Shown here in pieces: positions 1-64,000 of a DNA stretch of 64,000 nucleotides. Source of the stretch: Formosa haliotis (GTDB taxonomy: Bacteria > Bacteroidota > Bacteroidia > Flavobacteriales > Flavobacteriaceae). Under the pieces are notes generated by a model, which ran no database searches, was not told where the DNA came from, and was given only the letters and a program-made list of their open reading frames with translations. Position 1 is the stretch's first letter, and each line of letters starts with the position of its first letter. The translations under genes and the position numbers were made by a program. The stretch is taken from NCBI RefSeq assembly GCF_001685485.1, contig NZ_BDEL01000001.1:2973501-3037500 (forward strand), in the 5' to 3' direction.

Positions 1-1
1 A

Positions 2-1063
2 AGCGGAATTATAACGCTTAAAGCAGAAGAAGGAGATGCTGTTGCCGTTGGTGAAGTTGTATGTTTAATAGATACAAGTGCAGCAAAACCTGAAGGTGAT
101 GCTCCAGCGAAAGAAGAGAAAAAAGAAGAAGCACCTGCTCCTAAAGCAGAAGCACCAAAAGCTGCTCCTGCACCAGAAAAAACATATGCATCTGGAACAG
201 CAAGTCCTGCTGCTAAAAAGATTTTAGCAGAAAAAGGGATGGATGCTGCTAGTGTTGTAGGTACTGGTAAAGCAGGTCGTGTAACTAAAGAAGATGCTGT
301 ACAAGCTAAACCATCTATGGGTACGCCTACAGGTGGAAGCAGAGGAGAATCTCGCACTAAATTATCTATGTTACGTCGTAAAGTGGCAGAACGTTTGGTT
401 ACTGTGAAAAACGAAACAGCCATGCTTACTACGTTTAATGAAGTAGATATGTCTCCTATCTTTGCATTAAGAAACGAGTATAAAGATGCGTTTAAAGCGA
501 AACATGGCGTTGGTCTTGGTTTTATGAGTTTCTTTACTTTGGCAGTAGTTAGAGCATTAGAGTTGTATCCAGCTGTAAATTCTATGATGGATGGTAAAGA
601 AATGATTTCTTACGATTTCTGTGATATTAGTATTGCTGTATCTGGTCCGAAAGGATTAATGGTACCTGTAATTCGTAATGCAGAAAACTTAACGTTTAGA
701 GGTGTTGAAGCCGAAGTTAAACGTTTAGCACTTCGCGCAAGAGATGGTCAAATCACTGTCGATGAAATGACAGGAGGGACCTTTACAATAACAAACGGAG
801 GGGTATTTGGTAGTATGTTATCTACACCAATTATTAACCCACCACAAAGTGGTATTTTAGGAATGCACAATATAGTAGAACGTCCTGTAGCTGTAGACGG
901 TCAGGTTGTAATTAGACCTATAATGTATGTTGCCTTATCTTACGATCATAGAATTATTGATGGTAAAGAAAGTGTTGGTTTCTTAGTGGCTGTAAAAGAA
1001 GCTTTAGAGAATCCTCAAGAATTTTTAATGAATAACGATGTTAAGAGAGCGCTAGAACTATAG
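2..1063 (+). CDS. odhB: 2-oxoglutarate dehydrogenase E2 component (dihydrolipoyl succinyltransferase), 5'-truncated by window edge
   Basis: Transfers the succinyl group from lipoyl-lysine to CoA in the 2-oxoglutarate dehydrogenase complex of the TCA cycle. The open frame runs in from base 2, so the first visible methionine at 239 is internal. Visible in order: the end of a lipoyl domain ([17 protein letters not shown]), an Ala/Pro/Lys/Glu-rich linker, an E3-binding domain ([13 protein letters not shown] to GRVTKEDA) and the catalytic domain with the active-site motif [11 protein letters not shown] and [16 protein letters not shown]. The [20 protein letters not shown] start of the catalytic domain is the succinyl- rather than acetyltransferase type. 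The start and probably the E1 gene lie outside the window. A terminator follows 24 bp after the stop. Confidence 0.93.
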
Positions 1064-1086
1064 TCTAATCTTAATATTAAATATAA

Positions 1087-1118
1087 AAAAAAGCAGAATC
1101 GTGAGATTCTGCTTTTTT
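1087..1118. terminator. Bidirectional intrinsic terminator
   Basis: Perfect 14-bp stem (AAAAAAGCAGAATC / GATTCTGCTTTTTT) with a GTGA loop and T-runs on both strands. It ends odhB on the plus strand and can end the small membrane-peptide transcript arriving on the minus strand. Confidence 0.85.
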
Positions 1119-1124
1119 TATGTC

Positions 1125-1232
1125 TTATCGTAAAAAATAAATAAAAAGGTTCAAGCCTATAACAGCTAAAGCTAAAAGGAATAGGCCTACAATAAGAAAT
1201 TGGTTTTCTGAATTGGTAGAGTTTTCCATCAT
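1125..1232 (-). CDS. 35-residue single-span membrane peptide
   Basis: A small ORF not recognised as any named family. It begins ATG-ATG (MMENSTNSENQF), continues with about 20 hydrophobic residues (LIVGLFLLALAVIGLNLF) and ends IYFLR, so it looks like a one-helix inner-membrane peptide with a polar N-terminus and a positive C-terminus. It is 29 bp past the T-run of the last of three tandem small-RNA units on the same strand and is closed by the hairpin at 1087-1118. No Shine-Dalgarno or clear own promoter was seen, so expression could come from read-through of the array. The clean hydropathy pattern and placement between terminators support a real gene; the short length argues for caution. Confidence 0.55.
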   Translation of the reverse strand: MMENSTNSENQFLIVGLFLLALAVIGLNLFIYFLR

Positions 1233-1261
1233 ACTTGAATTGACAGTTTTTAGATTGAATA

Positions 1262-1334
1262 AAATCAAAAACTCTGCACTGTTACCATGCAGAGCTTTCT
1301 TTTTAATAATTCTCCCTAAGAACTAATTAATAGC
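1262..1334 (-). ncRNA. Tandem small RNA, copy 1 (promoter-distal to the response regulator)
   Basis: Predicted transcript of about 73 nt. The promoter is at 1339-1369. The transcribed part starts with a segment identical in all three copies (plus-strand complement about 1305-1343) that contains AGGGAGAATTATT, and ends in a hairpin with stem AAGCTCTGCA / TGCAGAGTTT, a TAAC-containing loop and a T-run. The stem differs from copies 2 and 3 at paired positions, which supports an RNA structure. It is not tied to a named Rfam family here. Confidence 0.62.
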
Positions 1335-1338
1335 ATTG

Positions 1339-1388
1339 TAAAGATAAAGGATTGGTTTGATGTATGAAATACGTATATATGTGTATTT
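1339..1388 (-). promoter_or_regulatory. Promoter and 22-bp palindrome of small-RNA copy 1
   Basis: On the minus strand, TTTC (1366-1369), exactly 19 nt, then TATCTTTA (1339-1346), close to the Bacteroidota consensus TTTG-N19-TAnnTTTG. Immediately upstream and touching the -33 element is the imperfect palindrome AAATAC-N10-GTATTT (1367-1388). It can be read as two inverted heptamers, TACGTAT and TACACAT, 2 bp apart, the 7-2-7 layout used by NarL-type regulators. Its centre is about 43 bp before the predicted start. Confidence 0.6.
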
Positions 1389-1405
1389 TTTTCGAGTAAG
1401 GTTCT

Positions 1406-1477
1406 AAAAAACAAAACTCTACACCAGTTACGATGTAGAGTTCCTTAAATAATTCTCCCTAAGAACTAATTAATAGC
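1406..1477 (-). ncRNA. Tandem small RNA, copy 2
   Basis: Predicted transcript of about 72 nt, organised like copies 1 and 3. The terminator stem is AACTCTACAT (complement of 1433-1442) paired with GTGTAGAGTT (complement of 1415-1424), with loop CGTAACTG, followed by TTTTGTTTTTT. The 40-nt segment starting near the predicted RNA 5' end (complement of about 1448-1487) is identical to copies 1 and 3, while spacer sequences have drifted, so the transcribed segment is what is conserved. Confidence 0.63.
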
Positions 1478-1481
1478 ATTG

Positions 1482-1531
1482 TAAAGGTAAAGGATTGATT
1501 TGTAGTATGAAATACGTATATATGTGTATTT
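1482..1531 (-). promoter_or_regulatory. Promoter and 22-bp palindrome of small-RNA copy 2
   Basis: Minus-strand TTTC (1509-1512), 19 nt, TACCTTTA (1482-1489). The palindrome AAATAC-N10-GTATTT spans 1510-1531 and is base-for-base the same as in copy 1. Spacing between palindrome and -7 element is identical in all three copies. Confidence 0.6.
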
Positions 1532-1551
1532 TTTCTGAGAAGGTTTCTTAA

Positions 1552-1622
1552 AAAACAAAAACCCTACACCGGTTAAGATGTAGGATTTTCTGAATAATTC
1601 TCCCTAAGAACTAATTAATAGC
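1552..1622 (-). ncRNA. Tandem small RNA, copy 3 (nearest the response regulator)
   Basis: Predicted transcript of about 71 nt. The terminator stem is AATCCTACATC (complement of 1577-1587) with GGTGTAGGGTT (complement of 1560-1570), loop TTAACC, then TTTTTGTTTTTT. Compared with copy 2, one stem pair changes from T-A to C-G, both partners having changed. Copies are 143 and 145 bp apart. The unit begins only a few bases after the stop codon of the response-regulator gene. Confidence 0.62.
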
Positions 1623-1626
1623 ATTG

Positions 1627-1676
1627 TAAAGGTATAAGATTAATATATAGTATGAAATACGTGGATATACGTATTT
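1627..1676 (-). promoter_or_regulatory. Promoter and 22-bp palindrome of small-RNA copy 3
   Basis: Minus-strand TTTC (1654-1657), 19 nt, TACCTTTA (1627-1634). The palindrome AAATAC-N10-GTATTT (1655-1676) has a diverged centre but keeps both arms, and it lies 2 bp from the stop codon of the response regulator. Retained arms with a drifting centre suggest a protein-binding site. Confidence 0.58.
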
Positions 1677-1678
1677 TT

Positions 1679-2311
1679 TTAAAAGATTTCCTTGTTTTCA
1701 ACAGCCCACATGTATAGGGCATTGTGTTTCCCGTGAAGTTTTAGTTTGGTAACAATGTTGCTTCGGTGTTTTTCTACGGTTCTTGGTGATATTCCAATTT
1801 CTTCAGCAATTTCGTTGCTGGTTAAATTACTAGCAATAAACTTAAGAATTTTTATTTCAGTTTTTGTAAGCTTATTTAAGGCTATTAAATCGGAATGTTT
1901 ATATGTTTTTTCAAGGCTAGGAATAAGATCTCTGCTAAAATAAGGGGTGTTGTTTTTAACACATTCAATACAGTTTTCTAACTCTTCGACAGCAAATTCT
2001 TTTAATATATAGCCATAAACGTTTAATTCTTTTGCTTTTAGGTAAATATCTTCACGCTTTTCAAAAGTAAATAATATGATTTTCGTAGGAATTTCATTGA
2101 TTTTACAATCGGCAGCAATTTCTAAACCCGTTTTGTATGGCATTCTTATGTCTAAAATTGCTATTTGGGGTTCTAATTTTATAATTAGGTTATAGGCTGC
2201 TCTCCCGTCTGTAGCTGTATCTAAAACTTCGTATCCCGCAGAAGTTAGGAAATTAGTCATGCCTTTTAGCATTAAAGGATGATCGTCTGCTAATACGATT
2301 GAAGTTTTCAT
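1679..2311 (-). CDS. NarL/LuxR-family response regulator (orphan)
   Basis: A two-component response regulator of 210 residues. The N-terminal receiver has the acidic pair in VLADDHPLML, the phospho-acceptor Asp in AILDIRMPYK, and a Lys near residue 105 (GYILKEFA). The C-terminal LuxR-type helix-turn-helix reads LTKTEIKILKFIASNLTSNE and EEIGISPRTVEKHRSNI. No histidine kinase is adjacent, so its signal is unknown. A protease gene ends 42 bp upstream on the same strand and may be co-transcribed. Directly downstream are three palindrome-controlled small-RNA units whose site layout fits this regulator class, making it their likely controller (inference). Confidence 0.9.
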   Translation of the reverse strand: MKTSIVLADDHPLMLKGMTNFLTSAGYEVLDTATDGRAAYNLIIKLEPQIAILDIRMPYKTGLEIAADCKINEIPTKIILFTFEKREDIYLKAKELNVYGYILKEFAVEELENCIECVKNNTPYFSRDLIPSLEKTYKHSDLIALNKLTKTEIKILKFIASNLTSNEIAEEIGISPRTVEKHRSNIVTKLKLHGKHNALYMWAVENKEIF

Positions 2312-2353
2312 TGAGGGAGTTGCTTATTAATTTGACTTTTAAAGATAAGAAAC

Positions 2354-2806
2354 TTATTTAATAATCAGTCTTTTAAGGTATAGATATTTCCGGTCGTAAT
2401 CAATAATTCCTTTTCCTTTTTTCAAAATATCGGCACCAATAATACCATCTACAGGAGTGGAATTATGATTAACCAAAGCGGTATTTACATGGGTCATATT
2501 AAACAAAATTAAAGCAACCTTGTCTTTTTTCCACTTTCCAATTTTTATATTATTTTTTTTAGACAGTTGGGTAGTCATATTAATAGCACCGGCTCCAGCG
2601 GCTTTTATTTCAGAATCTTTTACCTTTAAATTAAAGTTTTCTATAGCATCAAAATCGACGCAAGAACTAGAAGCGCCCGTGTCTAATATAAAAACACCTT
2701 TTTTACCATTTATACTCGCCTTAATTTCAAAGTGATTGGTTTTAGTAAGTTTCAATTTTATTTTAACGTAATCTCTGTTTAATAGAAATTCTTGAAGTGA
2801 AGTCAT
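2354..2806 (-). CDS. Retropepsin-like aspartyl protease
   Basis: A 150-residue single-lobe aspartic protease of the retropepsin-like type found in many Bacteroidota. The active-site motif FILDTGASSSCVD is at about residue 40, and VDGIIGADILKK near residue 120 is the typical distal motif of the fold. No signal peptide is evident, so it is probably cytoplasmic. Because such enzymes act as dimers, the single DTG motif is as expected. A perfect -7 element (TATCTTTG, complement of 2824-2831) lies 18 bp before the start. It is followed by the response regulator and may share its transcript. Confidence 0.82.
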   Translation of the reverse strand: MTSLQEFLLNRDYVKIKLKLTKTNHFEIKASINGKKGVFILDTGASSSCVDFDAIENFNLKVKDSEIKAAGAGAINMTTQLSKKNNIKIGKWKKDKVALILFNMTHVNTALVNHNSTPVDGIIGADILKKGKGIIDYDRKYLYLKRLIIK

Positions 2807-2823
2807 CTTAAAAATAATTTACA

Positions 2824-2854
2824 CAAAGATAGTAATGTAAAACTATTAATTTTG
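2824..2854. promoter_or_regulatory. Divergent overlapping promoters for the protease and tatD
   Basis: Two perfect TAnnTTTG elements face in opposite directions in a 52-bp gap: TATCTTTG on the minus strand (complement of 2824-2831) and TAATTTTG on the plus strand (2847-2854). No TTTG box has the standard 19-nt spacing for either. The plus-strand element ends 4 bp before the tatD ATG, implying a leaderless or nearly leaderless mRNA. Confidence 0.5.
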
Positions 2855-2858
2855 CAAA

Positions 2859-3626
2859 ATGATAATTACAGATACACACACACATTTATATAGTGAAGCT
2901 TTTGAAGCTGATAGGGATGAAATGATTCAACGTGCAATTGATGCTGGTATTTCGCGATTTTTTATTCCTGCTATCGACTCTACTTATTCGGAACGTATGT
3001 TGCAGTTAAAACGTGATTTTCCAGAACATATGTTTTTAATGACAGGTTTGCATCCCACACATGTTAAAGACGATTTTAAAGACGAGCTACTTCATGTGCA
3101 AACACTATTAAAGGAGCACAAATATTATGCAATTGGCGAAATAGGTATTGATTTGTATTGGGATCAATCAACTTTAGCCATTCAGCAAGAGGCTTTCAGG
3201 CAGCAAATTCAGTTAGCAAAACAATGCAATTTACCTATTGTAATTCACTGTAGAGATGCTTTCGATGAGGTTTTTGAAATTTTAGAAGAAGAAAAGGGAG
3301 ATGATTTATTCGGAATTTTTCACTGTTTCACTGGGGATTTCGAACAGGCACAACAAGCCATTTCTTATAATATGAAATTAGGTATTGGTGGCGTTGTAAC
3401 CTTTAAGAATGGTAAAATAGATCAATTTTTAAATAAAATCGATTTAAAACATATTGTTTTAGAAACCGATTCGCCGTATTTGGCCCCTGTTCCGTATCGC
3501 GGGAAACGCAATGAAAGTTTTTATATTATGGAGGTTTTAGAAAAGCTTTCTGGATTATATCAGCTTTCAGAAAAGGAGATTGCTAAAATAACTACAGAAA
3601 ATTCAAAAGCCATTTTTGGTATCTAA
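2859..3626 (+). CDS. tatD: TatD-family metal-dependent deoxyribonuclease
   Basis: A 255-residue TIM-barrel metallohydrolase of the TatD/YcfH type, cytoplasmic, with DNase activity in characterised members. Visible metal and catalytic residues are DTHTHLYS (HxH at the N-terminus), Glu in IGEIGIDLYW, His in IVIHCRDAF, His in FHCFTGDF, and Asp in ETDSPYLAPVPYRGKRN. Its length is normal for the family. Two bases separate its stop from the ansA start, so the two are one operon. YcfH-like paralogues have the same motifs, so the exact substrate is open. Confidence 0.88.
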   Translation: MIITDTHTHLYSEAFEADRDEMIQRAIDAGISRFFIPAIDSTYSERMLQLKRDFPEHMFLMTGLHPTHVKDDFKDELLHVQTLLKEHKYYAIGEIGIDLYWDQSTLAIQQEAFRQQIQLAKQCNLPIVIHCRDAFDEVFEILEEEKGDDLFGIFHCFTGDFEQAQQAISYNMKLGIGGVVTFKNGKIDQFLNKIDLKHIVLETDSPYLAPVPYRGKRNESFYIMEVLEKLSGLYQLSEKEIAKITTENSKAIFGI

Positions 3627-3628
3627 TT

Positions 3629-4660
3629 ATGACAAAAACAAGACCAAATATTTTACTTATATATACAGGTGGTACTATAGGTATGGTAAAGGATTTTGAA
3701 ACAGGAGCTTTAAAAGCCTTCGATTTTGAGAATTTATTAGTCCGTATTCCAGAAATAAAACAATTAGATTGTAATATTGAAACATTTTCGTTTGCCGAAC
3801 CTATAGATTCTAGCAATATGAATCCGGTATACTGGGTGGAGATTGCTGAAATTATAGAACGCAATTACGATACTTTTGATGGATTTGTAGTGTTGCATGG
3901 TAGCGATACGATGAGTTATACTGCTTCTGCCTTAAGTTTTATGCTAGAACATTTGGCAAAGCCTGTAGTGTTTACCGGTTCGCAATTGCCTATTGGAGAT
4001 TTACGTACCGATGCCAAGGAAAATTTAATTACCTCGATACATGTGGCATCACTCCAGCGTTATAATAAGCCCGTAATAAAGGAGGTGACCTTGTATTTCG
4101 AGTATAAATTATATCGTGCAAATAGAACTACAAAAATAAACGCCGAACATTTTGAAGCTTTTGCATCACTTAATTATCCAGAATTGGTAACCTCTGGGGT
4201 GCATTTAAAGGTAAATCATGATTATTTATTTAAACCAAATACCAAAAAACGACTTAAAGTACATAAGAATTTAGACGAAAATATAGCCCTTGTAAAATTG
4301 TTTCCAGGCATATCTTCGCCTTTGCTTTGTAGTATTTTTAATACACCTGGATTAAAAGGTGTAATTTTAGAAACTTATGGAGCTGGAAATTGTACAACAG
4401 AAAATTGGTTTTTAAATATTTTAAAAGAAGCGATTTCTAATGGAATACATGTGGTAAATATTACACAATGTTCGGGAGGAAGTGTGCTTATGGGCCAATA
4501 TCAAAGCAGTGAAAAGTTGAAAAAAATAGGTGTTATTTCTGGAAAAGACATCACAACAGAGGCGGCTATTTGTAAAATGATGTATTTGTTAGGCCAAAAT
4601 GTTTCGTCTAAGGTCTTCAAAACCATATATGAAACTTCTTTAAGAGGAGAATTGACTTAA
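3629..4660 (+). CDS. ansA: Type I L-asparaginase
   Basis: Hydrolyses L-asparagine to aspartate and ammonia; without a signal peptide it is the cytoplasmic type. The 343 residues carry the two threonine signatures: LIYTGGTIGM at the N-terminus and VVLHGSDTMSYTASALSFML near residue 90, with the catalytic Lys in TDAKENLITS. The C-terminal half has the family's GGSVLMGQY region. It is translated from an operon with tatD and is followed about 70 bp later by tRNA-Ser. Confidence 0.92.
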   Translation: MTKTRPNILLIYTGGTIGMVKDFETGALKAFDFENLLVRIPEIKQLDCNIETFSFAEPIDSSNMNPVYWVEIAEIIERNYDTFDGFVVLHGSDTMSYTASALSFMLEHLAKPVVFTGSQLPIGDLRTDAKENLITSIHVASLQRYNKPVIKEVTLYFEYKLYRANRTTKINAEHFEAFASLNYPELVTSGVHLKVNHDYLFKPNTKKRLKVHKNLDENIALVKLFPGISSPLLCSIFNTPGLKGVILETYGAGNCTTENWFLNILKEAISNGIHVVNITQCSGGSVLMGQYQSSEKLKKIGVISGKDITTEAAICKMMYLLGQNVSSKVFKTIYETSLRGELT

Positions 4661-4733
4661 AATTAACTGATAAAATTTTCAGGTCTAGCAGATTTTTTGT
4701 TATTTGCCGTACTGTAACTAAAAAGTTAGAAAC

Positions 4734-4821
4734 AGAGAGGTGGCCGAGCGGTCGAAGGCGCACGCCTGGAAAGCGTGTATACGCCAAAAGCGTATCGAGG
4801 GTTCGAATCCCTTCCTCTCTG
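4734..4821 (+). tRNA. tRNA-Ser (anticodon GGA)
   Basis: Acceptor stem AGAGAGG pairs with CCTCTCT and is followed by discriminator G. Anticodon stem CACGC/GCGTG encloses loop CTGGAAA with anticodon GGA at 4768-4770. The variable arm is long (ATACGCC / GGCGTAT-like region, 4779-4795), as in class II tRNAs, and the T-arm is GAGGG-TTCGAAT-CCCTT. CCA is not encoded. It reads UCC/UCU. Confidence 0.95.
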
Positions 4822-4846
4822 CAGAAAATTCTGAAGACGTTTTTTA

Positions 4847-4876
4847 TTTTTTAATTACAAAATTTTTATATCTTTA
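4847..4876 (+). promoter_or_regulatory. Predicted promoter of the exbB operon
   Basis: TTTT (4847-4850), 18 nt, TATCTTTA (4869-4876), a one-mismatch-per-box fit to the Bacteroidota consensus. It predicts a start about 4881 and a 5' leader of about 29 nt before the exbB ATG at 4910. Confidence 0.45.
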
Positions 4877-4909
4877 ACACTTTAACTAATAAAATTAAGA
4901 TCAAGAACA

Positions 4910-5680
4910 ATGAAAAGATTATTTTCTATCCTAGTCATTACACTAATGATGGCATTCGGAACTGTTAATGCAACTACAAATGCAGCTACTGTAGCTACAA
5001 CCGTGGTTTCTTCAATTCAAGACGATGCAGCAGCGACTGCAACTGAAGATTTAGGTTTTCATCAAGAATTAAAAAAGCGATTCATAGAAGGAGGAGCTGG
5101 ATTCATGGGAATCGTATTATTATGTTTAATTCTTGGACTAGCAATTGCTATTGAGAGAATTATCTTTTTAAATCTTTCGTCTACAAACACAAAAAAATTA
5201 ACTCAACGCGTAGAAGATGCATTACAATCAGGTGGTGTTGAAGCTGCTAAGGAAGTTTGTAGAAATACAAAAGGACCTGTTGCTTCTATTTTCTATCAAG
5301 GGCTAGACAGAACCGATGAAGGTTTAGAAGCTGCTGAAAAAGCTGTAGTAGCTTACGGTGGTGTTCAAATGGGGCAATTAGAGAAAAACGTGTCTTGGAT
5401 TTCATTATTTATCGCTTTGGCTCCGATGTTAGGATTCATGGGTACGGTAATTGGTATGATTCAAGCCTTCGATAAAATTGAGGCAGCTGGAGATATGCAA
5501 CCATCACTTGTTGCAGGGGGTATTAAAGTAGCCTTATTAACAACTGTATTCGGTTTAATTGTTGCAATTATTCTTCAAATTTTTTATAATTACATTATTG
5601 CTAAGATTGATAGTATCGTAAACGATATGGAAGATGCTTCAATTACATTAATGGACTTGTTAATCAGATACAAGAAGTAA
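4910..5680 (+). CDS. exbB: MotA/TolQ/ExbB proton-channel protein
   Basis: Inner-membrane proton-channel subunit that, with ExbD, energises a TonB-type or related outer-membrane process. It has 256 residues: an N-terminal signal-like segment (LFSILVITLMMAFGTVNA), a first transmembrane helix (GFMGIVLLCLILGLAIAIERI), a cytoplasmic stretch, and two C-terminal helices carrying the family signature APMLGFMGTVIGMI and VALLTTVFGLIVAII. It opens a four-gene operon with a small membrane protein and two ExbD proteins. No tonB is in the cluster, so the partner cannot be named. Confidence 0.9.
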   Translation: MKRLFSILVITLMMAFGTVNATTNAATVATTVVSSIQDDAAATATEDLGFHQELKKRFIEGGAGFMGIVLLCLILGLAIAIERIIFLNLSSTNTKKLTQRVEDALQSGGVEAAKEVCRNTKGPVASIFYQGLDRTDEGLEAAEKAVVAYGGVQMGQLEKNVSWISLFIALAPMLGFMGTVIGMIQAFDKIEAAGDMQPSLVAGGIKVALLTTVFGLIVAIILQIFYNYIIAKIDSIVNDMEDASITLMDLLIRYKK

Positions 5681-5701
5681 TAATTTAAAACATTTTATAA
5701 G

Positions 5702-6112
5702 ATGCACAAAATATTAACAATTATTGTTGGAATACTTTCAGTAATAGGTATCATCTTCGCTTTGATGATCATGTCTGGAAATGAAAGTATGATTGACAAT
5801 ATGCTATATGTTACTTATGTGGTTCTTGCTATTATACTTACACTAGTTATTCTGTTTGTATTAAAAGGATTATTTGAAGGTGACATTAAAAAGACTTTAT
5901 TATCTGTAGGAGCATTCTTAGCTATATTATTTATCGCTTACGCAATGTCTTCTGGAACAGATTTAGATTTAACACCATTTAGAGATAAAGGAATGGACGT
6001 AACAGAAGCAACATCTAAGTATGTTGGGGCTGGTTTATATGCCTTCTACGCATTAGCTATTATTGCAGTAGCATCTATGGTGTATGCAAATATTAAAAAA
6101 TTAATAAACTAA
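5702..6112 (+). CDS. Small four-helix membrane protein in ExbB-ExbD operon
   Basis: A protein of 136 residues with no recognised domain. Hydrophobic stretches at about 4-24, 36-58, 68-80 and 112-132 suggest four transmembrane helices, with a short soluble loop containing DLDLTPFRDKGMDV between the last two. It lies between exbB (21 bp upstream) and exbD (6 bp downstream), so it very likely works with or stabilises the proton-channel complex. A gene of this size and place recurs in related operons as far as I recall. Confidence 0.75.
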   Translation: MHKILTIIVGILSVIGIIFALMIMSGNESMIDNMLYVTYVVLAIILTLVILFVLKGLFEGDIKKTLLSVGAFLAILFIAYAMSSGTDLDLTPFRDKGMDVTEATSKYVGAGLYAFYALAIIAVASMVYANIKKLIN

Positions 6113-6118
6113 GTAATT

Positions 6119-6757
6119 ATGGCAAAAAGATCAGCACCAGAAGTTAATGCAGGCTCTATGGCTGACATCGCTTTCTTACTTTTAATATTTTTCTTAGTAA
6201 CAACAACTATTGAAACCGATTCTGGATTAAGCAGAAAACTGCCTCCAATTGAAGACAATCGTGATGACAATGTAATTATCAAAGAGAAGAATATTTTTCA
6301 ATTAACCGTTAATAAAAATAACGACTTGTTATTGAAAACTGGAGGAGAAGAGAAAGTTGTTGAAATCAAAGATTTGCGTAAAGCTGCGGTTGCTTTCTTA
6401 GATAATGGTGGAGGTACTGGCCCGGATGCATGTAAAAATTGCCAAGGTGCTAGAAACCCAAAGTCATCTGATAATTTTGATAAAGCGATTATATCATTAC
6501 AAAACGATAGAGCAACTAAATACGATGTGTACATTGCTGTACAAAACGAAATTTTAGCAGCCTACAATCAAATTAGAGATAGAGAATTTAAAAAAGCTTA
6601 TCCTAATCTTGATATGAGTTTTGTAGAAGCCGATAGAAAGTATTCAGATCCTAGAACATCAGCTTCTGAGAAAGAAAGTTTAAAAGAGAAAATTGAGAAT
6701 ATCAAAATTATGGTGCCTCAAAAATTCTCTGAAGCAGAGCCTAAAAAGTCTAATTAG
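6119..6757 (+). CDS. exbD: ExbD/TolR biopolymer transport protein (first copy)
   Basis: Inner-membrane partner of ExbB, with one N-terminal helix and a periplasmic domain. The motif GSMADIAFLLLIFFLVTTTI holds the membrane Asp needed for proton movement. At 212 residues it is longer than a typical ExbD of about 140; the extra length includes a glycine-rich insert with a CKNC pair (near residue 104) and a charged C-terminal tail. It is 14 bp ahead of a second exbD. The two copies are diverged and probably form heteromeric complexes. Confidence 0.88.
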   Translation: MAKRSAPEVNAGSMADIAFLLLIFFLVTTTIETDSGLSRKLPPIEDNRDDNVIIKEKNIFQLTVNKNNDLLLKTGGEEKVVEIKDLRKAAVAFLDNGGGTGPDACKNCQGARNPKSSDNFDKAIISLQNDRATKYDVYIAVQNEILAAYNQIRDREFKKAYPNLDMSFVEADRKYSDPRTSASEKESLKEKIENIKIMVPQKFSEAEPKKSN

Positions 6758-6771
6758 ATAAACAAAATATT

Positions 6772-7257
6772 ATGTCTAAATTTAAAAAGAAAAAAGGAGG
6801 GGAATTACCTGCAATATCTACCGCATCATTACCAGATATTGTATTTATGTTATTATTCTTCTTTATGGTGGCTACTGTAATGAGACAAAATACCTTAATG
6901 ATTGAAAATAAATTACCTGCTGCAGATCAAGTTGAAAAACTAGATAAAAAGGATTTGGTAATGTATATCTACGCTGGGAAACCAAGCCAGAGATACGAAA
7001 GTCAATATGGTACAGAGTCTAGAATTCAGTTGAATGATAAATTTGCAGATGTATCAGACATTGCAGCTTTTATTTCATCTGAAAGAGCTTCTAAACGAGA
7101 AGAATTAGTTCCTTTTTTAACAACAGCATTGAAAGTTGATAGTGATGCTAACATGGGTTTAGTGTCAGATATTAAACAAGAATTACGTAAAGTAAATGCG
7201 TTAAAAATTAATTACACAACTAGAAAGGGTGATGCACTTGCTGGTTTAAAAAAATAA
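6772..7257 (+). CDS. exbD: ExbD/TolR biopolymer transport protein (second copy)
   Basis: A 161-residue ExbD paralogue. It starts with a basic segment (MSKFKKKKGG), then SLPDIVFMLLFFFMVATVM with the conserved membrane Asp, then a periplasmic domain. Its sequence differs clearly from the upstream ExbD and lacks that protein's insert. Paired exbD genes are common in Bacteroidota. It ends the operon; a hairpin with T-run follows at 7281. Confidence 0.9.
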   Translation: MSKFKKKKGGELPAISTASLPDIVFMLLFFFMVATVMRQNTLMIENKLPAADQVEKLDKKDLVMYIYAGKPSQRYESQYGTESRIQLNDKFADVSDIAAFISSERASKREELVPFLTTALKVDSDANMGLVSDIKQELRKVNALKINYTTRKGDALAGLKK

Positions 7258-7280
7258 GTTTACTCTTAATTTTATATTTA

Positions 7281-7314
7281 AAAGGTGTTTTGATATTTCA
7301 AAGCACCTTTTTTT
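7281..7314 (+). terminator. Terminator of the exbB-exbD operon
   Basis: AAAGGTG (7281-7287) pairs with CACCTTT (7304-7310), extended by a weaker TTTT/AAAG pairing, then a T-run. Confidence 0.7.
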
Positions 7315-7361
7315 GATTAATACAATATCCTATTACTATTTGACTCTTTTTTAATTCATTA

Positions 7362-8081
7362 ATGAAAAACTATTGTATTCTTATTCCGCTTTTCTTTTTT
7401 GGTTTTATACCATTGGGTTTAGCTCAAACTCTCGATTTACCATCTACAAAGGTTATAGATTCCTTATACAAAGAAGATCAGTTTTACTTTGCCCTTACCT
7501 ATAATATCTTGGCCAAAATGCCTACTGGTGTAAGACAAACCGGTTTTTCTGTAGGTTTGCATGGTGGATTTCTTAAAGATATGCCTTTAAACAAACAACG
7601 TAATATTGCTATCGCTGCTGGTTTAGGATATTCGTATAATTCATTTAATCAAAATTTAGGTATTATTAAGGACGAATTTGGGGATACCAATTATATTGTT
7701 TTAAATGAAAACTACGAATTAAACTATAGTAGAAATAATTTTTATCAACATGTTATAGAATTGCCTATAGAATTTAGATGGCGAACTTCTACTGTTACAG
7801 ACTACCGATTTTGGCGTATTTATGCCGGGTTTAAGGTAGGTTATGTGTTTTCTAGTATCACAAATTTTAAAGGGGAACTAGGTAAGGTAAGATACACCGA
7901 TGTGAAGGGTTTCAATGATTTTCAATACGGTTTAACATTGAGCGCAGGTTACAATACATGGAATTTTTACGTTTATTATGCTTTAAATCCTATGTTTAAA
8001 GACGATATAAAAACTGTACTTACTCAAGAAAGTATAGATATGTATGCCATTAAATTGGGTTTAATTTTCTACATATTATAA
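7362..8081 (+). CDS. PorT-family outer-membrane beta-barrel protein
   Basis: A secreted barrel-type protein of 239 residues with signal peptide FFFGFIPLGLAQ. The rest alternates polar and hydrophobic residues, with repeated aromatic ends, and closes with IKLGLIFYIL, a barrel-terminal strand. The sequence FWRIYAGFKVGYVFS and its position behind an ExbB/ExbD operon match the PorT/SprT family, whose founder is needed for type IX secretion and gliding. Whether this copy is the true PorT/SprT orthologue is unproven. Its stop overlaps the convergent PAP2-like gene by 6 bp. Confidence 0.72.
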   Translation: MKNYCILIPLFFFGFIPLGLAQTLDLPSTKVIDSLYKEDQFYFALTYNILAKMPTGVRQTGFSVGLHGGFLKDMPLNKQRNIAIAAGLGYSYNSFNQNLGIIKDEFGDTNYIVLNENYELNYSRNNFYQHVIELPIEFRWRTSTVTDYRFWRIYAGFKVGYVFSSITNFKGELGKVRYTDVKGFNDFQYGLTLSAGYNTWNFYVYYALNPMFKDDIKTVLTQESIDMYAIKLGLIFYIL

Positions 8082-8672
8082 CCAATGTGGTATTAAAATC
8101 AGCTGCGGAATAATGCCCACGGCACAACCTATTATAAGTTCGGCAGTACTATGAGCTTTTAAACTTAATCGCGAAGTAGCTATTAGTCCCATTAAAAATA
8201 TTACGAGTGCTATACTGCCTAAAATATTTATACTAAAATGTATACTTAGGCCTATAAAAAACATAAATACTCCCGATATCGCGATCATATGTATACTTGC
8301 CTTATATTTTAATAAGACTAGCATTAAACAGCTTAAAGTAGACGCTAACATACCTACAAAAAAGTAATATAATTCTATAAATTCATAAGCGGTTAAAACA
8401 CGTTTTAATACTATTAGTATGATACCGCAATAAATAAATAAGGGTAACACCCTGTCTTTCGTCTGTTTTAACTCAATCGAAGAGATTCTTCCTAAAGTTT
8501 TTAATAGTAAAATACCCAAAATGGGTAACAGTATAGTAAGGATACTTATAGCTATAAGTTTATCTTTTATTATAGGTAAAGGTATATACCTTGGTGACTT
8601 CGAAAAATAAAAAAGTACGCCTACCAAAGGCATCAAAACGGGATGAAAAATGTAAGAGATACTTTTTTGCAT
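8076..8672 (-). CDS. PAP2-like integral membrane phosphatase family protein
   Basis: A 198-residue membrane protein with about six helices. It keeps the outline of the PAP2 (phosphatidic-acid phosphatase) signature: KQTKDRVLP, then KASIHMIAISG, then SRLSLKAHSTAELIIG. The third motif has Glu where Asp is usual, and the second lacks the PSGH glycine. It may act on lipid phosphates such as undecaprenyl pyrophosphate, or be a diverged non-catalytic relative. Convergent with and overlapping the PorT-family gene by 6 bp; no partner gene is adjacent. Confidence 0.66.
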   Translation of the reverse strand: MQKSISYIFHPVLMPLVGVLFYFSKSPRYIPLPIIKDKLIAISILTILLPILGILLLKTLGRISSIELKQTKDRVLPLFIYCGIILIVLKRVLTAYEFIELYYFFVGMLASTLSCLMLVLLKYKASIHMIAISGVFMFFIGLSIHFSINILGSIALVIFLMGLIATSRLSLKAHSTAELIIGCAVGIIPQLILIPHWL

Positions 8673-8787
8673 AGTCTGTAATATTGGTCTTATTTTACTC
8701 GAATATTAACGAATACCTAAACGAAATGATGATAAATATGTTAAATTATTAGTTTTAATTAAAATTTAACTTTTCATTAACAAACTC

Positions 8788-8930
8788 GTATTGATATTAT
8801 TTTGTCAAATGTTTTTTCATAGCTGTTAAGTATCAACAATCTATTTGTACTAGCTGTCTAGGGTTTTACCAAATTTTGGCTTAAACAAAGGATAAATAGT
8901 ACTGATATTATTTTACGCAAACGTTTTCGT
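8788..8930. promoter_or_regulatory. Regulatory region of susC: direct repeat and LacI-like operator
   Basis: The 361 bp between the PAP2-like gene and susC hold a direct repeat. GTATTGATATTATTTT at 8788-8803 and GTACTGATATTATTTT at 8899-8914 differ at one base and are 111 bp apart, each followed by a CAAA-GTTTT core. Behind the second, ACGCAAACGTTTTCGT (8915-8930) is a 16-bp palindrome broken at one pair, resembling LacI/CcpA-family operators. A weak -7 element TATATTTA (8951-8958) follows, so the operator would overlap the -33 region. No LacI-type gene is in the window. Confidence 0.5.
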
Positions 8931-9033
8931 AGAATGTAGTTTATTGTTAATATATTTATGAAAGCTAGTTGGTAATTACCTAACCATGTTTCAATTAGCG
9001 GCTATTTCAAACTAACTTAAAACAAACAAAAGT

Positions 9034-12000
9034 ATGAAAAAACAACTATTTCAAAGTGTATATCTGTGGGTATTTTTACTGATGGGTTCCACTATTTTTG
9101 CTCAATCAATTTCCGGTACGGTATCAGATACGAACGGCCCTCTCGCAGGAGCAAGTGTTATAATTAAAGGTACCGATGATGGAACAGTTACCGATTTCGA
9201 TGGAAATTTTAGTTTAGACGATGTTCCCAGTAATGCGATTTTGGTTGTGAGTTATGTGGGGTATTCAGCACAAGAATTAAGTGTACAAGGTAAATCTACT
9301 ATTAATGTTATTTTATTAGAAGATATATCTGGCTTAGAGGAGGTTGTTGTTATTGGTTATGGTGCCAAAGAAAAGAGCTTGGTTACTGGAGCAATTTCAA
9401 CAATAGATTCCGATCAAATTCAAAGCTCTTCAAATCAACGTGTTGAACAAGTCTTACAAGGACGAACTTCAGGTGTATCTGTGGTGTCTTCTTCAGGTTC
9501 TCCAGGAGCAGCAGCTAAAGTTCGAATTAGAGGGACCGGTTCTAACGGTAATTCAGATCCTCTTTATATTGTAGACGGGATGAAAGTTTCGGCTATCGAT
9601 AATATCGCTCCTAACGATATAGAGAGTATAGAAGTTTTAAAAGATGCGGCATCTTCTGCAATTTACGGTACTCAAGGGGCTAATGGTGTTATAATTATTA
9701 GTACGAAACGTGGAAAAGAAGGTCATTCTATTATTAGTTATAATACGCAATTGGCCTCGCAGATGGTTAGAAGTAAAATGAAATTAATGGATGCCTCTCA
9801 ATTTGTTAATTATATGCAAGAAGCAGGGCAAACAGGAGTTGTAGATAATGGTATAAATACAAATTGGATAGATGAAACGTTTAACGATGCTTTTATGCAA
9901 CGTCATGACTTGAGTTTTTCTGGAGGTTCAGAAAACATATCGTATTACTTATCGGGATCATTTTTAGACCAGAATGGTATTGTAGGTAAAGATAACTCTG
10001 CATATTCTAGAGCCACTTTAAGAGCTAATATTGTAAGCGATGTAGCTGAGTGGTTAGAGGTAGGTGTAAACATTAGTTATACCAATACCCAACAATCTAC
10101 GATTACAGAAGATGATTCTTATAGAGGTGTAATTAATAACATGCTTTTAATAGATCCGTTAACACCAGTTATTTATACTGGCGAATTACCTGAGAAAGCC
10201 CAAAACGGCGTTAATAATGGTACGGCCATGTACGATAGTAAAGGAAACGTTTATGGGTACCCAGCTTACTCTACCGGAGAAGTTATTAACCCAGTAGCGT
10301 ATGCCAATTATATTTTTAATGGTGATATAGATACCGACAGGATGTTATCTACGGTTTATGGAAAATTTAAATTGCTAGAGAATTTATCATTTACAACAAG
10401 ATTCGGATATGAAAGATCTAATGAAATAGATTCGCAATGGACGCCAATTTACGAGGTATCTTCAGAAGCTAGTAATCCAACGGCTACCCTAAGTGACAAT
10501 ATTAGACGAAACTCAAGATGGTTATGGGAAAATTTTGCGATATACGACCAATCTTTTGGCGACCATAATTTTACTGCATTATTAGGATATTCTGCCGAGC
10601 ATATAAATAATCCGTACTACAGTTTAAACGGTGCAAATATTAGTTACGAATCTGATAATTTCGCTTATTACGATTTTTCAAACCGTGATAATGACAGAAT
10701 AGGAGGAAGTGTTTACGAAAAAGCAATGACTTCTATCTTTGGAAGATTATCTTACGATTACGCAGGGAAATATTTAATTGAAGCTTCTTTAAGAAGCGAT
10801 ACATCGAGTTTATTTCCGGTAGATAATAGAACAGCCGTTTTTCCAGCAATATCTGCAGGTTGGGTGATTTCTAAAGAAGGCTTTTGGGGAGAAGATGCAA
10901 TCATTAATTATTTTAAAATAAGAGGAAGTTGGGGTCAAAATGGTAGCGATTATAATCTAGATCCAAGAAGTCCGTTACAAACATTTACCGTTTCTGCCTC
11001 AGATGGCGGTCAGGTAACATCTGTAGTCTACGAAGGCCAAACAGGGGTTACTCCAGGCGATTTACCTAACGAAAATTTATCTTGGGAGGTATCAACGCAA
11101 TTAGACCTTGGATTCGATCTTAGAGCGTTTGATAATCGGTTTAATTTCGCTTTCGATTATTACGATAAAACTACCGAAGATTTATTAATTCCTGCAAGCC
11201 AGTCCGATGTTTTTGCTACACCATCTTTAGGGTTAACCTTACCAGGAATTAACGGAGGAACCGTTAATAACAGAGGTTTAGAATTTGAAGTCGGCTATAA
11301 CACGACAACTAAAGGAGGATTTTCTTATGGTATTAATTTAAACCTTTCTACCCTTAAAAATGAAGTTACCGAAGTTTTAGGAAACGCAGCAATAAATGGG
11401 GCGACCATTCCTGGAGGACCAACCGTAACACGTTTTGAAGAGGGTTATCCGCTGTGGTATTTCTATGGGTATAAAACTTCCGGTATCGATCCGCAAACGG
11501 GAGAGCCAATCATTGTAGATACAGACGGTGTAGACGGCATAAGTGCTACCGATAAAACGATGATAGGATCTCCGCATCCCGATGTGCTTTATGGAGGTAA
11601 TTTTAGTATGGGATATTTAGGCTTCGATTTTAATTTAATGCTACAAGGTGTCTCTGGAAACGAAATATTTTCTGCATACCACCAACCTTCCCGACCTATT
11701 ACTAATAAACCCGTAGAGTATTATAACGGCCGTTGGACCGGACCTGGAGATGCAAATGCAACATACCCGGGAGCGTCTTCAATTAATCAAGCTTACGACA
11801 CCGATTTAATGATTCAAGATGGTTCTTACATGAGGATAAAGCAAATTCAATTGGGGTATACTTTGCCGCTTAATGTTGTCGAGAAAATTAAACTAAAACG
11901 TATCCGTGCTTATATTTCCTTAGACGATTTCTTTACTATTACAGATTATGAAGGCTTAGATCCAGAATCTGGAAGTTTTACAGATAATAGTCAAGGTGTA

Positions 12001-12060
12001 GATCGTGGATTTTATCCTGTAGCAGCAAAAGTAATTTTTGGTTTATCGGTTGATTTATAG
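9034..12060 (+). CDS. SusC/RagA-type TonB-dependent outer-membrane transporter
   Basis: Outer-membrane channel that imports glycans or other large nutrients with a SusD-type lipoprotein. 1008 residues: signal peptide ending STIFAQ, a carboxypeptidase-D-like domain (SGTVSDTNGPLAGASVIIKG), a TonB-box/plug region (EEVVVIGYGAKEKSLVTGAI), the plug with LYIVDGMKV and IEVLKDAASSAIYG, then a 22-strand barrel ending in FGLSVDL. Eighteen bases separate it from the susD gene. It needs ExbB/ExbD/TonB energy. The substrate cannot be inferred because no enzyme genes accompany it. Confidence 0.96.
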   Translation: MKKQLFQSVYLWVFLLMGSTIFAQSISGTVSDTNGPLAGASVIIKGTDDGTVTDFDGNFSLDDVPSNAILVVSYVGYSAQELSVQGKSTINVILLEDISGLEEVVVIGYGAKEKSLVTGAISTIDSDQIQSSSNQRVEQVLQGRTSGVSVVSSSGSPGAAAKVRIRGTGSNGNSDPLYIVDGMKVSAIDNIAPNDIESIEVLKDAASSAIYGTQGANGVIIISTKRGKEGHSIISYNTQLASQMVRSKMKLMDASQFVNYMQEAGQTGVVDNGINTNWIDETFNDAFMQRHDLSFSGGSENISYYLSGSFLDQNGIVGKDNSAYSRATLRANIVSDVAEWLEVGVNISYTNTQQSTITEDDSYRGVINNMLLIDPLTPVIYTGELPEKAQNGVNNGTAMYDSKGNVYGYPAYSTGEVINPVAYANYIFNGDIDTDRMLSTVYGKFKLLENLSFTTRFGYERSNEIDSQWTPIYEVSSEASNPTATLSDNIRRNSRWLWENFAIYDQSFGDHNFTALLGYSAEHINNPYYSLNGANISYESDNFAYYDFSNRDNDRIGGSVYEKAMTSIFGRLSYDYAGKYLIEASLRSDTSSLFPVDNRTAVFPAISAGWVISKEGFWGEDAIINYFKIRGSWGQNGSDYNLDPRSPLQTFTVSASDGGQVTSVVYEGQTGVTPGDLPNENLSWEVSTQLDLGFDLRAFDNRFNFAFDYYDKTTEDLLIPASQSDVFATPSLGLTLPGINGGTVNNRGLEFEVGYNTTTKGGFSYGINLNLSTLKNEVTEVLGNAAINGATIPGGPTVTRFEEGYPLWYFYGYKTSGIDPQTGEPIIVDTDGVDGISATDKTMIGSPHPDVLYGGNFSMGYLGFDFNLMLQGVSGNEIFSAYHQPSRPITNKPVEYYNGRWTGPGDANATYPGASSINQAYDTDLMIQDGSYMRIKQIQLGYTLPLNVVEKIKLKRIRAYISLDDFFTITDYEGLDPESGSFTDNSQGVDRGFYPVAAKVIFGLSVDL

Positions 12061-12077
12061 AATATAAAAGAAGAATT

Positions 12078-13619
12078 ATGAAAAAAATATATATAACTAC
12101 AATATTATCATTGATTTTATGTGCCTCTTGTTCAGACGATTTTGTTGAAATAGATGAAGTTGGCGCACTAGATACAGCAACCATTTTTGGTTCAGACGAC
12201 TATGCAGAGCAAGCCATTATTGGTTTGTACGATGTAATGCAATATAATTATGCAAAAGATTGGGACAGTGCCTTTTTTGTGAAATTACTACCTGGAGACG
12301 ACTCGAATGCCGGTGGTGGTAGTTCTACAGATCAAGCGCAGTTACAAGATATAGACGATTATAGCAATGTGTCTGTAGATAATGTTTCTATTGTTAGTAA
12401 CTGGACCCTATTTTATAGAACCATTGCTATTGCAAATACCATTATTGCAAATGTAGAAGTTGGAGATCTTTCTAAAAAAGAGATGTACTTGGCCGAAGCC
12501 AAATTTATTAGAGCATGGAGTTATTTTGAGCTAACAACCATGTGGGGAGAAGTACCATTACGACTAACCAACCCAACCGAGTTAAATCCGTCAGCTTTCG
12601 CGGCACCAAAAGCTACAATAGCAGAACTTTATGCACAGATAGAATCCGATTTAACAGATGCCATAGCAGGGCTTCCAAATAAAGGAAGTACAGATCAAAA
12701 CTTTAGAGTTTCTAAAGGTGCGGCTCAAGGTTTAATGGGAAAAGTGCTTGTTTTTCAAGAAAAGTATTCGGAATCGATCCCGTTTTTTGAAGCCGTGATA
12801 TCTAATTCCGCTTATGGATTAGAAGAAGACCCAATGCATGTTTGGTCGGTTAATTCAGAGTTTGGTAAAGAATCATTATTAGAAATCGGTTTTATTACTA
12901 CAAACGGTTATGATTGGGGGAATTTTCCTTGGGGTGGCCGTACAGAAAGTAATATTCATCAGCAATTAATGGGGCCTCGAGGCGATGGGATTTTTAATGT
13001 TGCACCAGTAGGTTTAATAAATGGTTGGGGATTTAATTTACCAAGTAAAAAGTTAATTGATGCTTTTGAAGCCGCTGGAGATACGCAACGTAAGGCCGCA
13101 ACCTTAATGACCGAGAGCGAGCTAATAGCTGGTGGAGGTAGTGTAGATCAATCTATTGCAGATGGTGGTAAAGTATGGGATTACGATGGTGCCATCCGGA
13201 TTAAATATGTAACACGTGCCGAAGATACGAGTGCCGATGGTGTACGGGACTTAAATTATGGTACCAACTGGAGATTGTTTCGTTATGCCGAAGTTTTATT
13301 ATTAGCGGCCGAAGCTTATAATAAAGTAGGACAAGATGATCAAGCCTTAATCGAGTTAAATAAAATACGGTTTAGAGCAGGTTTAGATGACTTATCTGGA
13401 TTATCTGGAACCGCTTTGTTTGATGCTATTGTAGATGAAAAGTACTTAGAATTGGCGTTTGAAGGTCAACGTTTTTGGGATTTAGTACGCTGGGGCAAAG
13501 CCGCATCAGAATTATCGAATACAGGGTATTCTTCTAAAAATAACCTATTCCCAATTCCATTAGCCGAATTGGAATTAAATGAAGCCTTAACAACGGCAGA
13601 TCAGAATCCAGGATATTAG
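12078..13619 (+). CDS. RagB/SusD-family surface lipoprotein
   Basis: Cell-surface nutrient-binding lid of the SusC channel. 513 residues with a lipoprotein signal: hydrophobic stretch then CASC, acylated Cys about residue 18, followed by the acidic SDDFVE, which fits the Bacteroidota surface-export signal. SusD features are EAKFIRAWSYFELTTMWGEV near residue 140 (TPR-like helices) and the C-terminal LAFEGQRFWDLVRWGKA. It is transcribed with susC; a hairpin follows 25 bp after the stop. Confidence 0.95.
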   Translation: MKKIYITTILSLILCASCSDDFVEIDEVGALDTATIFGSDDYAEQAIIGLYDVMQYNYAKDWDSAFFVKLLPGDDSNAGGGSSTDQAQLQDIDDYSNVSVDNVSIVSNWTLFYRTIAIANTIIANVEVGDLSKKEMYLAEAKFIRAWSYFELTTMWGEVPLRLTNPTELNPSAFAAPKATIAELYAQIESDLTDAIAGLPNKGSTDQNFRVSKGAAQGLMGKVLVFQEKYSESIPFFEAVISNSAYGLEEDPMHVWSVNSEFGKESLLEIGFITTNGYDWGNFPWGGRTESNIHQQLMGPRGDGIFNVAPVGLINGWGFNLPSKKLIDAFEAAGDTQRKAATLMTESELIAGGGSVDQSIADGGKVWDYDGAIRIKYVTRAEDTSADGVRDLNYGTNWRLFRYAEVLLLAAEAYNKVGQDDQALIELNKIRFRAGLDDLSGLSGTALFDAIVDEKYLELAFEGQRFWDLVRWGKAASELSNTGYSSKNNLFPIPLAELELNEALTTADQNPGY

Positions 13620-13643
13620 TTAATGTTGTTTGTTTGGTTCAAG

Positions 13644-13676
13644 AGCAGTGCATCCACTCTAGATGCACTGCTTTTA
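13644..13676 (+). terminator. Terminator of the susC-susD operon
   Basis: Perfect 11-bp stem AGCAGTGCATC (13644-13654) / GATGCACTGCT (13662-13672) with a 7-nt loop, followed by a short T-rich tail (TTTATTTG). Confidence 0.75.
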
Positions 13677-13692
13677 TTTGTAAAAGCTAAAC

Positions 13693-15156
13693 TTATATTT
13701 TCTTTCTTAAACGTGCTACAGGAACATCTAATTGTTCTCTATATTTTGCAACCGTTCTACGGGCTATAGGATAACCTTTTTCTTTTAATATTGAGGCTAA
13801 ATTCTCATCGGTTAACGGTTTTCTTTTATCTTCTTCATTAATCACCGTTTCAAGAATCATTTTAATTTCTCTTGTAGAAACATCTTCTCCTTGGTCGTTT
13901 TTCATAGATTCAGAGAAGAACTCTTTGATTAACTTTGTGCCATAAGGGGTATCTACATATTTACTGTTTGCAACCCTAGAAACCGTTGATACGTCCATGT
14001 TAATTTCGTCGGCTATATCTTTTAAAATCATGGGTTTTAAATTCCGCTCATCACCAGTTAAAAAATAATCTTTTTGGTAATGCATAATAGCACTCATGGT
14101 TACAAATAAGGTTTGCTGGCGCTGCTTAATAGCTTCTATAAACCATTTCGCCGCATCTAACTTTTGCTTGATAAAGGTAACAGCATCTTTTTGAGACTTC
14201 GACTTGTCTTTAGTGTCTTTGTAACCCTTAAGCATGTCGTTATATTCTCTAGAGACATGAATTTCTGGAGCATTTCTTCCATTTAAGGTTAATTCCAATT
14301 CGCCATCTACAATACGTATGGCAAAATCGGGAACAACATGTTCTACAATTCTATTGTTTCCGGAATAAGAACCACCCGGTTTAGGGTTTAACCGTTCTAT
14401 TTCTTCTATAGCATCTTTAAGTTGTGCCTCGCTAACATCGAATTTTTGCATTAATTTTTCGTAATGCTTTTTTGTGAATTGATCGAAAGCATCATCGATT
14501 ATTTCTTGTGCTAAAACAATATCTGCCAGCTTTTCTTTACGGTGTAACTGTATGCTAAGACATTCTTGTAAATCACGTGCACCTACACCTGCAGGGTCTA
14601 ATTGATGGACTACATTAAAAACTTTATTTATAGTGGCCTCATCGGTATAAACGTTTTGTGTAAAGGCCAAATCATCCATGATGTCTGGTGTAGATCGTCT
14701 TATATAGCCGCTTTCATCGACACTACCTACTAAAAATTCAGCAATATCGCGTTCTTCATCGGTTAAACGAAAGGTGTTTAATTGTGAGATTAAATGTTGA
14801 GTAAACGAGGTGCCAGCCGCATAAGGCATGGTTTTTTCTTCGTCGTCGCTACTGTAATTATTGGCTTGTGTTCTATAATCTGGAATTTCATCATCGCTTA
14901 AATATTCATCCACATTAATCTCGTCTGAAGCGATGGTTTCATTCTCGTCGTTATAGTCGTCTTTTGTATTATCGAAGTCGTCATCAAACTCACTTAAAGG
15001 CTCTTCTTTTCCGCCTTCTAAGGCAGGATTTTCTTCAAGTTCTTGCTTTAAGCGTTGTTCAAAAGCTTGCGTAGGCAACTGTATCAACTTCATTAATTGA
15101 ATTTGTTGCGGCGATAATTTCTGCGATAATTTGAACTGTAAATTTTGCTTTAGCAT
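13693..15156 (-). CDS. rpoN: RNA polymerase sigma-54 factor
   Basis: Alternative sigma factor directing RNA polymerase to -24/-12 promoters and requiring AAA+ activators. 487 residues: Gln/Leu-rich activator-interacting region I (LSPQQIQLMKLIQLP), an acidic linker rich in Asp/Glu (residues about 50-120), the core-binding domain, an HTH (MDVSTVSRVANSKYVDTPYG) and the RpoN box (ARRTVAKYREQL) near the end. All expected parts are present and the length is normal. It follows asnS on the same strand, but a terminator lies between them. Confidence 0.96.
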   Translation of the reverse strand: MLKQNLQFKLSQKLSPQQIQLMKLIQLPTQAFEQRLKQELEENPALEGGKEEPLSEFDDDFDNTKDDYNDENETIASDEINVDEYLSDDEIPDYRTQANNYSSDDEEKTMPYAAGTSFTQHLISQLNTFRLTDEERDIAEFLVGSVDESGYIRRSTPDIMDDLAFTQNVYTDEATINKVFNVVHQLDPAGVGARDLQECLSIQLHRKEKLADIVLAQEIIDDAFDQFTKKHYEKLMQKFDVSEAQLKDAIEEIERLNPKPGGSYSGNNRIVEHVVPDFAIRIVDGELELTLNGRNAPEIHVSREYNDMLKGYKDTKDKSKSQKDAVTFIKQKLDAAKWFIEAIKQRQQTLFVTMSAIMHYQKDYFLTGDERNLKPMILKDIADEINMDVSTVSRVANSKYVDTPYGTKLIKEFFSESMKNDQGEDVSTREIKMILETVINEEDKRKPLTDENLASILKEKGYPIARRTVAKYREQLDVPVARLRKKI

Positions 15157-15190
15157 AAAATATAGATGCGATTAAACATAAAAATAAAAA

Positions 15191-15228
15191 AAACAATCTA
15201 CATAGTGTGTGTACATAGATTGTTTTTG
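15191..15228 (-). terminator. Terminator of asnS
   Basis: Stem AAACAATCT (15191-15199) / AGATTGTTT (15217-15225). Read on the minus strand the second arm is followed by a long T-run, so it terminates asnS before rpoN. Confidence 0.75.
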
Positions 15229-15244
15229 TGAGTATTTTATGAGA

Positions 15245-16678
15245 TTAAAACTCTGCGTTCTGCGGTGTTCTTGGGAACGGAATCACGTCGCGAATGTTGG
15301 ACATTCCTGTTGCAAACATAACTAAACGCTCGAATCCTAGTCCGAATCCAGAATGCACAGCACTACCATATTTTCTTAGGTCTAAGTACCACCAAAGTTC
15401 TTCTTCGTCTATTCCTAAAACGGCCATTTTTTGTTTTAATACATCTAATCGCTCTTCACGTTGTGCACCCCCAACAATTTCTCCAATACCAGGAAATAGA
15501 ATATCCATGGCGCGAACTGTTTTTCCATCTTCATTTAAGCGCATATAAAAGGCCTTGATGTTTGCTGGATAATCGAATAAGATAACCGGACATTTAAAAT
15601 GCTTTTCTACTAAGAAACGTTCGTGTTCACTTTGTAAATCTGCACCCCATTCGTCGATTATATATTTAAATTTCTTTTTCTTGTTAGGCTTACTGTTACG
15701 TAAAATATCGATAGCTTCTGTATAGCTTACACGCTTAAAGTTGTTATCTACCACAAAACGCAGTTTTTCTATAAGCGTCATTTCGCTACGTTCTGCTTGA
15801 GGTTTCTTTTTATCTTCGTCTTGTAAGCGGGCGTCTAAAAATTCTAAATCTTCAAAATTATGTTCTAGCACATAGCCAATTACAAACTTCATAAAATCTT
15901 CTGCCAAATCCATATTCCCGGCAAGATCCATAAATGCGACTTCTGGCTCTATCATCCAGAATTCTGATAAGTGTCTTGAAGTATTCGAGTTTTCTGCTCT
16001 AAAAGTAGGCCCAAAAGTGTAGACTTTTCCTAAAGACATCGCGTAAGTTTCGGCTTCTAACTGACCAGAAACCGTAAGGTTTGTTTCTTTTCCGAAGAAA
16101 TCTTTAGAGTAATCTATAGCACCATCTTCTGTTAACGGAGGGTTTTTTGCATCTAAACTCGATACGCGAAACATTTCTCCAGCACCTTCGGCATCACTTC
16201 CTGTTATGATAGGAGTGTGTACATAGAAAAAACCATTATTGTTGAAATACTGGTGAATTGCGAAAGATAAAGCGGAACGCAATCGCATTACCGCACTAAA
16301 TGTATTTGTTCTTGTACGTAAATGCGCGTTTTCTCGTAAAAATTCGAACGAGTGTTTTTTAGGTTGAATAGGGTAGGTTTCAGGGTCTGAATCTCCTAAA
16401 ATAGTAATAGATTTTACTTGAATTTCTACCGTTTGACCTTTTCCAAGACTCTCTGTTAATTCTCCTTTTATATGAACAGCAGCACCTGTAGTGATACGTT
16501 TTAAAGTATTTTCGTCGGTGTTTTCGAAATCGACAACACACTGAATATTTTGTAATGACGAACCATCATTTAAGGCAATAAAACGGTTCGCTCTAAATGT
16601 TCTTACCCAACCTTTAACTTCTACATCGTGTAGATTAATGTTTTGTTTTAATAATTCTGAAATTGTTATTGGTTTCAT
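15245..16678 (-). CDS. asnS: Asparaginyl-tRNA synthetase
   Basis: Charges tRNA-Asn with asparagine using ATP; class II, cytoplasmic. 477 residues: N-terminal OB-fold anticodon-binding domain (VEVKGWVRTFRANRFIALND), class II motif 2 (FRAENSNTSRHLSEFWMIEPE region) and motif 3 (GLGFERLVMFATGM). The ending RDVIPFPRTP is typical of AsnRS as opposed to AspRS. It has its own perfect -7 element TATATTTG (complement of 16699-16706) just behind the exporter gene, so it need not depend on upstream transcription. Confidence 0.95.
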   Translation of the reverse strand: MKPITISELLKQNINLHDVEVKGWVRTFRANRFIALNDGSSLQNIQCVVDFENTDENTLKRITTGAAVHIKGELTESLGKGQTVEIQVKSITILGDSDPETYPIQPKKHSFEFLRENAHLRTRTNTFSAVMRLRSALSFAIHQYFNNNGFFYVHTPIITGSDAEGAGEMFRVSSLDAKNPPLTEDGAIDYSKDFFGKETNLTVSGQLEAETYAMSLGKVYTFGPTFRAENSNTSRHLSEFWMIEPEVAFMDLAGNMDLAEDFMKFVIGYVLEHNFEDLEFLDARLQDEDKKKPQAERSEMTLIEKLRFVVDNNFKRVSYTEAIDILRNSKPNKKKKFKYIIDEWGADLQSEHERFLVEKHFKCPVILFDYPANIKAFYMRLNEDGKTVRAMDILFPGIGEIVGGAQREERLDVLKQKMAVLGIDEEELWWYLDLRKYGSAVHSGFGLGFERLVMFATGMSNIRDVIPFPRTPQNAEF

Positions 16679-16727
16679 TTTAAATATTTTTAAACATGCA
16701 AATATAAGTCTTTATGCATATCATGTT

Positions 16728-19160
16728 TTAATTGTTAGCATTGTTTTCGTCCTCGTCTTCGTCATTTTCTTCCGGAATAATATTTATTGCGGGTTCTCTT
16801 AAAACGGTTTTATTTGCAATATTACGTTCTAATGATAATAATAAAGAAGGTAACAGTAATAAATTAGATAACATAGCAAATAAAAGTGTTACCGATACTA
16901 AACCACCTAAAGCCACGGTACCTCCAAAACTTGAAATCATAAATACCGAAAATCCGAAAAATAAGACCGTAGAAGTATAAAACATACTCACTCCGGTTTC
17001 GCGTAACGCACCGTAAACAGATCGTTTAATTTTCCAGTTATTGGCTTGTAATTCTTGTCGGTATTTTGCTAAAAAGTGAATGGTGTCGTCTACAGAAATT
17101 CCGAAGGCAATACTAAACACTAATATTGTAGATGGTTTTATTGGGACACCCAAATATCCCATTAATCCAGCTGTAACCAGTAAAGGTAATAAGTTTGGAA
17201 TAAGGGAAATTAAAATCATTTTAAACGATCTAAACATATAGGCCATAAATAACGAAATAAGCAGGATGGCTAGCGATAGCGAAATGGCTAAATTTTTCAC
17301 TAAATAGGTGGTTCCTTTTTGAAAAACCAAAGCTTTTCCCGTCATGGTTACTTTATACCGGTCTGTAGGAAATAATTTGTCTATTTTAGTCTGAAGGTCG
17401 TCTTCAATGTCTTGCATTTTATCTGTACCAATATCTTTCATAAAGGTGGTGATTCGTGCATAGCGCCCTGTACTATCTACAAAACTTTGAAGTAAATCGG
17501 TATCGTTTGAAGAGTTTTTGGCATAACTTAATATAAAACTATTCTCTTGAGACGTTGGTAACTGATAGTATTTTGGGTTTCCATTATAGTACGCTTGCTT
17601 AGAATATTTAACTAAACTAACCACAGAAATCGGTCTAGATAACTCCGGAATATCTATAATCGCATCTTCCAACTCATCCATACGTTTTAACGTACTTAGC
17701 TTCATGACGCCTTTTTTTCGTTGCGTATCTATCATTAATTCTAAAGGCATGATGCCATCAAACTCCTGTTCAAAAAACTCAATATCTTTAAAGAATTCTG
17801 CTTTTTGAGGCATGTCTTCAAGCAAACTACCCGAAATTTTAATTTGATACACTCCTATAATACTCAGGGCAATTAAAGCCACAGCAGTAATGTAAATAGA
17901 GATTCGTCTGTGGCGTACCATATGTTCCATCCAATCCACAAAAGCGCCAATCCAACGTTTGTTTAAATGTTCTAAATGGCGTTCTTTAGGATAAGGTAAA
18001 AAGGTGTAAAGAATAGGAATAATAAGTAAACACAAAATAAAAATAGCAATGATGCTTAAAGAGGCTACTACACCAAACTCTTTAAGCAAAGTACTTTCTG
18101 TAAGCATGAACGTAGCAAAACCAGACGCCGTTGTAATGTTCGTCATTAACGTAGCATTTCCTACTTTAGTAATAACCCGTTGTAAGGATTTTACTTTATT
18201 ACCATGCGATTTAACTTCCTGTTGATATTTATTAATTAAGAATATACAGTTTGGAATTCCTATTACAATGATTAACGGCGGAATTAAAGCTGTTAAAACC
18301 GTTATTTCATATTTTAAAAGGCCGAGTATTCCTAGAGTCCACATAACCCCAATCGAGACTACAATTAGCGATATAAAAGTGGCTCTAAACGATCTGAAAA
18401 AGAAGAAAAATATAAGCGAGGTAACCAATAAGGCCATGCCTACAAATAATCCAATTTCATCAACTATATTTTGTGCATTTAACGTTCTTACATAAGGCAT
18501 ACCCGAAATATGAACGTTAATGTTAGTGTCCCGCTCGAAAGCTTCCACTTTTGGGATAAGAACATCGATAACAAAATCTTTTCGTGCAGGCGTGTTCACT
18601 ATATCTTTGTTCATATAGATTGCGGTACGAATGGTTTTTGTTTTTTTATTGAAAAGGAAATTGTCGTAAAACGGATATTTTTCAAATAATTCCTGCTCTA
18701 AAGTGTCTACTTGTAAACGTGTCGATAAGGAATCTTTTATAAAAGGTTCTAGGGTGAATTTTTTAAGGCTATCGTTTTTTATTAATTTTTGTAAATCTTT
18801 AATAGATATTACAGCGTCTACTTCGGCTGCAGATTTAAAAGATTCGGCTAATTTATTCCAGGCATTTAATTTATCGACTGTAAAAAAAGTGCTGTCTTTT
18901 ACCCCTAAAACAATAAGGTTTCCTTCTTCACCAAAAATATCTAAAAAGTCGTTATATGTTTGATTTACCTCGTGGTCGTCTGGTAATAAATTCGCTTCGG
19001 TATAGGTGAAACGCATGTATTTCCATTGCGTACTTAAAAATACGGTTACAAGAACAATAGCGATTAATATGGCTATTTTATTTCGTAAAATAAGTCTGGC
19101 AACACGTTCCCAAAAGCCTGTAGTAAATAGTTTAAGCATAAGATTATTAAAGAACCGCAA
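16728..19160 (-). CDS. RND/MMPL-superfamily exporter
   Basis: A predicted inner-membrane exporter of 810 residues with two homologous halves, each a large extracytoplasmic loop followed by a helix bundle (about 12 transmembrane helices in all). The sterol-sensing-like helices carry TALIPPLIIVIGIPNCIFL in the first half and SIAFGISVDDTIHFLAKYRQ in the second, the second holding the Asp pair expected for proton coupling; the first half lacks it. The C-terminus is acidic (PEENDEDEDENN). Cargo is unknown; related proteins move lipids or hydrophobic molecules. It follows the DUF5686-like barrel by 38 bp, suggesting a joint envelope role. Confidence 0.88.
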   Translation of the reverse strand: MRFFNNLMLKLFTTGFWERVARLILRNKIAILIAIVLVTVFLSTQWKYMRFTYTEANLLPDDHEVNQTYNDFLDIFGEEGNLIVLGVKDSTFFTVDKLNAWNKLAESFKSAAEVDAVISIKDLQKLIKNDSLKKFTLEPFIKDSLSTRLQVDTLEQELFEKYPFYDNFLFNKKTKTIRTAIYMNKDIVNTPARKDFVIDVLIPKVEAFERDTNINVHISGMPYVRTLNAQNIVDEIGLFVGMALLVTSLIFFFFFRSFRATFISLIVVSIGVMWTLGILGLLKYEITVLTALIPPLIIVIGIPNCIFLINKYQQEVKSHGNKVKSLQRVITKVGNATLMTNITTASGFATFMLTESTLLKEFGVVASLSIIAIFILCLLIIPILYTFLPYPKERHLEHLNKRWIGAFVDWMEHMVRHRRISIYITAVALIALSIIGVYQIKISGSLLEDMPQKAEFFKDIEFFEQEFDGIMPLELMIDTQRKKGVMKLSTLKRMDELEDAIIDIPELSRPISVVSLVKYSKQAYYNGNPKYYQLPTSQENSFILSYAKNSSNDTDLLQSFVDSTGRYARITTFMKDIGTDKMQDIEDDLQTKIDKLFPTDRYKVTMTGKALVFQKGTTYLVKNLAISLSLAILLISLFMAYMFRSFKMILISLIPNLLPLLVTAGLMGYLGVPIKPSTILVFSIAFGISVDDTIHFLAKYRQELQANNWKIKRSVYGALRETGVSMFYTSTVLFFGFSVFMISSFGGTVALGGLVSVTLLFAMLSNLLLLPSLLLSLERNIANKTVLREPAINIIPEENDEDEDENNANN

Positions 19161-19198
19161 ATGTAGAAAAAAGCTGCGTATTACTTTAGCCTAATGTG

Positions 19199-20476
19199 TT
19201 ATAATGTAACGTTAAATGTGAATTTTAAAGCGATGTTATCTTCCAATTCTGGTAAATGATAAGCACCATATCTGTACGTTAAGCTGAGTCCGAATCCGAA
19301 GAGTAATTGATTAATTTCGAACCCCGATTCTAAATACCCCTTATCTAAAGTATTAAAAGTAATCCCTTGGTGGCGTTCCTTATGCTGCATATCGCCAATA
19401 GCAAAACGGGTTAAAAATACCAATTGAGGTCTTGAAAAGGTAGAGTGATATAAGGGTGCAAAAAAATGTTTAAACTGCACTACAGAAAACATGTCCGAAA
19501 AAAATTCGTTAAAATACATGGTTTCAAAACTATTTAAGCCCGCAACCGAGAATCGTTGCATAATGGTTGCTTTGTTTATGTTGTTTGGGTAGGCGTGATA
19601 CAGGTGTGTAAGTGGAGTGTCTCCAACGGCAACTCCCGAAGCGAAATCTAATTCGGTATGAGAGGCTTTGCTATGTATAAAATGATAGGTGGCCTTAAAA
19701 TCTAATTTCTGAAAATTAAAATCGCCTTGAAGCGGGCCATTAAAACTTTGGGTGTATTGGAAGGTAAGTTTAGGAAAACCATTATACGTTTTTATACGTC
19801 CTTTTTTGGTGTCTTTATAGATATCAAACGGACTCCAATATAACGCAGATTTAACAACGGTAAGTTCGTATTTGGTGTAAGCGCCATCATCGGTGACAAA
19901 GGTATAGTCGAATTTGGGGTTTACATTACTAGCAAAAAACTGGGTTTCTGTATTTAACTTCGGGCCAAAGTCATGTTGTAAAGAAATGGAATTGGTTATA
20001 TGGTGATAAAACAAACTGATATTAAGTAACCGGGGTTCGAAAAATTGAAAAATCCGTTTGTCTGTTAAGTATTTTGTACTTGCTGTTTCTTGTAAATCGT
20101 TAACGTAATAAGCGTTTAACCAAGTGTTATGAGTTTCGTTTATACGGTAGCCTCCACCAATACTATATTTGTATTGCCCATCTTTAAAACCGTAAACAAC
20201 ATAGCCGTTTATTCTAAATTTTTCTGATAATTTATCACTCGTCGTTCCGCCTAATCCGGTTCTTATTCCTTCGTACTGATTAAATTTTATCAGGTATCGT
20301 AAATCTAAATTGAAATATTTTAAAGGAATGTATCCGTTCCCGATGTGGTGAATTAAATCGGCTTTCTTTTTTGCTTTAATGCTGTCTCGAGCAGCGTTTG
20401 TATCTGTAGGTATACCTTGTGCGCTACTTGTAAAAATAGAGAATAGGAATATAAAACATATACAGTATTTAAGCAT
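19199..20476 (-). CDS. DUF5686-like outer-membrane beta-barrel protein
   Basis: A secreted protein of 425 residues with signal peptide (YCICFIFLFSIFTSSAQ) and a beta-barrel pattern throughout. Features such as MYFNEFFSDMFSVVQFKHFF and a terminal strand ending FTFNVTL resemble the C-terminal barrel of DUF5686 proteins, but the N-terminal carboxypeptidase-like domain of that family is missing, so it is a short form. A perfect -7 element TAACTTTG (complement of 20503-20510) precedes it. It starts a run with the MMPL-type exporter and could form its outer-membrane counterpart (inference). Confidence 0.66.
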   Translation of the reverse strand: MLKYCICFIFLFSIFTSSAQGIPTDTNAARDSIKAKKKADLIHHIGNGYIPLKYFNLDLRYLIKFNQYEGIRTGLGGTTSDKLSEKFRINGYVVYGFKDGQYKYSIGGGYRINETHNTWLNAYYVNDLQETASTKYLTDKRIFQFFEPRLLNISLFYHHITNSISLQHDFGPKLNTETQFFASNVNPKFDYTFVTDDGAYTKYELTVVKSALYWSPFDIYKDTKKGRIKTYNGFPKLTFQYTQSFNGPLQGDFNFQKLDFKATYHFIHSKASHTELDFASGVAVGDTPLTHLYHAYPNNINKATIMQRFSVAGLNSFETMYFNEFFSDMFSVVQFKHFFAPLYHSTFSRPQLVFLTRFAIGDMQHKERHQGITFNTLDKGYLESGFEINQLLFGFGLSLTYRYGAYHLPELEDNIALKFTFNVTL

Positions 20477-20555
20477 GTAAGCGTTGTCATAAATTGTGGC
20501 GACAAAGTTAACAGAATTATGCTTACAATCTGTGCTTAGAATATAGAGAATAAAA

Positions 20556-20577
20556 AAAGCGACGGTTAGGTCGCTTT
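20556..20577 (-). terminator. Terminator of pyrH-frr
   Basis: Stem AAAGCGAC (20556-20563) / GTCGCTTT (20570-20577), loop GGTTAG. On the minus strand it is followed by TTTT and lies 6 bp after the frr stop. Confidence 0.75.
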
Positions 20578-20582
20578 AAATA

Positions 20583-21140
20583 TTATACAGTCATGATTTC
20601 TTTTTCCTTGACAGCTAGAATGTCGTCAATCTTTTTAACGTAAGCATCGGTAAGCGTTTGTACGTCTACTTCTGCGTTTTTCTTAGCGTCTTCAGAAATA
20701 TCATCAGATTTTTTAATTTCGTTATTGGCTTCTTTTCTTGCATTACGCACACCAATTTTACCATCTTCGGCTTCAGCTTTTGCTTGTTTTGCTAAATCGC
20801 GTCTGCGCTCTTCTGTTAAAGGCGGTACATTAATTATAATAGTATCTCCATTATTCATAGGATTAAAACCAAGATTTGCAATCATGATTGCTTTTTCAAT
20901 TTCATGAAGCATGTTTTTTTCCCATGGCTGAACTGTTATTGTTCTACCGTCTGGTGTGTTTACGTTGGCTACCTGACTTAAAGGGGTTTGCGACCCATAA
21001 TAATCTACCATAACACTACCAAGCATTGCTGGGCTAGCTTTTCCTGCTCTAATGTTTACAAACTGCTTTTCAAGATGTTTAACAGCAGCATCCATGGCTT
21101 CTTTTGTGGAATCTATAATAAATTGAATATCTTCATTCAT
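20583..21140 (-). CDS. frr: Ribosome recycling factor
   Basis: Splits post-termination ribosomes together with EF-G. 185 residues, the usual length; the N-terminal AVKHLEKQFVNIRAGKASPAM and the central VNTPDGRTITVQPWEKNM and PPLTEERRRDLAKQ are diagnostic. It follows pyrH by 46 bp in the same direction, a common arrangement (tsf-pyrH-frr), and is closed by the hairpin at 20556. Confidence 0.97.
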   Translation of the reverse strand: MNEDIQFIIDSTKEAMDAAVKHLEKQFVNIRAGKASPAMLGSVMVDYYGSQTPLSQVANVNTPDGRTITVQPWEKNMLHEIEKAIMIANLGFNPMNNGDTIIINVPPLTEERRRDLAKQAKAEAEDGKIGVRNARKEANNEIKKSDDISEDAKKNAEVDVQTLTDAYVKKIDDILAVKEKEIMTV

Positions 21141-21186
21141 GGTTTAAAAACTTTTCTGTTTATAAAGGTAAAAAATCGAATTAGAT

Positions 21187-21894
21187 TTAAATGTTTACTT
21201 GCGTGCCTATGTTTTCGCCAGAAACTACTTTAAGTAAATTTCCTTTAGTATTCATATCGAAAACAACAATGGGTAATTTATTTTCTTGACTAAGTGTAAA
21301 CGCAGTGGTGTCCATAACTTTTAGACCTTTGCTTAAAACATCGTCGAAACTTATAAAGTCGAATTTCTCGGCATTGCTATCTTTTTCTGGATCTGCGGTG
21401 TAAATACCATCTACACGAGTACCTTTTAAAATAACATCGGCTTCGATCTCTATGGCTCTTAAAACGGCAGCAGAATCTGTTGTAAAATACGGGTTTCCTG
21501 TACCTCCACCAAAGATTACCACGCGGCCTTTTTCTAGATGACGCATTGCTTTTCTTCTAATAAAAGGTTCTGCAACTTCGTTAATTTTAATAGCTGTTTG
21601 TAAACGGGTAGGAATCCCAGCATCTTCTAAAGCGCTTTGAAGTGCTAAGCCATTTATTACCGTGGCAAGCATTCCCATATGGTCGCCTTGAACACGGTCC
21701 ATACCGTTACTTGCTCCAGAAACTCCTCTAAAAATGTTTCCTCCTCCAATTACAATGGCTACTTCAACACCATAATCTATTATGGTTTTTATGTCCTTAG
21801 CATATTCTGCTAATCTAACCGGGTCTATACCATATTGACGGTCGCCCATTAATGCTTCGCCAGATAATTTTAAAAGGATGCGTTTATATTTCAT
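21187..21894 (-). CDS. pyrH: UMP kinase
   Basis: Phosphorylates UMP to UDP in pyrimidine synthesis; hexameric amino-acid-kinase fold. 235 residues from the chosen ATG at 21894 ([17 protein letters not shown]); an upstream in-frame start at 21918 would add eight unconserved residues. Motifs: [45 protein letters not shown], and [16 protein letters not shown] perfect -7 element TAATTTTG (complement of 21916-21923) is 22 bp before the start, giving it a promoter separate from tsf. Confidence 0.96.
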
Positions 21895-22050
21895 AGTATG
21901 TTTATAGAAGTTGTGCAAAATTACACATTTTTTTTAAAATGCGTATTTAAAATTTAGTTTCTAATATCTGTCCTAATTTTGAATTTAGGTGCGTATAGTT
22001 TAGGCGGTTGGTATGCTTTTGAAGTCTAAAATTTTAATAGACGGAATAAA

Positions 22051-22084
22051 AAAAGCCACTACTCTGTAAAGAATAGTGGCTTTT
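22051..22084 (-). terminator. Terminator of the rplM-rpsI-rpsB-tsf operon
   Basis: Stem AAAAGCCACTA (22051-22061) / TAGTGGCTTTT (22074-22084); T-run on the minus strand after it. Lies 35 bp past the tsf stop. Confidence 0.82.
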
Positions 22085-22119
22085 GTATGTTAAGATTTCT
22101 GTTTACACAGAATCTAATA

Positions 22120-23085
22120 TTATCCTAATGCAACACGTGTAAATCCTGTTACAGATACACCGTTATAAGACTCTACATATTTAGCAACGCTAACTTTTTC
22201 GTCTTTGATAAACTTTTGATCTAATAAACATTGTTCTTGATCTAAAGTTGTGTTATCAGAGATGTAACGCTCCATTTTTCCTGGAAGAATTTTGTCCCAG
22301 ATTTGCTCTGGTTTTCCTTCAGCTTTAAGTTCTGCTTTTGCAGATTCTTCAGCTTGAGCTAATACTTCAGGAGTTAATTGAGCCATAGAAATGTATTGAG
22401 GTACATTTTTAAGAGTTTTACCTAAACGTCCTAATTCAATATTATCTTTTTCGATAACAGCAATTCTAGCTTCAGTTTCTGAGGCTACGAAAGCAGGATC
22501 GAAATCTTTGTAAGATAAAGTAGTGGCACCCATAGATGCTACTTGCATAGCTAAATCTTTAGCTAAAACGTCTACGTTATCTACTGCGCTAGAAAGACCA
22601 ACTAAAGCAGCAATTTTGTTAATGTGTACGTAAGAACCAACGTAAGGAGCTTCTAATTTAGAGTATTCTTTAACTTCTAATTTTTCTCCAATTACACCAG
22701 TTTGCTCAACTAATTTGTCGGCTACGGTCATACCATCGAAATCTGCAGCTAAAAGTTCTTCTTTAGAGCTTACAGTCATTGCTATATCAGCAAGTTTGTT
22801 TGCTAAAGCAACAAAGTTTTCATTTTTACCAACAAAGTCAGTTTCACAACCTAATACTATAGAAACACCAACAGTATTATCGTCGTTTACTTTTGCTACG
22901 GCAGCACCTTCACTAGATTCTCTGTCTGCTCTGTTTGCAGCTACTTTTTGACCTTTTTTACGTAAAACTTCGATTGCTTTATCGAAATCTCCTTCAGCTT
23001 CTACTAATGCTTTTTTACAGTCCATCATTCCTGCACCAGTAGCTTGTCTTAGTTTGTTTACCTCTGCGGCTGTTACTTTTACCAT
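22120..23085 (-). CDS. tsf: Elongation factor Ts
   Basis: Guanine-nucleotide exchange factor for EF-Tu. 321 residues with the N-terminal UBA-like domain (RQATGAGMMDCKKALVEA, then KAIEVLRKKGQ) and the EF-Tu contact motif ETDFVGKNENF. The C-terminal part has VAKYVESYNGVSVTGFTR. It lies 100 bp downstream of rpsB with an attenuator-like hairpin between them. Confidence 0.97.
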   Translation of the reverse strand: MVKVTAAEVNKLRQATGAGMMDCKKALVEAEGDFDKAIEVLRKKGQKVAANRADRESSEGAAVAKVNDDNTVGVSIVLGCETDFVGKNENFVALANKLADIAMTVSSKEELLAADFDGMTVADKLVEQTGVIGEKLEVKEYSKLEAPYVGSYVHINKIAALVGLSSAVDNVDVLAKDLAMQVASMGATTLSYKDFDPAFVASETEARIAVIEKDNIELGRLGKTLKNVPQYISMAQLTPEVLAQAEESAKAELKAEGKPEQIWDKILPGKMERYISDNTTLDQEQCLLDQKFIKDEKVSVAKYVESYNGVSVTGFTRVALG

Positions 23086-23104
23086 AATTTCTAAGTAATA
23101 TTAT

Positions 23105-23156
23105 TTAAAAAAAGTCGTTCAATTTTTTTTCTGCAAAGAAAAGAACTAAACGACTT
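23105..23156 (-). terminator. Attenuator-like hairpin between rpsB and tsf
   Basis: AAGTCGTT (complement of 23149-23156) pairs with AACGACTT (complement of 23112-23119), with GTTC/GAAC and further pairing inside, then TTTTTT on the minus strand. It could reduce read-through from rpsB to tsf or process the message. Confidence 0.6.
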
Positions 23157-23185
23157 ATTTATGTTATGTAATGATTATTTGTAGT

Positions 23186-23950
23186 TTATTCCTCTTCTTC
23201 TGTAGCAGTTGCTTTTTTCTTAGAAGTCGAAGGTTTATCTGCTTTAGCAGAATCTTTATCAGCTTTACGCTCAGCTAATCCACCTGCAACAGCTTCAGTT
23301 ACGTGAGATAAAACTTTATCGATAGATTTAGAAGCATCATCATTTGCAGGAATCACGAAATCTACCTGACGTGGGTCAGAGTTTGTATCAACCATTGCAA
23401 AGATAGGAATGTTTAATTTTTGTGCTTCTTTAATCGCGATGTGCTCACGCTTAATGTCTACTACAAATAAAGCTCCTGGTAAACGTGTCATGTCGCTAAT
23501 AGAACCTAAGTTTTTCTCTAACTTAGCTCTTAAACGATCTACTTGTAAACGTTCTTTTTTAGAAAGGGTTAAAAAAGTACCATCTTTCTTCATTCTATCA
23601 ATAGAAGCCATTTTCTTAACAGCTTTTCTAATAGTTACAAAGTTCGTTAACATTCCACCAGGCCATCTTTCAGTAATATAAGGCATGTTAATTGCCCCAG
23701 CTTTTTCTGCTACGATGTCTTTAGCTTGTTTTTTTGTTGCAACGAAAAGGATTTTACGTCCAGAGGCAGCGATTTTGCTTAATGCTTCACCAGCTTCCTC
23801 GATTTTTGCTGCAGTTTTATATAAATTGATAATATGGATACCGTTACGTTCCATATATACGTAAGGAGCCATGTTTGGATCCCATTTACGAGTCAAGTGA
23901 CCGAAGTGTACACCTGCTTCAAGTAATTCTTTTACTTCTACTTTTGCCAT
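23186..23950 (-). CDS. rpsB: 30S ribosomal protein S2
   Basis: Component of the small ribosomal subunit, bound near S1. 254 residues from the chosen ATG at 23950 (MAKVEVKELLEAGVHFGH), the conserved bacterial start; a longer frame begins at 24028, but its 26 extra residues are not S2-like. The S2 signatures HFGHLTRKWDPNMAPYVY and PGALFVVDIKREHIAIKEA are present, with a Lys/Glu-rich tail ending TEEEE. The 202-nt gap after rpsI is a likely regulatory leader. Confidence 0.97.
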   Translation of the reverse strand: MAKVEVKELLEAGVHFGHLTRKWDPNMAPYVYMERNGIHIINLYKTAAKIEEAGEALSKIAASGRKILFVATKKQAKDIVAEKAGAINMPYITERWPGGMLTNFVTIRKAVKKMASIDRMKKDGTFLTLSKKERLQVDRLRAKLEKNLGSISDMTRLPGALFVVDIKREHIAIKEAQKLNIPIFAMVDTNSDPRQVDFVIPANDDASKSIDKVLSHVTEAVAGGLAERKADKDSAKADKPSTSKKKATATEEEE

Positions 23951-24152
23951 TTTGTAATAGTTTACGTTCTGTTGAATTAGCAATGTTCCATTGGGCTTAA
24001 GCGCTATGCTTTGGGCTGTTGGCTTCATTTAGATGCTAAACTAAATCCTGTTTTTCAACTAGGACAACAATAACTTATTTTTAATTTTAATAACATTCAA
24101 CCAGATTGAGAGTGCTAACAAGCGATTCCCAATCGAGTTGAGGATGATAATA
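23951..24152 (-). promoter_or_regulatory. Possible leader region of rpsB
   Basis: A 202-nt untranslated stretch inside a ribosomal-protein operon, longer than neighbouring gaps. On the minus strand it contains short foldable blocks such as TCCTAGTTGAAAAACAGGA and GATTGGGAATC. S2 represses its own message in characterised bacteria; whether this region is such a site cannot be shown here. No clear TAnnTTTG promoter was found. Confidence 0.3.
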
Positions 24153-24539
24153 TTAACGTTTCGAGAATTGGAATTTCTTACGCGCTTTCTTCTGACCGAA
24201 TTTCTTACGCTCTACCATTCTTGGATCTCTTGTTAATAAACCTTCTGGCTTAAGAATTGTTCTGTTTTCTGCATCTACTTCGCACATTGCACGAGAAATT
24301 GCTAAACGGATCGCTTCTGCTTGACCAGTAATACCACCTCCATATACATTTACTGTAATATCAAAGTTGCCATCATTGTTAGTCATGGTTAAAGGTTGGT
24401 TTATTTTGTACTGTAAAGTTGCAGTACTAAAATAATCCGCCATGTCTTTTTTGTTCACTGTTATTTTACCTTCCCCTTGAGCAAGATAAACACGAGCAAC
24501 AGCCGTCTTTCTACGGCCAATTTTGTGAATTACTTCCAT
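24153..24539 (-). CDS. rpsI: 30S ribosomal protein S9
   Basis: Small-subunit protein whose C-terminal tail reaches the P-site tRNA. 128 residues with [13 protein letters not shown] at the N-terminus and the basic tail [20 protein letters not shown] ending in SKR. Its ATG shares one base with the rplM stop codon (TAATG), so translation is coupled. Confidence 0.98.
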
Positions 24540-24994
24540 TAATTGAATTCGTTTAAGTTAATTGCTTTTGGTTTTTGTGCTTCATGAGCATGAGCTGTAC
24601 CAACAACAACATTTAGATTACGGAATAATGCTGCACCTAATTTGTTTTTAGGCAACATTCCTTTTACTGATTTTTCTACTAATCTTGCTGGGTCTTTTCC
24701 AAACATTTCTTTAGCAGATAAACTTCTTTGACCACCTGGGTAACCTGTGTGACGAATGTACGTTTTGTCATTCCACTTGTTTCCCGTTAAGTTGATTTTT
24801 TCTGCATTAATAACAATTACGTTATCGCCGCAATCAACGTGTGGTGTGAAGTTAGGCTTATGTTTACCTCTAATAAGTTTTGCAACTTTAGAAGCTAAAC
24901 GACCTAAACTTTGACCATCAGCATCAACTATAACCCACTCTTTAGTAGCAGTAGCTTTGTTGGCTGAAATCGTTTTGTAGCTTAATGTATCCAC
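24539..24994 (-). CDS. rplM: 50S ribosomal protein L13
   Basis: Early-assembly large-subunit protein. 151 residues starting MDTLSYKT, the usual Bacteroidota N-terminus, from a GTG codon (24992-24994); no in-frame ATG fits. Signatures [20 protein letters not shown] and [10 protein letters not shown] are present. It leads the operon rplM-rpsI-rpsB-tsf and has the clearest protein-gene promoter in the window about 50 bp upstream. The short leader holds a small CTCTT/AAGAG hairpin that might serve L13 feedback (speculative). Confidence 0.97.
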
Positions 24995-25041
24995 ACTTTT
25001 TAAATTTTCTAATTAAACATTCCTCTCTTAAAAAGAGTTTG

Positions 25042-25072
25042 CAAATTTACGATTATATATTTGATTACCAAA
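25042..25072 (-). promoter_or_regulatory. Promoter of the rplM operon
   Basis: Perfect Bacteroidota promoter on the minus strand: TTTG (complement of 25069-25072), exactly 19 nt, TAAATTTG (complement of 25042-25049). It predicts a start about 25037 and a leader of about 43 nt. Confidence 0.8.
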
Positions 25073-25367
25073 TAGTGTGGTGCTATTTTTTGATATTTAA
25101 TATTGTATTTCAGTTTTTTAGCTTATTTAAAGAGTTTCAGTTATTTAAGTGGTAAGCTCTTAAAGATTGCTTCATAAAATTGAATTTTATTTATTTTCCA
25201 TCTCCGTTGTTTTAATTGGTTTAAAGGAAATACCTAAAAACTTCTTTGCATTTTAACGCCATATTTTTAAATATTAATATTCCGTTAAAGCCCTTAGCTG
25301 TTTTAAAGATTCTTTTTATCTTACTTGCTGATAAAAATCAATTTAATACAAATTAAAATTTTATATT
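25073..25367. other. AT-rich intergenic region before the DUF2853 gene
   Basis: About 295 bp with no ORF, RNA fold or two-box promoter that I can support. It must contain the plus-strand promoter of the DUF2853 gene, but no element matches better than partial TATTTTTA-type strings. Confidence 0.4.
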
Positions 25368-25700
25368 ATGAGTGATGTACAATCAAAATTAGCTCAATTG
25401 AAAGCTACTGCCGAAAAACAATTAACAGCATGTGGTGTTAGTAGTATCGATCAAGAGAAATTAGATACTTATGTAAACAGTTTAAAAACGATGGTAGACA
25501 ACCAAGATGCGACTTTAGTAGCAGGGGCAGATCCATCAGAACTAGAAACTGTTCGTCGTAATTTTGTTGAGAAAAAACTAGGTGTTACAGATAAAGAGCA
25601 AGCTATGGCTGCAATTGAGTCTGTTGTAGAAAAAATGTCTGAATTTAAAATGAAAAGCAGGCCAGCCTTTTATTATTTAGTATCAGAAGCTTTAGCTTAA
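25368..25700 (+). CDS. DUF2853-family protein
   Basis: A soluble, mostly helical protein of 110 residues matching the DUF2853 family by its pattern: an acidic N-terminal helix, an ASELETVRRNFVEKKLG-like core (here PSELETVRRNFVEKKLG), and the closing SRPAFYYLVSEAL. Function is unknown in the family. It is monocistronic, with its own terminator at 25722 and an A/T-rich translation start. The family is normally about 105-110 residues, so it is intact. Confidence 0.8.
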   Translation: MSDVQSKLAQLKATAEKQLTACGVSSIDQEKLDTYVNSLKTMVDNQDATLVAGADPSELETVRRNFVEKKLGVTDKEQAMAAIESVVEKMSEFKMKSRPAFYYLVSEALA

Positions 25701-25721
25701 TACCAAAATAAAATATACTTT

Positions 25722-25752
25722 AAAAGTCATCTCTAACGGGATGACTTTTTTG
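25722..25752 (+). terminator. Terminator of the DUF2853 gene
   Basis: Stem AAAAGTCATC (25722-25731) / GATGACTTTT (25740-25749), 8-nt loop, T-run. Confidence 0.82.
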
Positions 25753-25905
25753 TTTGTGTTCATTTTCTATTTAAATGCATCAATACGAGTGTTTAAGGTT
25801 TCCGAAATTTGTAAAACCATGATTTAAGAGACGTATGTGCAGGAATAACAACTCATACGACTTCTTATTGGTAACAATAACATTAGAAATTAAAACGCAT
25901 TGAAC

Positions 25906-26466
25906 ATGAAAAATTTAAAAGATAAGACCGTTGCTATTTTAGCAACGAACGGATTTGAAGAAAGTGAATTAAAATCGCCTAAAGAAGCCTTGTTAGAAGC
26001 AGGAGCCGAAGTACACATCGTGTCTCTAGAATCTGGAGATATTAAAGCTTGGGCAAATGGCAATTGGGGAGATAATTATAAAGTAGATAAAACATTAGAT
26101 GAAGTATCGGAGTCAGACTATAACGCTCTTGTACTTCCTGGCGGCGTAATAAACCCAGATTTACTACGTCGAGAAGATAAGGCAGTACGTTTTGTAAAGT
26201 CGTTTTTTAAAAACCAAAAACCTGTAGCGGCTATTTGCCACGGCCCTTGGTTATTGGCAGAAGCCGATGTGTTAGAAGGCCGACAAGTAACCTCTTTCCA
26301 TTCTATAAAAACCGATATTAAAAACGCTGGTGCTGAATGGGTAGATAAAGAAGTTGTGGTCGACCATGGTTTAGTGACTAGTCGCTCACCAAAAGATTTA
26401 CCGGCTTTTAATGCCAAGCTTATAGAAGAAATTAAAGAAGGTAAGCATGAGAAGCAAACGGCATAA
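25906..26466 (+). CDS. DJ-1/PfpI-family protein (class I glutamine amidotransferase-like)
   Basis: A cytoplasmic protein of 186 residues from the ATG at 25906; a TTG two codons upstream is also in frame. The Cys in the nucleophile elbow (AAICHGPWLL) and the following His are conserved, and the Glu before DYNALVLPGG is replaced by the family's usual early acidic residue (NGFEESEL). Members act as proteases, chaperones or glyoxalase/deglycase-like enzymes. The sequence closest to memory is the YhbO/PfpI group with SFHSIKTDIKNAGAEW. Monocistronic with terminator at 26488. Confidence 0.88.
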   Translation: MKNLKDKTVAILATNGFEESELKSPKEALLEAGAEVHIVSLESGDIKAWANGNWGDNYKVDKTLDEVSESDYNALVLPGGVINPDLLRREDKAVRFVKSFFKNQKPVAAICHGPWLLAEADVLEGRQVTSFHSIKTDIKNAGAEWVDKEVVVDHGLVTSRSPKDLPAFNAKLIEEIKEGKHEKQTA

Positions 26467-26487
26467 CCGTAAGTAAGCTCATTTACT

Positions 26488-26520
26488 AAAAGGTTAGATT
26501 TTAGAAGGTCTAACCTTTTT
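26488..26520 (+). terminator. Terminator of the DJ-1/PfpI gene
   Basis: Stem AAAAGGTTAGA (26488-26498) / TCTAACCTTTT (26509-26519), then T. Confidence 0.8.
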
Positions 26521-26590
26521 TACTATGTCATTATAAAAAAGAATATCTAAAGTAAGCTTCTAATAATTTTCGCGTAATAAATTTATAGGT

Positions 26591-27400
26591 ATGAAAAAAC
26601 TACTACAACTAGCCAATGCACTTAGTTTTATAGGTATGGTTATTTTAAACTATCTTTCTAATACGGGGATATTAAATAATACCACTATTGGTGAAGTGTC
26701 TAAACACTACACGACTTTATTTACACCGGCAAGTTATGCCTTTTCCATTTGGGGATTAATTTATGTGTTGGTTCTAGGGTTTGTTATTTACCAAGGACGG
26801 AGTTTGTTTGTAACCGTAAGAGACGACGATTTTGTGCTAAAAACGGGTTGGTGGTTTGTGTTATCTTGTATTGCTAATTGTTTATGGATTGTGGCATGGA
26901 TTTATGAATATACCTTGTTATCTTCTGTATTTATTTTTGTGCTACTCTTTGCGTTAATCCAAATCGTTTTAAAACATAAAATGGAATTGTATGACGCTCC
27001 AATTTCTGTAATTGCTTTTCTGTGGTGGCCTTTTGTGTTTTATAGTGGTTGGATTACGGTAGCAAGTATCGCAAACGTATCGGCAGTATTAGTAAAATAT
27101 AATTGGGATGGTTTTGGGCTATCGCCAACCTTTTGGGCGGTGAGTGTCATTGCCATAGCAACGATTATAAATTTAGTAGTAACTTGGAGAAGAAATATGA
27201 GAGAATTTGCCTTAGTTGGTGCTTGGGCTCTAGTGGCTATTTATGTAGCCAATAACGCTATAAACATGACTGTTGCTTATACAGCCCTAGGTGCAGCAAT
27301 ACTTTTAACGGTAAGTAGTTTGTATCAAGGGTATATAAATAGAGAGACGAATCCGGTAACGAAGTGTTTGGAGTTTTTTAAAACACGAAAATTGAGTTAA
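26591..27400 (+). CDS. TspO/MBR-like tryptophan-rich membrane protein
   Basis: An integral membrane protein of 269 residues with about seven to eight helices. The N-terminal half resembles the TspO/MBR fold in its FTPASYAFSIWGLIYVLV motif and Trp-rich helices (WWFVLSCIANCLWIVAWIYE, and FLWWPFVFYSGW). It is longer than a five-helix TspO. TspO proteins bind tetrapyrroles or act in stress regulation; the role of the long Bacteroidota form is not known. It is convergent with the helicase gene, 33 bp apart. Confidence 0.75.
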   Translation: MKKLLQLANALSFIGMVILNYLSNTGILNNTTIGEVSKHYTTLFTPASYAFSIWGLIYVLVLGFVIYQGRSLFVTVRDDDFVLKTGWWFVLSCIANCLWIVAWIYEYTLLSSVFIFVLLFALIQIVLKHKMELYDAPISVIAFLWWPFVFYSGWITVASIANVSAVLVKYNWDGFGLSPTFWAVSVIAIATIINLVVTWRRNMREFALVGAWALVAIYVANNAINMTVAYTALGAAILLTVSSLYQGYINRETNPVTKCLEFFKTRKLS

Positions 27401-27433
27401 CCATTGATTGTGTTTATAAGTTTGAAAATTTAC

Positions 27434-30400
27434 CTAGCCTACCGAAAGCTTTGCAGCATCTTTCCATAGGTAATGTGGTAGAGGTTCGCTGAGTTCCCAA
27501 TTAATGCTCATGGGCTTAGATCCATAATGGTCTTTTAGTTCTCCTTCACCAATAAATACATAACCATTACTATTGCCAAATTCATTTTTTGCTTTTTCTC
27601 TAACAAAAAGTAGAATTTTTTTATCTGTTTTTTTATGATTGATATACGATAATCCTTTACCAGAATCTGGTCTAGCAGAGTTCTGTGTTTGCCAATGAAA
27701 CAATAATTCATTTACAGCATAATCATCGTACATTGTGGTTGGTGAGAAATTTTCTTCAGATTTAATAAGATTAATGAAAAGTATTTCTGTATTCAATTCT
27801 TTATTTAAAGCAGCACCTTCTCTATTGGATGATTTTTTATGGAAAGTACTTAAGTTAAAGGCGCTTAAAATTTGGTCTCTTGTATAACGACTATGAAGCT
27901 TTAAAGGTTGTTTATATGGAAGGTGTATAGGTAATTCTTTGAAATCTATTTTTTCAATTAAAATTTCTAACACCTCTGTTATTTCTTCAACCAAAATGCG
28001 GTTTAGTCCAATGGCCTGTATGCTTTTTTCTAAAGATTCGAAACCTCCTTCTTTCTGCCAAACATCATAATGAAACATGAGAAGCATTGTTCTTTCGCCG
28101 GTATTAAAATCGGAAATATTTATATTGAACTTTAGTTTTGCAATGTTTAGTAGAAAAGTAAAATAGCTTAACGATTGTGTTGATAGCCATTTGTTAGAGA
28201 TTGCAGATACAATTTCCTTTTCATTTGTTGAATTGAAGTCATTTATTCTTCCTGCCAGTTGACATAAGCGTTTCCAACTTCCTCTTTTGTAAATAGTTTG
28301 TAAAGGAATATTGTAAAAGGAACTAAAGTTTCCTAAAGTTAATGGTAAATAGGTGTCATGTTGAAACTGTTGAATTTTTTGAATTAGTTTGTTTTTGGTT
28401 AAAGATGTTGCTGCAGAGATGTTTTTTAGAATCGTTTCTTTAGTCTTTTTTTCTAAGACAATAGAGCAACCCAAAGGTAGGTGTGGAAAATCATCTTCTA
28501 TTTCTTTTAAAACAGTTGTATTTGTTTTACCAATTAAGGCTCTAAATTTGCTTTCAAAATTATATTCGGGTTTTGAGTTTCCCACAAAATCTAAAACCGT
28601 TAAACAGTCTTTCTCATCATGTAATCTTAAACCTCTTCCTAATTGTTGCAGAAAAATGGTTAAACTCTCTGTAGGTCGCAAAAAAAGAATAGTATCGATT
28701 TCTGGGATGTCTACTCCTTCATTAAATATGTCTACTACAAACAAATAATTAATATCTTTTTTCTCTAAATCTCGTCGAATTGAATCTCTGTTGTTAGAAT
28801 TTTGACTTGTTAAATAATCGGCTTTAAATCCAGCCAATGTAAATTTTTCGGCCATGTATTTCGCATGCTCCATAGAGACACAGTAGCCTAAAGCTCTAAC
28901 GTCATATTTGTCTTTTGTATACTTTTCTAGGGCATCAATTATTTCTCTAACTCTTCTGTCGCTTTCTGTATATAAATTTGTAAGCTCGCTAGCAACATAT
29001 TTACCTCTTTGCCACTTAACATTGGTTAAATCAATGCTGTCTGTGATTCCGAAATATTGAAAAGGACATAGAAGCTTTCTATTCATAGCTTCGGGTAACC
29101 TTATTTCTGCTGCAATTTTATTATCAAAATCCTCTAAAATATCACCGCCATCCATACGTTCTGGTGTGGCTGTAAGCCCGAGCAAAATTTTTGGATTAAA
29201 GTAATTAATAATCTCTCGATAACTGCTAGCTATTTGGTGATGGCACTCATCAATAATGATATAATCGTAATACTCCTTTGTTAAATTATGGTCTTTAAGT
29301 TGATTATTTACCGTTTGAACAGAAGCAAATACAAATTCAAAATTATCAGGTACATATCCGTCTACCCATAATTCACCAATATTATTATTTCTTAGAATAC
29401 CCTGAAAAGTGGAAAGAGACTTTTGAAGTATTTCTTTTCTATGAGCAAGAAAAAGAAGTCTAGACGAATTATTTGCTTCTTTAAACCGTTTATAATCAAA
29501 AGCAGAAATAACTGTTTTTCCTGTTCCAGTAGCAGCTACTACTAAATTTCGGTATCTGTTATGAATACTCCTTTCTACTTCTAATTTTTCTAAAACTTCA
29601 AGTTGATATGGAAATGGTTTAATGTCGAAAAAAGCAGTTAAATTCTCAAAAGGCTTGCTAAACTTGCTTTGTTTTAGAGCATTTTGAAGTTTGTCTTTAT
29701 GGATGGAGTCGTCAAATAGTTCGAAGTCATCACTTTGCCAATACGCATCAAAAGTCTTTTGAAATTTGTCTATGATGTGACTAACTTCCTTCGTTGTAAT
29801 TTTTAAGTTCCATTCAAGTCCATCAGTTAAAGCCGATCTCGAAAAATTTGAGGAGCCGATATAGGCTGTATGGAATCCTGAGTCTCTATAGAATAAATAC
29901 GCTTTGGCGTGTAATCGTTCGTTGGATGTGTTATACGATATTTTTACTTCAGTATTTGGGAGTTTCGCTAGTAATTGGATTGCTTTATAGTCGGTAGCTC
30001 CAATATAAGTTGTGGTAATTATTTTTAGTTTTCCACCACGTTCGGTAAATTCCCTTAATTCCTTTTCAAGAATTATGATGCCTTTAAATTTTATAAAAGA
30101 AACTAATAAATGGATTTGATTAGATGATAAAATCTCTTTTTTTAGTTCACTTTCTAAGGATAATCCGCCATTTCCCCCAGTAAAAAGTTCACTTTGAGTT
30201 AATGTTGTATACGGTGTTATCTCTTTAAGGCGTAAATCTAGATTTGAAAAATGAGCGTCGGTTTTGGAAAAGACAGCTTTTAGAATTTCACCTTCTATAT
30301 GTATTAAATCATCATTAAATTCCTGTTTGTTTAGTTCTTCTTTAAGTAGATTAATTATTTTATTAGCTATTTTAATTTGTTCATCTACCTTGGTTTTTCC

Positions 30401-30571
30401 TATAATATTAAAAGCCTGTTTTATAGTTTTTGCTAAATGTTTAGATAGAATATTTGAAGCCTCTTCTTTATCTATTAGGCTTCGTTTTAAAAAGAATTGG
30501 TCGGTATCTAGTTCGCTTAGTTTTGTATTTATAAGCTGCGTTATTAATTCTTCGTAAATACCTTGATTCAT
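27434..30571 (-). CDS. PLD-nuclease / superfamily 2 helicase with DUF3427 domain
   Basis: A DNA-acting ATPase of 1045 residues from ATG 30571; a longer frame to 30616 overlaps the NUDIX gene more and is less likely. Order: N-terminal helical part; PLD-type (HKD) domain with RLHAKAYLFY and YIGSSNFS near residues 220-250; SF2 helicase with AATGTGKT, IIIDECHH, GLTATPERMDG and QQLGRGLRLHD; then a long linker and DUF3427 C-terminus (FHWQTQNSARPDSGKGLSYI). One HKD motif is visible. Its ATG overlaps the NUDIX stop (ATGA), so they are translationally coupled. Sampled lines are markedly more A+T-rich than polA. A defence or repair role is inference. Confidence 0.88.
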   Translation of the reverse strand: MNQGIYEELITQLINTKLSELDTDQFFLKRSLIDKEEASNILSKHLAKTIKQAFNIIGKTKVDEQIKIANKIINLLKEELNKQEFNDDLIHIEGEILKAVFSKTDAHFSNLDLRLKEITPYTTLTQSELFTGGNGGLSLESELKKEILSSNQIHLLVSFIKFKGIIILEKELREFTERGGKLKIITTTYIGATDYKAIQLLAKLPNTEVKISYNTSNERLHAKAYLFYRDSGFHTAYIGSSNFSRSALTDGLEWNLKITTKEVSHIIDKFQKTFDAYWQSDDFELFDDSIHKDKLQNALKQSKFSKPFENLTAFFDIKPFPYQLEVLEKLEVERSIHNRYRNLVVAATGTGKTVISAFDYKRFKEANNSSRLLFLAHRKEILQKSLSTFQGILRNNNIGELWVDGYVPDNFEFVFASVQTVNNQLKDHNLTKEYYDYIIIDECHHQIASSYREIINYFNPKILLGLTATPERMDGGDILEDFDNKIAAEIRLPEAMNRKLLCPFQYFGITDSIDLTNVKWQRGKYVASELTNLYTESDRRVREIIDALEKYTKDKYDVRALGYCVSMEHAKYMAEKFTLAGFKADYLTSQNSNNRDSIRRDLEKKDINYLFVVDIFNEGVDIPEIDTILFLRPTESLTIFLQQLGRGLRLHDEKDCLTVLDFVGNSKPEYNFESKFRALIGKTNTTVLKEIEDDFPHLPLGCSIVLEKKTKETILKNISAATSLTKNKLIQKIQQFQHDTYLPLTLGNFSSFYNIPLQTIYKRGSWKRLCQLAGRINDFNSTNEKEIVSAISNKWLSTQSLSYFTFLLNIAKLKFNINISDFNTGERTMLLMFHYDVWQKEGGFESLEKSIQAIGLNRILVEEITEVLEILIEKIDFKELPIHLPYKQPLKLHSRYTRDQILSAFNLSTFHKKSSNREGAALNKELNTEILFINLIKSEENFSPTTMYDDYAVNELLFHWQTQNSARPDSGKGLSYINHKKTDKKILLFVREKAKNEFGNSNGYVFIGEGELKDHYGSKPMSINWELSEPLPHYLWKDAAKLSVG

Positions 30572-30954
30572 AAGTTTAAATATTCTTTTAAAATAGGCAA
30601 GTCTGCTTCTGCCCAATCTAAATTAAGCAATTCTTTATGGTTAGCTAATATAAAATTACAATGTTCTTTAAGTTTTAATTCTCCTGAAGCAAATTCTGCT
30701 AGGAAGGGAATAAGTTTAATTTTGAAAGTAGGGTATTCATGAATTACAGGTGTAAGTCTGTCTTGTACCTTAATTCGAATATTTAATTCTTCAAAAATCT
30801 CTCTATGAATACAGTCAATTTCGGTTTCTCCCGATTCAATTTTTCCTCCAGCAAACTCCCATTTCAATGGTAATTTCATGGTTTTACTTCTTTGAACAGC
30901 CAAAGTTTTATCTTCAAACTGAATTATAGCACAAGTAACAGAGATAGTTTTCAT
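30568..30954 (-). CDS. MutT-like NUDIX hydrolase
   Basis: A pyrophosphohydrolase of 128 residues, probably acting on oxidised or non-standard (d)NTPs. The NUDIX box GKIESGETEIDCIHREIFEE and the preceding KWEFAGG match the MutT/8-oxo-dGTP and CTP-type group. It starts 3 bp after the polA stop and its own stop overlaps the helicase start by 4 bp, so the three form one transcript. The short C-terminal part ending PILKEYLNL is complete. Confidence 0.88.
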   Translation of the reverse strand: MKTISVTCAIIQFEDKTLAVQRSKTMKLPLKWEFAGGKIESGETEIDCIHREIFEELNIRIKVQDRLTPVIHEYPTFKIKLIPFLAEFASGELKLKEHCNFILANHKELLNLDWAEADLPILKEYLNL

Positions 30955-30957
30955 TTA

Positions 30958-33789
30958 CTAATGCGCCTCCAACCAGTTATCACCAGTATCTAGTTCAACA
31001 TCTAAAGGGACATCGAGTTTAAACGCATTTTCCATTTCTGTTTTAACCAGTGTTTTAATGGTTTCCAATTCTGGTTTATATACGTCGAACACCAATTCAT
31101 CATGTACTTGTAGGAGCATTTTAGTTTTAAATTGGCCTGCAGTTAATTTTTCATGTATATTAATCATGGCCAGTTTTATAATATCGGCAGCACTTCCTTG
31201 GATAGGGGCGTTAACGGCATTTCGTTCTGCTGCACCACGAACCACTGCATTTCTGGAATTGATGTCTTTTAAATAGCGACGGCGGCCTAGTACGGTTTGT
31301 ACGTAGCCGTTATCGCGTGCAAAATCGACCAATTCGCTCATATAGGTTCTCAGTTTTGGATAGGTTTTGTAATAGGTATCGATAAGGTCTTTAGACTCGC
31401 TTCGTGACAGATTGGTCTGGTTGCTTAATCCGAAAGCCGATACCCCATACACAATCCCGAAATTCACCGTTTTAGCATTGCTACGTTGCTCTCTTGTAAC
31501 CTCGGCTAAAGGCACATTAAATACTTTGGCAGCAGTCGAGGCATGAATGTCTTCGCCATTTTTAAAGGCTTCAATCATGGTTTCTTCCTGACTCAACGCC
31601 GCAATAATACGAAGTTCTATTTGGGAATAATCGGCAGCAAGTAAAGTGTAGTCTTCATTTCTCGGAATAAAGGCTTTACGCACTTGTCGGCCACGTTCGG
31701 TACGAATCGGGATATTCTGTAAATTCGGGTTGTTACTACTTAAACGTCCAGTTGCGGCAACAGTTTGCATATAATCTGTGTGTACGCGACCTGTAGATGG
31801 TTCTACTTGTAATGGCAAGGCATCGACATAAGTGCTTTTTAGTTTTGCGAGTCCGCGGTAATCTAAAATATGCTGAATAATGGCGTGGTCTTTCGCTAAG
31901 TACGATAAAATATCTTCGGAAGTTGCAAACTGCCCAGATTTGGTTTTTTTAGGTTTGTCTACCAGTTTCATTTTTCCGAACAAAATATCACCCAACTGTT
32001 TAGGCGATGCAATATTGAATTCCTCGCCGGCTGCTGTAAATATGTTGTCTTGCAGGGTTGCAATATCGTTGTTTAGCGCAGTAGCCAACTCGTTTAAAAA
32101 GGGCACATCTAAATTGATGCCTTCCAGTTCCATATCGGCTAACACGCGAACCAAAGGAATCTCGATATCGTTAAATAAGGTTTGGGTGTTGGCCTGGCCT
32201 AATTCGTTTTCAAAATGCTCTTTGAGTTGCAGAGTGATATCGGCATCTTCAACCGCATATTCCGTTTGTTTATCTAGAGGTACTTGTCGCATAGACAACT
32301 GATTTTTTCCTTTTTTACCAATCAGGTCTACAATTGGAATCGGTGTGTAATTTAAATAGGTTTCGGCCAAAACATCCATGTTGTGTCGCATATCTGGATT
32401 AATAAGATAATGCGCTAACATGGTGTCGAACAACGGGCCTTTAACCGTGATATTATATTTATGAAGTACTTTAATGTCGTACTTTAAATTCTGACCAATT
32501 TTTTGAATGTCTTCCGATTCAAAAAACGGACGCAGTTGCTCGATAAGGTCTTGAGCTTCGGTTTTATCTTCTGGAAACGGCAGGTAAAATCCTTTACCAA
32601 CTTCCCAAGAGAATGCAATCCCAACCAATTCTGCAGTTAACGGATTCAAGCCTGTGGTTTCTGTATCGAAACATACACTGTTTTGCTTCATTAAATTTTT
32701 AATGAAGAGTTTTGTAGCCATACCACTCGCTATACTTTGGTAAAAATGCGAGGTGTTTTCTGCTGTTTTTCTTTGGTTAGGATCTGTAGTTGTAGTATCT
32801 GTTTGCGTTCCTGGATCTCCGCCAAATAAAGAGAATTGTCCGGCTCCCGCTGTAGAATTTGATGGCGCTGTTGTTTGGCTAGGCTGTTCTGCCGTAGTGT
32901 CTGTGCTTACTGCAAACGTTTTTTCAAAATTATCTATTAATCGTCTAAATTCTAAGTCTTGGAAAATGGTTTTAACAGCTTCAATATCGGGGTGCGACAT
33001 TTCGAAATCTTCTTCATTAAAATCTACAGGAACATCGAGCATGATGGTCGCTAATTTTTTAGAAAGTAATCCTAGCTCCTTGGCGGCTTCAACCTTCTCT
33101 TTCATTTTGCCTTTTAACTCGTGTGTATTGGCTAAAAGGTTTTCCATGCTGCCGTATTGGGCAAGGAATTTCTTCGCAGTTTTTTCGCCTACACCTGGTA
33201 GACCAGGAATATTATCGGAGGAATCTCCCATCATTCCTAAAAAATCGATGACTTGTTCTGGGCGTTCTATTTCAAATTTTTTCAAGACTTCAGGAATGCC
33301 CCAAGTTTCGTAACCGCCTCCAAAAACAGGGCGGTACATAAAAATATTATCAGAAACCAATTGTGCAAAATCTTTATCTGGAGTCACCATAAAGGTTTGG
33401 TAGCCTTCTTTTTCGGCTTTTTTAGCTAGTGTACCGATTACGTCATCTGCTTCATAACCCTCTTTAACCATTATAGGAATGTGCATGGCTTCTAAAATAT
33501 TGCATATATATGGAATAGCAACTTTTATGGCTTCTGGGGTAGCATCGCGATTGGCTTTATAGGCCTCGAACATTTCGGTACGCTCGGCACTTCCACCTTT
33601 ATCAAAACACACAGCCAAATGGTCTGGACGTTCACGTTTAATAACATCTATTAAGGAGTTTGTAAATCCTAAAATAGCCGAAGTGTCTAAGCCTTTAGAG
33701 TTAATTCTTGGGTTTTTTATAAAAGCATAATAGCCACGAAAAATTAGGGCATAAGCATCGACTAAAAAAAGACGTTTTTGTTCTGACAT
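30958..33789 (-). CDS. polA: DNA polymerase I
   Basis: Repair and Okazaki-fragment polymerase. 943 residues: 5'-3' exonuclease/FEN domain (LFLVDAYALIFRGYYAF; DDVIGTLAKKAEKEGY; MMGDSSDNIPGLPGVGEKTA), a Ser/Thr-rich linker, a 3'-5' exonuclease with intact DTETTGLNP, and the polymerase palm (LLAADYSQIELRI; RSNAKTVNFGIVYGVSAFG; LLQVHDELVFDV). All three activities therefore look intact. It heads an operon with the NUDIX and helicase genes and has a promoter at 33812. Confidence 0.97.
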   Translation of the reverse strand: MSEQKRLFLVDAYALIFRGYYAFIKNPRINSKGLDTSAILGFTNSLIDVIKRERPDHLAVCFDKGGSAERTEMFEAYKANRDATPEAIKVAIPYICNILEAMHIPIMVKEGYEADDVIGTLAKKAEKEGYQTFMVTPDKDFAQLVSDNIFMYRPVFGGGYETWGIPEVLKKFEIERPEQVIDFLGMMGDSSDNIPGLPGVGEKTAKKFLAQYGSMENLLANTHELKGKMKEKVEAAKELGLLSKKLATIMLDVPVDFNEEDFEMSHPDIEAVKTIFQDLEFRRLIDNFEKTFAVSTDTTAEQPSQTTAPSNSTAGAGQFSLFGGDPGTQTDTTTTDPNQRKTAENTSHFYQSIASGMATKLFIKNLMKQNSVCFDTETTGLNPLTAELVGIAFSWEVGKGFYLPFPEDKTEAQDLIEQLRPFFESEDIQKIGQNLKYDIKVLHKYNITVKGPLFDTMLAHYLINPDMRHNMDVLAETYLNYTPIPIVDLIGKKGKNQLSMRQVPLDKQTEYAVEDADITLQLKEHFENELGQANTQTLFNDIEIPLVRVLADMELEGINLDVPFLNELATALNNDIATLQDNIFTAAGEEFNIASPKQLGDILFGKMKLVDKPKKTKSGQFATSEDILSYLAKDHAIIQHILDYRGLAKLKSTYVDALPLQVEPSTGRVHTDYMQTVAATGRLSSNNPNLQNIPIRTERGRQVRKAFIPRNEDYTLLAADYSQIELRIIAALSQEETMIEAFKNGEDIHASTAAKVFNVPLAEVTREQRSNAKTVNFGIVYGVSAFGLSNQTNLSRSESKDLIDTYYKTYPKLRTYMSELVDFARDNGYVQTVLGRRRYLKDINSRNAVVRGAAERNAVNAPIQGSAADIIKLAMINIHEKLTAGQFKTKMLLQVHDELVFDVYKPELETIKTLVKTEMENAFKLDVPLDVELDTGDNWLEAH

Positions 33790-33811
33790 GATTTTGATTT
33801 TGAAAGAATGT

Positions 33812-33842
33812 CAAATCTACAAAAAATGGTGTGTTATTCAGA
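33812..33842 (-). promoter_or_regulatory. Promoter of polA-NUDIX-helicase
   Basis: Minus-strand TCTG (complement of 33839-33842), 19 nt, perfect TAGATTTG (complement of 33812-33819). The start is predicted about 33807, leaving a leader of about 18 nt. Confidence 0.65.
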
Positions 33843-33988
33843 AATAAATTCAAGATGAGCCCAATTTAAATCATTATTAATTTAAAGTTGCTAATAATAC
33901 AGATTTGGGTTTTTATTATGTCGTGTTTTTCATGCCTTTTGGCCTTTATTATGTATTTTTAGTTCCTTAAATTAAGCAGAAAAGGAAT

Positions 33989-34612
33989 ATGCAGACCAGT
34001 AGACGAGAACAAAATAAAATTGAAAAACGGGAGCGAATTATTAAAGCTTCGCTGAGTTTGTTTTCGGAAAAAGGTTTAGAAAACACTTCTATAAGTGATA
34101 TTGTAGAAGTTAGCAAAATTGGAAGAGGTACGTTTTATAATTATTATAATACGCCAAAAGATGTGTTTTGCGAGATTATAGACCGGTTAAATTGCGAAAT
34201 TAATTTCGAAGTTAAAGAAGCGCAAGCTGGGGTAGATAATGCATACGATTTTTTATATGCTTCGTTTAAGGCGTATTTCGATTTGGTAAGCACTGGAAAA
34301 ATGGCTATGTTTCATAAAAATAATCAGAATCAGATTAGAAGCGTATCTTATAACAGTGAAAGCATTTTAAGTATAGTAAAAAACATGCAAGACGATATTA
34401 AGCGTTTTCCAGAAGTCTCTTTGGTAGACGATATGTATTTTAGAATGTTTAGCTTGGTGGCCATTTCGTCGGCTTCAGAATTATTTATCTGTTCGCATCA
34501 GAAATATTTTGAAGCATCGAAAGAAAAAATGGCACACTTTTTAGCAAATTTATTTGTGAAAGGATTGCATGATTTTTCGGCTTCTACTCATAATAACGCC
34601 TTAGATGTCTAA
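33989..34612 (+). CDS. TetR/AcrR-family transcriptional regulator
   Basis: A ligand-responsive DNA-binding protein of 207 residues, usually a repressor. The N-terminal HTH reads ERIIKASLSLFSEKGLENTS, then IVEVSKIGRGTFYNYYNTP, the hallmark of TetR. The C-terminal ligand domain is diverged. It overlaps the aldehyde dehydrogenase start by 8 bp, so both are produced together, and the regulator probably controls this pair in response to an aldehyde or lipid (inference). No clear operator palindrome was seen in the 200-bp gap before it. Confidence 0.9.
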   Translation: MQTSRREQNKIEKRERIIKASLSLFSEKGLENTSISDIVEVSKIGRGTFYNYYNTPKDVFCEIIDRLNCEINFEVKEAQAGVDNAYDFLYASFKAYFDLVSTGKMAMFHKNNQNQIRSVSYNSESILSIVKNMQDDIKRFPEVSLVDDMYFRMFSLVAISSASELFICSHQKYFEASKEKMAHFLANLFVKGLHDFSASTHNNALDV

Positions 34613-36002
34613 TACATTTCAGCAACTATTTAATGCACAAAAAGAAAATCAATTTGCAGTAGGAAATTCAACCTACAGCGAACGGATTTTAAAATTAAAA
34701 GCATTAAAAAAGGCGATAGAAACAACCTACAAACAACGTATTAGAGAGGCTATTTATGCCGATTTTAAAAAGCCTTATATAGAAACCGATTTAACCGAAA
34801 TTTATCCGGTTATTGGAGAAATTAACCACGTGATTTCGGAATTAAAAGGGTGGATGAAACGACAAAAAGTGCATACGCCTCTAGCATTATTAGGTGCATC
34901 GTCGTGGTATACTTATGAGCCAAAAGGTGTGTGTTTAATTATTTCGCCTTGGAATTTCCCGTTAAACTTAACCTTTGGGCCACTAGTCTCGGCCATTGCG
35001 GCTGGCAATACGGTTATTTTAAAACCATCGGAATTAACGCCTCATTGTTCGCAATTAATGGCTGAAATTATTTCTAATCTATTTTCGGAACAAGAAATTG
35101 CTTTGGTTCAAGGTGAGGTAGAGGTGTCTACAGCATTGTTAAAACTACCTTTTAACCATATCTTTTTTACGGGTTCGCCCAATATAGGAAAGGTGGTTAT
35201 GGAAGCGGCTTCTAAACACCTTACATCGGTAACTTTAGAGTTGGGAGGGAAGTCGCCAGCAATTATTGATGCTTCTGCAAATTTAAAAGCAACAGCTAGC
35301 AGAATTGCCTGGGGGAAGTTTGTAAATAATGGGCAAACTTGTATTGCACCAGATTATATTTTAATAGAAGAATCGGTTAAAGAGGCATTTTTAAAGGAAT
35401 TAAAAGTGGCGTTACATACGTTTTATGGCGATGCGTCTTTGTCTGAGGCTTATGCTAGAATTGTAAATGAAAAACATTTTAACCGGCTTATAAACCACAT
35501 TGAAGATGCTAAATTAAAGCATGGCGTTATAGAAATTGGAGGTGCAAGTAAAGTAGCAGATTGTTTTATAGAGCCTACTGTAATGTCTAATGTGCCAGAA
35601 GATGCTAGTTTGCTTCAAGAGGAAATTTTTGGTCCTATATTACCAATTAAAACATATAAGACCATAAACGAAGCCATTACTTATGTCAATTCAAAAGAAA
35701 AACCTTTGGCGCTATACATTTATAGTAAAAATAAAACCCAGACCCAGTTTATAATCGATAATACGCGGGCGGGTAGTACCTGTATTAATACCAATGTGTT
35801 GCAATATAGTAATCATCATTTGCCTTTTGGAGGTAGCAATAATAGCGGAATAGGAAAGGCGCATGGAATTTTCGGGTTTCAAGAGTTTTCTAATATGCGT
35901 TCGGTATTAAAACAACATACCAAAGGGAGTATAGAATTTTTGTTTCCGCCGTATTCTAGCTTAAAACAAAAACTTGTCGACTTCACTCTAAAATGGTTTT
36001 AA
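34605..36002 (+). CDS. Aldehyde dehydrogenase (class 3 / fatty-aldehyde type)
   Basis: Oxidises aldehydes to acids with NAD(P)+. 465 residues; motifs in order: IISPWNFPLNLTFGPLVSAI (cofactor entry), FTGSPNIGK, the general-base Glu in VTLELGGKSPA, and the catalytic Cys in NNGQTCIAPDYIL. The short length and absence of an N-terminal extension match class 3 or YwdH-like enzymes with membrane-near C-termini (SLKQKLVDFTLKWF). It is coupled to the TetR gene by an 8-bp overlap. Confidence 0.92.
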   Translation: MSNTFQQLFNAQKENQFAVGNSTYSERILKLKALKKAIETTYKQRIREAIYADFKKPYIETDLTEIYPVIGEINHVISELKGWMKRQKVHTPLALLGASSWYTYEPKGVCLIISPWNFPLNLTFGPLVSAIAAGNTVILKPSELTPHCSQLMAEIISNLFSEQEIALVQGEVEVSTALLKLPFNHIFFTGSPNIGKVVMEAASKHLTSVTLELGGKSPAIIDASANLKATASRIAWGKFVNNGQTCIAPDYILIEESVKEAFLKELKVALHTFYGDASLSEAYARIVNEKHFNRLINHIEDAKLKHGVIEIGGASKVADCFIEPTVMSNVPEDASLLQEEIFGPILPIKTYKTINEAITYVNSKEKPLALYIYSKNKTQTQFIIDNTRAGSTCINTNVLQYSNHHLPFGGSNNSGIGKAHGIFGFQEFSNMRSVLKQHTKGSIEFLFPPYSSLKQKLVDFTLKWF

Positions 36003-36101
36003 ACTAGGTCTATGTTAGGTCATTATAGGCTTGTAAGCTTTAACACTTTAATAAGACAGATTGAAAGTGTAATTATTAATTTTACCAATTAAATTCAATT
36101 T

Positions 36102-37337
36102 ATGCTTCGCTGGACAATTTTTTTAATTCTTTATATTCTTTTAGATTGGTATGCTTTTCAAGCGGTTAAATCGGCTACAAAGAGAAGTTGGATGTATTGG
36201 ATTTATTGGGGTTTAAGTACCTTGGTGTTGGGTAATTTTATTTATCAAGTTATACTTAATCCTAGTCATGCAAAAGTACTTAATCATATAAGAAGTTATG
36301 CTTTTGGATTTCTATTAGCGGTTATCGTGCCAAAAGCCATTCTACTTATCGTGTTACTTTCCGAAGATATCGTGCGTATGCCTCGTGCATTGTATAGGTA
36401 TTTTTATAAAGATAAACCTGAAGCAGGGTATATCGCCTCCAGACGTTCGTTTATTAGTAAAGTCGCTTTAGGGTTGGCATCTATTCCGTTTGCCGGTTTG
36501 TTATATGGCATGTTTAAAGGGAAATACGATTTTAGAGTGTTAAAATACACTTTAAATTTTGAAGATCTCCCCGATGCTTTTGACGGGTATCGCATTACTC
36601 AAATTAGCGATGTGCATAGCGGAAGTTTCGATAATAAAGAGAAGATAGAATATGCTATAGACTTAATAAATGAACAGCAATCGGATACCATTTTATTTAC
36701 CGGAGATATGGTAAATAATATGGCTTCGGAAATGATTCCTTGGAAAGAAACCTTTGGCAGATTAAAGGCTAAAGATGGTATGTTTTCGGTATTGGGGAAT
36801 CATGATTATGGCGATTATGTGGAATGGGATAACGAAGCGGATAAACTTCAGAATTTAGAAGAATTAAAAACGATACAAAAAGAGCTAGGTTTCGATTTAT
36901 TGCTGAACGAAAGTAGGTATCTAGAAAAAGATGGAGATCGTATAGCGTTAATTGGTGTTGAAAACTGGGGGAGAGGACATTTTAAAAAGGCAGGCGATTT
37001 AAAGAAAGCCGTATCTAAAATCGATCCAAACGATTTTAAAATTTTAATGAGTCATGATCCGTCACACTGGGAAGACGAAGTCCTTTTTGATGATTTACAT
37101 TATCACTTAACATTAAGCGGACATACACATGGAATGCAATTTGGTATTGAAATTCCGGGTTGGATTAAATGGAGCCCTATAAAATGGCGTTATAAATATT
37201 GGGCCGGTATTTATAAGGAAAAAGGACAGCTTATAAATGTAAATCGAGGTTTCGGTTTTTTAGGATATCCTGGACGTGTTGGTATATGGCCAGAAATTAC
37301 CGTTATCGAGCTTAAAAAAGGCCCTGAAACTGCATAA
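36102..37337 (+). CDS. Membrane-anchored metallophosphoesterase (YkuE-like)
   Basis: A calcineurin-like phosphoesterase of 411 residues. Three N-terminal helices (about 2-20, 34-52 and 67-87) and a further hydrophobic stretch before the enzyme precede the metal-binding motifs: QISDVHSGSFDN, LFTGDMVNN, GNHDYGDY, MSHDPSHW and LSGHTHGMQF, all intact. Related proteins act on UDP-diacylglucosamine-type lipids or nucleic acids; the specific substrate is unknown. Monocistronic. Confidence 0.9.
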   Translation: MLRWTIFLILYILLDWYAFQAVKSATKRSWMYWIYWGLSTLVLGNFIYQVILNPSHAKVLNHIRSYAFGFLLAVIVPKAILLIVLLSEDIVRMPRALYRYFYKDKPEAGYIASRRSFISKVALGLASIPFAGLLYGMFKGKYDFRVLKYTLNFEDLPDAFDGYRITQISDVHSGSFDNKEKIEYAIDLINEQQSDTILFTGDMVNNMASEMIPWKETFGRLKAKDGMFSVLGNHDYGDYVEWDNEADKLQNLEELKTIQKELGFDLLLNESRYLEKDGDRIALIGVENWGRGHFKKAGDLKKAVSKIDPNDFKILMSHDPSHWEDEVLFDDLHYHLTLSGHTHGMQFGIEIPGWIKWSPIKWRYKYWAGIYKEKGQLINVNRGFGFLGYPGRVGIWPEITVIELKKGPETA

Positions 37338-37465
37338 TTTAACAGAAATGTTATTATTAATATAGAAATGCTTATTTTTATATTACATAACTTGAGCAAA
37401 TGTCTTGTTTAATTAATAAAACAAGAACATTGTAATTTTTAAAATGAGCTCATAAACTCTTAAAT

Positions 37466-37762
37466 ATGTCAAAATTCGGAGAATTAATAGATGTAAACAT
37501 TCCAGTATTACTTAACTTCTTTACGGAGTGGAATGAGCAATCTACAGCCATGCATCCTGTATTACGCGATGTGGCCGCTGCTCTTGGAGACAAAGCTAAA
37601 GTAATTAAAATTGATGTTGAAAAGAACAAAGAATTAGCAGAGGCGCTACGTGTAAAGGGTTTGCCTACCTTAATTGTTTATAAAAATGGCGAAATGAAAT
37701 GGCGACAAAGTGGCGAGCAAGATGCGAATACCTTAATAGGGATTGTTCAGAAATTTATTTAA
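37466..37762 (+). CDS. Thioredoxin-fold protein lacking the CXXC active site
   Basis: 98 residues with a full thioredoxin fold: LLNFFTEW, KVIKIDVEKN, the cis-proline loop GLPTLIVYKNGE, and a C-terminal helix. Where thioredoxin has WCGPCK this protein has WNEQST, so no cysteine is present and it cannot do dithiol chemistry. It may bind or stabilise partners. No signal peptide is seen. Its 3' end overlaps the convergent deacetylase gene by 4 bp. Confidence 0.85.
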   Translation: MSKFGELIDVNIPVLLNFFTEWNEQSTAMHPVLRDVAAALGDKAKVIKIDVEKNKELAEALRVKGLPTLIVYKNGEMKWRQSGEQDANTLIGIVQKFI

Positions 37763-38385
37763 AAGGAAAGCGCTTTAAAATCGTATCCCTTTTCGCTAAA
37801 ATGTGCTAACACTTTGGGTAGTGCGTACTGCATGTTTTTAGCTGCTTTTAAACTATCGTGAAACACAATAATATGTCCGTTCTCTGTATGCTTAATGGCA
37901 TTTTTAAAACAGTTTTCTTCAGCTAAGTTTGTATCCCAATCAAAAGTTATAATACTCCACATAATAATTTGGTAGCCTTGCGCTATTAATAGTTTGGCTT
38001 GTTTTCTTTTAATTTTCCCGTAAGGAGGTCTAAATAATTTAGAAGGAATTAACTGGGCTGCTTTTTCTACATTGTGTATATAATCTTCTGTATTTGTTTT
38101 CCATCCTTTTAAATGATTAAAAGTGTGGTTTCCTACGGCATGACCATCGGCTAGAACCGATTTAAAAATGTCTGGATATTTACGAACATTATCGCCAATA
38201 CAAAAGAAGGTTGCTTTGGCATTATAAGTTTTTAGAGTCTTTAAAACCCATGGTGTAATTTCTGGATTTGGGCCATCATCAAAAGTGAGATAAATGGTTT
38301 TTTTATCTAAAAAAGGCATATCCCAAATGTAGTTTGGGTATATGCCTTTTATAAGTTTTGGTATTTTAACCGGAATTAAATCCAT
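37759..38385 (-). CDS. Polysaccharide deacetylase (NodB-type)
   Basis: A carbohydrate-esterase-4 type deacetylase of 208 residues, removing acetyl groups from cell-wall or other glycans. The metal and catalytic motifs are TFDDGPNPEITP (Asp-Asp), AVGNHTFNHLKG (HxxxH) and LFRPPYGKIKRKQ. No signal peptide is visible, so export is uncertain. It starts 3 bp after the DUF2723 gene, so the two are one operon and may process the same glycan. Confidence 0.92.
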   Translation of the reverse strand: MDLIPVKIPKLIKGIYPNYIWDMPFLDKKTIYLTFDDGPNPEITPWVLKTLKTYNAKATFFCIGDNVRKYPDIFKSVLADGHAVGNHTFNHLKGWKTNTEDYIHNVEKAAQLIPSKLFRPPYGKIKRKQAKLLIAQGYQIIMWSIITFDWDTNLAEENCFKNAIKHTENGHIIVFHDSLKAAKNMQYALPKVLAHFSEKGYDFKALSF

Positions 38386-38388
38386 GCT

Positions 38389-41300
38389 TTACTCTATTGG
38401 TACTACGCTGCTATCGACATTAGGTTGTAAGTCTAAATCTGTTGGTGCTTGTGGTTGTTCCGGACGGTCGCTATAGAAATGCTCGAACAACTGTAAATTG
38501 TTGTTAAAAGTCTTCATTTCTGTTTTAGCAAAGTCGTCATCGTATCGTAATAATACATCGACTAAAGATTTGTAGCGCTCTATATTGGTTACAATCTCTT
38601 CGGCTACCTCATATTGTTTTTCAACTTTTAAAGTGCTGTAATACGCTAAATACTCTTGATATTTTGTAGCTAATTCGGTAAATAATTTACGTGCTTTATC
38701 TTCTGCACCAACTTCGTAATATCCGCTAATATATGGTTCTAATAAGGTGTAATATCCGAAATAATCTACAGGCATATTTTTCATTGCTATATCAGCAACA
38801 TCTTCTGCTTTGTCTAGTTTATTTTCGTTTATTAATTGCTCCATTAATCGCGCTAAGTTTCCGCGGTAAGAAATTGAGTTTTTACGGGTTTCTGGATCGT
38901 GATAAATATCTGGACTTCCGCTGTTACCCCAATCCCAATTTTTAACTTTTTCGTACATTAATTCTGAATCTACGCGACCCATATCGAACGGATTGTTACG
39001 GTTTAAAGGCGTTTTTATCGGAACTAATTTATAACACATTCCATCTAGTTGAAGATAGTCTTTCATCCATAAATAATCGTCGTCGCCAAAACTTCCACCT
39101 GTAAAATAGATAGGGCGTTTCCAGTCGTTGTTTGCAATAATATCTAACATTAACAAACGATTTTTATAAAGGGCATTCTCCTTTATTTTCAGATAAATTT
39201 TATCTACAATCTTATCGGCATCTTTTGGTGCTACTACGCCGTTTTCTAGAACCGCTTGCTTGTTTACCGGAACCGTTATGTTTTCTACAGGGAAATAGTT
39301 TGAGTTTTGTAATTGTGTAGGGTAATAACTAGGGTCTTCGCCTTGAGCCTCCAAGATGTATTTAAATTTTGTTTTTGGGTTATCGCTACCTACAAAATTT
39401 ATAAAATCTTTAATGTTCATGGTGTCTGTAGAGACAATACGTTTCATGATATAATCGCGAGTTCCGTAGCGGTATTGTTCATGTGTAAGCTGAGAAGGAA
39501 TAGGGTCGCTCTCGTAAGCTTTACGTTTCATCTGGTCGATATACCAATCCGTTTGGAATAAACTGGTGTTTACAATACGCACATCGGTACGGTAGCCTTC
39601 AATTTCTTGAGCATACCAAAGGGCAAAGGTGTCGTTATCTCCAATGGTAAATAAGATGGCGTTTTCGGCACAAGAATCTAAATACATCTTAGCCATAGAA
39701 CGCGCCGTGTATTTGTCAGATCTGTCATGGTCGTCCCAGTTGTTTGCAGCCATAATACCAGGTACAAGTACAAGGCAAGCAAGGGTAACTGCCGGTGCTA
39801 ATGCTGGAGATTTTATATGCTTTTTAAGGGCTTCGAAAATGGCATACACTCCGAAACCAATCCAGATGGCGAACACATAAAACGATCCTACTACCGAGTA
39901 ATCACGCTCTCTTGGCTCGAAAGGGCGTACATTGGTGTAAACCTGAATGGCAACACCTGTAAATAAGAAGAATACCAAAAGTACCCAAAACAATTTTTTG
40001 TCTTTATTGAAAAGGAAAAACAATCCGATTAGTCCTAAAATAAAAGGTAAGAAATAATAGGTGTTTCTCGCTTTATTGTTTTTTACATCGGACGGTAGGT
40101 TGGTTTGTGGCATACCTAAATGCCATTCGTCAATAAAATTAATTCCGCTTAACCAATTCCCGTGATTGTCGTATTTCCCCTGAATATCATCCTGTCTACC
40201 AGTATAATTCCACATAAAATAACGCCAATACATATAACCTAATTGGTATTCGAACATGTAAATAATATTACTCATTAAAGATGGTTTTTCAACATCTAAA
40301 TACTGTCCGAATTGTTTTAAAAAATTATGGTAACCTCTAAAATCGACATTACCCTGTGCCACATCGTTTTTAAAGTTTGAAACCGCAGAGCGCAGTTGGT
40401 TTTCCATTTGGTATTCAGGTTTCAATTTAAAATCTAAATACCCTGTAAATAACATATAGTTCTCGGCATGCTCTGTACTCCACATTCTAGGAAGAATAGA
40501 TGCTTGCTTCGAGTTAAAATTTTGTTTTGCTCGTTTGTAGTCGTTTACAATAACATATTTTCCTTGCGCTTCATCTTTTTCGTAATTGGGTTTATCGTCA
40601 ATATATGGATTGTTTTCATCTAAACCAGCATATTGATCGGTAAATTGAGGTCCGTAAAATAAATGGGTCTCAGGATATTGTTCTAAATTGTAATAAGCCA
40701 ATAATTCGCGAGCATCAGACGGATTGTTTTCGTTTACAACCACATTAGCATTGGCCCGAATAGGAAGCATAAGCCAAGAAGAGAATCCTATAAAAATAAA
40801 TAATAAACAAAGTACTAAAGTGTTTAAGTGTACATAGCCTTTTTGTCTGGTATATTTTAAACCAAAATAGAATGCAGCAATAAGTACAATGGCAGCGATT
40901 ATGGTTCCAGAATTAAAAGGCATCCCGAAAGAATTTACAAAGAATATTTCTGAGGTACTAAAGAATTTTAAGGCGTTAGGAAGTAATAATTTAAAAATGA
41001 ATAACAAAATAGCAACCGCAACCACATTTGCAATAATGAAATTTTTAACCGTGACTGTTTTATAGTGTTTAAAATAGTAAAGTAATGCTATTCCAGGAAT
41101 AGTTAATAATCCCATAAAGTGAACACCAAACGATAGACCAATAACAAAAGCAATGATAACCAGCCAGCGGTTTCCGCGAGGTGTGTCCATATCTTGTTCC
41201 CAACGTAAGCCTAACCAAAACATGGCAGCCATAATTAAAGTCGCCATGGCATACACTTCTGTTTCTACAGCATTAAACCAAAACGAATCGGTAAAAGTGA

Positions 41301-41694
41301 AGGCTAAACTACCAACTAAACCACTTCCAAGAATGGCCATATATTTAGATTTTGAAAGTACTTTATCTTTAGAAATAATATTTTTTAATAATAAAGTAAT
41401 GGTCCAAAACATAAATAAAATAGTGAATGCACTAGCTACGGCACTCATTAAATTTAGCATGATTCCTATCTGACTAGGTTGAAAAGCGAACATTGAAAAG
41501 AATGCACCAAGCATTTGAAAGAGTGGTGCCCCTGGCGGATGCCCTACTTGTAGTTTTGCTGAGGTTAAAATGTATTCTCCAGCGTCCCAGTAGCTTACTG
41601 TAGGTTCTACTGTTAGACCATACGTTAATAATGCAATTGCAAAAGTCACCCAGCCTAAGATGGTATTCCACTTTTTAAAGTTGAATTGTGTCAT
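38389..41694 (-). CDS. DUF2723 membrane glycosyltransferase-like protein
   Basis: 1101 residues, with a many-helix GT-C-type membrane domain (about residues 10-340 and 550-660), then a soluble C-terminal part ending with helical repeats (ARKLFTELATKYQEYLAY). The N-terminus VEPTVSYWDAGEYILTSAKL has the acidic loop expected of GT-C enzymes that use a lipid-linked sugar. DUF2723 proteins are proposed to transfer sugars to proteins or lipids in Bacteroidota; the acceptor is unknown here. Coupled to the deacetylase gene. Confidence 0.86.
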   Translation of the reverse strand: MTQFNFKKWNTILGWVTFAIALLTYGLTVEPTVSYWDAGEYILTSAKLQVGHPPGAPLFQMLGAFFSMFAFQPSQIGIMLNLMSAVASAFTILFMFWTITLLLKNIISKDKVLSKSKYMAILGSGLVGSLAFTFTDSFWFNAVETEVYAMATLIMAAMFWLGLRWEQDMDTPRGNRWLVIIAFVIGLSFGVHFMGLLTIPGIALLYYFKHYKTVTVKNFIIANVVAVAILLFIFKLLLPNALKFFSTSEIFFVNSFGMPFNSGTIIAAIVLIAAFYFGLKYTRQKGYVHLNTLVLCLLFIFIGFSSWLMLPIRANANVVVNENNPSDARELLAYYNLEQYPETHLFYGPQFTDQYAGLDENNPYIDDKPNYEKDEAQGKYVIVNDYKRAKQNFNSKQASILPRMWSTEHAENYMLFTGYLDFKLKPEYQMENQLRSAVSNFKNDVAQGNVDFRGYHNFLKQFGQYLDVEKPSLMSNIIYMFEYQLGYMYWRYFMWNYTGRQDDIQGKYDNHGNWLSGINFIDEWHLGMPQTNLPSDVKNNKARNTYYFLPFILGLIGLFFLFNKDKKLFWVLLVFFLFTGVAIQVYTNVRPFEPRERDYSVVGSFYVFAIWIGFGVYAIFEALKKHIKSPALAPAVTLACLVLVPGIMAANNWDDHDRSDKYTARSMAKMYLDSCAENAILFTIGDNDTFALWYAQEIEGYRTDVRIVNTSLFQTDWYIDQMKRKAYESDPIPSQLTHEQYRYGTRDYIMKRIVSTDTMNIKDFINFVGSDNPKTKFKYILEAQGEDPSYYPTQLQNSNYFPVENITVPVNKQAVLENGVVAPKDADKIVDKIYLKIKENALYKNRLLMLDIIANNDWKRPIYFTGGSFGDDDYLWMKDYLQLDGMCYKLVPIKTPLNRNNPFDMGRVDSELMYEKVKNWDWGNSGSPDIYHDPETRKNSISYRGNLARLMEQLINENKLDKAEDVADIAMKNMPVDYFGYYTLLEPYISGYYEVGAEDKARKLFTELATKYQEYLAYYSTLKVEKQYEVAEEIVTNIERYKSLVDVLLRYDDDFAKTEMKTFNNNLQLFEHFYSDRPEQPQAPTDLDLQPNVDSSVVPIE

Positions 41695-41798
41695 GAAATT
41701 CAGTGTTTATTTGGTGGAGCGAATTTAATAATAATTATGTAACGGGGAAGCGTTTTTAGTAAACCTTAATAATTAGATAAAAAAATATTAAAAAAATG

Positions 41799-41829
41799 TT
41801 TGGATATATTAGAATATGTTCTAAATTTG
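41799..41829 (+). promoter_or_regulatory. Promoter of tRNA-Gln
   Basis: Perfect match to the Bacteroidota housekeeping promoter: TTTG (41799-41802), 19 nt, TAAATTTG (41822-41829). Start predicted about 41835, 12 bp before the mature tRNA. Confidence 0.82.
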
Positions 41830-41846
41830 CACTCTCAAATTATTGA

Positions 41847-41919
41847 TGGCCTATGGTGTAACTGGCAACACGTTGGTTTTTGGTACCAAAGAGTCTAGGT
41901 TCGAGCCCTAGTGGGCCAA
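41847..41919 (+). tRNA. tRNA-Gln (anticodon TTG)
   Basis: Acceptor TGGCCTA pairs with TGGGCCA (one G-U), discriminator A. D-stem GTGT/ACAC; anticodon stem TTGGT/ACCAA around loop TTTTGGT with anticodon TTG at 41880-41882; T-arm CTAGG-TTCGAGC-CCTAG. CCA is not encoded. A strong promoter and a terminator flank it, so it is a stand-alone unit. Confidence 0.95.
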
Positions 41920-41924
41920 CAACA

Positions 41925-41960
41925 AACCCTAATCTTGAAAAAGGTTAGGGTTTTGTTTTT
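41925..41960 (+). terminator. Terminator of tRNA-Gln
   Basis: 12-bp stem AACCCTAATCTT (41925-41936) / AAGGTTAGGGTT (41941-41952) with one G-U, loop GAAA, then TTGTTTTTT. Confidence 0.82.
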
Positions 41961-42045
41961 TCCATACTTAGCTATTTGTTTTTGCTTTTAAAGCTTTCTT
42001 TTTTGCGTATATTCGTAATATTATTAATTAATAAAAATATACACA

Positions 42046-42501
42046 ATGAAAAAAATCTTACTAATCTTAACAGTACTATTCTGTTTTCAAGTTTCTGCGC
42101 AACAAGCCGAGCTAGATGCTTTTAAAGATTTATTTAATTCTGAAAAGAAAACAGTACTTGGAGAGTTTATGGAGCTAGATGCTAATCAATCTATGACCTT
42201 CTGGGAAATTTATGATGCTTATACTGCGGAGCGCGAAACAATTTCTAACCGTAAATTGGAGCTGCTTAAGACTTACGTTGATGAGTATAGCAGTGTAACA
42301 GATGAGCAAGCTGATGCTATTGTAAAAGAAACATTTTCAATTCGTGCAAAGAATGAAAAAATTCAGAAAAAATATTATAAAAAAGTAAAGAAAGCTTTAG
42401 GAGCTAAAAAAGCCTCTCAGTTTTTACAATTCGAACGCTATGTGCAAACTTCTATCGATGCAGATTTGCAAGAAGCTTTACCTTTAATAGGAGAGAAGTA
42501 G
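42046..42501 (+). CDS. Small secreted helical protein
   Basis: 151 residues with a signal peptide (ILLILTVLFCFQVSAQ) and a fully helical, highly charged mature part. The layout (short repeats of helices with Lys/Glu, and QFLQFERYVQ near the end) recalls Spy/CpxP or LTXXQ-type periplasmic chaperones, but I cannot confirm the motif. A TTTT-N18-TATATTCG promoter-like sequence ends at 42015. A terminator follows at 42526. No functional partner is adjacent. Confidence 0.75.
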   Translation: MKKILLILTVLFCFQVSAQQAELDAFKDLFNSEKKTVLGEFMELDANQSMTFWEIYDAYTAERETISNRKLELLKTYVDEYSSVTDEQADAIVKETFSIRAKNEKIQKKYYKKVKKALGAKKASQFLQFERYVQTSIDADLQEALPLIGEK

Positions 42502-42525
42502 TCGTTTTAAATTATATTTTATTCA

Positions 42526-42566
42526 AAACCTTCAAATGCAGCGAATGTTGTTTGAAGGTTTTTTTT
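42526..42566 (+). terminator. Terminator of the small secreted protein gene
   Basis: Stem AAACCTTCAAA (42526-42536) / TTTGAAGGTTT (42551-42561) followed by a run of T. Confidence 0.82.
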
Positions 42567-42830
42567 TGTGTTGTTGTCCCTAAATGTGTTGTTTTTTACC
42601 AGTGTTTTTCTCAATAATTTATAAATGGCAGATCTTTTTCTTTTTAAATCGCTGTCTGATAGTCTGTTAAAAGTAAAAAATATTGGTTTATGTGTTTGGT
42701 GTATATAGTATTGTCGAAAAAATAGGTGCTTCAACTAATTTGTGAATAGTGTATGGTGTAGTGTTGTATTTTTAATAGATCCTAAAATTCTATTAATTAA
42801 TGGATTACCTGCTTTTAAAACCTTACTACT
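42567..42830. other. AT-rich spacer with no supported gene
   Basis: About 260 bp without a convincing ORF or fold. The only element of note is a -7-like TATTTTTA at 42767-42774, with a TTTG box at 42739-42742 (24-nt spacing, longer than standard), which could serve the small ORF at 42831. Confidence 0.4.
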
Positions 42831-42971
42831 ATGGAGCAAATTTTACGATACAGATTTAAGCGCCGTTCTAAAAATCATTACGATTGGTTGTTAAATATTA
42901 TTAAGTCTGAAAAGTATTATCAGGCGGAGGGGATGATAGTTTCTATGAAAAATAGGGAGCGCCCCCAGTGA
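42831..42971 (+). CDS. 46-residue basic small ORF
   Basis: A possible small protein, unrecognised. It starts MEQILRYRFKRRSKNHYDWL, continues with a helical LNIIKSEKYYQAEGMI, and ends in KNRERPQ. Basic residues (11 Lys/Arg) outnumber acidic ones (5), and the amino-acid mix is protein-like rather than random. It sits between a terminator and a palindromic element. A -7-like sequence lies 57 bp upstream. With no neighbour or family to help, treat it as tentative. Confidence 0.4.
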   Translation: MEQILRYRFKRRSKNHYDWLLNIIKSEKYYQAEGMIVSMKNRERPQ

Positions 42972-43003
42972 GTATTTAGCATTTATCTTTTTTTAGGTTA
43001 TAA

Positions 43004-43090
43004 AAAAGAGGCTGTATAAAATTATTTAAAAGCTGTCATGCTGAATGTTGTTCAGGGAAACGACAATGTAATATTTATACAGCCTCTTTT
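43004..43090. repeat. 87-bp element with 17-bp perfect terminal inverted repeats
   Basis: AAAAGAGGCTGTATAAA at 43004-43020 is the exact inverse of 43074-43090. Inside is a smaller inverted pair (CTGAA / TTCAG near 43041-43055). The whole can fold into one long hairpin and may terminate the uspA transcript arriving on the minus strand. The size and form suggest a dispersed palindromic (MITE- or REP-like) element. Confidence 0.6.
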
Positions 43091-43113
43091 AAAGCAAACC
43101 TGTTAGCTAGGTT

Positions 43114-43941
43114 TTATATTTTAAAAGTAATTACCGGTCTTATGGCATGATTAACAATGTCTTCGCTTATGCTTCCGTTAAAGAAGTGTGCAATACCTTG
43201 TCTGCCATGTGTACTTATGCCTATAACGTCGGCTTTAATGTGTTCTGCGAAATCTAAAATTCCTTTTTCTACGGTATCATCGTTGTAAATGTTTATCGTG
43301 TAATTAGAATAATCAGTCTGCGATACAAAATGTTTAATTCGTTTTGTAGCTTCGGTCGTGGTTATAAAGTTATTTGGCGTGTTAACCAAGAGTAGGTGAA
43401 TCTTCGAATTAAATTTCTCTGCAAACTTAACAGCTTGTAAATAGGTGTGTTTGTTGTCGAGTTTAAAATCTGATGCAAAAACAACATCGTCTGCTTTAAA
43501 GTGTTCTGTTTTGCTTTTAATTACTAAAACAGGGATGTGAGATGTTCTTACAACTTTTTCTGTGTTCGAGCCAATAAACATTTCTTTAAATCCGGTAGCC
43601 CCATGAGACCCCATAACAATTAAATCTATGTCTAATTCTTTAGCGGTTTCTTTTATGCCTTCAAAAGTGGTGTTTGTTTTTATAGAATGATGTACGGTAA
43701 GGTCGCTTAAAAAATCTTTCGCCAATAATTCGCTAAAGCGTTTTTTTGCCAATTTTATAAAAAACAAGGCTTCTGGTATTTCGCTGTAGCTAGAATTAAA
43801 TCTATCTATCTCTGGTATAGGTAATTCTAACATGTGTAGAAAGTAAATTTCACTGTTAAATTGTTTTGCAAATTGCGCTGCAATCTTTGTAGCGTATTCT
43901 GCTTCTTTCGAGAAATCTGTAGGGACTAATATTCGTTTCAT
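43114..43941 (-). CDS. Universal stress protein with two UspA domains
   Basis: A cytoplasmic stress-response protein of 275 residues made of two UspA folds. The first ends with the ATP-binding pattern VMGSHGATGFKEMFIGSN and the second with GISTHGRQGIAHFFNGS, both keeping G-x2-G-x9-G-S, so both can bind nucleotide. The start IRKILVPTDFS-type sequence (here MKRILVPTDFSKEAEYA) is typical. Monocistronic; the palindromic element lies beyond its stop. Confidence 0.93.
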   Translation of the reverse strand: MKRILVPTDFSKEAEYATKIAAQFAKQFNSEIYFLHMLELPIPEIDRFNSSYSEIPEALFFIKLAKKRFSELLAKDFLSDLTVHHSIKTNTTFEGIKETAKELDIDLIVMGSHGATGFKEMFIGSNTEKVVRTSHIPVLVIKSKTEHFKADDVVFASDFKLDNKHTYLQAVKFAEKFNSKIHLLLVNTPNNFITTTEATKRIKHFVSQTDYSNYTINIYNDDTVEKGILDFAEHIKADVIGISTHGRQGIAHFFNGSISEDIVNHAIRPVITFKI

Positions 43942-44028
43942 AGCTTTAATTTTTGCTGTTAAATATCTATATAAAAATACGGATAAAAATTGATATTTGA
44001 AAGGTTGCGAGAATCAATAAAAAAATTG

Positions 44029-44036
44029 TATATTTG
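44029..44036 (+). promoter_or_regulatory. -7 element of the rimP-nusA-infB promoter
   Basis: Perfect TATATTTG; an imperfect TTGC box lies 20 nt upstream (44005-44008). Predicted start about 44041, which places the hairpin at 44063 inside the 5' leader. Confidence 0.6.
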
Positions 44037-44062
44037 CCCCGTTGTAAGAAAAAAGAATATGC

Positions 44063-44087
44063 GAGGGGACAGAGTCCCCTCTTTTTA
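44063..44087 (+). terminator. Attenuator-like hairpin in the leader of rimP-nusA-infB
   Basis: GAGGGGAC (44063-44070), loop AGA, GTCCCCTC (44074-44081), then TTTTTA: a G/C-rich 8-bp stem and T-tract with every feature of an intrinsic terminator, yet it lies between promoter and first gene, 10 bp before the rimP ATG. Confidence 0.75.
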
Positions 44088-44096
44088 TACTAAAAA

Positions 44097-44558
44097 ATGT
44101 TTAGAACAACTGTTGAGAATTTATTAGAAAACGCCTTACAAGAACGAAACGATTTGTTTTTGATAAGTTTAACCATTTCTGGAGATAATGCCATTAAGGT
44201 AATTATTGATGGTGATGAAGGTGTGAGTGTCGAGGATTGCATGTTTGTTAGCAGAGCTATTGAGAATAATATAGATAGAGAGGAGCAAGATTTTTCTTTA
44301 GAAGTTATGTCGGCAGGAGCAGCGTCTCCTTTATTGCAAAGCAGACAATTTGTTAAAAACATAGGAAGAACACTAGAAGTTAAAACAAAAACAGAAGATA
44401 TAGAAGCTGTTTTGGTAGACGCTAATGAAGACGTAATAGTTTTAGAATGGAAAGCAAGAGAGCCTAAACCAGTTGGTAAAGGTAAAGTTACTGTTCAAAA
44501 AGAAGCTAAAATTGCTTATAACGATATTGTAGAAGCAAAAGTGATGATTAAATTTTAA
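44097..44558 (+). CDS. rimP: Ribosome maturation factor RimP
   Basis: Needed for assembly of the 30S subunit. 153 residues with two domains; the DGDEGVSVEDCMFVSRAIE and SLEVMSAGAASPLLQSRQF motifs correspond to the conserved GVTIDDC-S and VSSPG-PL regions of the family. First gene of rimP-nusA-infB, whose promoter-proximal leader contains a terminator-like hairpin. Twelve bases separate it from nusA. Confidence 0.93.
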   Translation: MFRTTVENLLENALQERNDLFLISLTISGDNAIKVIIDGDEGVSVEDCMFVSRAIENNIDREEQDFSLEVMSAGAASPLLQSRQFVKNIGRTLEVKTKTEDIEAVLVDANEDVIVLEWKAREPKPVGKGKVTVQKEAKIAYNDIVEAKVMIKF

Positions 44559-44570
44559 TTCAAAAGAGTT

Positions 44571-45803
44571 ATGGAAAATCTGGCGTTAATTGATTCTTTT
44601 TCGGAATTTAAAGACGATAAATTAATAGATCGTGTAACGTTAATGGCGATTTTAGAGGATGTTTTTAGAAATGCCTTAAAAAAGAAATTTGGAGATGATG
44701 ATAATTTTGATATTATTATAAATCCAGATAAAGGCGATTTAGAAATATGGAGAAATCGTGTTGTTGTGGCAGATGGCGAGGTTGAAGAGCCTAACCAAGA
44801 GATTTCATTAAGTGAAGCTCGTAAAATTGAGCCTGATTTTGAAGTTGGTGAAGATGTGTCTGAAGAAGTAAAGTTAATAGATTTAGGTCGTCGTGCTATT
44901 TTAGCATTACGTCAGAATTTAATTTCTAAAATTCACGAACACGACAATACTAATATTTACAAGCAATTTAAAGATTTAATTGGAGATATTTATACGGCCG
45001 AAGTGCATCATATACGTCACAGAGCTATTATATTATTAGACGACGAAGGAAACGAAATCGTCTTACCAAAAGAAAAACAAATACCTTCAGATTTCTTTAG
45101 AAAAGGAGATAATGTTAGAGGAATAATAGAAAACGTAGAGTTAAAAGGTAGCAAACCGGCAATTATTATGTCGCGTACATCACCTTTATTCTTAGAAAAA
45201 TTATTCGAACAAGAAATACCAGAAGTATTCGATGGTTTAATTTCTGTTAAAAATGTAGTAAGAATTCCTGGTGAAAAAGCAAAAGTAGCTGTAGATTCTT
45301 ACGACGATAGAATAGATCCTGTAGGAGCCTGTGTGGGTATGAAGGGATCTAGAATTCATGGCATAGTTCGTGAGTTAGGAAACGAGAATATCGATGTTAT
45401 CAATTATACAAATAACCTTCAATTGTACATCACTAGAGCGTTAAGTCCAGCAAAAGTGACTTCAATCAAAATTGATGAAGAAAACAAACGTGCAGAAGTT
45501 ATTTTAAAACCTGAAGAGGTTAGTAAAGCCATTGGACGTGGTGGACATAATATTAGATTGGCCGGTCAATTAACTGGTTATGAGATAGATGTGTTTAGAG
45601 AAGGTGCAGAAGAAGATGTTGAGTTAACAGAATTTTCTGATGAAATTGATAGATGGATTATTGACGAGTTAAGCAAAGCTGGGCTTGATACAGCAAAGAG
45701 TGTTCTTGAGCAAGATGTTGAAGATTTAGTGAAAAGAACAGATTTAGAAGAAGAAACAATTAACGAAGTTATTAGAATTCTTAGAGAAGAGTTTGAAGAA
45801 TAA
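44571..45803 (+). CDS. nusA: Transcription termination/antitermination factor NusA
   Basis: Modulates RNA polymerase pausing, termination and antitermination. 410 residues: N-terminal RNAP-binding domain, S1 domain (GDIYTAEVHHIRHRAIIL), KH1 (VGACVGMKGSRIHGIVREL) and KH2 (EEVSKAIGRGGHNIRLAGQL). It ends after a short acidic C-terminal tail without the two extra repeats of gammaproteobacterial NusA. Because NusA acts on hairpins, the leader hairpin at 44063 may be its own feedback target. Confidence 0.96.
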   Translation: MENLALIDSFSEFKDDKLIDRVTLMAILEDVFRNALKKKFGDDDNFDIIINPDKGDLEIWRNRVVVADGEVEEPNQEISLSEARKIEPDFEVGEDVSEEVKLIDLGRRAILALRQNLISKIHEHDNTNIYKQFKDLIGDIYTAEVHHIRHRAIILLDDEGNEIVLPKEKQIPSDFFRKGDNVRGIIENVELKGSKPAIIMSRTSPLFLEKLFEQEIPEVFDGLISVKNVVRIPGEKAKVAVDSYDDRIDPVGACVGMKGSRIHGIVRELGNENIDVINYTNNLQLYITRALSPAKVTSIKIDEENKRAEVILKPEEVSKAIGRGGHNIRLAGQLTGYEIDVFREGAEEDVELTEFSDEIDRWIIDELSKAGLDTAKSVLEQDVEDLVKRTDLEEETINEVIRILREEFEE

Positions 45804-45833
45804 CTTATATTTGGGGTATATTAAAGGCAATTT

Positions 45834-48779
45834 ATGGCTGAAACAATAAGATTAAATAAAGTTTTACGTGAGTTAAACATCTCTATCGATCGTGCAGTAG
45901 ATTTTTTAGAAACTAAAGGCATAGATATCGATAAGCGTCCTACTACGAAAATTTCTCAGGAAGTTTACAATGTACTTTCTGGCGAATTTCAAACCGATGC
46001 TAGTAAGAAGGTGGCCTCTCAAGAAGTAAGTGAAGCAAAGCTGAAAGAAAAAGAAGCCTTGCGTGAGCAGCGAGAGCGTGAACTTGAAGCAAAACAAAAA
46101 GAAGAAGCTAAGAAGGAGCAAATAGTTAAAGCCAAATCAACACTCTCGGGTCCGAAACAAGTGGGTAAGATCGATTTAGATCCAAAGCCAAAAAGTGTTT
46201 CAACACTTGAAGAGAAAAAGGAAGCGCCTGTTCAACCAAAAGTTGAAGATGTAAAACCTGAAACTACAGCTCCAAAAACAGAAACGGTTAAAGTGGAAGA
46301 GAAGAAGGAAGAGAAGCCAGTTGAAAAAACTGAGCAGAAACCTGCAATGAAGGAAGACAAACCGGAAAAAAAGGAAGCGCCAAAAGTTCAAGATACTCCA
46401 AAAGTAGAACAAAAACCAAAATCGGTTACCGCTCCAGCAAAACCTCCAGTTGCATCTAAGCCTAATACGCCAAAGCAGGAAAATACTGCTAAGCAAGAGG
46501 AGAAAAAAGTAGTTCCTTCGAAACCATCTGAACCTGCTAAAAAGGAAGCTCCAAAAGCAGAAGACGATAAACCTGTTGAAGAAGAACGCTTAAAAACGCA
46601 ATACCAAAAGCTTTCTGGGCCAAAGATTGCGGGAGAAAAAATAGATTTATCTCAATTTAATAAGCCTAAAAAGAAACCAGTTGCTAAAGCTGGTGCAGAT
46701 AATGCGGCTAATACAAATAAAAGAAAACGTCGCCGTATTAGTAAACCAGGCGATAATAAACCTAATGCTAAACCAGGAACTACTGGAGGACCAAGATCTG
46801 GAAACGATCGTTTTAAAGGTAAAAAACCAGGAGGGCCAGGTCAAGCTAGACGTCCAATTGTAAAGGAAGAGCCTAGCGAAGCAGAAGTTCAAAAACAAGT
46901 TAGAGAAACCTTAGAGAAACTTCAAGGGAAATCTAGTAAAGGTAAAGGTGCTAAATACCGTAGAGATAAGAGAGATTCTCACAGAGAACAAAGTCAGAAA
47001 GATCTTGATCAGCAAGAAGTAGAAAGCAAAATCTTAAAAGTAACAGAATTTGTTACGGCTAGTGAAGTGGCTACCATGATGGATGTTTCGGTAACTCAAA
47101 TTATCTCGGCTTGTATGTCGTTAGGTATGATGGTTACCATGAACCAACGTCTAGACGCCGAAACACTTGCAATTGTTGCCGATGAATTTGGTTATAAAGT
47201 AGAATTTGTAACTTCAGATCTTGAAGATAATATAGAAGTTGTAGAAGATAAACCAGAAGATTTAATTGAACGCGCACCAATTATTACGGTAATGGGACAC
47301 GTAGATCACGGTAAAACATCTTTACTAGATTATATTCGTAAAGAAAATGTGATCGCTGGAGAATCTGGAGGAATTACACAGCATATTGGTGCCTACGGGG
47401 TAACTCTTGAAAACGGTCAGAAAATCGCGTTCTTAGATACACCTGGTCACGAGGCCTTTACAGCCATGCGTGCTCGTGGTGCTCAAGTAACAGATTTAGC
47501 AGTTATTGTTATTGCTGCCGATGATGATATTATGCCACAAACAAAAGAAGCAATTGCCCACGCACAAGCAGCGGGAGTACCAATTGTTTTTGCTATAAAT
47601 AAAATAGATAGACCAGCAGCTAACCCGGACCGTATTAAGGAAGGTTTAGCACAAATGAACTTATTAGTAGAAGACTGGGGAGGAAAAATTCAATCTCACG
47701 ATATTTCTGCGAAACAAGGAACTGGTGTTAAAGAATTATTAGAAAAAGTTTTACTAGAAGCCGAATTATTAGAGCTTAAAGCAAATCCTAATAAATTAGC
47801 TTCAGGTACTGTAGTTGAAGCATTCCTAGATAAAGGTCGTGGTTATGTATCTACAATTTTAGTACAAGCCGGAACATTAAAAATTGGAGATTACGTTTTA
47901 GCTGGTAAAAACAGCGGTAAGGTAAAAGCCATGCACGACGAACGTGGAAAAGAAGTTAAAGAAGCAGGTCCAAGTACACCAGTGTCTATATTAGGATTAG
48001 ATGGTGCGCCACAAGCCGGTGATAAATTTAATGTTTTTGAAGACGAACGTGAAGCAAAACAAATTGCTACGAAACGTGCACAATTACAACGTGAGCAATC
48101 TGTACGCACACAGCGTCATATTACTCTAGATGAAATTGGTCGTCGTATTGCATTAGGTGATTTCCAAGAATTAAATATCATCCTTAAAGGAGATGTGGAT
48201 GGTTCTGTAGAAGCCTTAACCGATTCATTCCAAAAACTATCTACCGAAGAAATTCAAGTCAATATTATTCATAAAGGTGTTGGTGCCATTACAGAAAGTG
48301 ATGTGTTATTAGCTTCTGCATCAGATGCGATTATTATCGGATTTAATGTTAGACCAATGGGTAATGCAAGAATGATTGCAGATAAGGAAGAAATAGATAT
48401 CCGTACTTACTCAATTATCTACGATGCGATTAACGATCTTAAAGATGCGATGGAAGGTATGTTATCTCCAGAGCTTAAAGAAGAGATTACTGGTACTGCA
48501 GAAATTAGAGAAATCTTTAAAGTTTCTAAAATTGGTAGTATTGCAGGTTGTATGGTAACTAGCGGGAAAGTTGTTAGAACTAACGGTGTACGTTTAATTA
48601 GAGATGGTGTTGTTGTTTACACTGGAGAATTAGCGTCGTTGAAACGATTTAAAGATGATGTAAAAGAAGTGTCTAAAGGATATGATTGTGGTATGCAAAT
48701 TAAAAACTACAATGATATTAAAGAAGGCGACGTTATTGAATCGTTCCACGAAATAGAAGTAAAAAAGAAACTTAAATAA
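45834..48779 (+). CDS. infB: Translation initiation factor IF-2
   Basis: GTPase that places initiator tRNA on the ribosome. 981 residues. The N-terminal half (residues about 60-380) is a repetitive Lys/Glu/Pro/Ala linker, with a basic patch ([11 protein letters not shown]). The G domain starts near residue 487 with G1 [14 protein letters not shown], then [16 protein letters not shown] and [10 protein letters not shown]. Domains II-IV follow with the ending [16 protein letters not shown] strong hairpin terminates the operon. Confidence 0.97.
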
Positions 48780-48800
48780 AGTAGTAAAGTATATTACATA

Positions 48801-48830
48801 AAAAAAGGCGACCATTTGGTCGCCTTTTTT
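48801..48830. terminator. Bidirectional terminator between infB and the SPOR gene
   Basis: Stem AAAAAAGGCGACCA (48801-48814) / TGGTCGCCTTTTTT (48817-48830) with T-runs on both strands; serves both converging genes. Confidence 0.88.
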
Positions 48831-48835
48831 GTGTT

Positions 48836-49231
48836 TTAACTTTTTACTTTGGGCATAAAAATAAATCCATTCGGATATTTTTCTTTAATAACTAACAAGG
48901 CGCGATCGGCTTCCAAACGGGTTCTAAAACTTCCTACCCAAATTTTATAGTTAGGTGTTTCGTAAACCAAAGTCGATTTCCATTGGTGATTTTCCTTTTT
49001 AAAGTCGCTAAGCGTTTCTTCTGCAGATGCGCGATTACCAGAGTAAATTTGAATTTTAAACCGGTCTGAAGCGTTTTCATCCTTGTCCATTTCTTTCTTA
49101 ACGTCCAGAAGTTTGACTATTTTTTCATCCTGATTAACAGCAATGTTTCCTTGTTGGGCAAAGCTTTTAGTAGAGAATGATGCAGCACAAATCCCAGTGA
49201 TTACAATAAGTTTTATTTTCAATAATTTCAT
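48836..49231 (-). CDS. Secreted SPOR-domain protein
   Basis: 131 residues from the chosen ATG at 49231 (MKLLKIKLIVITG), which gives a proper signal peptide ending TKSFAQ; the upstream in-frame start at 49270 would bury it. The mature protein ends with a SPOR domain (RFKIQIYSGNRASAEETLSD and VGSFRTRLEADRALLVIKE), which binds denuded peptidoglycan glycan strands. A cell-division or envelope role is likely. A perfect -7 element TACATTTG (complement of 49249-49256) precedes it. Confidence 0.88.
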   Translation of the reverse strand: MKLLKIKLIVITGICAASFSTKSFAQQGNIAVNQDEKIVKLLDVKKEMDKDENASDRFKIQIYSGNRASAEETLSDFKKENHQWKSTLVYETPNYKIWVGSFRTRLEADRALLVIKEKYPNGFIFMPKVKS

Positions 49232-49330
49232 TTTCAAGTTATTTGCTACAAATGTAAAAGTAATTCCCATAAACAGATAATAATTTTTTATTTAGAACCC
49301 ATCTAAATTAAGGTTAACCGTAATCTTAGG

Positions 49331-49361
49331 TTTTCACAATCCACTTTAAATGTTATTTTTG
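49331..49361 (+). promoter_or_regulatory. Promoter of the act-cox respiratory operon
   Basis: TTTT (49331-49334), 19 nt, perfect TATTTTTG (49354-49361). It predicts a start about 49366 and a leader of about 30 nt. Confidence 0.65.
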
Positions 49362-49396
49362 TTCAGATTTTAAAATTGTATTTTTTTCGATTATAA

Positions 49397-50731
49397 ATGA
49401 AAAAATCATACCAAAGTTTAGAAGTTAATTCAACCAATAATATGAAACAGGTGATTCACCGTAAATTTAGCAAAAACATCTTTCGTTTAGCTATAGTTAT
49501 TTTACTTGCGTTTACAAGCTCACTTTCGGCTCAAGGAGATCCGGCAAAGGGAAAGGCTTTATTTAATTCTAATTGTGCAGCATGTCACCAATTAGATAAA
49601 AAAATGACAGGTCCAGCTTTGCGTAATATCGAAGCAAACCTAAGTGAAGAAGGCGTTGATAAAGATTGGATCCATTCTTGGATTCGCAACAGCTCAGGAC
49701 TTATTAAGTCGGGAGATGCATATGCCAACAAAATTTTCAAAGAATATAATAATGTTCCGATGACAGCATTCCCTCAGCTGTCAGACGAAGATATTGATAA
49801 TATATTAGCGTATACGGCAGAGGAAAAAGCTGCTCCTGCGCCAGCAGCTGCTGGTCCGGTAGGTGTTGCAAAGGCTAGTGGTGAAGGCGATGGTATTTCT
49901 AATAAAATTATATTAGGAGCCTTAGTCTTATTATTCGGTTTACTAGCAATGGCTTTAATTTTAGTACGCCAAACCTTAAATAAGTTTGCAGAAGCTAAAG
50001 GTGTAGCGGTTGAAAAAACGTCTCGTTTACCACTTTGGAAAGCCTTTGTTCAAAATCAATTCTTAGTGTTAGTATCGGTTATTTTATTACTATTAGTAGG
50101 GGCGTATTATGCCTACGGATATATGATGCAAGTAGGTGTAGACCAAGGGTATCAACCGGTACAACCAATTCATTATTCTCATAAAATTCACGCTGGAGAT
50201 AACGGTATCGATTGTAAATATTGTCACTCTTCTGCAAGAGTTAGTAAAACTTCAGGAATTCCATCATTAAATGTGTGTATGAACTGTCATAAATCTATTT
50301 ATGAAGTAGCAGAAAGCACGGCTACGCCAGAACATAGTAAAGAGTTTTACGATGGCGAAATTCAAAAGTTATATAAAGCTGTAGGATGGGATGACGAAGA
50401 GCAAGCCTATACAGGTGAAACGCATCCGGTTAAATGGGTTAGAATTCACAATTTACCAGATTTCGTATACTTTAACCACTCTCAACACGTAACAGTAGGA
50501 GGTATAGAATGCCAAACATGTCACGGTCCTGTTGAAGAAATGGAAGTTATGTATCAGCATGCGCCTTTAACTATGGGATGGTGTGTTAACTGTCACAGAG
50601 AAACAAACGTAAAAGTAAAAGACAACGATTACTATACAAAAATCCACGAAGAATTATCTAAAAAGTACGGTGTTGAGGAGCTTACAGCTGCGCAAATGGG
50701 TGCTTTAGAATGTGGTAAGTGTCATTATTAA
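49397..50731 (+). CDS. actA: Alternative complex III subunit ActA fused to a monoheme cytochrome c
   Basis: Multiheme electron carrier of the quinol-oxidising alternative complex III. 444 residues; another start at 49442 (MKQVIHRKFS) would remove 15 residues and gives a cleaner signal. Order: signal/anchor, a cytochrome c domain (CAACH, with MTAFPQ as Met ligand region), a transmembrane helix (about 165-190), a second helix, then the pentaheme ActA part (CKYCH, CMNCH, CQTCH, CVNCH and CGKCH). That is six heme sites in all. First gene of the operon. Confidence 0.92.
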   Translation: MKKSYQSLEVNSTNNMKQVIHRKFSKNIFRLAIVILLAFTSSLSAQGDPAKGKALFNSNCAACHQLDKKMTGPALRNIEANLSEEGVDKDWIHSWIRNSSGLIKSGDAYANKIFKEYNNVPMTAFPQLSDEDIDNILAYTAEEKAAPAPAAAGPVGVAKASGEGDGISNKIILGALVLLFGLLAMALILVRQTLNKFAEAKGVAVEKTSRLPLWKAFVQNQFLVLVSVILLLLVGAYYAYGYMMQVGVDQGYQPVQPIHYSHKIHAGDNGIDCKYCHSSARVSKTSGIPSLNVCMNCHKSIYEVAESTATPEHSKEFYDGEIQKLYKAVGWDDEEQAYTGETHPVKWVRIHNLPDFVYFNHSQHVTVGGIECQTCHGPVEEMEVMYQHAPLTMGWCVNCHRETNVKVKDNDYYTKIHEELSKKYGVEELTAAQMGALECGKCHY

Positions 50732-50761
50732 TTTATTTAAGAAGTAATTCAATTATACAAT

Positions 50762-53700
50762 ATGTCATCAAACAAGAAATACTGGAAAAGTGTTGAAGAG
50801 CTAAACGAAAATAGCTCTATTGTTGAGGCGCTAAAACAAAACGAATTTGTTGAAGAAATTCCTACAGACGAGTTTTTAGGTGATAAAGCAACGCTTGAGT
50901 CATCTTCTACAACTCGAAGAGATTTCTTAAAATATGTTGGTTTTAGTACAGCGGCCGCATCGCTTGCAGCTTGTGAAGGACCAGTTATTAAATCGATTCC
51001 TTATGTAGTTCAGCCGGAAAACATCATTCCAGGTGTTGCAAACTATTATGCTACAACGATAGCCGATGGTTTTGATTTCGCTAGTGTTTTAGTTAAAACA
51101 CGTGAAGGTCGTCCTATTAAAATTGAGAACAATTCCTTAGCAAAAACTAATGGAAACGCAAATGCAAGAGTGAATGCTTCTGTGTTAGGTTTGTATGATA
51201 GTTTAAGAGTTCAGGGGCCTTTAAAAGAAGGTAATCCTATTTCATGGAGCGATTTCAATGCCGAAATAACTTCAAAATTATCTAGTATAGGTAGTGGTGG
51301 AAAGGATATCGTGTTATTAACACAAACTTTTGCTAGCCCGTCTACAGAACGCTTAATTAATATTTTCAAAGAAAAATACGGAAATGTACGTCATGTAGTT
51401 TATGATGCCATTTCAGAATCTGCAGCTTTAGACGCCTACCAAGCGAAATACGGAAGACGCGGATTAGCAAATTATAATTTTGCTCAAGCCGATACTATTG
51501 TTTCTATAGGAGCAGATTTTATTGGTGACTGGCAAGGTGGTGGTTACGATGCAGGATATTCTGCTGGTCGTATTCCTAAAGAAGGTAAAATGTCTCGTCA
51601 TATTCAGTTTGAAGCTAATATGTCTTTAACGGGAGCCAATGCCGATAATCGTATTCCTTGTACTCCAAGTCAGCAAAAAGTAGCTTTAGCTAAATTATAT
51701 GGTTATATAGTAGGTAGCTCGGTTTCTGGAACTTTGCCAGAGCATATTGAGGCGGCTGTTAAAAAGGCGGCAGATTTACTTAAGAAATCAGGTAGAGCTG
51801 GTGTAGTAGTTACAGGAATTCAAGATGTAAACGCACAAGCTTTAGTTTTAGAAATTAATGCTGCATTACGTAGTAAGGCGTTTAAGCCTAGAGTTACTGT
51901 ATTTACAAGACAAGGTAACGATAAAGATGTTGCTAAATTAGTAGCAGACATGAACGCAGGTCGTGTAGGTGCTGTTATTATGAGTGGTGTAAACCCATTA
52001 TATACGCTACCAAACGCTGCTGCATTTGCCGAAGGATTAGCAAAAACAGATTTAGCTGTAACATTCTCTATGAAATTAGATGAAACAGCTTCTCAAACAC
52101 AATATTTAGCAGCAGCACCTCACTATTTAGAATCATGGGGTGATGTTGAATTAAAACGCGGACATTATGCGTTAACGCAACCAACTATTCGTCCGTTGTT
52201 CGATACAAAACAATTTCAAGATGCTTTACTAGCATGGACAGGTAATTCGTCTACTTACCATGATTTTATTAAAGAAACATGGAACTCTGGTATTTTAGGA
52301 GATTCTAATTTCAACCAAGCATTGCACGATGGTTCATTTATTCCAGGTCCATTAGGAGCTTTAGTAAATGGCGTTTCTAAGCAAACTATCGAAACGACTA
52401 AAACAACTTTAGTAGGTAAAAAAGATAGAACTTGGGCTGGAAAAGTTATTCATGATGCCGCTGTAGGTATTGGTTTAGCAAAAGAAGATCAAGAAGGTTA
52501 CGTAACTACAACATCTACTAAAACGGTTGGTGGAGATGCAGATTCAAGTTCAAATGAATTTGATGGTGCTAATGCCATTTCTGGCGCAGCTGCTGCTTCT
52601 GCATTAGTTGCTTCAGCGACTTCTGAAGGCTTAGAATTGGTATTGTATTCTAAAACAGGAATGGGAGATGGTCAACAAGCCAATAACCCATGGTTACAAG
52701 AATTTCCAGATCCAATTTCGCGTGCGTCTTGGGATAACTATTTAACCGTTTCTAAAGCCGATGCTGAAGCCTTAGGTTTATCTAACAGACACGTGGCAAA
52801 CGGTGGTTTAAACGGAAGTTATGCTAAGGTTACTGTTAACGGTGTTACTTTAGAGCGTGTACCAGTACTTATTCAACCAGGTCAGGCTAAAGGTTCTGTT
52901 GGTTTAGCATTTGGTTACGGTAGAACCGAAGGCTTAAAAGAAGAAATGAAAACGGGTGTAAACGCTTTTGGTTTATATCAAGATTTTAATACAGTTCAAA
53001 ATGTTAGTGTAAGTGCTGCAGCAGGCGAGCATGAGTTTGCTTGTGTACAGTTACACAATACATTAATGGGACGTGGAGATATTGTTAAGGAAACGACTTT
53101 AGAGATCTTCAATACTAAAGATAAGGCAGAGTGGAATTCTACTCCAGTGGTATCTTTAAACCACGTAGAAACTCCAGTGACGTCTCCAGATGTAGATTTA
53201 TGGTCTGAATTTGATCGTACTATCGGTCATCACTTTAACTTATCGATCGACTTAAACGCTTGTACAGGGTGTGGTGCTTGTGTAATAGCTTGTCATGCCG
53301 AAAATAACGTACCAGTTGTTGGTAAAAGTGAAATTCGTCGTAGCCGTGATATGCACTGGTTACGTATAGATAGATATTATTCTTCAGATGACACATTTAG
53401 TGAAGATAACACTAAGAAAGATGAGTTTTCTGGACTATGGGGTGATAAAGGATCTTTAGGAGGATTTGGAGAATTAGAACACGCTTCAGACAATCCGCAA
53501 GTTGCTTTCCAACCTGTAATGTGTCAGCACTGTAATCACGCACCATGTGAAACTGTTTGTCCAGTTGCGGCAACATCACACGGTCGTCAAGGACAAAACC
53601 ATATGGCATATAACCGTTGTGTAGGTACACGTTACTGTGCTAACAACTGTCCATATAAAGTACGTCGTTTTAACTGGTTCTTATACAATGGTAATGATGA

Positions 53701-54046
53701 GTTTGATTACCATATGAATGATGACTTAGGACGTATGGTATTAAACCCAGATGTAGTAGTACGTTCTCGTGGTGTTATGGAAAAATGTTCTATGTGTATT
53801 CAAATGACACAAAAAACGATCCTTGATGCGAAACGTGATGGACGTTTTATTAAAGATGGTGAATTCCAAACCGCTTGTTCTGCAGCATGTAGCAGTGGAG
53901 CCATGGTATTTGGAGATATTAATGACAAAGACAGTAAGGTATCAAAACTTACAGAAGATAATCGTACGTACCACTTGTTAGAGCATATTGGAACAAAACC
54001 TAATGTGATGTACCAAACAAAAGTGAGAAATACAACAGAAGCATAA
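50762..54046 (+). CDS. actB: Alternative complex III subunit ActB (molybdopterin-like plus iron-sulfur protein)
   Basis: 1094 residues. A Tat-like signal is internal (STTRRDFLKYVGFSTAAASL, residues about 50-70), followed by a lipobox-like LAACEGP, so the protein is exported and may be lipidated. The first 700 residues resemble a molybdopterin oxidoreductase but the cofactor is not expected in ActB. The C-terminal ferredoxin part has four cysteine clusters: CTGCGACVIAC, CQHCNHAPCETVC, CVGTRYCANNC and CSMCIQMTQ with a distal CSAAC. It relays electrons to the cytochromes. Confidence 0.94.
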   Translation: MSSNKKYWKSVEELNENSSIVEALKQNEFVEEIPTDEFLGDKATLESSSTTRRDFLKYVGFSTAAASLAACEGPVIKSIPYVVQPENIIPGVANYYATTIADGFDFASVLVKTREGRPIKIENNSLAKTNGNANARVNASVLGLYDSLRVQGPLKEGNPISWSDFNAEITSKLSSIGSGGKDIVLLTQTFASPSTERLINIFKEKYGNVRHVVYDAISESAALDAYQAKYGRRGLANYNFAQADTIVSIGADFIGDWQGGGYDAGYSAGRIPKEGKMSRHIQFEANMSLTGANADNRIPCTPSQQKVALAKLYGYIVGSSVSGTLPEHIEAAVKKAADLLKKSGRAGVVVTGIQDVNAQALVLEINAALRSKAFKPRVTVFTRQGNDKDVAKLVADMNAGRVGAVIMSGVNPLYTLPNAAAFAEGLAKTDLAVTFSMKLDETASQTQYLAAAPHYLESWGDVELKRGHYALTQPTIRPLFDTKQFQDALLAWTGNSSTYHDFIKETWNSGILGDSNFNQALHDGSFIPGPLGALVNGVSKQTIETTKTTLVGKKDRTWAGKVIHDAAVGIGLAKEDQEGYVTTTSTKTVGGDADSSSNEFDGANAISGAAAASALVASATSEGLELVLYSKTGMGDGQQANNPWLQEFPDPISRASWDNYLTVSKADAEALGLSNRHVANGGLNGSYAKVTVNGVTLERVPVLIQPGQAKGSVGLAFGYGRTEGLKEEMKTGVNAFGLYQDFNTVQNVSVSAAAGEHEFACVQLHNTLMGRGDIVKETTLEIFNTKDKAEWNSTPVVSLNHVETPVTSPDVDLWSEFDRTIGHHFNLSIDLNACTGCGACVIACHAENNVPVVGKSEIRRSRDMHWLRIDRYYSSDDTFSEDNTKKDEFSGLWGDKGSLGGFGELEHASDNPQVAFQPVMCQHCNHAPCETVCPVAATSHGRQGQNHMAYNRCVGTRYCANNCPYKVRRFNWFLYNGNDEFDYHMNDDLGRMVLNPDVVVRSRGVMEKCSMCIQMTQKTILDAKRDGRFIKDGEFQTACSAACSSGAMVFGDINDKDSKVSKLTEDNRTYHLLEHIGTKPNVMYQTKVRNTTEA

Positions 54047-54076
54047 TAACGAATCAAGAAATAATTAGATAAGGAT

Positions 54077-55528
54077 ATGGCGTCTCATTACGAAGCACCT
54101 ATTAGAAGACCTTTAGTTACAGGTGAAAAATCATACCACGATGTATCGGTGGATGTAGCACGACCTGTAGAAGGAAAAGCGAATAAATTATGGTGGATAG
54201 TCTTTTCTATTGCCTTAGTAGCTTTCCTTTGGGGATTAGGATGTATTTTATACACAGTATCAACTGGTATTGGAACTTGGGGTTTAAATAAAACCGTAGG
54301 TTGGGCCTGGGATATTACCAACTTTGTTTGGTGGGTAGGTATTGGTCACGCAGGAACATTAATTTCTGCAGTACTTTTATTATTCCGTCAAAAATGGAGA
54401 ATGGCAATTAACAGATCTGCAGAAGCAATGACCATTTTCTCGGTTGTACAAGCAGGTTTATTCCCAATTATTCACATGGGTCGTCCATGGTTAGGATATT
54501 GGGTATTACCTATTCCAAACCAATTTGGTTCGTTATGGGTTAACTTTAACTCTCCTTTACTTTGGGATGTATTTGCAATTTCTACTTATTTATCTGTATC
54601 ATTAGTTTTCTGGTGGACAGGTTTATTACCAGATTTTGCTATGCTTAGAGATAGAGCTGTTAAACCATTCCAAAAACAAATCTATTCTATTTTAAGTTTT
54701 GGTTGGTCTGGACGTGCTAAAGACTGGCAACGTTTTGAAGAGGTATCTTTAGTACTTGCAGGTTTAGCAACACCACTTGTACTTTCTGTACACACTATTG
54801 TATCTTTTGACTTCGCAACTTCGGTGATACCAGGATGGCATACTACCATTTTCCCTCCTTATTTCGTTGCAGGTGCAATTTTCTCTGGATTCGCAATGGT
54901 AAACACACTTCTTATTATTATGAGAAAAGTGTGTAACCTAGAAGATTATATTACAGTACAACATATCGAATTAATGAATATTGTAATTATGTTAACCGGA
55001 TCTATTGTAGGGGTAGCATATATTACAGAGTTATTCATGGCTTGGTATTCTGGAGTAGAATACGAACAATACGCGTTCTTAAATAGAGCAACTGGTCCTT
55101 ATGCTTGGGCATACTGGATGATGATGTCTTGTAACGTATTTTCACCACAATTTATGTGGTTTAAAAAACTAAGAACAAGTATCATGTTCTCCTTCTTTAT
55201 CTCTATCGTGGTAAATATAGGTATGTGGTTCGAGCGTTTCGTAATTATTGTAACATCGTTACACAGAGATTACTTACCATCGTCATGGACCATGTTCTCT
55301 CCTACATTTGTAGATATAGGAATTTTTATTGGAACCATAGGATTCTTCTTTGTATTATTCTTATTATATGCTAGAACATTCCCTGTTATTGCACAAGCTG
55401 AAGTTAAGACGATTTTAAAATCATCTGGAGAGCGTTATAAAAAGATTAGAGAAAGAGGTGATAGTTTGGTAGGAACCGGAGCTGATGCTAGAACATCTGG
55501 AACCTCAGTTAATAACTCAAAAAATTAA
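54077..55528 (+). CDS. actC: Alternative complex III subunit ActC (NrfD/PsrC-like)
   Basis: Quinol-binding integral membrane subunit of about ten helices, 483 residues. NrfD-like features include WWVGIGHAGTLISAVLLLFR and MGRPWLGYWVLPIPNQFG. It follows actB by 30 bp and is 9 bp ahead of actD. Function as the quinol-oxidation and proton-coupling subunit is known for the family. Confidence 0.95.
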   Translation: MASHYEAPIRRPLVTGEKSYHDVSVDVARPVEGKANKLWWIVFSIALVAFLWGLGCILYTVSTGIGTWGLNKTVGWAWDITNFVWWVGIGHAGTLISAVLLLFRQKWRMAINRSAEAMTIFSVVQAGLFPIIHMGRPWLGYWVLPIPNQFGSLWVNFNSPLLWDVFAISTYLSVSLVFWWTGLLPDFAMLRDRAVKPFQKQIYSILSFGWSGRAKDWQRFEEVSLVLAGLATPLVLSVHTIVSFDFATSVIPGWHTTIFPPYFVAGAIFSGFAMVNTLLIIMRKVCNLEDYITVQHIELMNIVIMLTGSIVGVAYITELFMAWYSGVEYEQYAFLNRATGPYAWAYWMMMSCNVFSPQFMWFKKLRTSIMFSFFISIVVNIGMWFERFVIIVTSLHRDYLPSSWTMFSPTFVDIGIFIGTIGFFFVLFLLYARTFPVIAQAEVKTILKSSGERYKKIRERGDSLVGTGADARTSGTSVNNSKN

Positions 55529-55537
55529 AAGTAGCAT

Positions 55538-56071
55538 ATGGAATCTTCAAAAGTTATTCACGCTATTTATACAGACGACGATATTTTAATGTCTGCGGTT
55601 AAAGATGTACGTGCAGCAAAATATCATATAGACGAAATATATACACCTTTTCCAGTTCACGGACTAGATAAAGCCATGGGATTAGCACCAACACGTCTTG
55701 CCATTACAGCTTTTATTTACGGATGTATTGGTTTAACAGTGGCTACAGTTATGATGAATTTTATTATGATTGAAGATTGGCCTCAAGATATAGGTGGTAA
55801 GCCAAGTTTTAGTTATCTAGAAAACATGCCGGCTTTCGTGCCAATTATGTTCGAGCTTACGGTATTTTTTGCAGCCCACTTAATGGTTATTACCTTTTAC
55901 TTAAGAAGTAGAATGTGGCCATTTAAATCGGCTGAAAATCCAGATCCAAGAACAACCGATGATCATTTTTTAATGGAACTATCAGTCGCTAATCACAATG
56001 AAATTGATATGGCTGAATTCTTAAAGAATACAGGTGCAGTAGAAGTTAATTTAGTAGAAAAAGCGAATTAA
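55538..56071 (+). CDS. actD: Alternative complex III subunit ActD (DUF3341)
   Basis: 177 residues; a soluble N-terminal domain (DEIYTPFPVHGLDKAMGL) and two transmembrane helices (about 55-78 and 98-125). It anchors the peripheral part of the complex. Length and motif PFPVHGLD are diagnostic of the family. Confidence 0.94.
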   Translation: MESSKVIHAIYTDDDILMSAVKDVRAAKYHIDEIYTPFPVHGLDKAMGLAPTRLAITAFIYGCIGLTVATVMMNFIMIEDWPQDIGGKPSFSYLENMPAFVPIMFELTVFFAAHLMVITFYLRSRMWPFKSAENPDPRTTDDHFLMELSVANHNEIDMAEFLKNTGAVEVNLVEKAN

Positions 56072-56080
56072 TACAGACCA

Positions 56081-56638
56081 ATGAGAAGCTTAATAAAAAT
56101 ATTAGTCATAGCCGTAGTTTTAATATCTGCAGTATCTTGTCAAGAAAACGGCAGACCTAACTATCAGTTTATGCCAAACATGTACGAGTCTGTTGGGTAC
56201 GAAACATATAGTGAAACTTCAGCTTTTAGAAATGGAGTAGAAGCACAATTACCTGTAGAAGGGACCATATCTCGAGGACATCTTCCTATAGATATCGATA
56301 ACACTTTAGAAGGGTATAACGACGCTAAAGAAAATTTAAAAAGTCCGTTAGATTCTACAGCTATAGATACCAAACGTGGTAAAGAATTATACGACATTTA
56401 TTGTGGTATTTGCCATGGTACTAAAGGTGATGGTCAAGGTAACTTAGTAAAGAGAGAAAAGATTTTAGGAGTTCCTCAGTACGACGATAAAGGACGTAAC
56501 ATCACTGTAGGTAGTGTGTATCATACTATACATTACGGAAAAAACGCAATGGGTTCTTATAGCAATCAATTGTTAGAAGAAGAGCGTTGGCAAGTTGCTG
56601 CTTATGTTATGAAATTAAAAGCAGATTTAGAAAAGTAA
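56081..56638 (+). CDS. actE: Alternative complex III subunit ActE (monoheme cytochrome c lipoprotein)
   Basis: 185 residues. Lipoprotein signal (VVLISAVSCQEN, Cys about residue 20), then PNYQFMPNMYESVGYET, then a class I cytochrome c with CGICHGTKGDGQG and a distal Met (NAMGSY). It accepts electrons within the complex and probably passes them towards the oxidase. Confidence 0.94.
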   Translation: MRSLIKILVIAVVLISAVSCQENGRPNYQFMPNMYESVGYETYSETSAFRNGVEAQLPVEGTISRGHLPIDIDNTLEGYNDAKENLKSPLDSTAIDTKRGKELYDIYCGICHGTKGDGQGNLVKREKILGVPQYDDKGRNITVGSVYHTIHYGKNAMGSYSNQLLEEERWQVAAYVMKLKADLEK

Positions 56639-56666
56639 GTCGATTAGATAAAGATTATATATAGAT

Positions 56667-58031
56667 ATGTACACATTTTCAAATAAATTAAAGACATTTT
56701 CTTTCGCTCTAATGATTTTAGGAGTATTAGGAGTAGGATATGGTTTTTTGTCTTCTCATAAATCTTTAGATGAAGTAAAAACTATGTTGGCCGATGAAGC
56801 TGCGCATCATGGAGGAGGACACGGTGAGGCGCATGCCACACATGAAGTTGAAAGTCACGACATGCATGCCGATGCAGAACATGGTGAAGTTGCACATGCA
56901 GAAGCCGATGCTCATCATGGCGATGAACACGCTAAACACGTACAGCACCAAATTGCTAACAGACCTTGGTCTGCATTATACGTAGCGGCTTTCTTTTTTA
57001 TGATGATTGCATTAGGAGCCTTAGCTTTCTACGCTATTCAATTTGCCGCTCAAGCCGGATGGTCTCCAGTACTTTTTAGAGTTATGGAAGGTATTACAGC
57101 ATACTTATTACCAGGGGCAGTAATTGTACTTTTAATTGCTGTTGCTTCCGGTACTATTGGCCATTACAATTTATTTGTATGGATGGACCCAGAAGTTGTA
57201 GCACACGATAAATTAATTCAGAATAAATCGGGTTGGTTAAACATAGGTATGTTTGCTTTTAGAGGTGCTATCTTTATTGCAGGATGGTGTACTTACAGAC
57301 ATTTTGCGCGTAAATTTTCACTGGCTCAGGATGAATCTGATGACAATAGAAACTTTAAAAAATCATTCCGTATCGCAGCAGGATTCTTAGTATTCTTTAT
57401 TTATACAGAATCTATGATGTCTTGGGATTGGATTATGAGTGTAGATCCACACTGGTTTAGTACCTTATTTGGATGGTATGTATTTGCAAGTTTATTTGTA
57501 AGTGGTATTACAGTTATAGCGTTAATTACAATTTACTTTAAATCGAAAGGATTATTACCATTAGTAAACGATAGCCATATTCACGATTTAGCTAAATTTA
57601 TGTTCGGGATTAGTATTTTCTGGACGTACTTATGGTTCTCTCAATTCTTACTTATATGGTATGCAAATATTCCAGAGGAAGTAACGTATTTCGTTACTCG
57701 TATAGAAGATTATAAATTACCTTTCTTCGGTATGGTAGCCTTAAACTTCTTATTTCCTTTATTAATATTAATGAATAGCGATTATAAGCGTATACCTTGG
57801 TTCGTAGTTTCTGCAGGTATCGTCATTTTATTCGGTCACTATATGGATATTTTCGTAATGATTATGCCTGCAACTGTAGGAGATAGATGGTTTATTGGTA
57901 TTCCAGAAATTAGTTCAATAATGCTTTTCGCAGGATTGTTTATATTTGTGGTGTTTACATCATTATCTAAAGTATCTTTACTTGCAAAACGAAACCCATT
58001 AATTAAGGAAAGTGAACACTTCCATTATTAA
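56667..58031 (+). CDS. actF: Alternative complex III subunit ActF (NrfD/PsrC-like, His-rich N-terminus)
   Basis: Second quinol-type membrane subunit, 454 residues, about ten helices. Between the first helix and the rest lies a 45-residue insert (about 35-82) extremely rich in His (for example HHGGGHGEAHATHEVESHD), a candidate metal-binding loop. Helix motifs such as SMMSWDWIMSVDPHWFSTLF identify the family. It is followed by coxB 41 bp later. Confidence 0.94.
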   Translation: MYTFSNKLKTFSFALMILGVLGVGYGFLSSHKSLDEVKTMLADEAAHHGGGHGEAHATHEVESHDMHADAEHGEVAHAEADAHHGDEHAKHVQHQIANRPWSALYVAAFFFMMIALGALAFYAIQFAAQAGWSPVLFRVMEGITAYLLPGAVIVLLIAVASGTIGHYNLFVWMDPEVVAHDKLIQNKSGWLNIGMFAFRGAIFIAGWCTYRHFARKFSLAQDESDDNRNFKKSFRIAAGFLVFFIYTESMMSWDWIMSVDPHWFSTLFGWYVFASLFVSGITVIALITIYFKSKGLLPLVNDSHIHDLAKFMFGISIFWTYLWFSQFLLIWYANIPEEVTYFVTRIEDYKLPFFGMVALNFLFPLLILMNSDYKRIPWFVVSAGIVILFGHYMDIFVMIMPATVGDRWFIGIPEISSIMLFAGLFIFVVFTSLSKVSLLAKRNPLIKESEHFHY

Positions 58032-58072
58032 CGACCACTAACAGTAACATATAAAGACCAACAACAACCAAT

Positions 58073-59143
58073 ATGACTGCTTTATTTACAATTTTAGTTT
58101 TAGTATTTATATTAATTGCCATCTGGCAAATGGTAAAAATTTTCGATCTTGCTCAAGTAGGTCAGGAAGAAAATAACCAAATCGCTACAGATAAAGATAA
58201 TTCTATGAATGCTTACCTTATGGTAGGTTTCTTAATCTTTATTTATGCTATAACCATAGTATGTATCGTAAAATGGGGCGATTTACCACTGTTGTCTAAT
58301 TCAGCTTCAGCGCACGGACCAGACATAGATAATTTAATGATTATCTCTTTAGTGCTTATTTTTATTGTTCAGACTATAACTCAGTTCTTATTACATTATT
58401 TCGCTTTTAAATATAAAGGTGAAAAGGGTAAAAAAGCATTGTTTTTTGCCGATAACAATATGTTAGAAGCGATTTGGACCATTATACCAGTTATTACTTT
58501 AGCAGGTTTAATTATTTATGGATTATTCACTTGGACGAGCATTATGAATGTGAACGAAGACGATGATCCTATAGTTATCGAATTATACGCACAACAGTTT
58601 AACTGGAAAGCGCGATATGGTGGTAACGATAATACCTTAGGAAAAGCAAATGTTAGATTGATTGATATAGATCGTGCTAATATTTTAGGTTTAGATGAAT
58701 CTGATCCAAATGCACAAGACGATATTATAACTTCAGAATTACATTTACCAGTAGGTAAGCCAGTATTATTTAAAATGCGTTCGCAAGACGTATTACACTC
58801 GGCTTATATGCCTCACTTTAGAGCACAAATGAACTGTGTTCCAGGTATGATTACACAATTTGGCTTTACACCAACCATTACTACAGCCGAAATGCGTCAG
58901 AATCCTGATATGGCTAAAAAAGTAAAACGTATTAATGAAATTCGAACTGAAAACAGTAAAGAATTAGTGGCCAAAGGTGAATCAGCTTTAGACCCTTACG
59001 AATTCGATTATTTATTATTGTGTAATAAAATATGTGGAAAATCACATTACAATATGCAAATGAAAATAATCGTAGAATCTCAAGAAGATTACGATGCTTG
59101 GCTTAAAGAGCAAAAGATTTTCAAGAATTCTCTAGTTAACTAA
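58073..59143 (+). CDS. coxB: Cytochrome c oxidase subunit II
   Basis: 356 residues: three N-terminal hydrophobic stretches (about 5-20, 50-68 and 85-108), one further helix (IIPVITLAGLIIYGLFT) and a periplasmic cupredoxin domain holding CuA. Ligands are visible in DVLHSAYMPHFRAQM and LLCNKICGKSHYNMQM (C-x3-C-x3-H-x2-M). It accepts electrons from cytochrome c or the alternative complex III. It is 32 bp ahead of coxA. Confidence 0.95.
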   Translation: MTALFTILVLVFILIAIWQMVKIFDLAQVGQEENNQIATDKDNSMNAYLMVGFLIFIYAITIVCIVKWGDLPLLSNSASAHGPDIDNLMIISLVLIFIVQTITQFLLHYFAFKYKGEKGKKALFFADNNMLEAIWTIIPVITLAGLIIYGLFTWTSIMNVNEDDDPIVIELYAQQFNWKARYGGNDNTLGKANVRLIDIDRANILGLDESDPNAQDDIITSELHLPVGKPVLFKMRSQDVLHSAYMPHFRAQMNCVPGMITQFGFTPTITTAEMRQNPDMAKKVKRINEIRTENSKELVAKGESALDPYEFDYLLLCNKICGKSHYNMQMKIIVESQEDYDAWLKEQKIFKNSLVN

Positions 59144-59175
59144 TACCAATAAGACTTAAAAACCGAAATTAGATT

Positions 59176-60969
59176 ATGTCAGCACACGCAGATACTCACG
59201 CACACGACGACGACCACGGACATCATCATAAACAAACTTTTATTACCAAATATATATTTAGTACAGATCATAAAATGATCTCTAAACAATATTTGATAAC
59301 AGGAACACTTATGGGGGTTATTGGAGTCCTTATGTCTATAATGTTCCGTATGCAAATTGCATGGCCAGAACAACCTAATGTTTTATTTGAAGCATTATTA
59401 GGAAAATGGGCACCAGGAGGTGTTATGGATGCCGATATTTATTTAGCCTTAGTTACTATACATGGTACCATCATGGTTTTCTTTGTACTTACTGCGGGTT
59501 TAAGTGGTACGTTTAGTAACCTGTTAATTCCGTTGCAAATTGGTGCACGAGATATGGCCTCTGGATTCCTTAACATGGTATCGTACTGGTTATTTTTCTT
59601 ATCTAGTATTGTTATGTTATCTTCTCTATTTGTAGAGGCAGGACCAGCAGCAGCAGGGTGGACTATTTATCCGCCGCTATCAGCCTTACCAATGGCACAA
59701 GGTGGTTCTGGTATGGGAATGACACTTTGGTTAGTATCTATGGCATTGTTTATTGCTTCTTCTTTATTAGGATCGCTAAACTATATTGTAACCGTTATTA
59801 ACTTACGTACAACTGGTATGTCTATGACGAGATTACCACTTACTATTTGGGCATTCTTTGTAACTGCTATTATAGGTGTGGTATCGTTCCCAGTATTATT
59901 ATCTGCGGCTTTATTATTAATCATGGATAGAAGTTTTGGAACCTCATTCTTCTTATCAGATATATTTATTCAAGGTGAAGTATTACATTACCAAGGTGGA
60001 TCTCCGGTATTATTCGAACATTTATTTTGGTTCTTAGGTCACCCTGAAGTATATATTGTAATCTTACCTGCCATGGGTATCGTTTCAGAAATTATGGCGG
60101 CAAATTCACGTAAACCTATTTTTGGTTACCGTGCGATGATTGTTTCTATATTAGCGATTGCATTCCTTTCAACAATTGTTTGGGGTCACCACATGTTTAT
60201 CTCAGGAATGAATCCATTCTTAGGTTCTGTATTTACATTTACAACCTTATTAATTGCTATACCATCTGCTGTAAAAGCCTTTAACTGGATTACAACCATC
60301 TGGAAGGGTAATATTCAAATGAATACGGCCATGTTATTCTCTATTGGTTTTGTTTCAACTTTTATAACTGGAGGTTTAACAGGAATCATCTTAGGTGATA
60401 GTGCTTTAGATATTAACGTACACGATACGTATTTCGTTATTGCTCACTTCCACTTAGTAATGGGTATATCTGCCCTTTATGGTATGTTTGCTGGAATTTA
60501 TCACTGGTATCCTAAAATGTTTGGTAGAATGATGAATAAAAACTTAGGGTATATTCACTTCTGGGTTACGGCAATTTGTGCTTACGGTGTATTTTTCCCA
60601 ATGCACTTTATCGGAATGGCAGGTTTACCAAGACGTTACTATACAAACTCAAATTTCCCATTATTTGATGATTTAGCCGATGTAAACAAAGTAATTACTG
60701 TATTTGCTATTATTGGTGCTATCTTCCAAATAGTATTTTTATACAACTTCTTTGTAAGCATGTTCTACGGAAAACGTGCGCCACAAAACCCTTGGAGATC
60801 TACAACTTTAGAATGGACTACACCAGTAGAACATATTCACGGAAACTGGCCAGGAGAAATTCCTTCTGTACACCGTTGGGCTTACGATTATAGTAAACCA
60901 GGTTACGATGTAGATTTTGTACCTCAAAATGTACCATTAAAAGAAGGAGAAGAGGAATTACAACACTAA
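59176..60969 (+). CDS. coxA: Cytochrome c oxidase subunit I
   Basis: Haem-copper catalytic subunit reducing oxygen and pumping protons. 597 residues and 12 helices. Ligands: VTIHGTIMVFF (low-spin haem His), FLGHPEVYIVILP (CuB His and cross-linked Tyr), VWGHHMF, and HDTYFVIAHFHLVMG. The N-terminus is His/Asp-rich (THAHDDDHGHHHK). Subunit III is not in the window. The gene ends the act-cox operon, closed by a hairpin at 60992. Confidence 0.97.
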   Translation: MSAHADTHAHDDDHGHHHKQTFITKYIFSTDHKMISKQYLITGTLMGVIGVLMSIMFRMQIAWPEQPNVLFEALLGKWAPGGVMDADIYLALVTIHGTIMVFFVLTAGLSGTFSNLLIPLQIGARDMASGFLNMVSYWLFFLSSIVMLSSLFVEAGPAAAGWTIYPPLSALPMAQGGSGMGMTLWLVSMALFIASSLLGSLNYIVTVINLRTTGMSMTRLPLTIWAFFVTAIIGVVSFPVLLSAALLLIMDRSFGTSFFLSDIFIQGEVLHYQGGSPVLFEHLFWFLGHPEVYIVILPAMGIVSEIMAANSRKPIFGYRAMIVSILAIAFLSTIVWGHHMFISGMNPFLGSVFTFTTLLIAIPSAVKAFNWITTIWKGNIQMNTAMLFSIGFVSTFITGGLTGIILGDSALDINVHDTYFVIAHFHLVMGISALYGMFAGIYHWYPKMFGRMMNKNLGYIHFWVTAICAYGVFFPMHFIGMAGLPRRYYTNSNFPLFDDLADVNKVITVFAIIGAIFQIVFLYNFFVSMFYGKRAPQNPWRSTTLEWTTPVEHIHGNWPGEIPSVHRWAYDYSKPGYDVDFVPQNVPLKEGEEELQH

Positions 60970-60991
60970 TTCAATATCCTAAAACATATTT

Positions 60992-61025
60992 AAAAGCCTT
61001 TTCATACCGTTTGAAAAGGCTTTTT
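60992..61025 (+). terminator. Terminator of the act-cox operon
   Basis: 13-bp stem AAAAGCCTTTTCA (60992-61004) / TGAAAAGGCTTTT (61012-61024), 7-nt loop, then T. Confidence 0.85.
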
Positions 61026-61053
61026 CTTTATATTATAGCTTTGTAAATTGTAT

Positions 61054-61869
61054 ATGAAAAAAGTCTTTACCATACTCGGAGTTATATTAATAGTTGGTGT
61101 TTATGCTTATGATTATTATCTGAGTCATGAAGTTGATTTTACCTCAGATGGTACGACTTTGCCTAAAGCCCACAATAATACAAAAGACAATGCCTATTAC
61201 TTACCAACCTCTACTACGGGGGCGGTAGTGTTTCATAATAATTATGTGTTGTCGTATAACGAAAATCATGAACAAGCAGAGTGGGTAGCCTATCATTTAA
61301 AACAATCAGATATTGTTTATACCGATAGGAAACGACCTTATTTTAATGAAGATAAGGCTGTAAAAACGAAATCTGCAGATTGGCGTAGTTATAAGAACTC
61401 CGGATACGATAAGGGGCATTTATGTCCGGCAGGAGATCGTAAATATTCTGAAGATGCCTATCACGAAACGTTTTTAACTAGTAATATTTCCCCTCAAAAT
61501 CACGATTTTAATGCTGGAATTTGGAATGATTTAGAGCAAACCGTACGGTATTGGGCAAAATCTTATAACGATGTGTATGTCGTTACCGGTGGTATTTTAA
61601 CCGATAATTTAAAAACCATAGGAAAAGATCCGGTGTCGGTTCCAAATTACTTTTATAAAATTGTTTTTAAAGATGATGGAAAACAATCTAAAATGATTGG
61701 TTTTGTCATGCCCAACAAACCTAATGTAAACGGTTCTCTTAAAGATTATGTGGTATCTGTAGACGAGATAGAAGCGCGTACTGGGATCGATTTTTTTCCT
61801 AAATTAGAAGATAGCCTAGAAAATAAATTAGAAGCCAGTACCAATACAAGAGGATGGCGATTTAGATAA
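61054..61869 (+). CDS. Secreted or membrane-anchored DNA/RNA non-specific endonuclease
   Basis: A beta-beta-alpha metal nuclease of the NUC1 family, 271 residues from the ATG at 61054 (a TTG two codons upstream is also in frame). An N-terminal hydrophobic anchor (FTILGVILIVGVYAYDYYL) is followed by the catalytic motif YDKGHLCPAGDRKYS, where Lys replaces the Arg of the usual DRGH, and the metal-binding Asn in NISPQNHDFNAGIWNDLE. It probably digests extracellular nucleic acid. Not linked to a neighbouring gene. Confidence 0.92.
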   Translation: MKKVFTILGVILIVGVYAYDYYLSHEVDFTSDGTTLPKAHNNTKDNAYYLPTSTTGAVVFHNNYVLSYNENHEQAEWVAYHLKQSDIVYTDRKRPYFNEDKAVKTKSADWRSYKNSGYDKGHLCPAGDRKYSEDAYHETFLTSNISPQNHDFNAGIWNDLEQTVRYWAKSYNDVYVVTGGILTDNLKTIGKDPVSVPNYFYKIVFKDDGKQSKMIGFVMPNKPNVNGSLKDYVVSVDEIEARTGIDFFPKLEDSLENKLEASTNTRGWRFR

Positions 61870-61928
61870 TAGCTTAAAATCTTTCAATCGACTTAAATAA
61901 TGATTTACTTTGTAGTTTTATATAGCTT

Positions 61929-62951
61929 ATGAACGAAAACCTGAATCCAGATAAAGAACATTTTTCTTCGGAAGAGATTGATATCGAAAAAGCATTACGG
62001 CCCTTATCATTTGATGATTTTGCTGGTCAAGATCAGGTTTTAGAAAATCTTAGTATTTTCGTAGAAGCTGCAAATAGACGTGGAGACGCCTTAGACCACA
62101 CCTTATTTCATGGTCCTCCAGGACTAGGTAAAACCACTTTAGCACACATTTTAGCCAACGAGTTAGGTGTTGGTATTAAAGTTACGTCTGGTCCTGTTTT
62201 AGACAAACCTGGCGATTTGGCTGGTTTACTTACCAATTTAGAAGAACGAGATGTGCTGTTTATAGACGAAATCCATAGATTGAGTCCTATTGTAGAAGAA
62301 TATTTGTATTCGGCAATGGAAGACTATAAAATAGATATCATGATCGAGTCTGGACCAAATGCTAGAACGGTTCAAATTCATTTAAATCCGTTTACACTAA
62401 TAGGCGCAACAACGCGTTCCGGATTGCTAACCGCACCTATGCGTGCACGGTTTGGGATTAGTAGTAGATTACAATATTATTCTACCGAATTATTATCGAC
62501 AATCGTCGAACGTAGTGCCGAAATTTTAAATGTACCGATCCATATGGATGCTGCTATAGAAATTGCAGGAAGAAGCCGTGGTACACCACGTATTGCTAAC
62601 GCCTTATTACGTCGTGTTCGGGATTTTGCAGAAATTAAAGGTAATGGAACCATAGATTTGGCCATCGCTCAGTTCGGATTAAAAGCCCTTAATGTAGATG
62701 CCCACGGTTTAGACGAAATGGATAATAAAATACTAACCACCATAATCGACAAGTTTAAAGGTGGTCCTGTGGGGATTACTACTTTAGCAACTGCCGTTAG
62801 TGAAAGTGCCGAAACCATTGAAGAAGTTTACGAACCCTTTTTAATTCAGCAAGGCTTTATAATGCGTACACCACGCGGACGTGAAGTTACCGAAGCGGCT
62901 TATTTGCATCTAGGACGCACCAAAGGACCGGTACAAGGCGGTTTGTTTTAA
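61929..62951 (+). CDS. ruvB: Holliday junction branch migration helicase RuvB
   Basis: AAA+ motor of the RuvABC recombination complex. 340 residues: Walker [11 protein letters not shown], Walker [11 protein letters not shown], sensor [18 protein letters not shown], and the C-terminal winged helix with [16 protein letters not shown]. Length is as usual. No ruvA or ruvC is adjacent. Confidence 0.97.
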
Positions 62952-63034
62952 AGCCAATCCTAGTCTTTCAAAAAAGAAAGATAAACAGGCTAAATAGATG
63001 TGTTATTTTAATTAAAATGAGCAATCGACATATA

Positions 63035-63154
63035 CAGGGTTTGGGTGCTCTCTTCCTGGAGTTGAGAGCACTTAAGCCCTGTAGGGGAGAAACAGTTATA
63101 AATAGGATTCAGATTGTAACGGATTTTAAATCCGTGCTTATAGTCTTTTATAAC
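63035..63154 (+). repeat. Structured intergenic element (long hairpin plus nested inverted repeats)
   Basis: CAGGGTTTGGGTGCTCTC (63035-63052) and GAGAGCACTTAAGCCCTG (63064-63081) form 18 consecutive pairs if G-U is allowed, with an 11-nt loop. Next, GTTATAAA (63095-63102) and TTTATAAC (63147-63154) enclose the near-palindrome ACGGATTTTAAATCCGT (63119-63135). It lies in the leader of the next gene. A REP-like mobile element or a structured RNA are the two readings. Confidence 0.5.
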
Positions 63155-63193
63155 CAGGGCCTCAATAGATTGACTTTTTTAAAAACTACTTAT

Positions 63194-63871
63194 ATGAAAT
63201 ATTTAATTATCTTTTTTTTATTCATATCCACAGTTTCAGCTCAGGAAAAAGTGCAGAGCCGTCAGTTTGATAAAGTGACCAATATGACGGTTACCGAGTC
63301 TACTGTTATTTATGACTATGATACAGGAAAATTAATTGATATAAGCGATATTAGTAATTTTGGTAAGTTACTTAAAAAGTATCCTAAGGCGGATTTAATG
63401 GTCAAGGACACTGATTTAAATGGTTACCCCACGACGTATTATTTTATTAAAGATGCAAGTCTTGCTCATGATAAAAAAGAAAATCTAAATGTAGTCAAGA
63501 TTAAACAGAAAGATATTACTAATTCAATTTTCGATTTAAGTAATATTGACACGAAATATACCTTAATAATTTTACAGCATGAACTCGAATTTCCTAGAAT
63601 TAATGTAGAAAGCATTAGTGAAGTTGAAAACGCTGCTTTGGATAAAGGATTTACGTCTTTAATATTAACAGAATCTATTTATAATCAGGCAAAAACTTTT
63701 GCCAGTTCCGAAGGATTAAAATCAATAATTATTCCCAACGCTTCTGCATTAATTAGATCTTTCGATACAAATAGATACCCGTTTTTTGTGTTATTAAATG
63801 CAGATAAGGCTATTGTTTTTTCTTGTGTTAGAGATTATGAAATTATTGATAAGTTGTTAACCCTTGAATAA
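63194..63871 (+). CDS. Secreted protein of unknown function
   Basis: 225 residues from the chosen ATG at 63194 ([10 protein letters not shown]), which gives a clean signal peptide ending TVSAQ; the longer frame to 63017 would translate the structured element. The mature part begins [19 protein letters not shown] and has an alternating pattern; the C-terminal half ([16 protein letters not shown]) loosely resembles a thioredoxin-like or AhpC/TlpA-type fold but has no CXXC. Function is not assigned. The following queG start overlaps its stop by 8 bp. Confidence 0.7.
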
Positions 63872-64000
63872 AAAAGCGGACTATACTCGTTGGATTAAAA
63901 CCGAAGCCAAACGTCTCGGTTTTATGTCTTGTGGTATTAGTAAATCCCAATTTTTAGAAGCCGAAGCCCCACGTTTAGAGCGGTATTTAAATCAGAATTT
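63864..64000 (+). CDS. queG: Epoxyqueuosine reductase, N-terminal part (window edge)
   Basis: Final enzyme of queuosine tRNA-modification synthesis. Only the first 45 residues are present. The translation [20 protein letters not shown] followed by [20 protein letters not shown] is a strong match to the QueG N-terminus (the SCGI motif and EEAPRLEKWL-like sequence). The only available start is TTG (63864), because an in-frame stop precedes it and no ATG is in range. It overlaps the upstream gene by 8 bp, indicating translational coupling. Confidence 0.85.

Follow-up and report, generated by a model that had tools for sequence, protein, structure and literature searches.

Three tandem small RNA (sRNA) genes on the minus strand of a 64,000-nt window of the Formosa haliotis genome (the whole stretch of DNA that was analyzed) appear to form the RNA output and feedback arm of an adjoining response regulator (RR), which would activate the sibling sRNAs that in turn would repress its own translation. 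A probability of roughly two in three is assigned to this reading. The units, each about 70 nt in length, were found behind the RR gene at positions 1679 to 2311, with a repeat spacing of 143 and 145 bp. A first-pass annotation of the same DNA had proposed the three tandem units, at 1262 to 1346, 1406 to 1489, and 1552 to 1634 with this spacing, all of which were recovered when the sequence was re-read, while the upstream palindromes, the adjoining RR gene, a 5' hairpin, a downstream miniprotein gene, and the feedback target were absent from it.

On the minus strand, unit 1 was located at 1261 to 1334, unit 2 at 1406 to 1477, and unit 3 at 1551 to 1622, with scores of 74.1, 74.4, and 74.2 bits, respectively, against a covariance model built from relatives together with the units of the window. 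A search of the 4.3-Mb genome of the strain with this model identified only these three places at E ≤ 0.01. Folding against dinucleotide shuffles gave z values of -3.89, -4.81, and -3.86 for units 1 to 3. The alignment of the units revealed the same parts in each: first a palindrome and a spacer, then a -7 box (TAnCTTTA) and a 5' segment, and last a variable terminator hairpin. The palindromes, considered as putative operators, are at 1368 to 1387 for unit 1 and 1511 to 1530 for unit 2 (both AATACACATATATACGTATT on the minus strand), and at 1656 to 1675 for unit 3 (AATACGTATATCCACGTATT on the minus strand), where the centre precedes the G of GCTATTAAT by about 43 nt. The -7 boxes follow on the minus strand at 1339 to 1346 (TATCTTTA), 1482 to 1489, and 1627 to 1634 (both TACCTTTA), the last of which also forms part of a conserved column block among relatives. 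All three units share an identical 5' segment, GCTATTAATTAGTTCTTAGGGAGAATTATT, and their conserved 5' end is GCUAUUAAU.

Two hairpins are predicted in each RNA, all on the minus strand. A 5' hairpin with AGGG at its tip, indicated by RNAalifold, pair counts, and the fold, spans 1307 to 1325 in unit 1, 1450 to 1468 in unit 2, and 1595 to 1613 in unit 3, and a terminator hairpin, indicated by pair-change counts and the fold, spans 1267 to 1299, 1413 to 1444, and 1557 to 1590, respectively, with TAAC in the loop. The promoter-like boxes TTTC-N19-TAnCTTTA, the common 5' segment, and the TAAC loop agree with the first-pass description, as does the covariation of the terminator stems: two positions are altered on both sides (G-C to A-U and U-A to C-G), and in unit 3 a U-G wobble forms the outermost pair. 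Elsewhere in the same genome, an isolated fourth palindrome with a GCTATTAAT block (C1, around 4246896; L163:892) scored 39 bits by the PSSM, far from the RR gene and without a match to the covariance model, and it is perhaps a diverged further sRNA.

The structure was assessed in an alignment of relatives. A total of 180 units were parsed (PSSM above 15 bits), 179 of which gave some hairpin and 151 a terminator score of at least 14. After a length window and a uniqueness filter, 141 units remained, including 82 with AGGGAG, and 55 hand-chosen from these 82 (near-duplicates thinned) were combined with the three units of the window into an alignment of 58 sequences, which covers AGGGAG units and leaves out the 59 units without this motif. 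RNAalifold predicted two hairpins in this alignment, with 98.0% of the cells paired, a percentage that is biased towards the terminator, as the terminator was itself a selection criterion. Changes on both sides were found in 13 of the 19 pairs, including 11 of 11 in the terminator and two of eight in the 5' hairpin. Cells with such changes numbered 149 in comparison to 26 in shuffles, and none of 500 shuffles reached 149. The compensatory counts, together with the slid controls, are stronger evidence for the predicted structure than the percentage paired. The hairpin tip varied among the 180 parsed units, where 95 carried AGGGAG, 32 carried GAGAG without AGGGAG, and 53 carried neither.

The RNA is conserved within Flavobacteriaceae, the family of the window. 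The covariance model matched 72 of 199 genomes of the family (198 genera), the genome of the window included, at E ≤ 0.01. In an order-wide search with stricter filters, eight of 296 genomes, a set that includes members of the family, matched at E ≤ 0.001, seven of them within the family and one, weakly, in another. Against the 4,227 families of Rfam 15 (cmscan, gathering thresholds), only two tRNAs were identified in the window, and the units matched no family, Flavo-1 included, so membership in any Rfam family at the gathering threshold is ruled out. Below the threshold, ohsC was placed over unit 1 (20.7 bits against a required 50, E = 1.5), and Ocean-V was placed at 1202 to 1275, a range that takes in the end of unit 1 (25.4 against 75, E = 0.006). 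A literature search of titles and the beginnings of abstracts, with subscription papers and bioRxiv mostly outside its range, found no description of such an array. The first-pass annotation had not recognized the family and had inferred three small-RNA genes under selection for structure; both views are borne out by the pair changes across the 58 sequences, the conservation, and the Rfam search. A chance repeat is ruled out by the conservation and covariation of the units, and the best-supported reading of these predicted structures is of three separate sRNA genes of about 70 nt that are selected for structure.

The adjoining gene encodes a LuxR/NarL-type RR of 210 amino acids (minus strand), with Response_reg and GerE domains above the Pfam cut-offs. 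The nearest NCBIfam names among the matches listed were MctR and NarL, all far below the cut-off. The RR is proposed here as both the activator of the array and its RNA target. The first palindrome starts 3 nt behind the end of its gene. The consensus of the palindromes resembles AATACGYAnnnnTRCGTATT, and its midpoint precedes the conserved 5' end by about 43 nt, a distance typical of activator sites.

The linkage was surveyed by scanning named genomes with the RR alignment, where the best 80 of 569 loci were taken, from Formosa, Algibacter, Flavivirga, Tamlana, Bizionia, Lacinutrix, Mariniflexile, Hyunsoonleella, and other genera. The PSSM, covering the palindrome, the -7 box, and the 5' end, was built from 113 seeds drawn from these same 80 loci. 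At a threshold of 12 bits, 187 units were found in the best 80 of 569 loci, 186 of them on the RR strand, while the reversed sequences of the 80 loci yielded none. Every one of the 80 contained at least one unit, with one to seven units per locus; above 18 bits, 17 loci had one unit, 40 had two, 18 had three, two had four, two had five, and one had seven. The -7 box occurred at a fixed spacing within the conserved block throughout these 80 loci, and in 72 of the best 80 of 569 the distance between the RR stop codon and the first palindrome was -9 to +10 nt. These loci are related by descent, and the counts are therefore not independent.

A second set of 18 close RR orthologues, which includes that of the window and partly overlaps the 80 loci (several genomes are shared), showed PSSM matches above 8 bits in 15. 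Of the others, L051 has the palindrome only, and L044 and L050 have, by eye, a degenerate palindrome directly before the miniprotein gene. None of 12 distant RR paralogues had a PSSM match or a strict palindrome, although at one of them (L055) the covariance model matched weakly at a distance of 1.4 kb (E = 0.002). Among the 199 family genomes, the sRNA (E ≤ 1e-5) and the RR (E ≤ 1e-40) were both present in 48, the sRNA alone in four, the RR alone in 44, and neither in 103. Hence, an RR match was found in 48 of 52 sRNA-bearing genomes as compared to 44 of the remaining 147, and 44 of the 92 RR-bearing genomes had no sRNA match at E ≤ 1e-5. In two of the joint genomes (G153 and G197), the RR matched only at 1e-43 to 1e-46, and these matches are probably paralogues.

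Two neighbouring genes recur. At the end of the array, a conserved single-TM (one-helix) miniprotein of 35 amino acids is encoded at 1125 to 1232 on the minus strand, with no match in Pfam or NCBIfam. A similar ORF of about 35 codons followed the array in 73 of the best 80 RR loci, where the ORFs were chosen by hydrophobicity and a motif near the end. Because hydrophobic mini-ORFs were also found in 33 of the 80 reversed controls when the motif filter was omitted, the weight of this conservation lies in the sequence likeness, as judged by eye. The miniprotein may be an older target of the RR than the sRNAs, since L044 and L050 carry the degenerate palindrome directly before its gene. Upstream of the RR, a domain search identified a gene for a retropepsin-like aspartic protease (2354 to 2806, minus strand), and such a gene adjoins several sRNA copies elsewhere too.

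The candidate antisense sites lie in the leader of the RR mRNA at 2312 to 2333 on the minus strand, as suggested by complementarity and by enrichment across the family. One is CUCCCU (2314 to 2319), the complement of AGGGAG, and the other is UUAAUAAGC (2322 to 2330), the complement of GCUAUUAA with one bulged A, both on the minus strand. RR leaders frequently look complementary to the sRNA, as in AATTAATAGC-n-AATTCTCCTC-n-ATG. In the leaders of the best 80 of 569 loci, AATAGC occurred in 48, as compared to 496 of 13,750 control windows (3.6%), TTAATAGC in 28 as compared to 0.2% of control windows, and any of CTCC, TCCCT, or TCTCTC in 52 as compared to 14%. Both sites, in order and just before the start codon, were found in 38 of the 80 leaders but in only 46 of the 13,750 control windows (0.33%). 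The reverse complements of the leaders gave 0, 0, and 1 of 80 in three single-motif tests, and the leaders of the miniprotein genes had both sites in 0 of 71. When leaders were clustered at 75% identity, both sites were present in 20 of 52. The second site ended 7 to 12 nt before the start codon in 44 of the 52 leaders that have one; it is missing in 28 of the 80, and the two-site motif is incomplete in 42.

Predicted duplex energies point in the same direction. Pairing of an sRNA with the leader of its own locus had a mean z of -1.63, with 28 of 80 below -2, as compared to a mean of -0.02 and 15 of 355 below -2 for control windows, while at 12 of the 80 loci the pairing was no better than that of shuffles (z ≥ +0.1). 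Swapping the first-unit sRNA between loci hardly mattered because the sRNAs are so alike (native -14.7 and swapped -14.4 kcal/mol, with a mean rank of 0.41 as compared to 0.5 by chance). A UCUCUC-type leader was found at 12 of 25 loci with a GAGAGAG unit and at four of 55 others (p = 7e-5, uncorrected for relatedness), and no association was observed between AGGGAG units and CTCC-type leaders (37 of 71 and 3 of 9, p = 0.48). In the leader of the window (TTAATAAGCAACTCCCTCA-ATG), site 1 is interrupted by one extra base, and its duplexes with the sRNAs are predicted at -12.5 to -14.2 kcal/mol, which are raw values.

In the proposed circuit, the activated RR would bind the palindrome before each unit at a class II position (centre at about -43) and initiate transcription at the G of GCUAUUAAU or an adjacent base. 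Each unit would be expressed as an RNA of about 70 nt whose 5' end is left open, followed by a small stem-loop that is rich in purines at its tip (AGGG or GAGAG) and by a Rho-independent terminator. The 5' end may then pair with a AUUAAUAGC-like site in the RR mRNA leader and the hairpin tip with a CUCC, UCCCU, or UCUCUC site, a duplex that would lower RR synthesis, while the tandem copies would set the RNA dose.

The same RNA was also found behind other regulators. Twenty regions with 23 sRNA copies were hand-picked from the matches listed, on the criterion that the copy is distant from the RR or that its genome has no close RR. A PAS-LuxR protein of 255 to 260 amino acids precedes eleven copies, and their palindrome is TACTCAAnnTGAGTA; the one such protein scanned had a GerE match at 3.9e-15 and a PAS_3 match just below the cut-off. 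A second RR type, itself preceded by a TPR protein with a weak HATPase match, stands before four copies, whose palindromes resemble TTACGGnnnnCCGTAA and in one case are imperfect; the one such RR scanned had a weak Response_reg match. Five copies have the RR-type palindrome and no intact RR immediately upstream (L225, L229, two in L230, and L233). In L230 the RR frame is shortened, and the palindrome and sRNA are retained in L230, L225, and L229, where the sRNA may outlast its regulator. One copy (L236, at 169471) has the palindrome AATACCCCAAATTAGGTATT and adjoins an opposite-strand gene that is unclassified and may encode another type of regulator, and two (L226 and L228) have no clear palindrome. 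The genome of the window has no PAS-LuxR match at E ≤ 1e-30.

In all seven cases measured, the centre of the palindrome preceded the G of GCTATTAAT by 41.0 to 43.0 nt, as compared to about 43 in the window, and the 5' end and hairpin of the RNA were kept in the PAS-LuxR and second-RR copies, where the palindrome differs. Since different palindromes share one activator distance before one RNA, the palindromes would be the operators and the RNA the retained part. A broader proposal, to which we give somewhat less than even odds, is that of a portable cassette of about 70 nt, where signalling pathways of Flavobacteriaceae, each using a palindrome of its own at -41 to -43, feed one sRNA pool that represses the array-driving RR and so links the pathways. 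It counts at least three kinds of regulators, namely the NarL-type RR, which would drive the largest array, the PAS-LuxR protein, and the second RR behind a TPR protein with a kinase-like ATPase match.

The attachment of one RNA to three kinds of regulators could also suggest a common downstream purpose, and the sRNAs might be genuinely RR-activated while mainly regulating other mRNAs in trans, with the RR-leader match incidental or minor. Sibling sRNAs such as OmrA/B are reported to have several targets (PMC4211561). A search for the two-site motif before ATG in 20 genomes identified 116 matches, as compared to 34 for the reversed pattern. However, of 16 matches inspected in 15 regions, 14 were inside or opposite ORFs of more than 100 codons and two were outside, and the excess may therefore reflect codon usage. 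One of the 14 (G019; L281, around 531 to 545) spans the start codon of a bactofilin gene, which is a candidate trans target, and the only RR-leader match of the two-site pattern among the matches listed was also that of G019. For TTCTCCCTA before ATG in 12 genomes, no excess was observed (57 matches and 57 reversed), several matches were sRNA genes themselves, and no plausible gene start was seen at the 48 loci or regions inspected. No further recurring target gene was thus found among the matches listed in the two scans, although shorter or weaker targets are possible. In a single case (L275, around 524 to 590), an intergenic TTAATAGCAACTCCC followed by a hairpin lies behind a promoter-like box and might serve as a small RNA decoy for the sRNA. 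With the strong enrichment in RR leaders against it, regulation mainly in trans is considered unlikely.

Far less probable is the titration of a CsrA-type RNA-binding protein. In the RsmX/Y/Z systems, the LuxR-type RR GacA activates multicopy sRNAs via an upstream palindrome, and the sRNAs, with GGA in their hairpin loops, sequester CsrA/RsmA. The array shares the multiple copies, the LuxR-type RR, and the upstream palindrome, and the hairpin tip AGGGA fits the CsrA motif ANGGA. Unlike those systems, the genome of the window has no match to CsrA (PF02599), while the same search was positive in three of 14 control genomes, and CsrA titration is rejected for this genome. Additionally, 32 of the 180 parsed units carry GAGAG without AGGGAG, so a GGA loop is not found in those members. 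A protein that binds both AGGG and GAGAG tips would revive the titration model. Least probable of all is that the conserved blocks, with no functional RNA, act as DNA sites for the RR or another protein or as stacked terminators of the RR mRNA, a view consistent with the strongly conserved palindrome and with the 3-nt gap behind the RR stop codon in the window, which makes the first terminator of the RR mRNA that of a unit, but opposed by the compensatory changes in both hairpins, the retention of the 5' end and hairpin beside a different palindrome, and the fixed spacing of the -7 box.

Activation of the array by the RR, with feedback on its mRNA, remains the preferred reading. To our knowledge, few trans-acting sRNA circuits are known in Bacteroidota. 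The array presents a likely activator, operator, feedback target, and copy-number variation (one to seven) in sequence alone, and because these likely parts can be read from sequence, the circuit lends itself to direct testing in marine genera that can be cultured, Formosa and Algibacter among them. If one sRNA gene is indeed attached to several regulators, the evolution of an sRNA network would be readable in gene order.

Among known systems, the Qrr genes use sigma-54, CiaR belongs to another RR family, and OmpR is a winged-helix RR whose gene is not next to omrAB. The OmrA-B family was presumably among the 4,227 Rfam families searched by cmscan, where no match indicating OmrA/B homology was found, and by the same search the array RNA belongs to neither the OmrA/B nor the Qrr family. 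The Qrr sRNAs of Vibrio are described as several homologues that are activated by LuxO, pair with luxO mRNA, and are encoded at dispersed loci (PMC4211561). The array likewise comprises several homologous sRNAs with an RR as the proposed activator; unlike the dispersed Qrr genes, it is in tandem and has a Bacteroidota-type promoter. In Streptococcus, the target of the csRNAs is comC, and the RR CiaR drives several of these near-identical sRNAs (PMC4211561 for the drive by CiaR). The array likewise has several near-identical sRNAs with an RR as their proposed driver, and the RR mRNA is the proposed target here. Rfp18 of Flavobacterium psychrophilum is, like the array RNA, a conserved flavobacterial sRNA, and it may be distinct, being described in a transcriptome study as pairing with metalloprotease mRNAs via a third stem-loop (PMC9723704). 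A close parallel is with OmrA/OmrB of E. coli (EnvZ/OmpR), described as tandem sibling sRNAs with a common 5' end that are activated by OmpR and repress the mRNA of their own regulator (PMC4211561, PMC12692685). Similarly, the window contains tandem sibling sRNAs with an identical 5' end; unlike omrAB, they immediately follow the gene of a LuxR/NarL-type RR, belong to another phylum, and have no Rfam match, and the feedback is inferred from sequence. If the proposed reading holds, an OmrA/OmpR-type feedback circuit would exist in another phylum with an unrelated RNA.
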